Assembly (NCBI RefSeq): GCF_019649055.1
Contig: NW_026570393.1
Span: forward strand, 144,053 to 208,052
DNA: 64,000 nucleotides
Direction of reading: 5' to 3'
Source of the DNA: Paramacrobiotus metropolitanus
Lineage: Eukaryota; Tardigrada; Eutardigrada; Parachela; Macrobiotidae
A model generated the notes under the pieces. It was not told where the DNA came from. It did not search any database and saw only the letters and a program-made list of their open reading frames with translations. Within the stretch, counting starts at the first letter, position 1; each line of letters opens with the position of its first letter. Shown piece after piece: positions 1-64,000 of the stretch. The position numbers and the translations under genes were made by a program.

Positions 1-30
1 CCCCAGAAAAAACGAATAGGAGGACGGCGC
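1..30 (+). repeat. Probable tail of a dispersed-repeat copy cut by the window edge
   Basis: The first 30 bases resemble the stretch CCCCAGAAACAGCGAATAG and following GGAGGGCGG found near the 3' end of the dispersed repeat copies at 7.9 kb and 8.9 kb. Only a short match is available because the copy would begin left of the window, so this is tentative. Confidence 0.35.
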
Positions 31-402
31 CATGTTGTATGTGGTTTTTTGTGTTTACATCTGTGGAATTTTCTGTTGCATGCAGCTCATCCTTCTCATC
101 ATCTCCATCCGCGCTGTAGCGTATGATGAAATTAAGGATGGAAGAAATGATGCGGCGATGCAGGCAGTAATGGACATCACTCACAACCTCACCGACAGAA
201 ATGGCAACTTTTCATCATCATAACCAACGATTCCAAAGAAGATTTCGTCATCTATGCCGCTATACTTTCACAAGGCATTTCCAAGATTTTTGTAGCAGAT
301 TATACAGTTTTATCGTCACATCCATGCTAAAACACATCTTTGGACATCTGCTCACATTAAATCCATCAACAGTGCTCGCTGTAATTCTCGCTGTAGGATC
401 GG

Positions 403-639
403 TTAGCCCTTGGGACGCGGAGGAGGAACTGGTGGAGGCTTTTTTTTGCATGTTATGTCTACGCACCCTCCTACAGGTGAAATGGCAATCCTGCTCATCA
501 TCGGTGGAGCATGGCTGCTGTTCGAAGCTTCTTTTGCTGTACCTTCCAGTTGCACATCCGAAGTGGTCTGATTCAGAGCTTTGCTTCCAGATACGGATAG
601 CACTGTGAACAATACAGCGATTGCAAGTAGCTTTATCAT
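403..639 (-). CDS. Small putative secreted protein (78 aa)
   Basis: The ORF begins with a good signal-peptide pattern: Met-Ile-Lys, then a hydrophobic core LLAIAVLFTVLSVSG up to about residue 20. The mature part is short, with N-x-S/T sequons near residues 24 and 40, two cysteines (C59 and C64) and a proline-rich, basic C-terminus (KKKPPPVPPPRPKG). The ATG follows CGGTAAA. No domain is recognised and no homologue is recalled. It could be a single-exon secreted peptide or the first exon of a longer gene. The opposite strand carries a longer open frame over the same bases, so coding status is not settled. Confidence 0.4.
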   Translation of the reverse strand: MIKLLAIAVLFTVLSVSGSKALNQTTSDVQLEGTAKEASNSSHAPPMMSRIAISPVGGCVDITCKKKPPPVPPPRPKG

Positions 640-1889
640 TTTACCGCTTTGGCTACCGCTCAGTAACCGCTTGTCATGAGAACTTCGAAACCACGTTTAC
701 AGTACTTCAGGTACTGCATAACATGTATTGTGCATACGAATGATGCAACTAGCAGTTTTCCTAACGGTTTATATGGCATAAAACGCGGAAGTATTTTCAT
801 AGCTTGCACCTACCGTGCCAATTGTATACGCCGTATTGCTGGCTGCGATTTGCCATATTTCTTAGTCGGCAATATGCAACATAGGTATCTAAGGCATGTG
901 ATATTATTTGGCCCTCAGGGCCACTTCCGCTATAACAATAAGTAATTACAAGTATCGGTCGCGCTAGCTCGCGACCAATTGTTGTGTTCGAGGTATGGAA
1001 GAATGAAAAAAATACAAAATATACTTCGTACAGCAATAAAAATGATTTTGAGAAATATTTCAAATATGAAACCCCAGCGAGGCCAGCTACGAAAATATTT
1101 TAACATGTAGAAATGCGGACAGTTTTCAAGCTTTCCGGTTAAATTCGACCAGTATTATAAAAACTGTGAAAGCCTCCGCAATTTTTCTTTTTGTTTGCAT
1201 TTTTCACGGTTCTTTTTCACGTTTTTAATGTAACTTTATATTGCCGATCTAACGAACTGTAAACTTGATTTTTTTTGTACGACCGATAATACTTAAACGG
1301 TGATTAAATGAATGGAGTGGGATCATTTACACAATGCCCACAAAAACCATTCAGCCGACATTTTAGCGAGAATTAACGGAAACTTGTGAGAAACAATTAA
1401 CGGTTGCCCAAGGTGACCTGGAAGGCTGCATCTTTAGCTACTAATTGTAAGAATTTTCAGCCATTCAGTCAAGCTCTTCAGTAAGTATTTAAAAAAATAA
1501 AATAAATACATATTTATTATATTTTGAGGTTAGCGAATACTCAAGCTACCACCAGTATCACAGAGCCGCTATTTGAGTGAATACGGTAAACGGGCTGCGG
1601 GCTAGCTTTTAGATATTTAGAAACTACGTATAAATTAGACAATTTAGATCGAAAAAGCATTACCGACGCTACAACCATGAACGGAATCAACGCTCACGTT
1701 GATCGCTATTATTCGACGGTTTTGTGACTGCATTAAACTGCATTAAACTGTATGTAACTGTATTTAACCGGAGCTTAATGGCATGCGGAGGTTCTGTACA
1801 CCGGTAAAACTACATTCGGTTCCGCGAAAGGTGTATGTAACTCTTATAAAGACGTGAATGCTATAAAGAGAATCCCCCCTATGTTATAA
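640..1889. other. No gene seen
   Basis: This stretch is AT-rich with only short open frames and no recognisable domain. Small direct repeats occur, such as the ACTGCATTAA iterations near 1728-1750. Nothing else is supportable. Confidence 0.5.
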
Positions 1890-4158
1890 CATGCGAGTAT
1901 GACGAGCCGTTCGTGCAAAAAGGTTTTATGTATATTATGTTACTTATGTAAGTTATGTTATGCTTGTTATGATTGTCATGTTACTTGTATTACGCTTGTT
2001 ATGTATGTTATCTTGCTTATGTTGCGTTTGTTATGAATCTTACTGAACACATGATACTATTTTATCCTTGATTTCAAATTATTTCTAATCATGACATTTA
2101 ATAGTGTTATGATTAGAACACTGGAGCAAAGTGCTAGTACAAGTTACAGATCACATTATAATTAAAATAGCAATTCTCGCGCAAAGTCGGCGAAGCCATT
2201 GGATAGTTTTGCCGCAAGAGTTGGTGATTGAAACTAAGAAAATTAAAAAAAATTATTCTGATTTAATTGAATCAAAAGTAATGGCTTATGCCATGCGGCT
2301 GTTGTTCAATAGTTAGAAATTCAATAGTACTTGTATTCCTAATAATTCGTATACTGTCTAGGAGACCCTGACAATTTTAAAAATTTGTGATCTGGCAGAA
2401 ATGGCATGAGAACGTCTGCTTCACTTACTTACGTCGGTGGACGAAAACTGGAAGGGTGTACGGCCAAAGCCTAAAGCAGCATCCACAAGTTACAACATCA
2501 CAATAAAGTTACAGCAGAAAAGCCCGTCCTGCAGTAACATTGTATGTATAATACTTGAAAAGCAGTATGCAGTACAATGGAATCATATAATTTCGGTATT
2601 GCCCCGCCCATAGGACCAGAGCACATGGAATAATTTTTTTAAGCATACTATGGTAATATCTTTCCCCAAAAAAATATAACTTTTCTAAATTTACACCCGG
2701 AAAATGCGCCTTGGTTAGAGTTTACATTTAAACTTCACCGATATTTGATGAGCACGTTTCAGTACAGGATAAAGCTTCAAAAAGAACTGCTTTTTAAAAA
2801 CTTCAGTAATCCAAAGTTTCTTAAAATTATTATTTTCTGAAAATTTATAGCAGTTCTTACAGTAATACCGTGTTGCAGTCGTTTGTTACGCGCAAGTTGA
2901 CCTTTGTAGATAGATTTACCACTACAAGCCGGCCCGGATGATGAGCACGATTAAAAACAGCGAAAAATGTAACTTCGTGGGTTACCCGGCTTGCTCCAAA
3001 TTACACAATCCGGCGCGCCACGCCACAATGTTTACGCTTTAAATGCATTTGGCATGGTTAGTGACTGCCAAATATAATGTGAAAATAAATCTTGGAGGCA
3101 TTAAGTAAATATATACGATTATAAAAATCAAAAACCAATTTGTATCCTAACATTGCGGGGGGGGGGGGCGTGAGTGGCTGTTTGCCCCCAAGGAGGGCCA
3201 GCAGTGTCAGTCTTTGTTTCCTGTTTAAAATTTTGAATCATTTTAAGTAGTTTCTACCTGCGCAAGCTCATTGTTATCTGAATTGGGCATTGTCGAATAA
3301 ATATTTATTTGTATACTGTAGATGTTAAATTCGTCATGTGAATATTGCAGTGTAGTGGCCATCGTCTCAAGCGCCAACAGCGCATTCAATATGCATGAGC
3401 GATATCTTTACGAGCTCTTCATCCGGACCGGCTTGTACATAGTACAGTTGCCACAGCGCGTTTTGCCATTACTTTTGAGTTTTGGGGAAAATAAATCAGA
3501 ATAATTTTTTTATTTTTACGGCAGATTCCAGCGAAGCGAACCGTGACAGGTTCTTATTGCCGTATACGCCGGATATCCGTCCTAGCATATACGAAGCTGT
3601 AGGTTCTGTTTTTGGTGTAAACAAAAAAAATTTCTGGCGGTCGTAGACTGTGGAATTGCCCGGCAAGTTGAAAACGGTCGTGCAGCGGTCGCGCCTAACA
3701 CCGATGTGTGGGATGTGTTGTGTTCTGGTCGAATAACGATGCCTGACCAGTATACCCAGTAACCGATCTGAAGTAATTCTGCCCACAGCGCAACAAGATG
3801 TGACGATCTTAATCCCGAGTAAAAATAGGCTTAAAACTTTGTAAAAAACGCAAGCAACCACTCTTTCTCGAGCGCCCCTTGTAAGGTTGTAAACATTCTA
3901 CTCTGTTTCTGCCCAGTTAGGCTTTTTCTTTGCCAAACACTGGTTCCAGAAACTTCCCGTTTTTCGACAATTTTCTAGAGTTAAGAGTTTTTCTAATGTC
4001 CCACAATCAGTACAATCTATACACATTTTTCCTACATGTCATGGTGTTAAACATACATAACAAGCGTAACATGAGTAACATGGCAATCATAACAAGCATA
4101 TCGTAAGTAACATAACATACATAAAACCTTTTTGCACGAACGGCTCGTCATATGCGAG
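1890..4158. mobile_element. Non-autonomous DNA transposon with ~110-120-bp inverted ends
   Basis: Bases 1890-2010 and 4048-4158 are inverted copies of each other. They share the GACGAGCCGTTCGTGC block (near 1901 and, complemented, near 4150) and then TTTTATGTA and iterated GTTATG/CATAAC words. The arms are imperfect (small indels), so the element is old. Beyond the right arm, up to about 4238, the sequence ends in AAGAGAGGTTTCACTGT. Its complement looks like the CAGTGAAACCTCTCTT-type ends of pogo/Tigger relatives, but the left outer end is too diverged to pair it well. The 2-kb interior has no transposase-like ORF. Family assignment is inference. Confidence 0.65.
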
Positions 4159-5327
4159 CCAATCCGGTTCCTTACAGGTTGTATGTTATAAAGAAGTGTA
4201 TTTAATAAAGAAGTATATTTTAAGAGAGGTTTCACTGTATTCATGTCTCGTGAATTCTTCGTTTTGCGTCTGATATTTTATTGCAGTAGGAAGTTAGTTC
4301 CTTACTAGTTTCCGTGTTGCATAGGGTGGATAAGTTCAGTGCTTCTAATTATTTTATCAATAGATTCATATATCCTTACGTCCTTATTTTTTGGAAATTA
4401 TCTCCTAAATCAAAACTGATTTTTTCAATAAGTGGATAATTTTATAAAATAGAGCATCGCGCAAACGTTCCTACCTTTATCTTTGAAAAATCTTAAGTTT
4501 TGGAGAAGGTCTAAAAAACTTTTTAGAAGCTGTAGTACTTAAAGGTTGTTAGTACTTAAAGGTTGTTAGTTTTGAAAATTATCTCCTAGTTCGAGATTCC
4601 ATTTGTGAAGCTTTTGATTATTTTATAAAATCCAGCATCTTCTAAAGCTTCCTACCTGCAGCTTGGAAAAAAATTTGGTTTCTGGAACGTTTTCAAAAAC
4701 CCTTTAAAACTTTCAGTGCTTAACGTTTAAAGTTCATAGAAATTTCCAGTAAATTCTAGAAACGTCTCGAATGAGCAAATTCAAATTTCGCAACTTAGCA
4801 ACCTAAACTATAGTTATTTAAAACTGTTAATCCCATCAAACTTATAATGTTTTGCTAATTCTTGAAACCTTTTAAGATGTTTTTAAATATGTTTGAATAC
4901 CTCAAAATAACTATAAATTTTTCGAAAGTCGGCTCCAAAGCTTTTACATTTCAAGAGTTTCTAAATATTTCTAAATATTTCGACTCGGCCCCGCGCAGCG
5001 GGGCCGTTACCTCTAATTTTTTGAGACTCCAAAGTTTCGTAATTTAAAAATATCTAAAAATCTGAGTACCTCAATATCTCACGGTAACAATAAATGAGGA
5101 AAGGTAATAATAATATATCATTTACATCCTTAGTTTATAATTTAGATCGATATTAATTGACATCATTTTAGCCATGCCGAATGCCTGAAGATGCGGTAAT
5201 CCTGTCTATTATGAATACTCTAACCAGCATTGAATAATATGTGTAACCGGGTAGTAAATCGATCTTTTTCAGTACGAGTCCTTATTCGAATACTAGGACG
5301 GATCGCAGCGAAACTATTATTACTAAT
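4159..5327. other. Gene-free AT-rich stretch with decayed repeats
   Basis: There is no convincing ORF. A tandem duplication of AGTACTTAAAGGTTGTT lies near 4540-4570, and similar sentences (TTGAAAATTATCTCCTA..., then AAAACTTT) recur between 4390 and 4700, suggesting an old degenerate repeat. A GC-rich hairpin listed separately interrupts it. Confidence 0.5.
4986..5006. repeat. GC-rich perfect triloop hairpin
   Basis: The stem CGGCCCCGC (4986-4994) pairs perfectly with GCGGGGCCG (4998-5006) around a 3-nt loop GCA, in otherwise AT-rich DNA. It has the same architecture (7-9-bp perfect stem, 3-nt loop) as the three hairpins at 20446-20521. Confidence 0.85.
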
Positions 5328-6967
5328 TATACACCCTGGTCACGCCAAGTTGGCGGCATCCCTTTAAAAAATTCCCATGAGCCACTGGTTAAAAACTTAA
5401 ACTTTTTTTAACTTCTACGGTATCACCCAATCTATTCCGCATCTTTTAGACTCAGGGTATCCGAGATTCGTGCGCGTGAAGAACCACAGAAATATCAGAA
5501 CTAGGGCAGTCCAGGTTGCCAGTGCGCTGCAGTCTTGCTACCGTGGCTGCCTTCCCTTTATTCAAAATTCACTTTAAATTCCCACGTTCGCCTTAGTCCC
5601 CCGGCTTCAACTTAGGTGAGTTACCCACCCAGTGGTCCTTCGGAGTGCACGTTACACAATTGACTTAAAGTTACTCTTGGGTCAGGGCAGCGGTATAGCT
5701 GTGGGCGTGGTCAAAATGTGGGACGGTCTCCTTTGCGAAGTCACCGTGCAGCCGTGGGAAGTCCGTTTTGACCATCCTTTGCAAAATATAGTCCAAAAGG
5801 AACCAGGCGTCAACTCTAGTATCACCGTTCGCAGAAAAAGCGCGCAACAGTGCAGACTAAAACATCCGAATGGTCACCTTAACTTTTTTCGGGCAGCGCT
5901 TGGTTTTTGAGAAAAGACGATTTTGTTCCCCAGGGTGTTTTGTGTGTTTGGTCCAGCCAATGATTTTCAGTTTTTGTCCACGAAGCAGCCTCTTAATTGT
6001 ACTCAAAATATTCTCAATTTCAAGCCCCTAAAGTTGTTCCTGATTTTCTGGCTAAATTGAATTTGTTTCAAACACTGACTTGACTCGTTCAATCAATGCA
6101 TTCGCTTCGTTAGGTGTTTCTCGCGACATTGTAATAAGAAGTCGGACAAATTTAAACTCAAAAAATACGCAAGAAAAAACTGCACTAGAAACTGTACGAG
6201 GCGTGTGTCCCTTGCTTAGATAGAGCACATTTACCTTACCATACTTAGATAACTGTGCCCGTGTTGTGCACTCAATTTGCAGCGCTGTCAACCACCCAAA
6301 GATGGCAACGTCAGGGAGAATTTGAAAAATCTGTTGAATCAGCCGTTGATATCTTCAGTTGCTCACATCTCGTAAATGTGGGAACAAAAACTGTTCAAGC
6401 AATATCTCAAAAGATGTAGAAAAAATTCACAAATTTTTTGATACCAAGTAAGTCAGGATTTAGAGCGACTGAAATAAATTAGAGCCATTTCTGTTTCCCA
6501 TAGACTTAGCATAGTAAGTATTACGTTGAAGAGGTCCACGAAGAGATCCCATAGAGTGTCTACGAGAAAGTCAAAAAGGCTACAACTTGTTTCAGTTGCT
6601 CTAAATCCTATATTACTTGGTATCAAAAATCTTGTGAATTTTTTCTGCATCTTTTGAGATATTGCTTGAACAGTTTTGTTCCCACATTCACGAGATGTGA
6701 GCACCTGAAGTTATCAACGGCTGAATCAACACATTTTTCAAATTCGCCCTAGCGTTGCCATCTCTGGGTGGTTGACAGCGCTGCAAATTGAGTGCACAAC
6801 ACGGGCACAGTTATCTAAGTATGGTAAGGTAAATGTGCTCTAAGTATGGTAAGGTCTATCTAAGTAAGGGACACACGGCTCGTAAACATATTTGATATCC
6901 ATGCGCAACACGATTCGGCAGAAAAATAAAATGTCATGCCGCCAACTTGGCGTGACCAGGGTGTATA
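5328..6967. mobile_element. Non-autonomous DNA transposon with perfect 32-bp TIRs
   Basis: Bases 5328-5359 and 6936-6967 are perfect inverted repeats of 32 bp, starting TATACACCCTGGTCACGCC and containing the small palindrome GCCAAGTTGGC. If the outer TA is the target duplication, the element is about 1.64 kb. It has no recognisable transposase; the open frame at 5632-5910 starts with a non-ATG codon and looks like nothing known. A large internal foldback (6196-6884) occupies its right half. Identical ends after the interior has decayed suggest fairly recent mobilisation by a relative. The superfamily is not clear (a TA target would fit Tc1/mariner types). Confidence 0.75.
6196..6884. repeat. 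Large internal foldback (arms ~280-300 bp)
   Basis: The left arm, about 6196-6476, is repeated in reverse complement at about 6588-6884. Shared landmarks are GTGTGTCCCTT, GAGCACATTTACCTTACC, TGTGCACTCAATTTGCAGCG, TGTTCAAGCAATATCTCAAA and the AGTAA...GGATTTAGAGC block. The arms are separated by about 110 bases, so the transcript or single strand would form a long hairpin. The right arm carries an extra local duplication of the TAAGTATGGTAAGGT word. Confidence 0.8.
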
Positions 6968-7714
6968 AGTCACATTGCGGAAGACGCTTCTTTATAAAAT
7001 GATTAAATGATTTCTGCAGTTATTACACTCTAATGCCGGTTTAGTTACATTCATGGCTTAAACTAGAACAATCACACCACTCATGAACGGGCAAACGTTT
7101 TTTTGCAAACAAAGCGCAAACGGTACCGTATAGAAGCTAGTTCAAGCTACTACTCTGTAAATGCAACACTCTGCATGCATTGGGCATTATCGTTTCATAC
7201 GGGACCAATAAATGGCCAGCTTTACTGCAGGATCCTACTCATCCATGGACATGACAGACGAAATCACGAAAACTCAGATACGGCAATTATCGAGTTTGCG
7301 GCACCGGGCGCCTTGGAACAGCGCCTTTATTAAAAGTAGCCAATAAGATCATCAGGCAACTCCCTCGTAACATTCATAACACATCGATCTTAAACAGGAA
7401 ACACAGCACCGTATGTAGCCTCATACCGTACACCCCGCTACACAGGTGCGCTTACTTCCAGGAGGTGCCGTTATTTCGTGGAGCAGCCCTTACTTTTCAA
7501 TCAATAGTTTCCGCAGTTTCGAAGCTCTCTATTCGTTGGACTGTTTCATCCGCATCGGTAAAATAGGCTTGAGCATACAGTAATTACGCTAATCAATAAT
7601 TTTTGCAGTGCTTGATCATAAACTGTACTCAAACCTGGATGAGATCATACTGTGTGTGCTCACGGTCGCCGGTCAGTTATCAGCTGTATGGTTGAATCTA
7701 AAGTTATGATCGTA
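6968..7714. other. No gene seen
   Basis: Only short unconvincing open frames occur here, including a 76-codon frame at 7103-7333 that starts with ATG but matches nothing I know. No repeat structure was noticed. Confidence 0.4.
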
Positions 7715-7958
7715 TAACGCGGGGCCGTGTGGGCACCACGCGTATCCTCGACAGCGTAACAGCGGTGAACCCGGATGAGGCTTTAATGCCGAATCTAATG
7801 CGCACCGTGGCGCAGCAACACCAGACTAACAAGGAAGGATTCTGCAGCCAGTGCAACTGTGCTGCAGATCCGTCACAACAGCGCAGCAATGTGTGGGGTG
7901 GAAATCCCCAGAAACAGCGAATAGCTACTCAGGAGGGCGGAGCGTCCCGCCCTTACAC
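7715..7958 (+). repeat. Dispersed ~245-bp repeat, copy 1
   Basis: This block starts ATAACGCGGGGCCGT and ends near GGCGGAGCGTCCCGCCCTTAC. It is repeated almost word for word at 8690-8942 and, more diverged and in reverse orientation, at 36156-36411. Spread copies and a target-site-like duplication at the third copy point to a mobile sequence, perhaps a SINE or MITE. No clear RNA polymerase III box pair or terminal inverted repeat was found. Confidence 0.75.
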
Positions 7959-8689
7959 CCCTTTTGCAGGCATCGCTACGTCCTCGGAGCGAAATCTCCC
8001 AGGATTCGGAGGATCCGCACCCCACGCCGGTTCGGCTCGGGTTCCGGGTCGGTTCGGTCCGGTTCGGTCCGAGGTCAGCCGTCTGGGTCAGCGCTCTGTC
8101 GCGACTGGATCCGGGTCCAACCCGGAAGCGGGTAAATTCCGTAGTTTCTTCAGCAGAAAAGGTCACGTTCTGCGGAAATTTGGGCAGGGGTTTGGGGCTT
8201 ATGTGGCCCGTGACCCCTGCAAAAAATAAAACACGCAAATCCGCGGTTAAAATCCACTGCTCCGTCCGGGGGGAGGTCGCCGTCCCAAGAAGTTCGGGCA
8301 GTGGTTTGGTGGGGGAATTCTTCAGCGTGATGCTGGTGGTCGATCCGTGCCGTTGGGATCGGAGTTGGTGCTGCTGTTGGCGGTGTATCCGTTCAGGTTT
8401 CCCGCTGGTCCGTGTCGCGTCCGCCGTCGGCGTCGCAGGAGGCAGTTCTCGCTCCGCGGCATCGCAGGAGGCGTTTCTCGCTCCGCGGCATCTCCGTCCA
8501 GTTTGGGAGGCATCCGTCGCGGGGAGGAGTCCATCTCCTCGGTTGGGAGAGGAATCCATCACGTTCCGCGTGGGGGGGGGGTGGGAATGTAGCTCCACAC
8601 CCCGGGGTTAAATGGGGTTCATAACTCAGAGGTGCTGCGGGCGCGACGAGCGCGCGCAGCTGGAATCGATAGCCAGATCCGCTACCATA
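7959..8689. other. GC-rich spacer between two repeat copies
   Basis: This stretch is strongly GC-rich against its AT-rich surroundings and open in several frames on both strands because stop codons are scarce. It contains GGTTCGGTCC iterations (about 8033-8078) and a short tandem duplication of CTCGCTCCGCGGCATC (about 8446-8492). I do not support a gene here. It may be part of a ~975-bp unit comprising repeat copy 1 plus the spacer. Confidence 0.5.
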
Positions 8690-8942
8690 TAACGCGGGGC
8701 CGTATGGGCACCACGCGTATCCTCGACAGCGGAACAGCGGTGAACCCGGATGAGGCTTTAATGCCGCATCTAATGCGCACCGTGGCGCAGCAACACCATA
8801 CTAACCGTCACTAACATGGAAGGATTCTGCAGCCAGTGCAACTATGCTGCAGATCCGTCAAAACAGCGCAGCAATGTGCGGGGTGGAAATCCCCAGAAAC
8901 AGCGAATAGCGACTCAGGAGGGCGGAGCGTCCCGCCCTTACA
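8690..8942 (+). repeat. Dispersed ~245-bp repeat, copy 2
   Basis: This is a near-identical direct copy of 7715-7958 at an offset of 975 bp, with a few substitutions and a small insertion in the middle (near 8806-8820). It ends about 80 bp before the left end of the Harbinger element. Confidence 0.75.
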
Positions 8943-10231
8943 ATCGTGAAGCATTTTATCCAAAAAATTTTATGGTAGTTCACTGCGTTTGCCATTAGAC
9001 ATTTTTTGCAGTCCCTCCACTTAACCGTAGCCATACACTAACCATACTGTATGGTTAAGTGGGAGCGTATGGTAAGTGCGGATACCATACAAACTAGTTG
9101 TATGGTAGCCCACTTCCAGAGGCTCCTCTTTGTTTCTGTGCAACCTAATGTCACTGGAAATGCTTTTTCCGAATAGAAAAAAACATTTTTAATCTTAAAT
9201 CTTGAAGCTGCAAAAGCTACCAGTTCCCGTAGCGCAAGAGAGAAAAATAAAATGGAAGGCGGTGAAAACTGAGCTGCGCGCAGCAAATGCTGTGGTTAAT
9301 GCGCTGCCACCTAGATGGCGGTCGGCCACTACGCCCGCAACAAGTGTTTTTCTCAGGAACGAAGCGCATTTAAAGTTTTTTATGAAAGAAACTTATGATT
9401 TTTTAATACTTTCGAAATGGCGGATGTCGATGATAATTCCCATTCCCGAACAAAGAACCGAAGAAATCGCTTCACCGCGGAGCTTGATTTGTTGGTGGCG
9501 GAAGAATCGAGCGCACAGAACCCCTACGCAGCCCGGAATCCTAGGGAATGTTGGGAAAAGATCGCCGAAAATCTTACTGCTACTAAGGTGAATTTTGACT
9601 AGCTTTTATACCCGCTGGGTTCCTGTACCAAGCTTATTCTATTTTTGTTCTAATGCAGAAATTTAAGATACCGTTGACTGATCGTGCCTGCCAGGTTCGA
9701 GTGGAAAAACTGATAGAAGCATTCGTCAAACAAGATCTTCGAAATCTCGTTCGAACTGGCACGGAGGAAATATATGGCCGTATTGAAGCAGCGCTACTTT
9801 CTTTATCGGAGAGTAAACGGGACGCACTCGCTCTGACTGTGCAGAAAAAGCAGCAGTAAACAGCTGATGCTCTGAAGCGTAACGCCGAAACAGCCATCAT
9901 TCAAAAGGCTGGAGAATCGACGTTCACTAAAAAGAAGCGCGTGGATGATCTCGCGGACTATCGTCTCCCATCTTCCAGCGCTTCAGGAGCTACTGAGGGC
10001 TCTGACGACGACAAATGGGTAGATTCAGCTGCCGAAGAGGAAGCAGCTATGCAAAAACCGGATTATGATCCTGCGACATTTGAACGTGAAAAGGCTGCCC
10101 GTCGACAACGACAGAAGCGCACGCGACCAGCAGCAGTCAAACCAACAAAAACGTCAGCCCAAATGGAAACTGTCAAAGCTATTGCAGAAGGCGACAAAAT
10201 GAAATGCAACATCAAAGAAAAGGAGTTAAAG

Positions 10232-10455
10232 TGTCATGTTAACTGATTCACTTATATGACTAACCGCTCTTGTTTCTTGTTAACTTTTCTATAAGTCATT
10301 AAGGTTTGTTACTTTTACTTTATATCTGATTTCCTATCCCTTTCCATCCTTATTTCTCTGTGTATATAATCAACTTGTACTGAGCGTACAAGTCAGTCTG
10401 GTGATGAATTGCATTAAACTACGGAAATTCCAAATGTTATACGAGTAACATTTCA
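10232..10455 (+). repeat. Left LTR of the gypsy element
   Basis: The LTR is 224 bp, with TG...CA ends, a TATA-like TGTATATAATC near 10360 and a small perfect hairpin CTTGTAC-TGAGC-GTACAAG just after it (10374-10392). It is about 98-99% identical to the right LTR. Confidence 0.93.
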
Positions 10456-13400
10456 TGGCGCTCCTGGGTGGATACCTTTAAACTAGCCGACTTCTTAATA
10501 AGTTCTTTTCCATGCTCGTACGGATGTTTTCGGATAGCAACGAATTTTGTGACTCTGTGGCTGATTATTTTCTCGGACTTACCGCTACCACAAGTAAGTG
10601 TACTGACCTTTGTCTTTTCTACCGGTAAAAGCGAAACTGGCTACAAACGGCAAATCTGCCAAGCAAAAAAGTAATCCGAGCAAAAACGCAACGGATAAGA
10701 AGCAGCCTACATTGCACAGGCGAAATAGTGATAGTGAATTAACTTCACCAACGCAAATCGGACACACATTACGAAGCCGTGGTCCAGCAGACGATTCTTG
10801 GGAGTTACCTCCTTATCGCGCAAAAAAAGCAGCAAAAATGTCTACTACAGACGAGAAAACAAAAGAAATGTCCGAAGGTTTTCAGAAACTCAGCATGGTG
10901 TTAACAGAGGCACCGGCGAGTGGGCCCCTGTTGAACGTTGACAAATTCGACCCCGTGAAACACAGCGCCACCGAATGGCTGAAAGAATTTGAGGAAGCAT
11001 GCAGTCTTTCGAACTGGATCGAAGCCACACGTATAGCACGATTTGCATTTTATCTTGCTACCGGCGCAGCCAAGCAGTGGTATGAGCTGACAAAAATTAA
11101 TCACACCACTTGGACAATACTGAAGAAAGCGTTTCTGGCAGAATTCGTCCCTGAAGACGAAAAGTGGCGCATTTTTGAGAAATTAACAAAGCGAAAGTTT
11201 AAGCCTTAAAGCGGGACACTTGTCGTATATTACTACGATATCATCCATTTTTGTCAAAAATATGACAATACAATGGACAACAAGGTCAAAATGCATTACT
11301 TACTGCAGGGATTAGACTCGCACTTACGCAATCATATGGCACTGTTAGGCCTGCAGACACCAGAAGAATTTCTTGAAAAATTTAAGAAATTTAATTTTGA
11401 TCATACAGCAGAGAGCGGAACCGCTTCAAATCTTGCTGTGTTAACAGTGGCCGCTTCAGAGCCCGAAGCACCGGCAACCAGCTCGACACCGGCTCCTGCT
11501 CCGGCACCTGCTGCCGGAGCATCAGTTCGGCAATTTACCATTCGCTGACGTTATGAACATTAATCACGCTGAAATTAATTATAACTCTGCTTCACCCATT
11601 ATATGCAATGTGAAACTTGACGAATACAAAACTTCTGCTGTTATTGATTCTGGCGCTGCTGTTAGCATTATTGATTACAGTTTACTTGCTCATCTGAAAA
11701 ATAAAAATATTTCGGTTTACACTGGACCTCCTTTGCGTGGTATTACAACGCAATTATTGCAACCTGTAGGCACGGTTCACGCCGAAATTGAAGTAGCCGG
11801 CCAGTCACAGACGATACCATTAATAATTATCGAAAATTATGAAAAGAAATTACTACTCGGTAACAACTACTTAGTGACAGACTTAGTTATTAATTACTAA
11901 ACTCGGTCAGTACATTCATTTCAACATAGCGGTACCACACCATTTACCAGTCACAAACAAACCCGGTTAGTTGCACAGAGCAAAGTGCACATTCCAAGCG
12001 GACATACAGCGCTTATACCGTGTGAAATCGCTAACGCTAACATTTCACACGGAATACCGGTAAACCAAATCGATTTTCTGATTACACCGTCGCATCGCTT
12101 GCGTTTTCATAAATAATTGTACGTATCACATTCGCTTACCCGTACGAATGGCAGCGCATGTTTCGTCTCGGTAGCTAATTTCGGCAACCGCAGCCAAGTG
12201 ATCCCGAAAGGGTACACTATCGGCTCAGCTGAACCTGTCGTCGTTGAAACAATTGACACCCAGTACAGTAGTTGTAATGAAGAACTGGAGAATTCACTTG
12301 CGCAAATCCAGTTCGGTAGCGGAGTTACTGCTACGCAGCAGTTACAAATCAAAAATATTCTCCGCAAATACCCAGACTGCTTTACCACAAAAGAACATCC
12401 GATTGGCACAATAGCGTCAGCCGAACACCGTATCAATACCGGCGATAACATGCCCATTTCCCGCGCACCTTACCGCCGTTCCTGGGCGGAACGTATACTG
12501 ATCAAAAACGAGGTGCAACAGATGCTTGAAAAGGGAATCATATCCCAATCTCCGAGCCCTTGGAGCTTCCCGATTGTACTGGTCACAAAAAAAAGACGGT
12601 ACAATACGATTCTGCGTTGACTTTCGCTCGCTTAACGCGATTACCAAGCGGGATGTCTATCCTATTCCAAGGCTTGACGACGCACTAGACCGCCTTAGCG
12701 GAAGCCTTTACTTCTCTTCCATTGACATGCTTAGTGGCTATTGGCAAATCCCGGTACACTCGACTGACTGCGAAAAAACAGCGTTCATCACTCCTGATGG
12801 ATTATATCAATTCAATAAAATGCCGTTTGGATTGTCCAACGCTGGTGCGACTTTCCAGCGAACAATGGACAGAATTCTCTCGGAATTCCGTTGTGATTTT
12901 TGTATTGTGTACATAGACGATGTACTAATTTTTTCAAAAAGTTTTACTGATCATTTGCACCACTTAAATTTAGTATTTGCCAAATTGTCCGCAGCCGGCG
13001 TGGTCATTAAGCCATCAAAGTGTCTGTTCGCGACCGACGAGGTCACTTATTTGGGACACATTATCTCAGCCGCTGGTATACAACCAGACTCGGCTAAATT
13101 AACGGCTGTGCAACTGTACGAAGCACCGACAAATGTAACTGACGTAAAATCCTTTCTCGGGCTATGCTCGTATTTTCGAAGATTTGTGAAAAATTTCGCA
13201 CAAATAGCTGAACCCTTACTCAGCTAACTAAAAAGTCAAATCAGTTCATATGGAGCGATGCACAATGGGACGCTTTTAATAAATTGAAATTTTCATTAAT
13301 AAACGCTCCATTACTGGCAGATTACGATCACACGGCAGTGATCGAAGTCCACACAGATGCCTGTGGGTATGGCCTTGGTGCTTGCCTGATCACAAAGGCC

Positions 13401-15175
13401 GATGGTGTCGAACGCGTAATAGCTTATGCGAGCCGAACTTTACTGCCTGCTGAAACTCTGTACACCACGACCGAACTTGAATGTCTTGCTGTGGTTTTTG
13501 CAATAAACAAATTTCGACCATATCTACACGGTCGGTATTTTAAGGTAGTAACTGATCATTGCGGCCTCTGCTGGCTCATGACAAAGCGCGAATTAACAAG
13601 CAGACTATCCCGTTGGAGTTTACTGCTACAGCAATACAACTTTGACATTGTATATCGAAGCGGGCTGAAACATCAAAACGCTGATGCGCTTTCACGCCAT
13701 CCGGTCGAACGCGCCGACTGTGACTCACATGATGAAATTGAAAATGTGCTAGTTTATACTATTACGAACTTCTGCATTACCGATCAGCAGCAATCTGATA
13801 AGCACTCTCAACGAGTGATCGAGCTGATCAAGCGTGGCGACAGCGCTAAAAGCAAAAATTACCGCTACGAAAATAATGTACTCTATCGTAAAACGATTGA
13901 GGACGGCGGTGAGAAACTACTGGTTGTCGTACCAGATGGTTTACGCATGGCTATACTTCAAGCCTGCCACGATGCGCCCACTGCCGGCCATCTCGGATTC
14001 TGGAAAACGTGGCACCGCGTACACACGCGCTACTGGTGGCCGCGCATGCTGCGACATGTACGCCGGTACGTACAAGGTTGCGTACCCTGTCAGACACGAA
14101 AGTTACCGCAACAAAAACCGAGTGGCATCATACAAGCTGCTCCCGTAGGAACACCATTCGCAATGGTTGGCGTGGACGTGTTTGGTCCACTACCAAAGTC
14201 ATCCAAAGGGAATCAGTACATTGTAGTCGCTACAGATTACTTGTCCAAATGGGTTGAAACTAAAGCGATATCCGCTCAGACCGCACTGACGGTCGCGTCA
14301 TTTCTCATGATTCAGGTATTTCTACGGCACGGGGCCCCACAAACCCTTGTCTCCGACCAAGGAGGACCACTCTTATCTGCTGTGACACAAGAAATACAAA
14401 GTACTTGCAACGATGCTTACGTTTTACACTAATGAAAAGCAGAAAAACTGGGATGATTGTCTTCCTTACATTACTGCAGCCTACAACACGGCTAAACAAT
14501 CATCTACGGGATATTCCCCATTCTACGTGTTGCACGGACGCGAGTGCAGATCACCAGTTGACGTGGCAATGGCTGCACTACCAGCCGCAGATATTGCGAA
14601 CATGAAAGAGTACACACAATCCATCGTGCAAAATATTACTGATATACAAGAACTTGCCCGGCAGAATATTCTTCAAGCACAGAATGGATATTTACTATCA
14701 GCAAAAAACAAGCGGACAGCCCGAGAATTCAAAATCGGCGAACTAGTCCTTTTGTGCACACCGGTGACACCGGTTGGTTTATCACTAAAGCTTGTCTATC
14801 ATTTCCACGGTCCATACCGAATACTTAGCAGACCAAATAAACTGAATTATACCATTGAGTCTGTAACAAAGAAAAACCGAGGCAAAAATACGCTCACAGT
14901 CCATGTGAAGCGACTCAAACTTTTTACAGAACCGTTTACGGAAAAGGACCTCGAAACAGATAGTGATGGTACATGGAATGTCGCCGTCGACGAGCGGATG
15001 TGGAGGAAGAAGCCGTCCAACGGCCTGCAGCAACACCGGAAATACTTCCTGCCAGCCCTCAACACGAACCTGATGAGAGCGAAGAGACTCCACGTACCGC
15101 ATACAATCTACGTTCCCGGAAACCGCGATCCTCCTAACGGGAAATGCCGGGACGGCATTGTTTTAACAAAGAGAC

Positions 15176-15400
15176 TGTCATGTTAGCTGATTCACTTATA
15201 TGACTAACCGCTCTTGTTTCTTGTTAACTTTTCTATAAGTCATTAAGGTTTGTTACTTTTACTTTATATCTGATTTCCTATCCCTTTCCATCCTTATTTT
15301 CTCTGTGTATATAATCAACTTGTACTGAGCGTACAAGTCAGTCTGGTGTTGAATTGCATTAAACTACGGAAATTCCAAATGTTATACGAGTAACATTTCA
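15176..15400 (+). repeat. Right LTR of the gypsy element
   Basis: The LTR is 225 bp and preceded by a short purine-rich tract (ACAAAGAGA) that could serve as polypurine tract. It carries the same TATA-like box and hairpin as the left LTR. Confidence 0.93.
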
Positions 15401-15659
15401 AAAGCAGGCGCGAGAATTTGAAGAAAGGAAGATGGAGCAAGAAAAACAGCTAAGAGAGAAAGCAATGGAACAAGAAAAGGAGCTTCGAAGTGCAGAAGAT
15501 CAGCGAAAGTACACAATTCGCATGCGCGAACTAGATTTGCAAGAACGGGAGATCGCCTGCAGAGAGCGTGAAAATGCTTTGAAAGAGAAAATGAGTTATA
15601 ACTAGATATGTTGATTTGAACTCCAAGTTGTAATAAAATAAGCACAGCAGCACACGACT

Positions 15660-16739
15660 TTATTCATCGAACGTTACCAAATACTCTTCCAGACTAGGTG
15701 GCTCCAGATCAAAATACCGGCTAGCCTGATTGTGGTGTAGACAATTATGACAGTTGATTAGTATGACAGCCATACGATATAATTTGTTGATGGGATTAAT
15801 GTACATCCGCATCTGTTTTTTAGAATCAAGAAACGCAAATTTAGAAACAACCTCTTTAAAGCCCCACTCGACAGGCTCCCTTACCCGAGACATAGCTTTA
15901 TTTAATGCTTTTTTTCGACGATCATTCAGTACTTCTACTTTTGAGAATGGCTTCTTCACAAGTTCTCCTCTTCCGTATCCGGAGTCACCATAAAGACAGA
16001 ATCTGTCAGGACCAGCAAACGTCGTAAATTTTTGCTGCAGCGCGTCCAGAACCTTGCTGGAGGTTAGGACGGTGCTGTCATGCATGGAGCCTCGGTGTCC
16101 GCCGTACAAACTGCCGATCATCCCATTTGGCAGTAACACAGCTTGCCACTTGGACCAATGGTGACGCTTGTGTCCACTAAAACACTGGCGCTGATAGTGT
16201 TTAGGGCGGCTGATTGGACGTGCAGTCCCGTCGATGAAGCCAAAACATCCGCGTAAAACACCACCTTTTGCGGCTATGGCGCCAGCAAACATAATGAAAT
16301 CCTCCACGGTAAGCCAGGTCTGATTCCATTCTTCCACAAGCCATCTAAATGTCTTGTCGATGTGGTTTAGCACCCACATAAAAATTTGGCATAAACTGCT
16401 TTCGGAACGTCCAAAAAACATACGCAGATCAATCCACCGTGAAGGGTACACAAAACGACGCAGCAAAATGCACAGAGCTTCTACCCCGGACACACGGTCA
16501 CGGGTTGTTGTGATGACGACATCAGGGATCAAGAGGCGCTTTCGGAGATCTTCGATCTGGGGCATGGTAAAGCGAAAATACCGCCAGCTTTCTCGTTCAG
16601 TAAAAACTCTGGGATCAAAAGCGAAGGGAATCCAGTCATCGCGTAGCTTCCGCTTTTTTAGTATGCATAAGAGCAAAAGAAACCTACGCCTAGAGATCAA
16701 TTTGCGTTTGTAGAGCAAAAAAAGATAAACGAATTTCAT
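15660..16739 (-). CDS. Harbinger DDE transposase (HARBI1-like, DDE_Tnp_4)
   Basis: This is the nuclease that cuts and rejoins the transposon. The frame opens upstream to 16820, but the Met at 16739 (MKFVYLFLLYKRK) is the better start because the 81 extra bases are a tandem GATTTCCAGAATAC repeat; this gives about 359 aa. The N-terminal half is a helix-turn-helix-like region with LCILLRRFVYPSRWIDLRMFFG. The catalytic core shows the first Asp in GFIDGTARP, then HGHRGSMHDS-type GGHRGSMHDS, the second Asp in YGDSGYGRG, and the Glu in EPVEWGFKEV, so the DDE triad is present. The frame is unbroken and of normal family length. It could still be active in trans on related elements. Confidence 0.88.
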   Translation of the reverse strand: MKFVYLFLLYKRKLISRRRFLLLLCILKKRKLRDDWIPFAFDPRVFTERESWRYFRFTMPQIEDLRKRLLIPDVVITTTRDRVSGVEALCILLRRFVYPSRWIDLRMFFGRSESSLCQIFMWVLNHIDKTFRWLVEEWNQTWLTVEDFIMFAGAIAAKGGVLRGCFGFIDGTARPISRPKHYQRQCFSGHKRHHWSKWQAVLLPNGMIGSLYGGHRGSMHDSTVLTSSKVLDALQQKFTTFAGPDRFCLYGDSGYGRGELVKKPFSKVEVLNDRRKKALNKAMSRVREPVEWGFKEVVSKFAFLDSKKQMRMYINPINKLYRMAVILINCHNCLHHNQASRYFDLEPPSLEEYLVTFDE

Positions 16740-16815
16740 TTTCAAGATTTCCAGAATACGCGCAAAGATTTCCAGAATACAGAAAGATTTCCAGAATACT
16801 CGCAACGGGTCAGAA
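16740..16815. repeat. Short tandem repeat GATTTCCAGAATAC
   Basis: The word AGATTTCCAGAATAC occurs three times (about 16746-16762, 16765-16781 and 16784-16800) with short spacers, just upstream of the transposase start. A fourth partial form CAAGATTT precedes it. Confidence 0.75.
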
Positions 16816-17156
16816 AGCAATCAGAAATTCAGTCACCAGCATATCCTCTGGCATGCGTGTCAATTTTCCACAAACGTGATCAACACAACATTTAAATATC
16901 AGAATAACACTTTCTAAAAACGAATCTCAAAAGTGTCAGTTCCAGATTTACAGAGACAAAAACACAAGACAATAATAATTACAAAAATACAAGACAGTTA
17001 ATGGTGTTGTAAGTGTAATATGCAGCTTGACAGGAATGAAAAGTCAATGGTTTGCATAAGCGTTGTGTTAAGTGAGGCCGTGCAAAATCATGATTACGAT
17101 TTTTTTACCATAACCGTATGTTATGTGGTAAGAGATGGTTAAGGTATGGCTATGGT

Positions 17157-17485
17157 GTCTCTGCTGAAAACTTCTATTTATTAACGACACCCTTTACTGC
17201 AATTTCGGGAGGTGACCTTATTTCCCAAACAACAAAGGGGAGGTGCGCTTATTACGATGGAAACCACAAATTCGAATAATTACGGCATTCTGTACTACTG
17301 TACTATAACATACAATTGTTAGCATGTCGAGCAAACTGTATGTTACAACAAATATTACAGTACAGTATATGAGTGAGCATAAAGTGTACCTGGTTTCCGT
17401 CCGCTTAGCTACCCGTAAACCTACGGCTATGACTTTTATATTTTATAGTAACTAACACCACATACTTAAAACGGCACATTCGTCT
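17157..17485. other. No gene seen
   Basis: This is flanking sequence between the Harbinger right end and the next retroelement relic. No ORF or repeat is recognised. Confidence 0.5.
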
Positions 17486-17977
17486 TTGAACGAAGTGATT
17501 CGGAGAAGCTTAGTCACCGCCAATACACCGGCTGTACTTGAACCGCGAGGGACCAGTGACGTCGATGAGCGGCGGCCGGATGGTGTATCACAGCTGCCTT
17601 GGAGAAACGGAAGGAGACTTGCCTGGGATGTGACGTGCGTGGACACGTTGGCCCTGTCTAATGTAATCAGCAGCAGTACAAAGGCGGGGGAAGCAGCCAA
17701 AAAAGCGGAAGAAGAGAAGCGCCGGAAATATGAGTATTTATTTAACGAGTACGATTTTGTTGCGTTAGCTTTTGAGACTTTTGGTGTCGTTGGCCCAGCA
17801 TGTTTGAAGTTTCTACGCGAACTGGGCATGAGGATAATGGATGCTGCTGGAGAACGACGCTCTTTCGAGTTTCTGATGCAGCGACTTAGCATTGAAATAC
17901 AGCGGGGAAATGCGCTGTCTGTAACGTCGACCGTTCCACGTTCGGACGATCTTAATGCTGTTTATTTTGTTTTGTAA
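17486..17977 (+). pseudogene. Retroelement-type C-terminal domain relic (copy 1)
   Basis: An open frame without a credible ATG encodes the conserved C-terminal module seen, as I recall, in many invertebrate retroelement-derived ORFs. Landmarks in order: an N-terminal I-R-R-x-L-V-T helix, AVLEPRGTS, RRPDG, LPWRNGRRLAWDVTCVDT, then KAGEAAKKAEEEKRRKY, FETFGVVGP, FLRELG, and MQRLSIEIQRGNALS. The RPD...WDVT pattern resembles a PD-(D/E)XK nuclease core, but this is inference. The frame is uninterrupted to a stop at 17977 and is followed by AATAAA at about 18021, so this looks like the 3' end of an inserted retro-copy. No reverse transcriptase precedes it here. A second, damaged copy lies at 28383-28730. 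Confidence 0.65.
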
Positions 17978-18957
17978 TGTTACCGAATGTGATGCTTATA
18001 ACTATGTGTGCCAACTAAACAAATAAAATTTTGGAAACGGCACAGGGTCGCAGGCCTAAATGATTCACGCTTACGCTGTTACCCCGGCGGTTTGTCTTGC
18101 GACATGATATTCTCTTTTGTTGCTGTCGGCACTTCCGTCTTAACAGCTCTGAGTAAAGGATCAGCTTGAAGACAGAGTGTTCAAAACTCTGTCCATAATT
18201 AATTGTAACTCAGTTATGATTCATTATGCTCTGCCGCCAAGCCGACAGAGTGTTGAACATGAACTATTTCTCCGACCGTTGTCTATCTATCGTTATATCT
18301 CTATAGCTAGCTATCTAACTTAACGGAAACGTAGAGGACGATATACCGGCCAGCTCATTTTGAATCATATACTGCTCTCAGTGCTCTGTACAGTATAGTA
18401 GCAATGTGAGTGCAAACGGAAAGACCTGGCTACAAGATATACTGTATGCTTAGCGCGGACGGTTTCGTGTGGAAATGATTCCTCTCGGATGGCGGCATAG
18501 TTAAGACTTGGGACCATGTCCACACGATGATCTCCGGTAATTATGGCCGGTGACCAGAAACCGTTGACGCATAACCCGAAAATCTATCCTCGGCTTCTGT
18601 AAAAGGCATCATCTCCCATCGAGCAACCCGCTGCAACATATTTCTACCACAGCGTCAAAATCTAGTGGCTTCTTGGATGCTTTATTTCTCCACAAGACGA
18701 TGCCACACATTTCGGGAGCACGAAAAAAAATCCCTCTTCATAATTGCATCGGAACTCTCTTAAATTTCGTTGGATTAAGGCAACTAGGGCCATGAAGTAC
18801 TAACAATTTTGCTCTGTCGCGAATATTCTAATGAACTCAGTATCTTATGATCTCAATTTCATAATGCCGGAGATAATGTAGCCGGCGATACGGTATGCCG
18901 GCGATACTATTAGAGCGGATTGCTGAGTACTATAGAGGCTGACTCTTTGACATCTCC
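17978..18957. other. No gene seen; small hairpins
   Basis: No convincing ORF. A perfect hairpin GACAGAGT-GTTCAAA-ACTCTGTC lies at 18171-18193, and the same word GACAGAGTGTTGAA recurs near 18243. The short word GCCGGCGATAC is repeated at about 18879 and 18897. Confidence 0.45.
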
Positions 18958-19542
18958 ATGTGCCATAATGCCAGCGCGACGTCGAAGCGTCCTTTTTATA
19001 CGGAACAACGAACTGACACGTTCAAAGTGGGAGAAGAAGTTTTCACGCACCATCACCCGGCACCCCGTTGGAAGCCAGAGACAACTGCGGAGATTTACCC
19101 GTGGTACCTGGTCATCAAGTGGGGTCGGGGTGAGAAGACATGTCGCGTGACACGGGGCAGTGTGGTGCGCACCAAAGACATCGTGCAGCGTGGCCAGAAC
19201 GTGATCGCTGACGTGGACGACCGATTCGAGGGTGGATTGTATGATGCTCAGCTCACAGGTAGAAGTGTTATACATGGGTTCAAGAAAGGATACATGCGGC
19301 GTGTGTATGGAGATGCGGAGTGCTTTGGTCAAAAAGTCAGACCCTGGAGCAACCGGTTTCCTACGAGCGGTACCTTCCGTCTAGCTGATGCTGATGGAAG
19401 AGCAAGTCCTATCAAGGAAGATGGGTCACGCGAACTAACCCGAGTTGAACATGGTTTAATGTCCAGTGCTGACAGAATGCCAGCAAGGAGGCTATTATTT
19501 TGTTCCGTTGCGAATGTTATTTCAAAAGGCTGCTACCGATGA
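18958..19542 (+). CDS. Unrecognised ORF (194 aa), doubtful
   Basis: This is an ATG-started frame of 194 codons. The middle part is plausible protein (FKVGEEVF, YPWYLVIKWGRG, VTRGSVVRTKDIV, DVDDRFEGGLYDAQL) and reminds me weakly of the C-terminal region of integrases or of a chromo/Tudor-like fold. I cannot name a family. The last 60 residues look like read-through. The minus strand is also open over much of this stretch (18910-19332). Could be a retroelement fragment or chance. Confidence 0.3.
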   Translation: MCHNASATSKRPFYTEQRTDTFKVGEEVFTHHHPAPRWKPETTAEIYPWYLVIKWGRGEKTCRVTRGSVVRTKDIVQRGQNVIADVDDRFEGGLYDAQLTGRSVIHGFKKGYMRRVYGDAECFGQKVRPWSNRFPTSGTFRLADADGRASPIKEDGSRELTRVEHGLMSSADRMPARRLLFCSVANVISKGCYR

Positions 19543-20445
19543 TTTTTGCTTTGTACACTTTGGATTCTGGTTCGGCTAGCCAAGCCCGAACCATCTGTCC
19601 AGCCTTCCCGTTTTCATATGTAGTTCCTGCTGTGATCCCTGCTTCCTTAAAATTACCTTCAGGTTTGGCAGAAAACGAAGGAGAGTGTTTACCAAGTTGG
19701 AAATATTGCTTCGGAAATCTTATATGTGCTACTCGTTATGCCAAGCAAGGGCTTTAACTTTTATACAGTCACAATGAATCTGACATGACTGAAGTAAATA
19801 TAACTAATAGCAGTAACTAGCACTAACTACTAGCACCAATTTTATATATATCCTGTCAGAGAACCGCTCACTCGAGGCGGTAGACACCTCTCGTGGCTTG
19901 CTCTGTCGCCCGCACGCTTATGGCCACGCCATTCGTGCCGCTCATATACGCTGATAACGTCAGCGTATACTTTGTCTACGCTGACCAATCAGCGTTCGCT
20001 ATGCACTTTGGAGGTGTGGCCTAGCGCTTAACAAGCAGCGTGTATTGAGCAAGGTTTTGCAAAATCAGACGGCTTATTCAGTACGGTTCAGCTCCGCGCG
20101 GTCTAATAGCACCGCAACTAACGCATTTTCAGGAACCAGTTTTTGCACAAGGTGGTTGAAACCAGTTTTTCCTGGGGGTCTGTAACTTATAATTTGCGCA
20201 TATTTGTAGAATGGTATTGAATATAACTGCGGCATCTAATAAAACATTTCATGTGACCATTGCATCACGAAGCAGGGTGGTGGCGCATACAATAATTGAC
20301 GACTCACCTTAAAAAAGAAGAGACCGTACGTATTTCGCTGATAAGCCGTTTTAAATGTATATACTTCCGTTCTTGAGCGTTTTGGTTAATCAAGCGAGCG
20401 TTTTTAAGTTGTAGTGCGTCACGCAAAGAGCTGGGTCCCCGGGGT
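19543..20445. other. Gene-free; palindromic sequence near 19.95 kb
   Basis: No gene is supported. At 19945-19969 a perfect 10-bp stem TATACGCTGA...TCAGCGTATA encloses TAACG, followed by a CCAAT-containing word GACCAATCAGCG at about 19982. These could be the end of an unrecognised element or a promoter, but nothing downstream supports a gene. Confidence 0.4.
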
Positions 20446-20521
20446 CCAGGGGCCAAGCCCCTGGCCGGGGTTTGGGGCGGAGCCCCAATAAGCAGGGGGT
20501 GCGGGGGGCTGCGCCCCCCGC
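20446..20521. repeat. Three consecutive GC-rich triloop hairpins
   Basis: Three perfect hairpins lie in a row. CCAGGGGC-CAA-GCCCCTGG is at 20446-20464, TTGGGGC-GGA-GCCCCAA at 20472-20488, and GCGGGGGGC-TGC-GCCCCCCGC at 20501-20521. Stems are 8, 7 and 9 bp and each loop is 3 nt. The cluster stands just before the satellite array. A related hairpin with the same geometry is at 4986-5006. Confidence 0.9.
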
Positions 20522-20569
20522 TGAAGCAATTGAGAAGGTACCACAAAATTCATCAGTACTTACCAGTCC

Positions 20570-21700
20570 AGGTGGTGTGTTTTGGAGGAACCGTCACACG
20601 GGGAACTACCCGGGCATTTTTGACGAACCCGCCGTACTAATGTATGGCGGGGCCGTAAATTTTGACCCGGTCCGGAAATTTTGACCGGCCCAGGTGGCGT
20701 GTTTTGGAGGAACCGTCACATGGGGAACCACCCGGGCATTTTTGACGAACCCGCCATACTAATGTATGGAGAGGCCGGAAATTTTGACCGGCCCAGGTGG
20801 CGTGTTTTGGAAAAACCGTCACACGGGGAACCACCCGGGCGTTTTTGACAAACCCGCCCTACTAATGTATGGCGGGGCCGTAAATTTTGACCCGGTCTGG
20901 AAATTTTGACCGGCCCAGGTGGCGTGTTTTGGAAGAACCGTCACACGGGAACCACCCGGGCATTTTTGACGAACCCGCCGTACTAATGTATGGCGGGGCC
21001 GTAAATCTTGACCCGGTCCGGAAATTTTGACCGGCCCAGGTGGCGTGTTTTGGAAGAACCGTCACACGGGGAACCACCCGGGCATTATTGACGAACCCGC
21101 CATACTAATGTATGGAGGGGCCGTAGATTTTGACCCGGTCCGGAAATTTTGACTGGCCCAGGTGGCGTGTTTAGGAGGAATCGTCACACGGGGAACCACC
21201 CGGGCATTATTGACGAACCCGCCATACTAATGTATGGAGAGGCCGTAAATTTTGACCCGGTCCGGAAATTTTGACCGGCCCAGGTGGCGTGTTTTGGGGG
21301 AACCGTCACATGGGGAACCGCCCGGGCATTAATGACGAACCCGCTGTACTAATGTGTGGAGGTGCCGTAAATTTTGACCGGCCCACGTGGATAATTTATA
21401 AAAAACCGACACGCGGCGAACCACCGGGGCATCTTTCGCGAACCCGCCATACAAATGTATAGAAGGTCCGTTTTTCTTAAGACTCGGTCCCGAAATTTCG
21501 CCCGCCCCGGGTGGATCGTTTTTGAGGAACCGACATTCGGCGAACCACCGGAGCATCTTTCGCAAACCCGCTATACAAATAGATTAAAGGTCCGTTTTTT
21601 ATGACTCGATCCCGAAATTTCGCCCTCCCCGGGTGGATCGTTTTTGAGGAACCGACAAGCGGCGACCCACCAGGGCAGTTTTTCCGAACCCGAACTATTT
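20570..21700 (+). repeat. Satellite-like tandem array, ~122-bp unit, about ten copies
   Basis: The unit contains GGCCCAGGTGGCGTGTTTTGG, AACCGTCACACGGGGAACC, CCCGGGCATTTTTGACGAA, CCATACTAATGTATGG and the doubled word AAATTTTGACC. The GTGTTTTGG landmark appears near 20575, 20697, 20803, 20923, 21043, 21165 and 21286, with more diverged copies near 21387, 21510 and 21637. Most intervals are 120-123 bp; two are about 101-105 bp because one AAATTTTGACC half is missing. Similarity declines towards the right end, the pattern expected of unequal exchange with older units at the edge. Small open frames within it are not genes. Confidence 0.93.
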
Positions 21701-22419
21701 TTTTTCGCGGGTTACGTTGCAACCGCTAGCATAACAGCTGAATAAACTAAAGAAATTTTTGCAAAACTGTCCGTACTGGTGGCTTAAGATAGCGCCGGCA
21801 GAAATCAGCTCCTTAAAGAGAATTTCGATTGAGCAATACGGCCTTAAACTGCGGCCAATTTATCTAGCGCCCGAAGTGCAACTGGTTACACGGGTCTAAA
21901 AAATCTGACCGGATGGGGGCTGATGGCATTGCCGCCACCATGCCATCCAAACCGCTTGGTGCGAAACCTTACGCGGATTCACCGAGCTCGTGATAAAACG
22001 AGTCTTCGCATTACGAGATTTCAGGATACCAAAACGTTTTCCAGAACGGTCAACACATCTGGAAAGGCGAAATTTCTCGTTGAAAGAACTGAATTGAGAG
22101 GACCAAATTTGGAAAGGTGGGTCACCAAAATCCCGGAAGCAATCCTATCTGCTTACTCTAGACCGCAGGATGTAGATCCTTTTCCAACTGGCAAACGAAG
22201 GTAATGTAACCCGGGGAAAGCTTAACTCACAGGTGAGACCCACAGCAGTCCACGAAACAGAAAATTAATGTTTCCTTACCTTTTAAAATCTAGACCTTGA
22301 CATTTTTTTGCGGAGTAGGTAAGCTTTTGGATGTGTAAGACCTTCTTTAACCTTGAGGCGAATTCACAACTGCCGCACCGGATCTTTGCAACTTAGTGTC
22401 CTTAATTACGGTTAAATTA
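21701..22419. other. No gene recognised
   Basis: A 93-codon ATG frame at 21923-22204 is basic and resembles no family I know. Given the gypsy fossil that follows directly, it may be decayed element sequence. No repeats were noticed. Confidence 0.4.
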
Positions 22420-22790
22420 GTGATCCGGGAGGTTACCTTCAAAAAAGTCAGCGAAAGTGAACCATTCGAGCGTAAAATCGCAAAATCCACATCGGGTTAA
22501 CGCTAAGAATTGCAACGCTTGATACTGGAACTGAAACCTCACTTATCGAAGAAACATTCTGCAGACTAAAAAGCCTGAGGTTCAAAACGCTGAAACATCA
22601 CACCGAAATTCTGAACGGTGGGCGGGTTGGCTCTATCGTAACCCATTGTTGTACCGTATCATTCACGCTCCAGAAATTTGATCGCCCCCAACTCTTTTAT
22701 ATCCAGCCAAACAAAGCGGGGTTACCGGCCCTGGAATAGGACTGCTTTCATTCCAGGTTAACCTTCGTTCTGTCGCCACTTTGAAACTTG
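22420..22790 (+). mobile_element. Fossil fragment of the large gypsy family (protease region)
   Basis: This stretch is recognisably related to the protease-bearing region of the large element at about 60.9-61.3 kb. Shared landmarks are REVTF, the (L)DTG(A/T)ETSLIE active-site neighbourhood, a conserved THCCTV word and the QPN...PVL tail. It has many breaks and considerable divergence, so it is an old copy. It shows that the family has been in this genome for some time. Confidence 0.7.
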
Positions 22791-25112
22791 TAACTATCAT
22801 CTAATAACAACCCAAGCATGTGGCAACAGTATATGCCGATACCTGAAACACCTAACATTGTTAAAAAAAAAGCACAAAAAGACAATACTGATCACCCAAT
22901 TAACTCCAAACACTTGATTTAATGCAAGTTCCAAGCGGACTGTTCTGACGAAACTACAAGTCCATAATGTCATCACCCACCACAGGGATGGATACGCACC
23001 GGCAAACCAAACGGAGTGAAAAAGATGAAGTCTGAAGATTCGAGTGAATTGTTGCATTACTGAGAACTCATAATGCCTGATACGACCATATCCACGGCAT
23101 CAGCGGCTGCTGCCCTCCAAAACGCCCAACATGGGATTACGAAGTTTGACTTTGATATCATGGACTGGACAAGCTGGAAGGTCAGATACAAGAATTACAT
23201 CAAGCTAATGGACGTTCCCAGCGTCAAACATCGCGAGTTGCTCAAGACTCGTTGGAGACAAAGGCTTTTCAGATTCTGATCTCCATGTGTCGCCCGCAAG
23301 AGCCGCAAGAACTGATGCAGGACGAACTCCTGGCAAAGCTCGACGTGGCATACACCCGTTATACACATAAAACTTAATAACGGAGTGGGCTAACTTCTGG
23401 GTGTCCCGCCAGAAAACCGGCCAGTCGCTGGCGGAAGTCGCAAACGCCGTGCGCGACGGCACAATCACGTGTTACTTCCCGGTTACCATCTTGGTGACCT
23501 ACTCAGTTCCGTGTTCCTGGCGGGGGTGGAATGCGACACTAACCGCCGTTACCTGATGTCTCAGGAGCTGGACTCAAGACGCTCAATACGGCAGGGAAGC
23601 TCGAGACGGGGCGACAGGAACCAAGGCGCAACAATAACTTGGTGCACAAGTTCGTGAAGCAGACCACAATCGCCATGCCATACCAGCAATGCCGAAAACT
23701 GTTCCTGAAAGATGACCGCTAAACAGTAAACCCGTTTCACGGAATGGCGGATGTGCAGGTTGTGATGGAGGTCACTTTCGCGCGGAATGCCCACATCTGA
23801 ACACCGTTTTTTGGAAGAGCGGCAAGAAAGGTTACTTGGCAAAGGTCTGCCGTTCGGCCGGTGATACCAAGCCAGCCAACCCGCCATGACGCACCAACGA
23901 CGTGGAGGAATCCTAAGACGTACTGCACACGTCAACAGGACAGAAAACGAAGTCGTTTAGGATGCTGGTACTGATTGCAGGACACAGTGCCTCGTTGGAG
24001 TTCGACACTGGTTCACCTGTGACCATTGTTAGCACGGAGACATGAGCTGCCATCAGATCATCACCGTCGGAGGCTACGCCCATAACCGTGCGCAGCTTCA
24101 CTGGCCACAGCATTTGACTGCGTGGATCGACGCTGGTGGAAAGGTGGTGCGCGGTCGGACCCGCGAGAAGACTGTGTGCACTGGTTTCCGACCGCGGCTG
24201 CAGTACTTTGTTTTTCTGGATCTACAACTGTAGGGACTGGATCCTTTGTTTGTAAGGACTGGATCTACAACCTCGGCATGCACCAGATGTCTCTCGAAAC
24301 ACTTCGAATGTTGCAGGTCAACGCTGTCACTGTGCCGGCGGCATCACCGAAAGTGGCGGCTATACTGGAGCTACGCGCGAATGTATTTCGCGATGAACTC
24401 GATTGTTACAAAGACTTTGAGGCGCACTTGTACCTTAACCCGGACGCTCGACCGCGTTTCTGCAAAGCGCAGACAGTCCCGTTTTCCCGGGCGGGAAGCC
24501 GTCGAGAAGGAGTTGGAGCGGCTACAGTCCTTAAGCGTCATTAGTCCGGTCGACTAAGACGTATGGGCAGCTCCTATCGTGTCCGTGCTGAAGAAGGTTA
24601 GCGGCGAGGTGTGCACATGCGCTGACCTTAGCACCGGTCTCAGTGACGCATTGGACCTTCACCGTTATCCACTGCCGCATCCAGACGAGCTTTTCGCTGC
24701 GCAAAACGGCGGCACGCGCTTTTTCAAGATTGACCTAAAAGACGCTTACACGCAGATCCCGATGGATCAAGAGAGCCGCCACCTTGTGGTAATCAATATG
24801 CACAAGGGACTTTTTCATTACAATCGCCTGCCTTTCGGGGTCGCATCAGCGCCGTCCATTTTTCAACAGAAGATGGAAATTGTTTTTCAGGAATCTTCAG
24901 GTTACGCAGTCTTCTTTGACGACATAATTGTGAAAGGGAAGAACGAAACGGAACACAACCGCAACCTGAATGGTGTTTTAGAACGGCTGGATGCGAACGG
25001 GTTTACTGTCAAGATGTCAAAGTGTTAGTTGATGTCGAGTCGGTCAAATACCTGGGCTTCATTATTGGAAAGGACGGTCGTTATATCGAGTCCAGCAAAA
25101 TAGGAAGCAATA

Positions 25113-25528
25113 GCCTATTTCAGATTGCACGGTTTATGTTAGTTTCGGCTCCGGTTCCATGTGGAACCTTTGGTTCCGGGTAGTTTTACGTCCGTTCGCG
25201 ACGTTAGCAGCTGTAACCTAGCGTCGTGCGGTGACGCGTAAAAACTATCTGCCTTAAGCGGATGCTTGCAACGGCTCAGACACATGAGTGAATGACAGGC
25301 CAGCGTATGCTGCCCGTGGATCTTTTTTGAGCACTCAGACCGCCGACCGTTAGCAGGGTGGTCACGTCCTCGCGCGCACTCGACTCGATTAATTTTTTCG
25401 TTGCTGTACTTGACCAAATTGGAACCGCACAAAGATCTGAAGCAGTTTTCATCCTGCCACCGTACTGCTTATCAGACACCGTGCGATTCTATGTACGGAG
25501 CCTTTACCGTATGCAATCTGAAATAGGC
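25113..25528. mobile_element. 416-bp MITE inside the gypsy fossil
   Basis: TAGCCTATTTCAGATTGCA at 25111-25129 is repeated as its perfect reverse complement at 25512-25530. Taking the outer TA on both sides as target duplication leaves 17-bp inverted ends (GCCTATTTCAGATTGCA) and an element of 416 bp. No transposase is encoded. Recognisable gypsy sequence lies on both sides, so the MITE is younger than that element. A TA target would fit a Tc1/mariner-type source, which is inference. Confidence 0.8.
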
Positions 25529-25697
25529 TAATTATTGACAAAGTGGCAAGGTTTGTGTAGATCGGATGGCCCAACTAAGTGGACGAGCAGCATCCTCCAT
25601 ACCACAGGCGCAGGTTGGAGATAAGCGTCGTAAACGGCTGCATCCTTGTCGGATTTCGCACCGTCATCCCACCGCCACTGCGCAGCCAGCTACTGCA

Positions 25698-25765
25698 TGT
25701 ACCTGCATAAACCTACTGCACCTACTGCATGTACCTCATGCAGTACCTGCATGAGACGCATGCAG
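25698..25765. repeat. Short palindromic/tandem word repeat TGCATGTACC
   Basis: The words CTACTGCATGTACCTG and CTACTGCACCTACTGCATGTACC, followed by complementary GCAGTACCTGCATGAGACGCATGCAGG, form a small cluster of direct and inverted repeats inside the decayed integrase region. Confidence 0.7.
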
Positions 25766-26215
25766 GAATCGGGCAAAGAATGCAGAAGCACGGGGACACA
25801 TGTGGTGGCCAAACATCGACAGCAAAATCGAAGAGCTGGCTTCGAACTGTCGCATGTGCTCGATAAACGCGAAGAACCCCCCCCCCCCAAAGTACCACTA
25901 CAGCAGTGGACGGCCAGCGAGCATTCGTGGAAACGCTTCCACATCGACTTCGCTGGCCCAGTGAATGGGAAAATGTACTTCCTGGTGGTGGACGCCTATT
26001 CAAAGTCGTTTGAAGTGATCCACGTGCGCTGCACCACGGTGGAGCAGGTCATCGATGCGCTGTAACACCTGTTCTGTCGATACGGGCTGTGCGAAGACAT
26101 CTTATCCCACAACGGGTCACAGTTCACCGTCGACAAGTTCAACGAGTTCTGCCAGATCAACGGGATACGACATACTACCACCGCTCCGCACCATCCACAG
26201 TCAAGCAGCCGACAG

Positions 26216-27222
26216 CGGTTTTCTCTACTAAGGCATTGGTTTGACAGGATTTTATTTAAAAATCCTCTTTTGAACGACTGCTGTTTACGTTAGATGGAAA
26301 ACTTTCCAGTCTGAAAGTGCAAAATATTTATTCTGAACTGCTTTTCCACTACAAACGTCAATCATCCACAAGCCATAAGCCGATATTGCCTTTCAGCAGG
26401 CTTTGGGCTGGCTAAGACTCACCCCCGGCTTGAATGGCTAGGCAAGCATTTGGTGTCACATCTGTTTAGCAACAGCCGATTTTGCTGCTGAATAAATGGC
26501 AGCGCAGTTGGCCACGTTTCTACAGGCGGATGTCGGATATTGTCACTGGTAATTGTGGCATTTCCCGCGTTACGGATTTCACTGAACGACGAATGTTTTA
26601 CCTTCCAAACAGCGTGTGCTCACCCGCCTTACGACTAAGTACAAATATTTTTGTGGAGTGGTTATCGGGAACGCATGTGACAGTCATCATTGATTTAATG
26701 TTGGCATGATTTGCGCTTTCTGTCACAGCTCAAATTAGAAAGAAGAAAGATCATTGTAACGCAAGGAATAGAGCTTTTTGAAAGCGTAATGAAGTTAACT
26801 CAACCGAAGACATATTAGTAGTTTTAGCCCATCACAAACAGACGATTGTCCACTGCCTACCAAAATTTGTGATCAGGTGTAACCTTTCGCTGTATGTTCT
26901 TACCAAAATTAGCAGCAAACTTCTTACTTATTCAGACTAGACAACAAATACTCGATGAAAAAGTGCACAAACAACTACCGCAGGCTTGTTCTGAAAGCTG
27001 TGCCATGACCGACATACGCAGTATGTTTGATGTGAACTGATTACTGTCATGTTCACAGCATATGCAACAGCTGGAAGCGATTAGACAGACCCAGTAATGC
27101 TTACTGCTGTTTTTTTTTACCCAAAGGATTTTTCACAAATAAAAATCTTACACGCTCGCTCGCTTGCTCTAAGGGCGGTTACGACCTTCTATACTAGTTA
27201 GTTTTGCAACCAGACTGTAGTA
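26216..27222. other. No gene seen
   Basis: Only short open frames occur, the longest ATG frame being 75 codons at 26482-26709 with no recognisable features. This is probably flanking or decayed repeat DNA. Confidence 0.45.
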
Positions 27223-28325
27223 ATGAAACTGCGTAACTTAAATGTGCACGAAAACGTAACTGAGCTGCTGGAAAATTATTTACAAGGCCGCACTCAAGCA
27301 GTGATCGTAAACGGAAAGATTTCTTCAATGAAGAGTGTGACTAGCGGTGTTCCTCAGGGATCGATGGTTAGCCCGCCGATGTTCCTCTGCATCATGAATG
27401 ATATTGAGGGGTTACCAAGTGACTGTGAAGTATTTGTTTTCGCGACGATGTATGTGTCCTTACAAAGGTACAATCAGTACACGGCGAACAAAGTTTTCAG
27501 TCGGCCTTAGATATTGTTTCGAAATATGCCGCAGATCATCGTTTGAAATTTAATCCCAAAAAGTCAGCTCATATCCGTTTTTCGAAAAAGCGCGCCAAAT
27601 TGCAAAGTGATATGTACTTCATAAACGGAGAAGGCATACCAATCGCTGAAGAGACGAAATACCTAGGCATCTATCTCGACCGCCAACTAACCTGGAAGTG
27701 TCATAGTGAAAACCTAGCCGGCCGTATTAAGAAACGTACCCGTTACCTGAAGGCACTGTTTCCCTACCAGAACACTGCTGCGCGCAGAAGGCTGTACGAT
27801 GGGCTGGTAAAACCAATCGCTGATTACGGCAGCACTGTTGCTTTCTGCCAACAGAAGCTGTTAGTTGACCTTCTGGAAGATTGCCAATATCGATTTCTCA
27901 AAACGATTCGCTCAGCACCTTGCAGTTTTGAATACCCTGAGACGCTACGGCTAACAGGTTATAAATCACTGTTACACTGCCGAGTTCGTAAATCGTTGCT
28001 GCTAACGTATAAAATGGTGTTTGGCTGTTTGCGTATGGTGAGACGTTCTTCAGGTTACGCGAGAAACGTGCTGCTGCTTCTGATTTTGTTGCAGGTAGAA
28101 CACGTTAAGTGACAACGCTGGACGAGCATCCGTACGCGTTGGAAGCAACTGCAACGACAACTTCGATGGAGAGACATTCCTAAGTGAAAGGAGCTTCGCG
28201 TTCCTCATGACGCAACTGTGGAACGAGATAAAACTTCCGAAAGAATCCTACTCGAGCATTAGCTGCTTTGACTGTAGCTTGGAGCGTGTTAAATGGACGG
28301 AATTAAACTGGACAAAACGTATTGT
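27223..28325 (+). mobile_element. Truncated non-LTR retrotransposon (LINE), RT and C-terminus
   Basis: The remains of a LINE reverse transcriptase begin in the palm region: LENYLQGRTQAVIVNGKIS, then GVPQGSMVSPPMFLCIMNDI. The polymerase F-A-D-D motif is damaged by a single-base shift at about 27441-27450. A second frame from 27543 carries the thumb region (NPKKSAHIRFSKKR, TKYLGIYLDRQLTWKCH, LYDGLVKPIADYGSTVAFC). A further frame near 28190-28310 shows the typical tail FAFLMTQLWNEIKLPKESY. The 5' part and endonuclease are absent. The clade (Jockey/CR1/I-like) cannot be fixed by eye. Dead copy. Confidence 0.85.
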
Positions 28326-28382
28326 GCATGCTGATCATCGTTGTTTATTGTAGTTCTCTGCTGCATTGTTGTTGTAGTTTCT

Positions 28383-28730
28383 TTCGTCACTTGCGTGGAC
28401 ACGCTCGCTGCATCATATATCGATCGCACCTCAATGAACGCCGGGGCCGCAGCTGAACACACCGAAAGAGCGAAGCTGACGAAACACAGCTGACTGCAAC
28501 CACGGTATAATTTCATGGCGGCAGCATTAGAAATTTACGGACCGTGGGGAGATGGAACAAAAAGGCTTGTGGAAAAGGTTGGATGCGGTATCGCAACCGC
28601 CACAGGCCAGAAACGTGCGAAAGAGTTTTTTAAACAGCGACTTTCTATACAGATACAACGGGGGAATGCGATTTGTGTAATGGGTACAATTCCCGAGCAG
28701 GATAGCATTGAGGAAGTGTTTCTGTTATAA
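28383..28730 (+). pseudogene. Retroelement-type C-terminal domain relic (copy 2)
   Basis: In one frame this reads FVTCVDTLAASY, AGAAAEHTERAKLTKHS, then a stop at about 28489-28491, and continues as ALEIYGPWGDGTKRL, FFKQRLSIQIQRGNAICVMGTIP up to a stop at 28730. It is the same module as 17486-17977, aligning along its length, but it lacks the N-terminal RRPDG part and has one in-frame stop. It begins about 60 bp after the end of the LINE remains. Whether it belonged to that LINE or to another element is open. Confidence 0.7.
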
Positions 28731-29526
28731 ATGTTTTTTTTAGTACTACGTTTGTACTTCTGACACGATACTTATTAAAGGCAGTACAGTTTCTTTCTAT
28801 GTAAGGCTTTCATATGAAAGTCTATTCTTCTGTGTTAGTCTACCACCTTGTGCAGGGTTTCCTGATTGTTGTAGACATTAAGCTGATTAAACAACAAACA
28901 ACAAACAGCAACCAATACACTGCAAGCAGCTTCATTTGCCTAAATACTTTGTCATCCACGCAACAATTATTTACAATGTACTGTACATAAACGGTACTAT
29001 ACCTATGCACTTTGTAAAATACAGAGTATTGTACATAGTTGAATTTTATAATTTTGTTCTATTCAACCGCAGCTTTTTCAGGGCCGCCTTGTGATGGGAA
29101 TTCTAACTGCACTGTGAAATCTGTGAAACAGCAGCGGAGCAGACCTTTTATACGACACACTTATGCGACACTGTTCCAGACATCATGGATCAATTTTATC
29201 TTCCGGGTGCTTCTGTCCAAAGACGTTTTTGGTCAAAACTGAATCTCTCTTCTTGGTAGCAGTGGTACGCATAATATAGATATACAATATTTGCCAACAA
29301 ATATTAATTTTGTATTATTGGCGTGATAACCTGATTACACAAAAGTCTGATTGTTGCAAATTTATTTCTGTACTCTAGGCTTTCCATAAGACACAGATCT
29401 GCGACGACGTAATCATGTAAAGTAATTGACCACACATCATGCCAGAATTCACCGTACACTAACATAATACATAACATAACTACGATTTGTATCCAGTTTC
29501 TGAGTCCAGTTTGTGTGTAAATTCCT
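28731..29526. other. No gene seen
   Basis: This is AT-rich intergenic sequence between the retroelement relics and the 3' end of the Fuseless-like gene. The ACTGTACATA/TGTACATAG words near 28978-29037 are the only pattern noticed. Confidence 0.5.
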
Positions 29527-31857
29527 TTAAACACTCAGCCTTCGTATACTGGGTCTTCTGTCTTCATACTGCGTGATTTCAATGGTCGGAATGTCTCGAA
29601 CTCTGTTTCCCGATAACAGGTGCTCCAGCTGGTCACTTTGAACGCCCACATCAGCCGGTTTCGCAGCAGGAAGTTTTCGGTAGATTTTAACCGGCTTCTC
29701 ATCAACTGCTGCCGTCGATATATCCGGTATTTCGGCGGGAATACCGTTGGTCTGTTGCTGTTTGCGTTTCTGCTTATCGGCTCTCTGCAAACAACAAGGC
29801 TGAGTTTGAACAAAAAATCTGCTTGGTTTGGAGTGAAATATCAAAATCAAGGAAAATAAAACTACAGTGTACGGACTACAGGTAAATGCCCCGAGAAAGC
29901 CGAAAAATAAAGGTTTAAGAAAAAATTTGTTGTAGTAAAATCTGATTTTACATTATGGACAAGTACGTACGTTTTCAAAGAACGTTAGACTCTTGGAGAA
30001 AAATCGACAGCCTTCTCCGTTGGGATACTCTCCGTCGATTTGTACATCCCGCACTAACACAGAATTTCCATGCAACCTAAAAAAGTTTTACCGTTAAATT
30101 TCCAACATATTTAGGATCGTAAAAAAAGGCGGTTGTTCTTACAACAACATAGTTCCAAAACCACCGACAATATGGCACACCCAGTTGCTCAGCGCCCATT
30201 GACCTTTCAAAAGCAATTCGTCGCATAATCCCCAAATAGATCGCCATATATTCACCGCTCCCAGCGCCGCTATATAAAAGAATAAATCCTCGAAAGCGAT
30301 CTTGGCCCATGTCCAGCCGCGGCGCTCCATTGCAGCCGACACCTTCCCGGCTTGATCTTGCAGGGCAAACAGCATGACGACGATCCCGAAACCCAGTGCC
30401 GCCGAGATGACGAACGACTCCACCATGCTGTCGCGCTTGAAGACATGATCGAGAATGGACCACTGACCGCGCCACACAAAGGCCACCAGTGAGCCCGGCA
30501 CCACAATGGAGAAGATGGTGTCCAGGAAGTACGCGGCGCCCCACGGCTACATAATCAATAGAGGAGTGAGTCAGCGTGATTGTACATGCTCAGTCAATCA
30601 CAACCATTGATACCTTTCTCGAAAAATTAAGATTTTAATTTCGCGTTCTCAGGCAAGCGTGCCTTTTGTTCGACTTTTCAAAGAGTGCGGCTTATTGTTT
30701 AAATTTAAAGCGCAGTGTCATTACACGCTGAGTTGATAGATGAGTAAATCGTCCATATGAATGGGCATAAACAGACGTTATTGACGCATGCGTTGGAGTT
30801 TTTACTACGAGTGCATCCAAAGTCACTAATATCGGAAAATACCGGTATGTACGATAATTTAAATTTTCCTGTGAGCCTTATTTAAAATTAACCCTGTAAA
30901 GAACCGCAATAAGTTTTTTTTAATTTTCTGACAAAAATACTTACCTGATATTTTGCTACTAAAATACTTTATGCGGTGCTACATTCCGGTATTGTAACGT
31001 ACCTTTCTTCGAAAACGCGTCTTAATGAAGAAATAGTTCTTATCGAAATCGGATACGGTAACCAAGGGCGGTGCGACGACATTCCGAAAGCTTTTTAGCA
31101 GGATCAGCAGAATAACGCCCGAAGAAAAACAGTAGATACCGCTGAACACATCTGTACCGGTGAATCCATCCCATACGCGGAAAACACCTACGAAATAAAG
31201 CAAGTTAGCAATCATTTGCATTTGCATCGCTGTTTCCTTATCATAGTCCATCGATTATGTACAAGGACACAACAGATAAAAATGTCAATAAAACCAAATA
31301 ACGCCGGCGATAAAGGCCGGCACAGCAGTTCGGATTATCTGGTTGAAAGCATGCACCAGACGATAACAAAGTAAACACGCTGCCGAAAATTGTGCAAAAT
31401 GCGCGAAATTAAATAGAAATAAATTCGCCCTTTACTGATTTAATATGGGCAGTTTATCTGTTTATTTGTGTCGTTGCTCACCTCGCCAGTGGCAGACAAT
31501 AATCCACCCAAAAGTGTACGTATAAATCCGTTTGAGAAATAACTGTAAAACGCCCCGCCGCTTCTCGTGGATGCGCTGATGCAATATCGTCTGCAGGACA
31601 TTGGCGACAATCGTCCCACAAATCCCGATCACCAGTGTAATGGCCCCGCTGATTTTTAATCCCGTCGAATCCGGAACGACTGGGTAATAAGGGTGTGGAT
31701 AACGGGGATACACATAATAATCCAGCAACTGAAAACTCCCCCGCCAATACAGCACCACCAGTGGCGCCAGGATAAAAATGCAAATGAACCCATCCAGGCA
31801 GCGCCAGAGAAACTGTCGCCACCGCGGCCGCTCATTGGTCGCCGTCTCCACCTCCAT
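29527..31857 (-). CDS. fusl-like: Fuseless-like multi-pass membrane protein, five exons
   Basis: Fuseless is described in Drosophila as a multi-pass presynaptic membrane protein that helps organise calcium channels. The exons, read on minus, are 31857-31482, 31229-31003, 30546-30143, 30076-29971 and 29784-29527. Every junction is GT-AG and all phases fit, giving 456 aa. About eight hydrophobic segments are visible. Three motifs recur: LYWRGSFQLLDYYVYP in TM1 and its flank, FVWRGQWSILDHVF in the middle and NIWRSIWGLCDELL near the end. This W-R-G-x-W-x-L-x-D pattern is why I call the family. The fourth exon encodes a short loop with DGEYPNGEGCRFFSK, and the last a charged cytoplasmic tail ending RPSIRRLSV. 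The start at 31857 is the first ATG in the frame. Family call from memory; gene structure seen directly. Confidence 0.8.
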
Positions 31858-33656
31858 TTAGAGAAATTAATGGTGATAATTAATTATAGCGGATTTTGTG
31901 ATTAATTGCAGAATGAAGAAGTGCTCCATAAATCACGCGGTACATGGTGTGTGTTGCAAAATTATTTGCAGACTGCACATCGATCACGCTGTATGGCATT
32001 AAGCGGGGAGCTATTGCTACTTACTGTTGACTGGTTAGGTAACACATGTCGCTGCAATACACACAACGGTTTAACAGATTGTGGTAGTGTGAGTTTTTCT
32101 TTCAATGTGCGCGTTTTTCACCAGGAAATTTATTGCATGTAAGCTGGCACAACAGGTGTCATGATTGGTGCGAGGTAGAAAAAGAAGAAAGAATGTGCAG
32201 AAAGTGTGGAAAATGCATCTTTTTTGTCTTTTGCGGCGTGATTGACGGGGCCTGGTTTGGCCGCGGGCGGTGTGGGTGATAATTGTGAAAGTGAGTGTAT
32301 TGTAGAGTCTTAATGGAAGCCACTTGTGCTAAAGTCGGTAATCGACAAATCCATTTATAATTACCGAACAAATTTTTCAAATAAAAACTGCAATTAGCAC
32401 ATCAGAGAAATGTTTTCTTCAAAGAAAGAATCCACAAAATTTAATTAGTTAGTTCCCATCTTTTGCAGGAGGGTACTTGCATCTATGAGTACACAGTCTG
32501 TACGCTCATTAACAATTTAGTCGTTGCTATCGAAAATCAGCATTATTAAAACAAATTCACGGCATCAATTTCCGTACACTTAAAGTGAACTAAGCGAAGA
32601 AGAATACTCGTAATAAAGGCAATATACCAAATATCCCAATTCCAAGCTAACTGCACATTCAAAACATTCACGGGAAGCAAAACTACAAATAAGTCGTGAC
32701 AAAAATGAATACAAAAGCGGGACGTCGCAAAGGGACAAATTTCTTGTCAATTAAGCCGAGTGTGGAAAAAGAAATAAGTCGCAAAGCTAGCGATTGCTCA
32801 GCTAGTGCCAGTGATACTTAAGAATAAAGAATTTGATCCTGCGAAGACCATCCACGGGATCTCCGCGGATCCCGGAGTTTGCACATCTATATCAATTTTG
32901 CGGCGTTCACAAGCCACAGCCTGCTATTAAAGTTGCAATCACAGTGATCTCATCTACTGCGCGGCTGTCAAGGGTACTCGTACCGGTATGGTTTGTTCAC
33001 ATGATATGTGCAGGCGGTACTGTTTGCCGATGTTTTTTACATGTTGTCGGTAGCATCTTATCATTCTAGCAACAATACACTCACGACAATTATATAATTA
33101 ATTTGACGTTGAGCATATAATATAGAAATGCGCTAAGTTCCGCCAATAAACCGCGAATTAGCTGGTGGCACGCCATTTCGTCGACGGCCACGAAGCCAAA
33201 CAGATATGGATGTCGGCCCGTTACAAAGTCGAGCTAGCGTTTTGCTCAGCCGTCTGAGTTTTCTTAAGATTCTTTAGTTATCGTAAGTTTCTTCAGCTTT
33301 TGCCTTCCTGACGGTCGACGTCTGGAAGCCGACCCTGTGACGGTGGACGCAGTGTTAGTCGACATAGTGTCGATGAGCCGAATTGTTGTGACTGTGTTAA
33401 AAAATTTGGGAAATTTGTAAACAACTAAGACCATACAAAAGGTTAGAATAAAGCGAAGTAACTATTTCATGGAAGTAATGTAAGAGCAACCGACGAGCCA
33501 ATGATGGTGTTGCCAAAAGACAGGGTGCAAACTCGTTGGAAGTTGAGAGCTAAGATTACGTTTGTACGAGCTTTATTATTATGACGACATAAGAGCAGAC
33601 ACACCAAGTCTGGTCGGTGATTTTCCGGACATGATAGCAAACAAAGCGCACGGCCA
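31858..33656. other. Upstream/intergenic region, no gene seen
   Basis: This region would hold the promoter of the Fuseless-like gene. There are only short open frames and no motif I can defend. Confidence 0.5.
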
Positions 33657-33902
33657 CTACGTTACCGGATAACAGGCTACCTGATTGTGTAAATCTTCGT
33701 CTTCTGCCTTTAGGAAACTTAGAGCAAACCATAGGTTATCGTGATAGGCAGCAGCAACGCACCTGTAACCGTTAATTTTGCTAATCCGAAGAATCTTTCC
33801 GGCATTCCCTACTATCGGTGCCATTTGAGCCGAGACAGGATAATACAATGATACGTCGATAATACAGCAACTAGAATTACTGAAAATAAAAATAATAATC
33901 AT
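33657..33902 (-). CDS. Possible small secreted ORF (81 aa), doubtful
   Basis: The ATG-started frame opens with a hydrophobic run MIIIFIFSNSSCCIIDV, then YYPVSAQMAP, where a signal-peptide cleavage could fall. The rest is short with a few cysteines. No family is recognised. It is on the same strand as the surrounding genes, 110 bp beyond the end of the LRR-like gene A, and could equally be chance. Confidence 0.25.
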   Translation of the reverse strand: MIIIFIFSNSSCCIIDVSLYYPVSAQMAPIVGNAGKILRISKINGYRCVAAAYHDNLWFALSFLKAEDEDLHNQVACYPVT

Positions 33903-34011
33903 GGATTTACTCCATTAACACTGCGTCGTACGAAAAGCAAAGATTCACGTAACGGTTAAAATTTCCCGATGGTATCAGAATTGTTCGTGCCACCGGAAAT
34001 TTTAAAGAAGT

Positions 34012-34909
34012 TTAGCAGTCCTTCTCATCGTTGAGCGAGAATTCGATCTGGAAATTGTTGATGTCAGCCATTCCAGATGGAAACGGTTTTGTAGCGCAGT
34101 TGATGGGTAAATAAACTTCATTTCGTGTGTATGCACTACTTTTCCAGGCACCGTTGGTATTGAAAACTTGACCGCTCTCACTGTGATTCATTAAGGCTTT
34201 ATTACTGCTCCTCCATTGTCGAAAAGAGGCAAAGTCACAACTGCAATGCAGGCGATTTAAGTAATTTTTGACGTCTTGATTGAAAGTCCACATTTTTGCG
34301 ATTCCATCCTCCAGCGCAAGAATACGCAGTGACGGTAAATTTGTGAAGGTGCCCTCTCCCAGGCTACGGATTGTGCAATTTATAAGATCGATTATCCTCA
34401 ACTTTCGTGAGTATTTGAAGTCGTCCTTTTGATATCCATGTTGTAAAATTAGCTAGCTGAAACACAAGAAGGCTAGGAAAGCGCAACTCGCCCAGTTTCC
34501 GAGTGGGCTGAACGTTAGTGAATGCGCAATTCCATATATTGCAGGCGACTATTTGTCTCCGCACCGGAGCCATATTGTCGAATGATATCTGATGCCCTCC
34601 ACAGATATCTAACCTAGTTGCACGCGGCGGTGTTTTGGCCATTGCGGTCGTTATTTGCATAATTTCTTCTGACCGTGCCTGGTTAAGGCAAGAAATATCC
34701 AAAGATTTGTACATTGTGCAGTTTGTTTTCGTCGCGGTAGGTGGCCAGCAATTTGCGGTAAACTGCAATCTGCACTGGTCAAATGTCATTGGTTCCATGC
34801 TGAAAATGAAAGATTCACTGGATGCCGCATCATCTTCTCCGCAAGATTCTCTTTTCACAGAATCTTTAAAAAATGCAAATGATGATTGGATTAGTACTCG
34901 AAGAAACAC
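34012..34909 (-). pseudogene. LRR-like gene A (damaged frame)
   Basis: This is one of three paralogues. The N-terminal part has a Cys-containing domain (EPMTFDQCRLQFTANCWPP, NCTMYKSLDISC), then a strand-rich region (RRQIVACNIWNCAF, LRFPSLLVFQLANF). The C-terminal part has two leucine-rich-repeat-like units (LRIIDLINCTIRSLGEGTF, LPSLRILALEDG) and a cysteine-bearing cap LHCSCDFASFRQW...LPINCA, like an LRRCT. By comparison with copies B and C, the frame shifts twice within about 60 bp near 34400-34460, so this copy is probably dead unless the assembly is wrong. No signal peptide is seen at the 5' end, so an upstream exon may exist. Probably an extracellular binding protein by type. Confidence 0.6.
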
Positions 34910-35023
34910 TGGCGCTTTTTATAAAAAATTTTTATGTTTGTGTTCCTGTGTCGGCTGTAAGCCAACTTTTGGGGGAAATATAAATGCTTTTCACAACGCG
35001 GAATGGTTTTGAAACAAAACAAC

Positions 35024-35881
35024 CTACATACATGGCGTGAGCGAGTTTATACGAAACTTACCTTCTGGCGCGTTGATGGAAAACTCATATTTGGCTGTGA
35101 TCAACAAATGCTGGACCAGTCGGAAACTGCGCTGCTGCACAATCGATCGGCAGGTATACATCTTCCGTTTGCATGTCACCGTTCCTCCAAGAATATGGAA
35201 TTCTGTAGATTTCACTGTCAGAAGCCCGTCGCAGCAACCGCCAGTTTCGACTCCACCATTGTCGAAACCATGCGAATTCGCAATCACAATGAAGTCTTTT
35301 CAGATATTCGCGCAAAGAAACACTAAACGTATTTAGGTCGTTCAGATTAAACTCCAATGACAAAAGTGTCAGCGCAGGAAGATCTGCAAATGTGTGTTTT
35401 TCCAAATTTTTAACCGTTGTATTGCTGAAGAGAATAACCTTTAGGCTGTATGACGAGCTGAAGTCAGCTTGCCGGATTTCCAAATCATAGCAGTTAATAA
35501 GTGAAAATGATAACAAATTTACAAAATGCATTTGAGGCAGCTTCCTGTGTGGCGTTGGGTGTGCAGTTGTACAGTTTAAATAGGACGACCCGTTTTCGAA
35601 TCGGAGCGAAACTGTGGTACTGAATTTGTTCTCCATCAAACATACTGATTCGAACTGCTCTAAGCGGAAATGCCGACATCGAGTTGGACATTTCATGAAG
35701 CTGCACCGAGGTTTCTGCCTTGCCGCAGTTGATATCAACGCCTTGTGTAAAAGTGCAGTTTGAAGGCGAATATCCGACTGCAAAGCAGTTTGCGGTAAAA
35801 CTGTAAAGCACATTCTTCTAGAGTCATAGGCTCTTGGGAAAATTGTGGAAGCGGTTCCATTGTGGCCTCCAGTTTCGGCAT
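35024..35881 (-). pseudogene. LRR-like gene B (damaged frame)
   Basis: This is a paralogue of A and C. It starts near MPKLEATMEPLPQFSQEPM at 35881, followed by TLEECALQFTANCFAVGYSPSNC, the domain with FDGEQIQYHSFAPIRKRVVLFKLYNC, and LRR-like units (LLSFSLINCYDLEI, LKVILFSNTTVKNLEKHTF, LPALTLLSLEFN). The cap is LHCDCEFAWFRQWW...LPIDCAAA. The frame changes near 35550 and again near 35090 relative to copy C. The short 5' region has no credible signal peptide in frame. Similarity to C is clearly higher than to A in the cap (FRQWWS, PIDCAAA). Confidence 0.65.
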
Positions 35882-36155
35882 GTCGATCTCTAATAATTCA
35901 ACGACAGCCACAGTTTCATTTTTGCTTTAGATGAACTGGCTTTGCGCACTGGTCAATAGATCATAACGCGGCAAAACAGCGGCTGCTGCTATCTGTTTTT
36001 GCCAACAGCTCACTTAATACATTTACCGAAGGAATTTCAAAATGCGCTATTAAGTTTCGTCTGTCGTTGTTCGCTACTTTGCTTCGAAATGTTTCAGAAA
36101 TATTTCCGACCGAAGTAGTGCGGGTTTTATTACCAGAATTTGTTTACGAACACCG

Positions 36156-36411
36156 TTGTGAAGGCCGATAGCTCCGCTTTCTTGATTGGCCATTCGCTGT
36201 TGTGTTTCGCTGTTCTGGGGATTTCATCCCACACATTTCTGCGGTGTTTTGACGGATCTACAGCACAGCTGTGCTGGCTGTAGGATCCGATCTCATTAGT
36301 CTGGTGTTTGCTGCGCCACGGTGCGCGAGTTAGATTTCGGCAAAAAGCCTCAATCCGGGTTCGCCGCTGTTTCGCCGTCGAAGGTACGTGGGCGCCCATA
36401 AGGCTCCACGT
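36156..36411 (-). repeat. Dispersed ~245-bp repeat, copy 3, with 7-bp flanking duplication
   Basis: This is the reverse-complement copy of the repeat at 7715-7958. Shared words include GCGCACCGTGGCGCAGC, GTGCTG(C/T)AGATCCGTCA and AAATCCCCAGAA. It is more diverged than copies 1 and 2. It is flanked by AACACCG at 36149-36155 and 36412-36418, a probable 7-bp target-site duplication, which supports true insertion. Confidence 0.75.
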
Positions 36412-36540
36412 AACACCGCTTACCGTTACAATTTGTCGGCTTGTCGTCGCTCAATTTAAATTGTGTCAAACCTGAAACAAGTTGTTTTTTACAGAATTTA
36501 GTTTTACCCTAAAGGTTCAAGGTCGTGCTCGTCCGCGGCT

Positions 36541-38337
36541 TTAAAAGTGACTGTGATTGTGACCTTTGAATGATCTCTTATTAATACCTGCAAAGTTAAC
36601 GGCAGCCGCTGGTGAGCATCCAAATCGCCGGTGAATTCTAGCTATGTCCAGTGGACTGAGGTTGTCATTCTGACCAATCTTAGCTCGCTTCCTTGAAGGA
36701 ACAATCGTTGGAATCTCCGCATCCTTTGCAAAAGCATTGTATTTATAGTGCAGAATCGATTCGTAGTCGTATGGAAGATCGTAAGTATTTCCAGCATGCT
36801 GAGTAAATTGTTCACGGTCTCCTATAACTTAAGTTATAAATTAAGGGCCGGGTAAAACAGACGCTATGAAATTCTCGACAAGAGTAATCAAATTGTTCTT
36901 GTATATGCCGTACCGCTGGCGATGTTATCCCAGATGATTTTAATGTGGTGATCTCTATCTTGGCGAGAATGCTCATGAAAGAATCCCATAACGTGCATCA
37001 GCTCGTGCTGTACGTCTCCATGTTTCTTTAAGCAACCAGGTGCGTAGGTGACAAACTGCTTTCCACCCATTCTGCCGATGTTGGACATGCATCTGCAGTA
37101 AAAAATGCAGTGTAACAAAAGCTACTCGAGTAGCTGTTGTACGGCTTCCACTCATCCACTGACTGTAGGCCTTTCTGGAAAGAGATGTAATCACTCTCGG
37201 ATGTCCGTCGAATGAACTTGATGCAGTATCCGGTGAGGTGACTGATAATGTCCATTGACTCCAGAATTATTTGCACTTCACTTGAACCTAAGATATGTTT
37301 GTCGGCATGTTTTTGTCATCCGTATACTCTATAGTATTACTCTGTGCTTACTGGAGTTACTGGACACTTTTTTACTCTTATGGACACAACAAAATCGACA
37401 AGTTGCATAAGGACCCATGTAACTGCCGACACTAACGCGGGCAATAGTGCAAAACAGGTATCAAATAAATACGATACAATGCACAGCTAACAGCTGTAGG
37501 CAAATGACATTACTTAACTTCCTCCTTACTCATAGTTGCGAACTGCTTTCTTGAGAACTCGTATGGTATCGTATTGTTAGGCCAAAGGGAAGTATTGTCG
37601 TCAATGGCATTGGCTGCTCCGTGGAGAAGCTGTAATTGGGAGATACATAACGTATCGCTTACGGCTTATACCAACGCGTATACGATCGTATAATTATAAT
37701 GTATCGCGCATACGATCGCGGTAAGTACGATATCCCTTACGGTTTTGTAGATAATTATTGTCGCACTGTGCAATATAAGATAACAGTATCTGTAAAGGGT
37801 AAGTATATCTGTAAAGGGTAAGTATTTAGTTGTGTATTTTTTGTCATGAACATTTCCGCTGAGGACTTCTGTTGCGAAATATCAATCTGAATCAGCAAAT
37901 GCAGATTACGAAAACATCCGTATTTGATTCACATATCTGTCACCAACAATGTTTACTGCTTCGAGCAAGTGTTTTTGAAAAAAATTAGCCCAGAATGTGC
38001 AGAGTTTCCGGTACAGTGCCGTCTAAATGCTGTTAAAATTTGTTTTCGTACATCTGCACTTGCCTCCAAAGTTTGCAGCCCGACAATGTCGCCTTCTAGC
38101 AGATCACTGTCGTATCGTACCGCGTCATCGCTATTTGCCAGCATGTCCGGATGGATAAAGTCGCGCCAGTCTGTTAAACCGCAACAGGGCAATTAAAACA
38201 GACTGTCGTGAACATATTGTTATAGGAAAGCCTAGTGACTTACTTTCTGGCAGTTGTGTTGCCCATGCAGAACAGAACGCAGCAAAAGGTGCAAACAATA
38301 AGCAGGAAATTCGTGGAGACCGGACCTTGGGCGTCAT
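36541..38337 (-). CDS. Astacin-type zinc metalloprotease 1, six exons
   Basis: A secreted M12A endopeptidase of 294 aa. The exons, on minus, are 38337-38244, 38170-38064, 37629-37530, 37287-37164, 37092-36914 and 36821-36541, with all phases consistent. Exon 1 encodes a signal peptide (ISCLLFAPFAAFCSAWA). Exon 2 holds a short propeptide with LLEGDIVG, the place of the inhibitory aspartate switch. Exon 3 has the start of the protease (NNTIPYEF), exon 5 the zinc site HELMHVMGFFHEHSRQDRD, exon 6 the Met-turn ESILHY and a cysteine near the end (RRFGCSP). The exon 2 donor is GCAAGT, a GC-AG intron, where gene 2 has GTTAGT. There is no CUB or EGF tail, so it is a minimal astacin. The exon 4 donors are weak (GTCAGT). 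Confidence 0.9.
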
Positions 38338-39262
38338 GGTTGTACGTCACCAGGTCACCTCACAAAATTTTTTTATACAATACTGTGGCAGTGTGCTGCT
38401 AGCTACACTGCTGCAGTAAACTTGCGCTGTGCAATAGCAGTTAATTTACCGTCGGCAACACACCGTATTCTGTAAGCACCAGGCAACATGTAGCTACGCT
38501 CCCTAGTTTCCCTTGCTTCTGCCTGTCATGGAGGAATTTAATTTGTTGGTGCCATTGGCTAACGTGCCAAACCAGTTTGCGCGCATTCGTTAGGGCGGTG
38601 ATACATTTTGCTGGTCCCACAACCAGCTAATTTATGCAAATTGTAAAAGCCATAATGTACGTCCAAACCAAAGAACAGGTCGCACAATGAATCAGCCGAC
38701 TGGGAAAACAGGATCGCAGCTCAACCGCAAAATGCATATTATTATTGTTGCAGTTTCAGATACAAGATGTACGATACTCGTACTATGCTGTCAAAGAAAT
38801 GCTTTAGTACCAGCTTTTGCAGTGGGTGTTCCGTATAAATATTATTACTGTAAAAGAACTAGTCATGTACTGGCAACAGTCTGTGCACATAAGTACAAGT
38901 ATGCTTCCGCAGATTTACATCAAAATGATGGTCAGGATTCAAGAATGCATCATATCAGTATTTCGTACCACCATCGTTTGTAGCTTGCCTTTTTACTCCA
39001 GTCTAATACATCTAATGTTTCCAGAATTCGTTTTGTATTATTATCACATTTACTTTCCCTATTCATAGGAGCCGTCACTAACCGCACTATGAACTGCTGC
39101 TCTTGAACAAATGATATAAGAGAGAAATGCGGTTATTATTTTTAGGATGCTTTACACAGAGCCCCTTTTAATTTACATCAAAATAAAAGTCCAACATTGC
39201 TTCGTTTCGTATTACGTATATATATTTCTCAATGGCTATTTTTCATGCGCAGCTGCACAATT
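38338..39262. other. Intergenic, no gene seen
   Basis: This lies upstream of astacin 1 and downstream of LRR-like gene C. Only short open frames occur; nothing is supportable. Confidence 0.5.
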
Positions 39263-40112
39263 TCAACGCAACTTGCACTCTGGCACGTTGATCGAGAATT
39301 CATACTGTCGATAGTTAACGGATGCGGAACCAGTTGGCAACTCAGCCGCAGCACAATCAATCGGCAGATACACATTTTCCTTCTTCAAGGCATCGTTTCC
39401 CCAAGCACTGGGCAGCCTATAAACCTCGTTTTCAGAAGCCTGTCGTTGCAGCTGCCAGCTATTGCTCCACCACTGTCGAAACCATACAAATTCGCAGCCG
39501 CAATGCAGTTCCTTCAAATACTTGCGCAGGGGTAAACTAAATACATCCATCTCGTTCAGGTTATTCTCCAAAGATAGCAGTTGTAGCGCCGGAAGATCTG
39601 TAAAGGTGCTCCTCTCCAAGCGCCTAATCGTTGAATTGGAGAAAGTGATCATTCGAAGTTTAATCGACTGGCTGAATGAAATCTCCTCTATTGATCTCCA
39701 AACCATAGCAGTGTGCCAGGCTGAAGGATAGCAAGCTTGTAAAACGCAAGTTGAAAAGCTTTTGCGTCACATGTCCCGCTGAGCAGTTTTTAAGGTCAAA
39801 TCGAACAATCTGCTTCCGAATCGGACCAAAGCTGTGGGACTTAATTTGCTCTCCGTCAAAAACAGTCACGCTCACGGCTCTCAACGAATAATTTGTCATG
39901 GCCAAGGTCGTTTGGTGTAGTTCCTCCGAGGTCTCTTGCCCGTTGCAGTTGATCTGCATACCCTGTGATAAGCTGCAGTCTGAGAGCGAGAATCGGACCG
40001 GACGGCAGTTTGAGGTAAATTGCAGTGCACACTCTGTTAAAGTCATGGGCTCGGGAGAAAGCTGCGGAAACGGCTCCATTACAGCTGCCATTTCCGGATT
40101 AGCATCGGCTCC
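39263..40112 (-). pseudogene. LRR-like gene C (one frame shift)
   Basis: This is the best-preserved member of the trio. A strong acceptor (TTTGCATTATACAG) precedes 40112, so an upstream exon is likely. Order of parts: MEPFPQLSPEPMTLTECALQFTSNC, DCSLSQGMQINC, FDGEQIKSHSFGPIRKQIVRFDLKNC, LRR-like units (LLSFSLAHCYGLEI; LRMITFSNSTIRRLERSTF; LPALQLLSLENN) and the cap LHCGCEFVWFRQWW...LPIDCAAAE. It ends PECKLR. One extra base near 39675-39690 breaks the frame relative to B. It could be a real gene with an assembly error; transcripts would tell. Probably a secreted or surface protein. Confidence 0.65.
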
Positions 40113-41200
40113 TGTATAATGCAAAGACAAGTCCTACAATTTCGGTCGTCCTGCTGCTTGGAAATCTATAGAAGAGTTTTGACTTTGTCGTTTGATGAAG
40201 TGACTTTCTACGTCATTTCATTCTGATACTCTGGACATGTTCTACTGAGATTTTTGAAGGCTTTTTTCTCTTAGGTCACACTAACATGCTACCTTTGTAC
40301 AGCTATTGCTTGAAATTTATGCAAGTCCAACATTTCCACGAACTTTTGAAACATTTTGCAGCAAAAAGGTAAGATTCGAAAGTTATCGTACGATCATAAA
40401 CTAATGTTCAGGAAAACGCACCTGTACCTACCATAGGTTAACCGTAAATTCAGCCCCATAAATTCACGCATCTGTTAACTGCGTTTAATTTAATGGCGTT
40501 TAATACAAACTCACCCGGGGGTGGCGGTTTTCCTGGCTTACAATTGTTAGAGTCGTTCAGTCTGGGATGTGTCAGCCCTAGAACAGAATAATGATAAAGT
40601 GGTGGTGGTCTCTGAGGGCAGAACAATTTACGCTGTTCAATATTCTCCGACGCTAAATAGTATAACGCTCCGACGCTAATAGCGCTCAGCGCACACTCTG
40701 GACCAAAGGAACTAAAACTACAACACTGAAGAGAAAATAGAATGCAATGGGTTTATGGACTTTTGGCGCATGATGTGGTTTGACCTTTTTAATGTGACAG
40801 TGTGAGTAGGACTCCATTTCAAAATTGTTTAGAATTCTCTTTCTTTCTCTTTTCTCCTTTCGTGGCTTACCTTTTACGAAACAAAATATAATAACGTATG
40901 AAGTATCATTAACGTTTATGGTGATAAAGTGATGCTGAAGTAGTTTAAACTGGATTTTTGCAAAGCCAGCCAATTCTGTCTGAATGAGGACAAAAAAATC
41001 AATATACTATATCTCAATTTTTTAAGCGAATGTAATGGTCGCTTTTCCATTTTAACTTCTGTTATTTCACTGGTGATAACTGGTGGTTATTTCACTGGTG
41101 CTCGAATACAGACTGCTGCTGTCATGCTCGCAACTTTCAGAAAAGCTTATGCTCGGAATCCAAGGCCTCGATTCAGATGCACAAAGTGACCTTTGAATAG
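40113..41200. other. Intergenic or upstream exon region of LRR gene C
   Basis: It probably contains the first exon of LRR-like gene C, but I could not identify one with a signal peptide and matching splice phase. No repeats were noticed. Confidence 0.4.
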
Positions 41201-42426
41201 CTAAGTGCTACCTGCAAAGTTGGCAGCGGCTGCTGGTAAGCAGCCAAATCGTCGGTGAATCCTAGCGACGTCCAAGGGGCTAAGGTTATCATTCTGGCCA
41301 ATCCTAGAACGTTTTCTTAGAGGAGCTATCGTTGGAATGGCAGGATCTTTGGCGAAAGCATTAAATTTGTAGTGCATGATTGACTCGTAGTCGTAGGGAA
41401 GGTCATACGTTTTTCCAGCATGCTGTGTAAACTGGTCACGGTCAGCTGTTAACACGGTCATCATGAACGCTCAGAATGCGTCACAGAGCGCGAAGCGTAA
41501 ATCGTTGAACATTCCACAGGCTTACCAATGGCGATATTATCCCAGATGATGAGAATGTGCTGATCTCTGTCTTGGCGAGAATGCTCATGAAAAAATCCCA
41601 TAACATGCATTAGTTCATGCTGCACGTCTCCGTGTTCCTTCAGACAAGCGGATGCGTAGGTCACAAACTGTTTCCCACCTATCCTGCCTATACTGGACAT
41701 ACACCTGTAAAAATCAAGCAGCTGTTAAATCTTAAGTCTTTCTGAAAAACGCTTGTGCGATTATGACGGACTGTAGGCCTTTTTGGAAAGAGATGTAATC
41801 GGCCTCCGAAGTTCGCTGAACAAATTTGACGCAGTTCCCGGTGAGAAGGCTAATAATATCCATGGATTCCAGAATTATTTGCACTTCCCTTGCGCCTGAG
41901 AACGAGAAAACTATTGAAAAGCTGCACTTGAGCAGTTTATATTACCGTTATGTTAACTTATTTCTTACTCATTGTTGCGAATTGTTTTTTGGAAAATTCG
42001 TATGGTATCGTGTTATTGGGCCACAGGGAGCTAGCGTCGTCAATGGCATTGGCTGCTCCGTGGAGAAGCTAAATTTTGATTTCACAAATCAGTTATAAAA
42101 TGCCTTACCGACCAAATAGATTTTCTTAATTAAGTCTCCAGCTTTTCTGCTTAAGACTCACCGCCTACCTAAGAGCAGCCGACAATGCGGTAACCTACTC
42201 TAATATCAGATGGATTACGCAAAATTATCAATGGTGATGCCTGCCTTGCTACTAACCTCCAAAGTTTGCAATCCGACAATGTCGCCTTCTAGTAGATCGC
42301 TGTCGTAGCGAGCCGAACCATCATTGCTTACCAGCATATCTGGATGGATAAAATCTCGCCAGTCTATATAGCAGGAAAACAGTAAATAAGCGGAAATGTG
42401 CAGCAGTAAACAAACAGCGGCTTACT
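41201..42426 (-). CDS. Astacin-type zinc metalloprotease 2, 5' end uncertain
   Basis: This is a tandem paralogue of astacin 1. The exons, on minus, are 42363-42257, 42068-41969, 41895-41772, 41704-41526 and 41445-41201; the first four have exactly the same lengths as in gene 1 (107, 100, 124 and 179 nt). It keeps the propeptide LLEGDIVG, the zinc site HELMHVMGFFHEHSRQDRD and the Met-turn ESIMHY, and ends NFAGST. A donor-like CCAGAAA|GTAAGC at 42426 matches the exon 1 end of gene 1. The frame before it has a stop 10 codons upstream and no signal peptide, so the first exon is missing, further upstream or decayed. All introns are GT-AG. Confidence 0.85.
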
Positions 42427-43687
42427 TTCTGGTAGCACCTGGTTTTGGGCGTTTTATTGTAAATGAAATCAGTACCACCTGGTCTGTTTGTGGTAATTTA
42501 TGGAAATGTGTCGAAATTATTCTCTGTCATAATTCTGAATCGATCTTGAGGAACAGCTTGTAACAGATACTACCTTTCCAGTTAATGGGTCTTCAAGCAT
42601 TAAGCACATTTACTAACTGATTTATTTTGTGGTACTCATATTACTGTGCTGCCCTTTACATATACCTATACAGGTATGAACTATAAGGGGTCTTAATTTC
42701 ACTACAGTAGGGTAAAATCAGCTGTTGGGACTGCGGACAATGGTAATAATCAGTCACTAGTCGTAGTTAAGTACATTAATTTTGTCCGATTGAATTTAAC
42801 CAATAGTTTGTTTCCTCTTGAAACTCTCATCCGACTATCATCACCCATTCAGAGGCACTGTTTATAGTCGCGTTGCTAAACAGGCCAAGAAAAGCAAGTC
42901 TTAGTTTCGGTGGCTGGACAATCTCTTTGAAAACAGAAATGGCAAGTTCAGTCCTCAGTACTTTTCACCAGTCGTGAATGCAGTGCGTGCCTTTTAATTC
43001 GCGTCAGACTTTGTACAAAGCAATGTGTCATTAGAAGAAATTTCAGATAAGAAAAGGTAAGAGATTAATTTTAATATTGTAATTTTCACACCTAGTAACA
43101 TGTTGAGAAGCAGTGTTAGATAAGCAGAACTAGGTGAAACGTTATAGATTTCATCAGTCTCAGAGGCAAGCCCAGAAAAACAACGCAAAAACGCCCTATA
43201 CGTATAACTGATATCTTAATAAATCTTAGATTATGAAAAGGTCAAACATGAGACGCATAACAAATATGCCCCACCAGAGCCCAGTCGCCATGAAAAGGGC
43301 ATCAAAAGGAAACTACTGTGATGAGTATTCGATGTAGTCGAGTCCGAAGCATCCGATCGACAAGTGGCTGTGCACAGCATGTATGCTGACGGATGCAGAA
43401 TGCGGCCATCGACGATGTTGCTCCGGTGCCAAGGCCAGTTATCTCTCACCTTTTGTGCTAAAAGCAGGCTTACCTTTCTGCGTTAAAAGCATGGCATTAT
43501 AGCACCTGGGAGTTAGCAATGCTGTGTTTCGGAAGTTAATATTTAGCTAATCTCAATGCTGCAACAGGATACAATTCAGGCACGTACACAAGTTTAAGGA
43601 AGCAAGGAAGCCTAGCGTTAAAGCAGAAAGCACCATTTTCAGCCAGCAACGCATGCGATTTTATGCACTCTGCGCATCCGCACCTGA
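42427..43687. other. Intergenic, no gene seen
   Basis: Only short open frames occur. It may contain a lost or displaced first exon of astacin 2, but none could be identified. Confidence 0.45.
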
Positions 43688-44984
43688 TCAGAACATTTTC
43701 ACCAGATGATAAATGTCCATCAGCAGATGGCATGCCACGATTGCTTTAAACAGGTAGCCCAGCACAATGCCCGTGCAGCCCATGTTGCATTCCACACACT
43801 GTCCCCCGGCTGGCGGCAAGTGCGTCCAAGAGAAACACTCCCAGCACGAACCGCTGCGCGTGTCTATGAATTTTACGGTAGCGGTCTCGCTCTTCTCGCC
43901 GCCGGTTTCAAACGCGTTCAGGGCCGCCTTATCCTCGACAACCGCGGTCTCTTTACCATATGGCGCCAGGCGCTTCCAGAACATACTAGCAAGGATGGAT
44001 TCGACCAGGAAAATGGACGCGACCAACATATACAGGGAAAGAACCAACTGATGCAGACGAGGCGGCATGGACTCGGCCAGTTTTCTCATCGTGATTAGAT
44101 TCTCTCGCAGCAGATCTTGATCATGAGACGAATAGGCAATCGGAGAACTGTCCGCAGATTCATTAAAACGTGCCGCAGATCCCGTGGTGTTAGCCCGTAG
44201 CTTCATACCAGCTTCCAAAATTAGTGATCCGTCATACAAGGATCCCTTATGGTCACCGAACGCGTACTCCAGTGTCCGCAAAATAAGCATTCCGCAAAAA
44301 CTGGCTAGAAGTCCGAACATGCAGCGGGCAACGGTCACGTTCATGATGGTTGCATGCTTGCTGCAGTGGCGACTGAAGAATCCGTTCAGTGGACCAAGGA
44401 AGTACAACACGGAAACCAGGAGGGAAGCGGACATGTATCCGCTGGCCGGTGATCCGGCGTAGACAATGCGGTACACTGCGTTACCTGTATGACAACACGT
44501 ACGATACTTCATTGTACGATTATGCATATAATAATTTTGTTGTTTTAATGCGAAATAATGCAGCTTGAATTCAGGAAATGTTCTGTATGGTAACATAACC
44601 CGGTGTACTGCATGCTTAAGTAATGTAAGGCGTGATTTCGTGCTTAGCCAAAGCCCATGTACAGATAGATAAGCCATTAAAATTCACTTTACATTATAAA
44701 TCTGTTCCCTATATCAGCAGGACAGAAACATCCCAGTTTAATAACGAATTAAGTCTTCACGTTATTAGTTAAGTGACATAAACTTAACCTGAAATTTTGA
44801 TTTTTTTGCTCTGACCTTAAGCGAAATCACTGTGAACAGACTTACAAGTCAGCGTCATCGTGCAGAAAAAATCACTGGAGAGTGCCGCGACCAGAGCAGC
44901 GACGCTCGTAATAACGGCGAGCACCAGGAATCCAGTCGATCCCACCCAGTTGACCAACAAATTTCGCTCTTTTGCGCTCAGCAT
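43688..44984 (-). CDS. Multi-pass membrane protein, two exons (311 aa), family unknown
   Basis: Exon 1 (44984-44846) starts MLSAKERNLLVNWVG and contains TM1. A GTAAGT donor and a TACAG acceptor join it in phase 1 to exon 2 (44484-43688), with a Cys codon formed across the junction. Further hydrophobic segments are SASLLVSVLYFLGPLNGFF, CMFGLLASFCGMLILRTL, LVLSLYMLVASIFLVESIL and GIVLGYLFKAIVACHLLMDIY, making about five in all. A loop between the third and fourth has N-x-T/S sites (ANTTGS, RFNES). The fourth and fifth are separated by a cysteine-rich loop (GSCWECF...GGQCVECNMGC). The family was not recognised; the layout loosely recalls tetraspan proteins. An upstream exon cannot be excluded. 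Confidence 0.75.
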
Positions 44985-47394
44985 CTTCAGTTTGTGCGAC
45001 TGACAATGATCACGATCCGACTGCAAGGAATGTACAACTCGGCGATAATGATTACATACCAAAGCCGACAGAAAATGCAAGGACTCACCTGCTTATCATA
45101 ATTATTAAAAAAGCTTTTCCTTATAAATATGAAGTGACTGTTATAAAAACACAATAATAATTACTATAAAATATGATTATTAATATTAGTACACATCGGC
45201 TCATACTGTCACTAGCATGCGCTCAATAAATATAATATTTCCTGTATCACCTTATTTAACTGCACATTTAGACTATGGGAAAGCGGTTGCATTACATGAT
45301 ATGACGATTACAGCAATATAATTAATTTTGTGCTCTGCTCGAAATCACATGCTGGGCCGACGAGATCGACAAGGTCACCTTGAGCTTGATACAAATCACA
45401 GCTAGTCAATCAATACTGCGCTTGCAGACTTTTATTTTCCATATGGAAACTTGAATCTTTAATCATATAACCTGAAACTGCATTACTGACTACTTTTATC
45501 AAATATGTTTAGGCTGGAATCAACGTCAAACCGTAATAAAAATACTGCTGACGTAAGAGATTCAGAGAGATATCGCTGCATCTGCATCGTATACTGTACA
45601 ACTTACAGCAACTTTTCCGTTCGGTGTGGTTAAACAAGCTAATCATACAGGCGATGTCATTACAGAAAAGTCGATAATGTGAAGGATTCTTATACCTACA
45701 ACATACTGTACATTTACCTTGCATGTAAAGGGAAGTCCAAATAAAATAAGCCAGCCAGTCGTGTCACTAATCTAATGTTCCAACAAAAGATTTTCTGCAG
45801 GCAAGTTTAAAGCGCGAGTGATGTTGTCATATCCACACACCACTCAATTTATTCTGCTTTTAGCGCCCGTGAGAATGCTGTTTACTCTGGCTCTGCTCTG
45901 CATTCGTTCTCTCGCTGTTCTGCGAAGCTACATAGATCGATATTTCGATTGCTTTTTTGTTATATACCCAGAATGTGCATTAACGGAACTCCACGCATTG
46001 TCATGATAGGAAACAGCTTGCACAGGATTAATTCACTAAATCCGGCCTAAAGATCTATTTATAAACTTCCTCGAATAGTTTATCTATCTGCAGCAATGCA
46101 CAGGTCTTCATCTATTACAATTCTTTTACACAGAAATCAGGGGCATTATTTCACTATAATTTCTTGTAATAGAAACACCGCAAATTTCTAAATAAACCCA
46201 CACGATTCGATGCACAACAATTGCGTACTAAAGTGCACTATCATTATAGATATTTTGGTGATGCATTAAATACACATTATGAATTCTGCACAAGTGTGGC
46301 AGTCGCAGACAACCTTTGCACCGGTACAATGAAATGACTGCTACGCAGATTCTGCATCGCAACTGGGTAATCACGCTTTACATCATGATACGGTAGTTGC
46401 TACGGCCTTTTATAACTTGACCAGGGCGTAAATAGTGAGCTCGTTTAATAAACGTGTAAACTTAGTATTGCAAATCGTCCAGTAGTGTCTGTGTACAGTA
46501 CTTCAAAAGTGTCGTCCATCGCGCGGTATCGCGTGATACTGAACACAACGGCACTGAAGAAAGTTCAACATTAAATGGATCATGCAGATAATTTTCTGTA
46601 GACATCGACATGCTTCACGTATTTACACGAATATGCTAAGGAAATAATTATTTTATATAAGGAAACATGTATACGTACAAGGACCGCGATCGTCTATGGC
46701 TTGCAAACACCCTTACCCGACTCGGCCAGTCGTGCCATTTTCTAGAGCTTACCGTTTGGCTGTCATCTGTGACTGCAAGTCCAGGTTTGCCAAAAGTTCG
46801 CTCAGGAGCCAAGACGTCAGGTGACCAATGCGGATGCCCGGCTCAAGCTGCAGTGTATCGCTTTCCAAATCTGCGCAACGACAACATAGCGAGTACTCGC
46901 ATAGACAGCTAGAAAAATTTATATTCAATGTGCGTTACGCTTCCATTTTTTGCCAATACGATGGCAAATCAATTCGTCATTCCTGGTCCCTGCGAATTAC
47001 TGTCTGTAGCAGTAAGCAAAGCTGTTAGCGCTTTCGCCCTTGAAAGTAGGTATTTCAGTAGCAACAGGACCGGCCAGCGTATAATTATCTGCTGACAGAG
47101 CTGTAACAATACTGGTACGTCAAGGCACATTTCCAGACGTTACATCCATGGCTCGCTGGATTCCTGTTGAGCCATCCTTAATTCAAACAAACTAATACAA
47201 ATTTCGAGCTTAAGCTAAAGTTATCGGTTTCTTAGAAGGTCGTTTAATGATTTCAAAACAGTGTCTGTATTTTGCAACCTAAATTCAAAAATTAACTGCT
47301 TCGAAATTTAAGGCATTCTCGACGGAGTGCAGTTTTGTTGTCAATGGAAATTAAAACAGTAAATGTTATTAGTCTAAATAGCAGGCTAAAGAAA
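44985..47394. other. Long gene-free stretch
   Basis: Only short, unconvincing open frames on both strands, none with a recognisable domain or signal peptide that I trust. No repeat arrays were noticed. Confidence 0.5.
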
Positions 47395-48058
47395 CGGCAC
47401 CGCGACATCTCGCCGCGGACAACTGGTCTCAGGACATTTCGACGAAGACAATTCGCAAGGCAATTTGTCGTTTTGCGACAACTTGCCGCCGGACTTTACG
47501 CCGACTGGTATTTTAGCCGCGAGACATTTCGACAAAAGGCCGTTTCGACGCCCAGCATTTCGTTGATCAGATAAATAGCTTATACAGCTTAACAAACAGT
47601 CAGAAAACATAACAAAACATAGGAAACATAAGAAAATAAAAGATAATGTAAGAAAACGTAAGAAAACATAGAAAACATAAATCAAGCCTAATAAAACATG
47701 AGAAACATAGGAAAAACATAAGAAAACATGAAAATATTGGGCATCAATGAAATCCAAGAAGCTTGAGAAACTTTAGAAAGTTAAAAAAACGAAAAAACGA
47801 AAAACGAAAAAGCTGAAAAAACAAAAAAGCTTTTACATAGCACCAAGTGCGACGAAATGTTCGCGGCCAGTTGGCTTGCGGCAAAATGTCTCAAAGCAAG
47901 AAGTCTCAAAAGTCAAAGCTAAATGTCCCTAACCGAAATATCCCAGCGTCCGCATGTCCTGTGTCGAAATGTCTTCACGGCGAAAAGTCGGGCGTCGAGT
48001 TTGAGCGCGGCGAAATTACACACTCCCAATTGTCGGGGTGCGCTAAAAACCGACAAAA
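47395..48058. mobile_element. Foldback-type element with iterated GACATTTCGCCGCG words
   Basis: The left arm (about 47395-47567) consists of repeated words such as GACATCTCGCCGCGGACAA, GACATTTCGACGAAGACAA and GACATTTCGACAAAAGGC. The right arm (about 47845-48058) contains the same words in reverse complement (GCGACGAAATGTTCGCGGCC, CGAAATGTCTTCACGGCG, GCGGCGAAATT). Between them is an A-rich tandem tract. The structure fits a non-autonomous foldback or MITE with subterminal repeats. No coding capacity; superfamily not assigned. Confidence 0.65.
47590..47745 (+). repeat. A-rich degenerate tandem repeat (AGAAAACATA)
   Basis: About a dozen imperfect iterations of A(A/G)GAAAACATA fill the loop of the foldback element. 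Confidence 0.8.
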
Positions 48059-48469
48059 GACGCTCATCGAATTATCTCAGCTTTAACTTCTGACGTCTTA
48101 CTTTGAGGTTCATCTATCAAACCCGCGCTACCGAAACTGCTGGAAACTATTATGATCCGAGTGTTAGCACTTAGCACTATTGCGTAATTATGGTATGACT
48201 GTAATTTCCTTCGATCTTTGCAACTGAAAGAAATTGTTTTAGACGTCAACAAAGTTCTTATCCGAAAAACCAGGTCGACTTTCTTTTAAACGAAGACATG
48301 TGCTCTAATCTCTCATCATAAAAATCATGTTTTGTGCTCTAATCATATTCAAAGAATGTTTCCATCTCGTCAAAGGAGTAATGATCCTTAAGGAAAGTGA
48401 ACTGTATTTCTACCAGTAAAATACAGGAGTCTGTCCGTCTCACTAGGGTTACGACGGCCAGTTAACTTA
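48059..48469. other. No gene seen
   Basis: This short spacer between the foldback element and the 3' end of the 276-aa gene has no ORF or repeat of note. Confidence 0.5.
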
Positions 48470-49300
48470 TCAACTTATCCAACCGGTTCCAGAGCGTAAA
48501 GCATCACCTGCTCGAAATCGGGGCAACCCGATGGCCGGTAGATTGGTCCGGTCAGCCAGATGCGCGGCCAGCACTTGCGACAGCGCCGTCGTCGTGATCC
48601 GCGCAGTATGCGCGTTGGCAATATTGATGGTAATAAACATACAGCCATCCTGCTCAATGCGCAGGTGAAAGCGAGCGCTGTCCCACAGACGTAGCAGCTC
48701 CCTGTCGTGTGAAAAGGCCTCGCGCAAGTGCTTAATGAGGCGGAATTTATCGGAGGCATCGCTCAGGATGCTCTGAGCCCCGGCAAAGGAAATCAAGTGC
48801 TTCATGTAGAGCGCACCACTGTGACGCTCTAGCAAAGGCGGATCCCGGGGCGGCAGATGAGCGACCACTTGCCCGATAGCCACCAGCTCAGCGGGGGCTG
48901 CGACTGGACCGTTGGCGGTGAGCGTAAAGGATTTAATGTAGAGCATCTGAGGTTTCTGGTAAACCAAAAGGAAACCCAAGAGGACAGTGGCTCGGAAGCG
49001 CAGCGGGCCATCGTCTTCATCTCGCAAGGCCACGTACGCCGGGGCGTTCTTGCAACCGCCTGTCCCCGGTTCCTTATAGTAAAACGGCAGGAGCCAGACG
49101 CTGCCCAAGTGGATCCACCGCGGTGTGACCTTTGCGGAGTCAAAGTGGATGAAGGCGCGGTCGCCGTCCAAGTCCTGCATATAGCCCAGCCACCACGTGT
49201 TATCAGAGTTGTGAATAACCACCGTATTCTGGTAGCTCATCCAGTTGGTATCCGTCAACAACGGTCGATATTGCGGCATCAGTCTCCAGGGCGAATTCAT
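48470..49300 (-). CDS. Uncharacterised 276-aa protein, possibly a tardigrade-type family
   Basis: A single uninterrupted frame starting MNSPWRLMPQYRP. It has a WWLGYMQDLDGDRAFIHFDS segment (residues about 36-55) followed by RWIHLGSVWLLPFYY, which resembles an Agenet/Tudor-like strand pattern. Next comes YVALRDEDDGPLRFR, and a C-terminal half with LERHSGALYMKHLISFAGAQ, FHLRIEQDGCMFITINIAN and LAAHLADRTNLPAIG. From memory, proteins with this N-terminal pattern recur in tardigrade genomes, sometimes followed by an F-box region. I could not verify this and give no function. The frame ends soon after the conserved part (GTGWIS), so it may be a shortened member. GC content is higher than in its surroundings. 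Confidence 0.75.
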   Translation of the reverse strand: MNSPWRLMPQYRPLLTDTNWMSYQNTVVIHNSDNTWWLGYMQDLDGDRAFIHFDSAKVTPRWIHLGSVWLLPFYYKEPGTGGCKNAPAYVALRDEDDGPLRFRATVLLGFLLVYQKPQMLYIKSFTLTANGPVAAPAELVAIGQVVAHLPPRDPPLLERHSGALYMKHLISFAGAQSILSDASDKFRLIKHLREAFSHDRELLRLWDSARFHLRIEQDGCMFITINIANAHTARITTTALSQVLAAHLADRTNLPAIGLPRFRAGDALRSGTGWIS

Positions 49301-51493
49301 ATTGCCTGAGCGTATAGAAGCCTTTTATTTATTGATACAAGTGCTAAAGTGGCTGCCTTAAGTAGCAGTATGTTAAGTTATCAAAGTAACGACATTTCCG
49401 TGGAAAAATGTTACTTACCAGGGCCCGGTCAGAGGCTTCCCCATAAGAAAAATTCCTTTTTTGTTTCAAGACCGAGTGGCGAGTAGGTACCGTACAACAT
49501 AATCTTAAATGGTGACTATGTAACTATTTCTGACAATTTTTTACAATAGTGAAAAATATAGATGATCCATTGTTAAAAATGTACAGTCAAACTGATTCGC
49601 TGTTGAGAGAAGTAAAAATAAGTAAAATCACTACAATTTTAAAGGTTTTTTTTGTAATTTCAAGAATTTGTTGGGTGGTTTGAGCATAAATTTTAATTTC
49701 TGTCGTCGACAGATATTTTCCTAGAACGGCTGGTTAAACGATTTAGTTACTGGTAAACGGCTGGTTAAACGGTTTATTTAGTACAGATAAAATACAGAAA
49801 AATACATCAGAGCGTCTTACTGTATACGCAAAGCGAATACTACTGTATATACATAACATGATTTTCCCCGGCACCACCGGCGACGAATTTAGATGAAACT
49901 GCTCCTGTTTTCTTCTGTTATTCGACAGCCACTGTTTGTACAGTAGATGCTGTTGTGCAACACGCTGTCATGCCATTTCTTTGATTTTTTAACTTAAGAT
50001 TTAAGTGAACTTTCAAAAAATTGCTAGTGTACCGGAAATTTGATAAAGTAATCATCTTTCAAGACTTAAAGCGCGGAATTAATACGGTAACAAGATATAT
50101 ACATAATTGCTAAAACTTGTGTGGAAAAACAATCATCGCATCGCATTTTACAACAACAAAGCAATCTATTTCTGCATTCCTTATCGGAAAAATATGTGAT
50201 GGCAACCGTTTATTAGTTACTCTGCCTTCCTAAAAAAACTACAATTTTATAAAGTGAGCCGCTATGACCAACATACACAAACATAGTTGTTCGCCAAGCA
50301 ATTAAAACTTACAGTTTATAAGAATTTGTGGGCGAAAGGTCACTAGAATAATCCGGCTAGCTGTACGATGGGTGCAGGGGATAGTCCTCATTCGGTAATG
50401 TCACAACAATGGTGACGAGTTCTTTAACCTGTGTGTGTACCTACGGTGTTGTGTGTATATGAGCCCTAATGAAAGGTCAACGATGACCAATTACCTATGT
50501 ATATTACAAACGAACCAAACAACCAGGTGTGCACGACCTTTTAATAATCTTTGACCATTGCCCACTACAGTGTAATTATTATTTAGCTGATCAGTACATT
50601 AGAAAAGACTCGAATGATTTCCGGCTGATTAGGGCCTCCTTTATATATGATCCGGGACCGGTTGGAATATGGCCGTGACTCATATGTGTGATATCATTAT
50701 GATTAATAATGATTAATAATGATATAAGCATGATGTCAACGTCCTTGACGGCTGACCTTGACGGGCACGAGGCGGTCGCGTGTGATCGTGCATGAGTCAT
50801 GACGGAGTCATGACAGTTAATAGAATTCACGGAGAACACACACGTTGTTTAAATTAAATGACGTGTCGAGACGATGGCAGAAATACTGCCGGAGAGTTAA
50901 GTATTAGCTTGGTTATCAGGTGCATCAAGGCAATCGTGTGGTTTACCTGCAGTCATATTATACGAGTGAAACTGATATCATCCTCACAAAGCGTGGTCAG
51001 AATACGAAGCCCAGAAAACGGGGTACAACCTAAATATGTAATTATGTGTATGTTACAGTGCATTCTGCGCTGAGTGCACTCTGATTCTGAACGATTGAAG
51101 CAAGCTTTTACTCTTTACGTATACCGGTATACGGACCCAGTAAGGACGCCGACTATTCTCCGAAGTAGATCAGATAAGCCTCTTTCAATATTTAACGACC
51201 GTTGCATTCCGTTTGAAGAATACAATCTGCATCTTTTTTGCCAAAATGATTGATACAAAGTCGACCCCCCGCAACCCCTGCGACGGGACAGCGTGACCAG
51301 CTGGGCAAAGATTATAGCAGCACGCCACAATATAGCGATTGAGTTATTTGAGTTTGAGTACTGGTGTTGCGGAACTGCAGAATGTTTCGCGTGTGTACAG
51401 TACTTGAAATTTGAAAGTCACAGTAAGAAGAGTGGAAGACGTGAGAATGTCTGTAACATGTTTTTCCATGAAAATTTTTGTAATAAGGTAATG
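49301..51493. other. Long gene-free stretch
   Basis: No supported ORF. AT-rich with minor direct duplications, for example GGCTGGTTAAACG at about 49728 and 49758, and ATGATTAATA at about 50698-50720. Confidence 0.5.
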
Positions 51494-51499
51494 TCATTT

Positions 51500-51720
51500 C
51501 CGTGTAATATAGCCAAGTGAGAATTTCGGTAATATAGCCATGGCTATAATAATGCGTTCCTTTTCGGGATGGATCCTGAAACGGCCACTTGTGAGCCGGG
51601 TCTGGTGCGAAATTGCGAACACACTTGGTGGCCGCTTATGAAGCATGCAACCGATACCATTCCCACTTGCATCAAGCCGCGTTGTCTTATTCAACCACAA
51701 GAGGTTTTTCGACCGGTTTC
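51500..51720 (-). mobile_element. Isolated Ty3/gypsy RNase H fossil fragment
   Basis: The minus strand shows an RNase H-like stretch with LDASGNGIGCML and RIHPEKERIIIAMAI, matching the DASxxGIGxxL...EKExLAIxxA pattern of gypsy RNase H domains. Nothing else of the element is visible nearby, so this is an old remnant of an otherwise lost copy. Confidence 0.7.
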
Positions 51721-51839
51721 TGGCACTTGACACTTAGTTGCACTTGCAGATAGTGTGCGCTCTCGAGAGGGAAATCCTTCTATATTATCGGCGTGTTATT
51801 TCTTGGTCCTCCAAACTGCGTCTTATTTGGATAAGAGAT

Positions 51840-51995
51840 AGGTCGATGCTGCGGGCACGGGGAAACACGTGTGCTGGCTGCGTGCATGGGTCACGGGTGT
51901 ATGCACGAGTGTCGGCTGCGTGCACGGAGTTCGGACACGGGTTTTGGCTGTCTGCACGGGTCACCTTTTGGGTCCGCACGGGTGTTGACTAAGTG
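51840..51995 (+). repeat. Degenerate GTGCACGGGTG-type tandem words
   Basis: Words such as GGCTGCGTGCAYGG, GGGTGTATGCACGAGTGTC, GGCTGTCTGCACGGGTCAC and GTCCGCACGGGTGTTG follow one another about every 20-28 bp, forming a weak minisatellite. Confidence 0.65.
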
Positions 51996-52922
51996 CACGG
52001 CTTTCTCAATTTTAAATTTTTATGATTTTCGCATTTTAGTCACATTTACAGTTTACCTCTACTCCAAAACAAGGATTCGTAATGCCAGGAAATCGGTGAA
52101 GCTATCTCTTCCTTTAAGAATGGTTGAATTCATCAGCTCGATGGCTCGTTTTTTGCGCGATTATTTAAAGTCATCCTTCATGATTCAGATTGTAGAAATT
52201 ACGAAGACAGAAGTCCAGAAGGCTAGTTAACTGCTGCGTTAAACGTATTTATCATTTATTTTATTGTGCACGGGTTGGTAAGCACTGACAGTTTCGGCTG
52301 GGCAAAATGGGGTTACAATGCCCCCATACCCCACAGCTATTGCCACGGGTCAGATTTCGTTAGACCTTAGATGGAAAAGATAGAGGCTAAAATTGCTAAG
52401 GTCAAACAATTAGGTTTGACCAAACAAAACCTTTTTGCAACAAGTTTTCAGGATTTTAGAACTATTATATGTTTCAAAACGATTCCTGTAGTGCTAGAAC
52501 GGTTAATCAATCGACCAAACGCTCTGCGTAACTTGCGTTTTGTACACATTTTGCGAATCTCAAAGGCTGCTATTTTATGTTAACTGTTTTTAATGTATCT
52601 ACTTGCACAAAAATTTTCAAATGCGCAGACGGCAAACTGCTGAAAGTTTCTCAGTCATAACTCGCATGCAAATAAAATTAAATATATTACCAAACCAATA
52701 GTACCTATACTAAAATTAAATTATTCCATGCTTATCCCGTCTCATTTAACTAGGAGACTATGGCCTGGCTAAACTGCCTATCACATAAGCAAAAATAATA
52801 TGGGGTTTGGACTTTGGAGAGCAAAATAATGACATCAGCTGATGCGGAAACATTTTTGCATACTACCCTAGTATTTTTAAGAGCACAGACAAATTTAGCA
52901 GCACTGTGCTCATACAGACCAG
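51996..52922. other. No gene seen
   Basis: Short open frames only, and no recognisable domain. Confidence 0.5.
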
Positions 52923-53333
52923 TTAACGAGCGCCTTTGAGGTTAATTTTATTTTTTATACATGTGCACGTACCGACGACGTTCGTGACGGTTTCCCGATA
53001 ATCGATACTCGCATGCATATGGTGGCGCAGCATTGTAATATGAATGTCAATGCGCATCCCAACACACGCATTTGAATTAGAGCAACATTGTAGATCTGTC
53101 ATTTCTTTACTACTCAACAGCAGTTTACGGGACTGTGAAGACTCGCTTTTGCTTGGCAGTGATGGCTTCCAAAGCGTCAGATTCTCTTGGGCTTTTATCT
53201 TATCCAAGGGATTGTTAATCTTTGGAGGGGTCAACGTGGTCGCTTCTTTTGTGAACGCCGTGATTACTCTGATTTTCGAACGTAAGTCGAAGCCGACGAC
53301 CATAATTATTATAACCACGGAATAATGCTGCAT
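52923..53333 (-). CDS. Possible secreted cysteine-containing protein (136 aa)
   Basis: The ATG frame begins with a hydrophobic stretch YSVVIIIMVVGF, then a basic, Ser/Pro/Lys-rich segment with KSESSQSRKLLLSSKE that could hold a dibasic-like cleavage point. The C-terminal part has LQCCSNSNACVGMRIDI and VGTCTCIKNK. The CC...C and C-x-C spacing with basic sites would fit a secreted ligand precursor, but I cannot match a family, and the plus strand is also open over 53044-53325. Start at 53333 chosen as the first ATG. Confidence 0.35.
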   Translation of the reverse strand: MQHYSVVIIIMVVGFDLRSKIRVITAFTKEATTLTPPKINNPLDKIKAQENLTLWKPSLPSKSESSQSRKLLLSSKEMTDLQCCSNSNACVGMRIDIHITMLRHHMHASIDYRETVTNVVGTCTCIKNKINLKGAR

Positions 53334-53430
53334 AGTGCATACAAACGCAGAATACCTGCCAGATGTGCTGTTGCTGAAGAACCGTTTTCTGTGCTTAATA
53401 CTTAATAAAAGTAGAAGTTCAGAAGATAAC

Positions 53431-53881
53431 TGTTAGAGGCACGACAGCCTGCGTGATAGATACGCCACTTTGCGTATGCGTATCACTGCACACATGCTGA
53501 TTCGCCCTCTCTTGTACGTACGTGAGTGGCTGCGCTGCACTCTCCGCCTATGCGGATACACCGCGGGCGCACTCACTGAGCATACTTGCTCTCTCGCTCC
53601 TCTCTCTCGCTGTATGACTCAGCGTATATTCGCTCGCGTTGGATACGAGTCCAGTCTGCGCACTCACATTCCATGTGTCTGGACAGCGTGACGCCGTTGC
53701 CGCCAGCACATTTCTTTCTCTACATTTCATTACGCTCTAGAACTAGCTCGCAGCAACTTGACTTGCTGATTTCTGCCAGACACTGGCCTTTGTGGTGTTT
53801 TTCCCCGCATTCACGCGGCATTTGCTCCACTTTATTTGTACAATAAAGTCACCTGTGAGCTCTCTGTGCTTGCCTGTCACA
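53431..53881 (+). repeat. Probable 5' LTR of the large gypsy element
   Basis: The candidate starts TGTTAGAGGCACGACAGCC and ends TGCCTGTCACA. Near the end is a poly(A) signal in TTTGTACAATAAAGTC, and it is directly followed by TGGTAAGCAGATCG, a TGG-starting primer-binding-like site. Without the other LTR the left boundary is a guess from the TG...CA rule. Confidence 0.45.
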
Positions 53882-54685
53882 TGGTAAGCAGATCGTCTGG
53901 TTTTTCGGTTTATCGGATCCTTTGAGGAGACGGTAAAGGCATAACTTGCGGAGAACTCGAAGAACCCACGGTTGAAATCAGATTGACTGCGAACGCAGCC
54001 TCTGTTTCGACCTGGTCTTTGCTGTCTAGCGACTGTGGTAGCAACAGGTTGATCGCAAAAGCGATCCCTGCCACCTTCGCTTGCCCTATCTTTTGGCTCT
54101 TCCACACAAGGAGAGCACTTCGGCTGACTGCCCCAGACGGACAAACGGGAACTCCCCCACCGCAACTGACGGACCAGGCTCAGAAGGAAGCCTGCAGCGC
54201 AAGGATCCTCTCAACAATCGGGGACCTTCTCCTTGAACGGAGACCCGCAACTTTAACGGCGGAATTCGACCTCCCAACGGCGGATCACCGACCTCCACGG
54301 ACTCTACAGTAACATACGGTAAAGTCCCGGTTACAGGTCGACACAGGTCGAATCTAGCTATAATTCTTAATTCTTAACGGCTGAAATTTATTTCTGAGAA
54401 CTAGAAATAATTTTTCGATGGTAAAAACTTATTTTTCGTCGGAGAAACCGACCTAAAAAGTTACTTTACCGACCTAACGGACCACTCTGTGTAACTGACC
54501 AGAGGTCGGTCATTCACTTTGCTTTTCATTTTGACGGATTTTCCACCGTCAGAAAAATTTCTGAGAATCTAGAAATTACTTCTAACGGCTTAAATTAAAA
54601 TTTCGACCAGAAAACATCTCCGATCGACCTAAAAATAATTTTGTTTTCCCGCGAAAATAAGCGTGAAAATTCCCGAATTTCCTCG

Positions 54686-54856
54686 TGACGTCAGAACGCT
54701 CGATTTTCAGTACTTTGAGGCTAGCCAATCAGCGTGCAGGGGAAACTTCCCATAAGCTTAACATAGGCGTGAATCATCGTTTTTTAAATTTTGCACGCGG
54801 CTCGCATTCTGTGACGTAGGCAGTGAAGTGCAAGACCACTTAGCCCTGTGACGTCA
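54686..54856 (+). promoter_or_regulatory. CRE-like and CCAAT motifs in the element leader
   Basis: Two perfect TGACGTCA octamers (54686-54693 and 54849-54856), a related TGTGACGTAGG near 54811, and a CCAAT box in GCCAATCAGCG (54725-54729) lie 280-450 bp before the Gag ATG. These are bZIP and NF-Y type sites by known consensus. Their position downstream of the presumed LTR suggests an internal promoter or simply part of the untranslated leader. Function is inference. Confidence 0.5.
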
Positions 54857-55137
54857 TACTGGTCAGCACAGTAGTATAGGACGTACTCTACTGTAGTACC
54901 TTATCATACTGTACTGTACCATAGTACTGTATTGTAACGTTGTGTACTGAGTCACACACAGACACATCAACACAACAACAACAACATCAAGTCGGACCAT
55001 CCTGACCCACGGAAGTTCCTGAACCGAAAGACGTTCCTGATTCAATTGAACATCCCCACATAAGGGATAGTTCAATTTACTGTACAACAGTACAAGTCTC
55101 TCGTTGGTTCCACTTGAACCGACCTGACCCGACAACA

Positions 55138-58100
55138 ATGTCGAACCCGAAGGAAAATGAATACGCCCGAAAGTTCAACACGGACTATTCGCGGCGTCTG
55201 ACCTCCAACGCGCCGTATGCACTACGGCACTCCGGTCAGGATAAAAGTCAGCCGTCATCAACGGACTCAACGAAGTCGGCCGAGGCAAGGGAGAAGCGCA
55301 ACGAGCGGATCCTCCTCGCCGATTCCAACCCAACGTCCGATGACAGCTTCGAGGACGCCCACGACAAGACGTTCCTCGAGCCCCGAGCTGGCTTAGCAGC
55401 CCCGTCCCACCCGACCGGGGGGGAAATGGAGAATCTGCAGGCTGAGACCACATTGTCTCATGCCGAGGCGGAACACCCACATGGTGTACCGACCTCTACG
55501 GACTCAACAGAAGGACTTCAACTGAGCTCACAGAAAGCTCAGGAGTCGGTAACGACTACGAAAGTCACCGACGCCGGACACACATCACCCAACCAGACGG
55601 ATGACGTGAAGAGGTCGACATCGCCCAACCTGGGTAGAGCGACTTCACCGACCTCGAAGGTCGGAGAGAAGCAACCGATAACGGAAATCGGTCAAGTCCA
55701 ACCGACCACAGAAGTCGGTAGGGCTTCACCAACCTCTAAGGACGGTCAACGGAAACCGACCTCGGAGGTCGGTTATCCTCAACCGGAGGTCGGACCTCAT
55801 CTGACAACACAAGTCGCAATTGAGGTCGGAAGAATACAGCAATCACCAACCAAGGAAGTTGGCCAAGTCCAACTGACAACAGAAGTCGGGAGGATTTCGC
55901 CGACCAAGAAGGATGGAAGTCCACCGACCAAGGAGGTTGGTCAACAGAAGCCGCCTACTGAGGTCGGACCTCACCCGACAACACAAGTCGGAACTGAGGT
56001 CGGGCAACTTCCACCGACCTCAAAGGTCGGACAACAGCAAGTCGGTCAAGTACAACCGACCTCCCTGGAAAAGAAGCCAGTCGATACAAGGTCGGATATG
56101 GATATCCAGTGGCCTAAACTACCGGCCAAAACGGGAGAAACCGAGGCCCCGCCACGAAGTGGACCTCACCCGGCTGGATCACCGACCAATATACCGATGC
56201 CTAACGAGAAGGCTATCTCACCGCTAAGTCGACCTTCGCCAACAGAAGGCAGGTCGACCCGAGCAACAGAAACTCAACCGAAGGTGAAGTCGCCAACAAG
56301 TCGACCTGTCGACCTAAAGAAGAGGTCGCCACTCATGTTCGAACTTGGCGACTCGGGTAGTGGAACACCACCACCCATGGACGACGTATTTGACACGACA
56401 CAAGTGTCACGTCCCAGCAGCAGGGATGGATTCTTCCGAACGCCGGTGGCACCCCACTTGGGTAACCATAGGTACCAAGCAAGCACGCTTGAGTACACGG
56501 CACGGAAGTGGATTGCATCCACACCTCCAGAAAAGATCGAAGACGTCGATCGACTCAGGAAACGATGCCAGGATTTGATAACTCAAATCGTCCTGGCCGA
56601 CCAAATCGTTAACTCCACGGAAAGTCAGATGTCACGATCGGAGAATACCCATAAGCTTGAACGAAGGCGATGGGAAAAAGAACTCGCTGAAGCCAACAAT
56701 GGCATAGCCGCTCAACAGCGCCGGATAGAACATCTGGAAAGTCACCTCAAGAGGTCCGACAACCCATGTCGGTACGACCCTGAAGAGGTCGAGCGACTCA
56801 GAAGTACACTTGCGACGTCGGTGGAATCAGTCTTCGAACTGAAAAGACGGCTTGCCACCGCGGAAAAAGACCTGGCTGACACACAAACAGCCTTGGTCGA
56901 ATCGGAACTGGCAGCAGGGACATTCCACCAACAGCTTAATCAAGCCAACGAAGAGGCTGAAGTGTACCGGAACGAGGTCGACAGATACATTGTCGAACTC
57001 AAGCAGGCCGACGACGAGGTCGACCGGCAAAGACACCGTATCGAACAACTCGACACAGAGATGGAAATTCTCTTGGCCAGGGCAGGACGACAGTTAATGG
57101 CTCACTATAGCCAGCAAACTGCCTTACCTGACCGAAGTAGAGCCATCACCGACCTGGAACAAGCAAACGCCCAACTGGTCGACCAGGTCTACGGACTTAA
57201 CGATGTGCTGAAAGAGGAACAGAGACTCCGAGCACAGCTGGAACACAGCCTGGCGGAAGCCCAGAAAGTGTATGAAGCGCAACAGAATCGCATCACACAC
57301 TTGGAAACCCGCGAGAACGACCTGTATAACTATGGTCTGGACGCGGATAAATATATCGATGACTTAAATCGATATATCGACGAGATGACCACGTATACCG
57401 ACGACTTGGATACGGAGGTACGCTGTCTCCAGGAGGAAACGAAACACCTGGAACAATCCAGGACGGAGCCTCCATCCTACAGGACTTCGATGGCAACGGA
57501 CTTCCACTTTGAACCGTCGCAAACAGTCCGAGATATCCTGTGGGACATTAAACCTAAAGAGGAGAAGAAGGAACAGAACTTCTTCGTGGGCGTGGTGACA
57601 ACTAACCCGCTCATCGGAACTCCTCCGCAGCAACAGCCTCTGCCCCACCGTCCAGAACCGGAACGGAATACGTCGACTGCGGCACCACATGTGCCAACGT
57701 CAAACGTGCCGACAACGACGACGGCCACGTCAGGTACCTACACTAGTACCACGTATGCAACACACACATCGATGCATGCGCCAGCGCCCACCACGTCCCA
57801 CCCGAATGGACCAGCGCCTAGTCAATGGGGCGCAGGACGGCGACTGGGAGAGCGAACAAGCTCACATCCCAACATGGACGACTTCGGACGCTTAACGATA
57901 AGCGACTCCGATTATCAGCGGACACGAGCTAGGTCATACAATAATGACCTTCCTCAAGGAGGACGAAGCGGACAACCGAATCCGGAACGCCCTCCCGCCG
58001 ACTACCCACAAGACTCGCAGAACGTGCCTCGGTTCCGACCAACAGAAGGTCGGGCACCACCGAGAAGGCCGTTCAGAAGTCAGCATGGAAGGGTGAACGA

Positions 58101-59904
58101 CCTTCCACCGGGATTCTACCAACAGCCACAACGGCCACCACGAGCACCAGCTCCTCAGCCGGAACCGTACCCGGCTGGATACCCAGACCAACAAGGTCGG
58201 GCATACCCAGACCAACAAGGTCGAGGATATCCACAACAACAGAATTATGGATATCCGGAGCAACAGAACCAGTATTACCCAGACCAACAAGGTCGGGGAT
58301 ACCATGCGGAACAAGGTTGGGAAGCAAACCCTCCCCCACCACCTTATGGCGCGGACACCCAACAAGCGGCTAACCGGGCATTTCAGGAAACTATGATCCG
58401 TGTATGTGCCCGCGGACGCAAGCAGAAACTGCCAGAATTCGACGGTGACCATAACAAACTTGAAGGATGGTTAAAACAAATCCGTCGATTCTACGCGGAA
58501 GCACAAGAGTGGCATGAATCAGACTTAACATTCATGACCGACCTCATTTCAAGACTTGAAGGCCAGGCCGCACAATGGCACAGGGACACCGCCGGTAGCG
58601 AACCAGCCGGAGGATGGCCAGTCAACACTTGGTTGACTAAGTTCGAAGAGCGGTTCGGAGACAAGAACAAGGAAATCAATGCCGTAACCGCCATGGCCAA
58701 ACGAAAGTACCGCTTTGGACAAGAGACGCCGGAGCAGTACTATGACGCCATGATGAACATAAAGTCCCGATGTGACACCATCACGGACCAGATGGCACTC
58801 TTCCATCTGAAAGATAACATTCACGAACCCAAGCTACGAGAAGCCTTGGAAATTCGTATGCCGGCGACTCCGGTAGAACTGCGTGACTACATACGCCAGT
58901 TCGTAAACGGAAAGGAGATGTACGACGTGGCGAAGGGATCACGGGATACCGACTATGCCCGGGTCCGAGCAACAACGCCGACACCAGCTCCTTTACCGCA
59001 GGCACCAGTACAAACAGTGTACCAGCCATACATGATGCCGGGATATCAAAGTCCCTCGGCAACATACGTGCAACCGACCACACCGATAACGCCACCAGCG
59101 CAAATGATGCCGGTCCAGCAACCGACCTGGGCAGGAGTGGCAGCTGTCAACTTGGCAGCACCCCAACCAGCAGCCGGAGCCCCAGTAAACAACTACGGAG
59201 GCCAAAGTCCTGGCTCTGGAAGTAACCAGAACAACGGAAGTTCTGGATACAACCAAAACCCAAACCAGGGATACTCCGCATACGGTCAGAGTCCAACACA
59301 AGGATTCGGCGGCGGAGGCTACGGTCGCGGAAAAGGACGTGGCGGCGGAAATCGCGGCCGCGGTAACTTTAACCGCGGCGGAGGCGGAAACCAACAGGGT
59401 AACCGACCTTCCCAAGCACAACAAGGTGCTCGGCAGTTTACGACTTATGCGGATAAGATGGAACAACTGTTCCTTCAGTGGACGCTGGCGGACAGCTTTA
59501 CTTGCCACTTCTGCAAGTTCGGGAACCACCCCCAGGCACGCTGCGCGTTCATCGGCACTCGGGTGCAGGACAACCCGAATCGCCGCTGGTATGAGGATTG
59601 GCATACGCGATACCTGACGGGAGGACCGTTGGGTTCGGCCAACCCGAATTCGGCACAGATCGTGCCACCCCCGCGCCAACGCCAACAAGGAGGAGGCTCG
59701 GGCGGTGCTGGTAACGGAAACCAGCAGGCCGGCTCAGGAAATGGGTCGGGCGGAAACCGCGGGAATAGCGGTGGAGGTCAACAGGGATCTCCGGAACAGC
59801 GGCAAATGCTACCGCCACATCAGCCCTTTGGCTCGCCGTCACCCAACAATGGGCCGGCTCGGGAAACTCCTCGGGAAACGCCTAAGGTCGATGAGCCCCG
59901 GTGA
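55138..59904 (+). CDS. gag: Giant Gag-like ORF of the gypsy element (1588 aa)
   Basis: Start chosen at ACAACAATG (55138), because the frame upstream has only a non-ATG beginning. Regions by residue: 1-170 polar and disordered; about 175-315 iterated (P)T(S/T)(E/K)VG(Q/R) repeats; about 461-775 a long coiled coil rich in Glu, Arg, Leu and Gln; about 790-1060 Pro/Gln-rich with PDQQGRGYP iterations; about 1081-1271 a capsid-like gag domain (KLPEFDGDHNKLEGWLKQI, WLTKFEERFGD, PEQYYDAMMNIKSRC). Residues about 1391-1421 form an RGG/GGG-rich box, and 1456-1469 a zinc knuckle CHFCKFGNHPQARC that fits CX2CX4HX4C exactly. The tail is Gly/Gln/Ser-rich. Usual gypsy Gags are a few hundred residues, so the extra N-terminal ~1080 residues are exceptional. 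The frame is uninterrupted. Confidence 0.85.
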   Translation: MSNPKENEYARKFNTDYSRRLTSNAPYALRHSGQDKSQPSSTDSTKSAEAREKRNERILLADSNPTSDDSFEDAHDKTFLEPRAGLAAPSHPTGGEMENLQAETTLSHAEAEHPHGVPTSTDSTEGLQLSSQKAQESVTTTKVTDAGHTSPNQTDDVKRSTSPNLGRATSPTSKVGEKQPITEIGQVQPTTEVGRASPTSKDGQRKPTSEVGYPQPEVGPHLTTQVAIEVGRIQQSPTKEVGQVQLTTEVGRISPTKKDGSPPTKEVGQQKPPTEVGPHPTTQVGTEVGQLPPTSKVGQQQVGQVQPTSLEKKPVDTRSDMDIQWPKLPAKTGETEAPPRSGPHPAGSPTNIPMPNEKAISPLSRPSPTEGRSTRATETQPKVKSPTSRPVDLKKRSPLMFELGDSGSGTPPPMDDVFDTTQVSRPSSRDGFFRTPVAPHLGNHRYQASTLEYTARKWIASTPPEKIEDVDRLRKRCQDLITQIVLADQIVNSTESQMSRSENTHKLERRRWEKELAEANNGIAAQQRRIEHLESHLKRSDNPCRYDPEEVERLRSTLATSVESVFELKRRLATAEKDLADTQTALVESELAAGTFHQQLNQANEEAEVYRNEVDRYIVELKQADDEVDRQRHRIEQLDTEMEILLARAGRQLMAHYSQQTALPDRSRAITDLEQANAQLVDQVYGLNDVLKEEQRLRAQLEHSLAEAQKVYEAQQNRITHLETRENDLYNYGLDADKYIDDLNRYIDEMTTYTDDLDTEVRCLQEETKHLEQSRTEPPSYRTSMATDFHFEPSQTVRDILWDIKPKEEKKEQNFFVGVVTTNPLIGTPPQQQPLPHRPEPERNTSTAAPHVPTSNVPTTTTATSGTYTSTTYATHTSMHAPAPTTSHPNGPAPSQWGAGRRLGERTSSHPNMDDFGRLTISDSDYQRTRARSYNNDLPQGGRSGQPNPERPPADYPQDSQNVPRFRPTEGRAPPRRPFRSQHGRVNDLPPGFYQQPQRPPRAPAPQPEPYPAGYPDQQGRAYPDQQGRGYPQQQNYGYPEQQNQYYPDQQGRGYHAEQGWEANPPPPPYGADTQQAANRAFQETMIRVCARGRKQKLPEFDGDHNKLEGWLKQIRRFYAEAQEWHESDLTFMTDLISRLEGQAAQWHRDTAGSEPAGGWPVNTWLTKFEERFGDKNKEINAVTAMAKRKYRFGQETPEQYYDAMMNIKSRCDTITDQMALFHLKDNIHEPKLREALEIRMPATPVELRDYIRQFVNGKEMYDVAKGSRDTDYARVRATTPTPAPLPQAPVQTVYQPYMMPGYQSPSATYVQPTTPITPPAQMMPVQQPTWAGVAAVNLAAPQPAAGAPVNNYGGQSPGSGSNQNNGSSGYNQNPNQGYSAYGQSPTQGFGGGGYGRGKGRGGGNRGRGNFNRGGGGNQQGNRPSQAQQGARQFTTYADKMEQLFLQWTLADSFTCHFCKFGNHPQARCAFIGTRVQDNPNRRWYEDWHTRYLTGGPLGSANPNSAQIVPPPRQRQQGGGSGGAGNGNQQAGSGNGSGGNRGNSGGGQQGSPEQRQMLPPHQPFGSPSPNNGPARETPRETPKVDEPR

Positions 59905-60177
59905 CTCATTCGACCTGCGACATCCCACCGAACCACCGGACAAGGATAACCCTACTAACCAACTTCACTTTAACCGGAGAGAATCGCCCATACCCACAAC
60001 AGAGGGTGAAGTCATCCAACGGTTGGATGCCTTGGTCAGACAACTAGGTCTGGACCATAACAGTACGGCAGAAGAATTCATGCACGCATTGATGGCTTCA
60101 ACAGATGAGCCACAAGGGCCAGAACAATGGCAGAACGACTCGGAATTTTTGTCAACGACGGCAAAATCGAAGTCCGG

Positions 60178-60345
60178 ACCGGAACGCAACGAATGCCCGA
60201 CCTACCCGACCCAACGCATCAACTTGGCGCTGGAACGTCAGAGGCCGGAACGCAGGGATTGCCCGGAACGGCCGACCCAACGCCTCAACTTGGCTTTGGT
60301 ACGTCGGAGGTCGGAACGCAAGAAATGCCCGACCTACGCAGCACG
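60178..60345 (+). repeat. 66-bp tandem repeat, about 2.5 copies
   Basis: The word GGAACGCA...GCCCG...CCGACCCAACGC...CAACTTGG recurs at a 66-67-bp spacing (about 60180, 60247 and 60313). Two overlapping frames stay open through it because the period is a multiple of three. It lies between Gag and the protease region of the large element. Confidence 0.8.
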
Positions 60346-63300
60346 AACAATGTGACTGCGCCGCCCGCCACAGAAAGTGACGCAGGACGGACCGGCCACG
60401 GAAGTTGGACCGGACTGCCGGTGAGAAGAAACCCAACCGAGCAGCCCAGACAAGGGCCAAGACGCGGAGGACCGGGACGCCGATTCACGCAAAGGGGCAG
60501 AAACTTCCCAATGTATCATCCGGACGCGCAACGGATAGATACGCTGCAACAATGGCAGCTATCGACCTCACCGAAGAATCGGAAGGAGAAGTCGAAATAT
60601 GGGAAACAGTCCTCTGGAAGCACAGGCACCCGCTCACTGGCTGCAGCAGGAGTCGGACCTCTCCCAGCAACAACCTCAACCGGCTAGAACAGTAGCCGGA
60701 TCTCGGACGTTCGTCAACCTTGACTACATATGGTCGCAAGTGAGGCCAACAGAAACCTCGATAGAAGAACGGATACGAGAACAAACACGACGGTTCGAAA
60801 CTCCCACCGACGTGCTGGAGGACGGAGTAGCTAACCGACCTCAGGCACATGAAGTGGTCGTAACCGAAGTGGAACCAATCCAAGGTACGCTGACGCCAAC
60901 AGAAGGCGGATCAGTCTCCTTAATTCCCGTCACACCGACTGTACGGGAAGTGACCTTCGAAAAAGGGACTCACAAGAAACCGAAGACGGTCAGAGCCTGG
61001 ACACACGCAATCCAGATCGGACCGACGCCCACCATGGCGATGCTCGACACAGGAGCAGAGACTTCGCTGATCGAACAACGATTCTGCGAACAAAACGACC
61101 TGCCAATGCAACCTCTTGGCCATTACACTCGGATACTTGGCGTAGGCGGACAAGTTGCCTTCACCGTAACTCACTGTTGCACCGTACCGGTAACGCTGCA
61201 GGGATTTACGAGCCATCACTTCCACGTTCAACCGAACAACGCGGATATCCCAGTGTTACTTGGATGTGATTACCTTCATTCCAAGTTCACCTTCGTGCTA
61301 ACGCCCATTCCTAACCCGGAACGACCTGGAGGAATGACGGTAGTGCAGTCTATCCCGATACCAGAGGCATCGGGCACGGTAATAACTGAAGCGAGGATAA
61401 GTCGGCTCGATCACCCGTCAAACCCCCCGCCCAACATTTGCCGTGACTGCCGGGATACCAACCGGACTCTGATCGAGGAGATGCAACTGCACAACGCCAT
61501 CGAAGCGTACGAAGAAAGGATACGAACTGGAAAACTACGTCCGAAGAAACGCATACTGAAGACGGCAGTAAAGTCTATCCCGATACCAGAGGCATCCGCA
61601 ACGGAAGCGGATGCCATCTTAGAAGTCCAACAAAAGTACCGGACTTGGTTTACGGGAATACAACACTTTCTCGACCGACGGACGTTGGAGATGATGGCCA
61701 CTCTCCAACAGAACGGAGCGGTGACCACGGACCAGATACAGGAAGCACAACGGACATGCGAACCTGTAGCTCTCGCCGAAGACATCGACGATGAAGCTTG
61801 GGAATGGGAAGACGAACGAGTCCCAATCCATCGGCAGTACATGGAATACGGACTTCCAGTACCACGCCCTCTGGAGATACCCTGCCAAGAACTAGGCGGA
61901 GCACTCTTCAGTTACATGCGACAAGTACAGTTGTACGGAGAATCGACTACAACTGCGTTTTGGAAACGGTACGGCGAGGACACCTCAATAACAAGGACGA
62001 TCCCCGACCCGTTACCGCCAATCACGGAACACTTTCCGAAGGAAGTCAAATTCGTCAATGACCTGAAGAAGCCAACTGAGCACACGCAAATTGGCGAAAC
62101 TGACCGACCAGAACGTTGCATAATCTGCAACGACAATATTGATGGAGTCATCCGGACGCTGAAGACCCATCATGACCTGACTTGGGTTGACGGCAGACCG
62201 TCGTCACCGGCCCCTCCGCAACCAGATCGGAAGGTGAACCTAAGCCGGAAAACTAAATCAGTAGTTAACCATTGGCTGAGCAACATAAGCTCACAGCCAT
62301 CCGACCTGGAGAAACAGGAAGGAGAAAGTCGACCGACCCAACCGACGGATACGGCCGACCTACCGACCTCAGAACTTGCAAAAGGCAGGTGCCACCGACC
62401 ACAGAAGTCGGATATGGTAAACATCCGACCTTGAAAGTGGATCAGCCATAGAGTTCGAAGACTACGATTCGGACGTCTCGGACGTACAAAGTTCGAGCGA
62501 TTCACCGGACACAGACTCCGATAACCAACCTTCGGAAGAATCCGAGGAAGAGGATGATGATGAAATTCGACCCGTCAGTACGAAACTGCAGGTCGGATAA
62601 ACCGCGGAATGACGACTCGGACGACTCATCCGAGGAGGACGAAGAACCGACCTATGACGTCCGGCTGACAAAAGCCTTGCGGTCCATCATCCACACTGAA
62701 TTCATAGTCGACCCTCCCGGAACAAACCGGACAGGAAAAGCCAGTCGATGTCGAACAACAAGCGGAACTCGAACAACTTCAAATTTTACGGGAATTTGGA
62801 GGCCAACCGGAGGAACGACCTCCGACCTCCAACCATAGTAACCCAGCAGCTGTCAACCGAACAACCGACCTCGGTTAGCAACTGACCAACGAAGTCGAAC
62901 CAACCGCGCCCACAGAAGGTCCGGATTGCAAAAGTTAACTCGATTACGGAGTTGAACTTGGGCAACAAGCACCCACAAGTCCATCATCTAGCACTGGACC
63001 CGTTCATCGACTCGAAGCCGCTAGACCGACAGGTGGTCTTTAACAGCGAGCGAGTCTCTCTCCCACCTTACTCAACGTGCTCTATCAAGGTCAACGTGTT
63101 CTATCAAGGTACGGACAGCCAAACCAATGGACCCGATGAGACCCATCTACTTCTACACTTTACGGCGGAAGCACCGACCTATCCGACCGATAGAAGCTAA
63201 GATCGAGATCCGACCTCAGATAGACACGGCCTGGATAAACATCCAGAACTTAACACATCAACCGAAGATATTGAAGAAAGGCATAAAACTTGGCCACATG

Positions 63301-64000
63301 CAGTACGGCGACATGTACGAACCGGACATCGACAACGAACACGTCGAGTGGGACCTCCCACATGGAATCGCCAAGACATGGCCACCCAAACCGGAAATAC
63401 GGCCATCTCCGAAGTTTGAGATTTTCGAGGCGACAGGAGTTAGAGCTCAACGGAAAGTGAAACTCCCACCTCGGGCGATAACCCAAGTACACGTTATAAT
63501 GGACGTTGCAGTAGCCACCGGACAGAAACTCATGTACCTTGGTGGATCCGACCCCCAACGAGACGGAGTCGAAATGATGGATGGCAACTAAACATGATGG
63601 GAGACGATTTACCATCATGGTAGCCAACCACACTCACCGTGAGGTCACCTTACGAAAGGTGCCCTTACGGGTCGAGTCGAACCGTTCCAAATGATGACGG
63701 ACGACCAGAGAGTTGAAGAAGCAAGAATACGGTCAGCCCAGGTAGAGGAAGAAGACGCGGAATCCCAGGAAGAGCGACGAAGAATCATCGACTCCATGAA
63801 CTTCGGTAAAAACTTAACCGACGAGCAACTTGCCCAACTCAAGGCAGTTGCATGGGAGTACCGGACCGTCTTCCCAACCTCAAAGAAACCATACGGAGAT
63901 GTCAAAGGTGTAACACACACCATCGACGTCCAAGGTGCACAGCCGATTAAGATGAACCCCACCAGAACAAGCTGGAAAGGAAGGGAGTTCATCCAAAACA

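What the first reader, a model, noticed from the sequence alone, without database searches (positions are those of the whole stretch)
55138..59904. Gypsy-type element with a 1588-aa Gag carrying a coiled coil, prion-like repeats and RGG boxes
The frame joins a normal gypsy capsid-like domain and a perfect CX2CX4HX4C knuckle to about 1080 extra N-terminal residues: disordered EVG repeats, roughly 310 residues of coiled coil and PDQQGR iterations, with RGG-rich sequence before the knuckle. Such modules in other proteins drive oligomerisation and RNA-granule condensation, so the particle or ribonucleoprotein of this element may be assembled in an unusual way. The long uninterrupted frame argues for selection on the protein until recently.
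Basis: partly seen in the sequence, partly recalled or inferred. Interest (0 to 1): 0.85.

Follow-up and report, generated by a model that had tools for sequence, protein, structure and literature searches.

The report
Giant Gag in an animal retrotransposon
A retrovirus-like jumping gene in an unidentified animal genome makes a capsid precursor several times the usual length, and the extra part, including a long coiled coil, is kept by selection in many copies, so it probably helps to build or move the particle.

Summary
The 1588-aa frame is real. It is the Gag of a Ty3/gypsy LTR element that the contig end cuts inside pol. The extra ~1080 N-terminal residues belong to the family: of 124 same-family capsid hits in the genome, 114 have the coiled coil 0.8-1.5 kb upstream, and 12 of 18 gag loci read keep one uninterrupted frame. 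One sister-lineage Gag that was read (capsid ~44% identical) has the same layout. dN/dS in the coiled coil (0.08-0.18) is close to the capsid's (0.07-0.14). Conserved instead are a ~100-residue N-terminal block, the coiled coil (residues 464-776) and a PPSY motif (13 of 13 Gags). New here: a -1 frameshift signal (GGGAAAC, 5 nt, invariant hairpin), a conserved leader, and a large third ORF with no transmembrane segment in the parts scored. The closest described design is Cer1 of C. elegans. The capsid fold is not confirmed and condensation is untested. New variant of a known kind.

The parts
53431..53881 (+). 5' LTR of the window copy, TGTTAG...TCACA, 451 bp; a 3' LTR would lie beyond the contig end
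   Evidence: start and end found by motif and by alignment to other copies
53882..53899 (+). putative primer-binding site (first 18 nt after the LTR), begins TGGTAAGCAG
   Evidence: CATGGTA occurs once in the 1.5 kb upstream of gag in 11 of 11 copies looked at; tRNA not identified
54676..55058 (+). conserved non-coding leader block with two TGACGTCA, one TGACGTAG and one CCAATCAG; 80-90% identical between subfamilies A and B in 100-column windows, against 43-68% upstream
   Evidence: 3 A and 6 B copies; no long shared frame
55138..59904 (+). gag, 1588 aa, one open frame
55138..55437 (+). N-terminal conserved block (residues 1-100)
   Evidence: dN/dS 0.13-0.18; 44-47% identical to the sister Gag
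55657..56031 (+). EVG repeat spacer (residues 174-298), variable in length, relaxed
   Evidence: 12 triplets; dN/dS of residues 101-430 0.36-0.47
56527..57465 (+). coiled coil (residues 464-776)
   Evidence: Pfam PUMA coiled-coil below cut-off at 486-540
57469..57480 (+). PPSY motif (residues 778-781), PPxY type
   Evidence: kept in 12 of 12 A/B Gags and in the sister Gag
58177..58303 (+). PDQQGR-type tandem array, 24-base unit
   Evidence: TRF; array visible in subfamily A rows, traces in B rows
58378..58992 (+). capsid (CA) domain, residues 1081-1285
   Evidence: sub-threshold DUF4939 and Retrotrans_gag matches; dN/dS 0.07-0.14
59326..59382 (+). RG/RGG stretch
59503..59544 (+). CCHC zinc knuckle CX2CX4HX4C
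   Evidence: pattern kept in 12 of 12 aligned Gags
59873..59879 (+). GGGAAAC slippery heptamer for -1 frameshifting into pol
   Evidence: 9 of 10 aligned copies; pol in the -1 frame in 4 of 6 junctions translated
59885..59916 (+). hairpin 5 nt after the heptamer
   Evidence: 12 pairs invariant in 10 of 10 copies; 71-nt segment z -2.13
60539..62434 (+). start of pol with aspartic protease (profile match about 61013-61279); later frames are in other registers, and the contig ends at 64000
   Evidence: a continuous pol stretch exists in another copy

Best explanation
This is a large Ty3/gypsy (Metaviridae-type) LTR retrotransposon of a metazoan. Its Gag carries an unusually long, MA-like N-terminal module fused to what is most likely an ordinary CA plus a one-knuckle NC. 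Shown here: the module is shared by subfamilies A and B and by one sister-lineage Gag, its N-terminal block and coiled coil are under purifying selection, and a -1 frameshift signal lies at the gag-pol junction. Inferred mechanism: the coiled coil oligomerises Gag before or during capsid assembly. The variable low-complexity segments act as spacers, the N-terminal block docks a cellular or element partner, and the RG stretch plus CCHC knuckle bind genomic RNA. Because the extension precedes CA, whose N-terminal lobe forms the outer capsomers in Ty3, it should lie outside the CA shell and form a corona. The invariant PPSY may recruit a NEDD4-type ligase (recalled function).
For: Coiled coil upstream of CA in 114 of 124 family CA hits, spacing 788-1475 nt. 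12 of 18 gag loci read keep an uninterrupted frame: eleven of 1523-1620 aa and one (C25) that runs on into pol. dN/dS by NG86, within A / within B / A against B: coiled coil 0.08/0.15/0.18, CA 0.07/0.14/0.11, N1-100 0.13/0.18/0.16. Two 7-residue (one-heptad) indels inside the coiled coil, besides single-residue ones and an 11- and a 2-residue one at its end. Sister Gag with the same order of parts, 31.6% identity over 909 columns, E 3.5e-86, PPSY kept. No conserved Met near the CA start that would give a separate short Gag (alignment). Frameshift signal. RT closest to Ty3 among solved structures, E 2.4e-63. One copy (C19) has 460/460 identical LTRs and TGCC on both sides, so the family inserted recently. 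Precedents: Cer1 Gag has a predicted N-terminal coiled coil before its CA-like domain (PMC10309623, passages); CA-NTD protrudes outward in Ty3 (PMC6525542, passages).
Against: No experiment. The CA fold is not confirmed: poor model, no Foldseek match at E 0.001, no PDB profile hit, profile hits below cut-off. The oligomeric state of the coiled coil is unknown. Cleavage by the element's protease could release the extension as a separate protein. PPxY is a short motif and could be kept for another reason. dS between A and B is saturated in part (14 of 36 pairs in CA, 2 in the coiled coil). Elements exchange segments (NC region), which can distort dN/dS. The C19 copy with identical LTRs is itself deleted: against C60 it lacks about 2.2 kb, between the RNase H part of pol and the early part of ORF3, and no integrase was matched in its pol frame. 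Its recent insertion therefore shows mobility of the family, not autonomy of that copy.
Confidence: 0.6

Rival explanations
1. The extension is a separate accessory protein made as part of the Gag precursor and cut off by the protease. It would act on RNA export or on the host, as CERV of Cer1 does, and take no part in the particle.
For: Cer1 shares Gag N-terminal exons with its regulatory protein CERV (PMC10309623, passages). The extension holds long low-complexity linkers in which a protease could cut.
Against: Coiled coil and CA evolve under similar constraint, and 114 of 124 family CA hits keep the coiled coil upstream. The third ORF has its own ATG in four of the five copies searched, so it needs no Gag exons.
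Confidence: 0.2
2. One reading: the repeats and RG sequence drive RNA-granule condensation that nucleates assembly, as the prion-like domain of Ty1 Gag does.
For: Q/P/N-rich and RG segments exist. Ty1 Gag needs a prion-like domain for assembly, and foreign prion domains can replace it (PMC10372613, abstract), so poor sequence conservation does not rule this out.
Against: The EVG and PDQQGR arrays differ between subfamilies and the EVG region has high dN/dS; the RG content is small.
Confidence: 0.12
3. The extension is a captured host gene or a chance fusion in some copies only.
For: Weak coiled-coil matches: Pfam PUMA_CC, E 1.5e-4 but below its cut-off, and a Rab-3A exchange factor in PDB, E 0.005; any coiled coil could give these. 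27 of 150 coiled-coil hits have no listed capsid downstream and were not read.
Against: Present in subfamilies A and B and in the sister Gag read; several of the 27 are short fragments with stops.
Confidence: 0.05

Closest known systems
Cer1 (C. elegans, Ty3/gypsy)
   Same: Gag with a predicted N-terminal coiled coil before a CA-like domain and CCHC knuckle(s), no MA; large 3' ORF that is not an envelope (PMC10309623, abstract and passages)
   Different: Cer1 Gag is 690 aa with three fingers, in one 2272-aa polyprotein; here 1588 aa, one knuckle, PPSY, repeats, and in most junctions read a frameshift to pol. Sequence relatedness not tested: no Cer1 sequence at hand
Foamy virus Gag
   Same: Predicted coiled-coil motifs, late domain, Gly-Arg boxes (PMC3705263, passages)
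   Different: 648 aa in the prototype virus; a CCHC knuckle is present here; the RG stretch here is small
Ty1 Gag prion-like domain
   Same: Disordered N-terminal region of Gag, needed for assembly (PMC10372613, abstract and opening)
   Different: Ty1 belongs to another superfamily (recalled); no long coiled coil mentioned in what was seen
Burro and other giant gypsy elements
   Same: Gypsy elements well over 10 kb with extra coding sequence (PMC6431247, passages)
   Different: Burro has a typical N-terminal Gag and carries MATH, BIR, BCL2-like and other domains in a 4,873-aa ORF; none of these was matched here
Bdelloid rotifer LTR elements with ORF3
   Same: gag, pol and an extra third ORF, one class called CC; gag with a typical CX2CX4HX4C knuckle (PMC5408684, passages)
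   Different: Described ORF3 types there include envelope, GDSL and DEDDy; the ORF3 here has no significant Pfam or PDB match in the stretches searched

Membership tests
Ty3/gypsy LTR retrotransposons (Metaviridae) | LTRs with TG...CA ends and target-site duplication | tested here: met
   C19 copy: 460-bp LTRs, 0 differences, TGCC on both sides; the window copy shows only its 5' LTR
Ty3/gypsy LTR retrotransposons (Metaviridae) | pol order PR-RT-RNase H-IN | tested here: met
   C58 copy, one 2254-aa open stretch; the window copy is cut before RT
Ty3/gypsy LTR retrotransposons (Metaviridae) | RT closest to Ty3 | tested here: met
   C58 copy: 4ol8 (Ty3 RT, name recalled) 2.4e-63, Ty3 Gag-Pol 7q5b 6.8e-63, next 8r0s 7e-46; solved structures only, no tree built
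Ty3/gypsy LTR retrotransposons (Metaviridae) | Gag with CA fold | tested here: inconclusive
   sub-threshold Pfam matches, no PDB profile hit, poor model
Cer1-like elements | N-terminal Gag coiled coil and non-envelope 3' ORF | tested here: met
   highest KD19 1.16 in the three ORF3 stretches scored
Cer1-like elements | three CCHC fingers | tested here: not met
   one knuckle
Cer1-like elements | spliced mRNA for the 3' protein | not testable with these tools
   only a conserved CCTTAACAG 6-9 nt before the ORF3 ATG in four copies
Foamy virus Gag | Gly-Arg boxes in place of CCHC (the contrast with CCHC is recalled) | tested here: not met
   CCHC present
Errantivirus or retrovirus with envelope | envelope ORF with transmembrane segment | tested here: inconclusive
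   no segment above KD 1.6 in the ORF3 stretches scored, but ORF3 was not read to its end in long copies

The most novel reading that the evidence does not exclude
A retrotransposon in which no envelope was found has evolved its own matrix-like module: coiled-coil stalks outside the capsid plus a conserved PPxY late motif placed upstream of CA, as in several retroviruses (recalled). Its particles would leave the cell through ESCRT in vesicles, as proposed for Arc-type capsids (recalled), with the giant third ORF serving genome export or targeting.
Probability: 0.15. Interest if true: 0.85.

Novelty: new variant of a known kind. Interest (0 to 1): 0.55.

Why it matters
Most Ty3/gypsy Gags lack a matrix part and begin with CA, and Ty3 Gag is about 280 aa (PMC10309623, passages). 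A family that keeps about 1080 extra residues under selection shows how far a capsid precursor can be extended, and gives a natural test of what a matrix-like domain does in the absence of a known envelope. A coiled coil before CA is also predicted in Cer1 and foamy virus Gag; Arc needs its N-terminal domain for capsids (start of an abstract), and that this domain is a coiled coil is recalled. This raises the question of convergence.

Tried and rejected
Host: I first took the 18S for a nematode (from recall). The SL1 pattern gave 0 matches and the cuticle-collagen family 0 (whose controls did not ring either, so it does not prove absence); the idea was dropped. Nuclear receptor domains (18 matches) point to an animal. 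The species is not identified.

Capsid by fold: single-sequence model too weak. Capsid and coiled-coil profiles against PDB gave nothing useful. PHROGs: one match of unknown function, E 0.0033, not followed. ORF3: four Pfam matches of E 0.011 to 0.2 for the C58 stretch, all below cut-off, none for the C19 stretch; one PDB match at E 0.83.

Leader as a coding region: rejected, no long shared frame in 9 copies.

Full length of the longest copies: unresolved. The C19 copy measures 17,018 bp between outer LTR ends but is internally deleted; its junction shows no evident splice pattern. The search lists ORF3 frames of 2985-3302 aa in five copies (a sixth value, 21926, is not credible as a protein). 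In C58 the frame was read over its first 1508 aa (1494 from the ATG) without N and over its last 107, not between; no 3' LTR lay in the 1.9 kb read there. If nothing else is inserted, C58 exceeds 24 kb.

Full report
What is there. The frame 55138-59904 encodes 1588 aa without a stop. It sits behind a 5' LTR (53431-53881), a putative TGG primer-binding site and a 1256-nt leader. The window is the end of a contig (C173:144053-208052, contig length 208052), so the element is cut inside pol. The part of pol that is present begins with an aspartic protease; after 62434 the frames lie in other registers. The window copy is therefore not intact, although its gag frame is open.

Family. With the whole Gag as query the genome gives 59 matches (29 of 1992 candidates scored). 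A 163-residue capsid piece gives 150 matches (150 of 704 scored): 124 at 60% identity or more and 26 at 38-45%. A 147-residue coiled-coil piece gives 153 matches (150 of 231 candidates scored), 150 of them listed. Joining the two lists, 114 of 124 family capsid hits have a coiled-coil hit 0.7-3 kb upstream on the same strand, in fact at 788-1475 nt, median 1147. The ten without lie in frames of 177-982 aa; one of them (C41:806199) has a coiled-coil hit closer than 0.7 kb. Conversely, 27 of the 150 coiled-coil hits have no listed capsid hit downstream and were not read. The 26 distant capsid hits have no listed coiled-coil match; their frames run from 269 to 1597 aa. One was read, C68. Its Gag carries the same order of parts (N-terminal block, S/T/P-rich spacer, coiled coil, PPSY, proline-rich part, capsid), 31.6% identical over 909 columns. 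The other 25 were not read, so shorter Gags in that lineage are not excluded. 20 of the 124 family frames reach 1500 aa and 39 reach 1200; one of these (3543) is a gag-pol fusion. A 147-residue RT piece gives 150 matches at 82-100% identity (150 of 1250 candidates scored). All such counts are lower bounds.

Selection. 18 in-family gag loci were read and 12 keep an uninterrupted frame: eleven of 1523-1620 aa, and C25, which runs on into pol and was cut by me at 1646 aa. The six dropped (C33, C5, C212, C68:589000-598500, C3:2492000-2501500, C65) have split or shortened frames. Nei-Gojobori dN/dS within A / within B / between: N1-100 0.13/0.18/0.16; 101-430 (EVG) 0.36/0.45/0.47; 431-470 0.14/0.22/0.16; coiled coil 0.08/0.15/0.18; proline/Q region 0.18/0.30/0.26; capsid 0.07/0.14/0.11; RG region 0.25/0.20/0.28; knuckle region 0.00/0.20/0.21; C-terminus 0.36/0.30/0.39. 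Caveats: dS is saturated in 14 of 36 A-B pairs for the capsid, copies C142 and C10 contain short stretches in another frame, and the NC region appears exchanged between subfamilies. ORF3 gave 0.17-0.36 over six pairs and pol about 0.13 over three pairs.

Coiled coil. Period 3.50, 0 of 2000 shuffles as strong; four long helices in a single-sequence model with pLDDT 72.5. Between copies there are two indels of seven residues, one heptad each, single-residue ones, and an 11- and a 2-residue one at its end. PPSY follows directly and is unchanged in 13 of 13 aligned Gags. PPxY motifs are short, and in so proline-rich a protein one is expected now and then, so the argument is conservation, not presence.

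Frameshift. Two GGGAAAC heptamers lie in tandem at the end of gag in several copies, in the X XXY YYZ register. Pol is in the -1 frame in 4 of 6 junctions translated (C3, C58, C19, C60). In C25 gag and pol are in one frame, and in the window copy gag ends in another frame, because the length of the first site differs. Ten of the 12 copies were aligned there: the second heptamer is present in 9 of 10, the first in 5 of 10. Five bases later comes a 12-pair hairpin, invariant in 10 of 10, so it shows no covariation; the 71-nt window segment has z -2.13, with 7 of 200 shuffles at least as stable.

Rest of the element. The C19 copy spans 17,018 bp, with 460-bp LTRs identical at 460 of 460 positions and TGCC on both sides. 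It is itself deleted: against C60 it lacks about 2.2 kb between the RNase H part of pol and the early part of ORF3. The C58 copy has protease, RT, RNase H and integrase in one open stretch. A third ORF follows pol (76 matches, 45 of 785 candidates scored). It has its own ATG in four of the five copies searched, with CCTTAACAG 6-9 nt before it. No transmembrane segment lies in the three stretches scored, and no significant Pfam or PDB relative was found. In C58 its frame is listed as 2985 aa, partly read. The leader block 54676-55058 is 80-90% identical between A and B and holds TGACGTCA and CCAATCAG motifs; it may be an internal promoter, a packaging signal or both (inference).

Comparison. 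Cer1 is the closest in design: 690-aa Gag, predicted N-terminal coiled coil, CA-like domain, 3' ORF that is part of CERV, which is needed for export of genomic RNA (PMC10309623, abstract and passages). Foamy Gag shares coiled coils, a late domain and Gly-Arg boxes (PMC3705263, passages). Ty1 shows that a disordered N-terminal region can be needed for assembly (PMC10372613, abstract and opening). An ostracod gypsy element has a coiled-coil extension, but at the end of pol (PMC7998251, passages). Eight searches listed no gypsy Gag of this size in the titles, abstract starts and passages seen. That covers open-licence papers only, and most listed papers were not read.

Judgement. The extension is a real, selected part of Gag. 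The most likely function is assembly and targeting through the coiled coil and N-terminal block; the repeats are probably spacers. The capsid fold, condensation and vesicle release are open.

Noticed in passing
window 54676-55058: Leader block with two TGACGTCA (54686, 54849), one TGACGTAG (54812) and CCAATCAG (54725), far better conserved than LTR or distal leader; possible internal promoter or packaging region.
   Followed up: partly
L014 6968-9991, L031, L038: Third ORF after pol: at least 1494 aa from its ATG in C58, frames listed as 2985-3302 aa in five copies; no significant known relative.
   Followed up: partly
L013, L015, L023 NC regions: Two quite different versions of the zinc-knuckle region occur across subfamilies, which suggests recombination between elements.
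   Followed up: no
L015 and L016 (C19 copy): Copy with identical LTRs that lacks about 2.2 kb including the integrase region, so it was mobilised in trans or deleted after insertion.
   Followed up: partly
window 11042-15186: A second gypsy element: Retrotrans_gag match in a 313-aa frame with a stop inside, then RNase H and integrase frames.
   Followed up: no
window 15660-16820: DDE_Tnp_4 transposase frame on the minus strand.
   Followed up: no
window 20568-21692: Tandem array with a unit of about 122 bases.
   Followed up: no
window 60179-60337: 66-base tandem repeat between gag and the protease.
   Followed up: no
G000: 147 Retrotrans_gag matches in open frames of 109-2945 aa, many of a few hundred residues: other gypsy families here include ordinary-sized Gag frames.
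   Followed up: no
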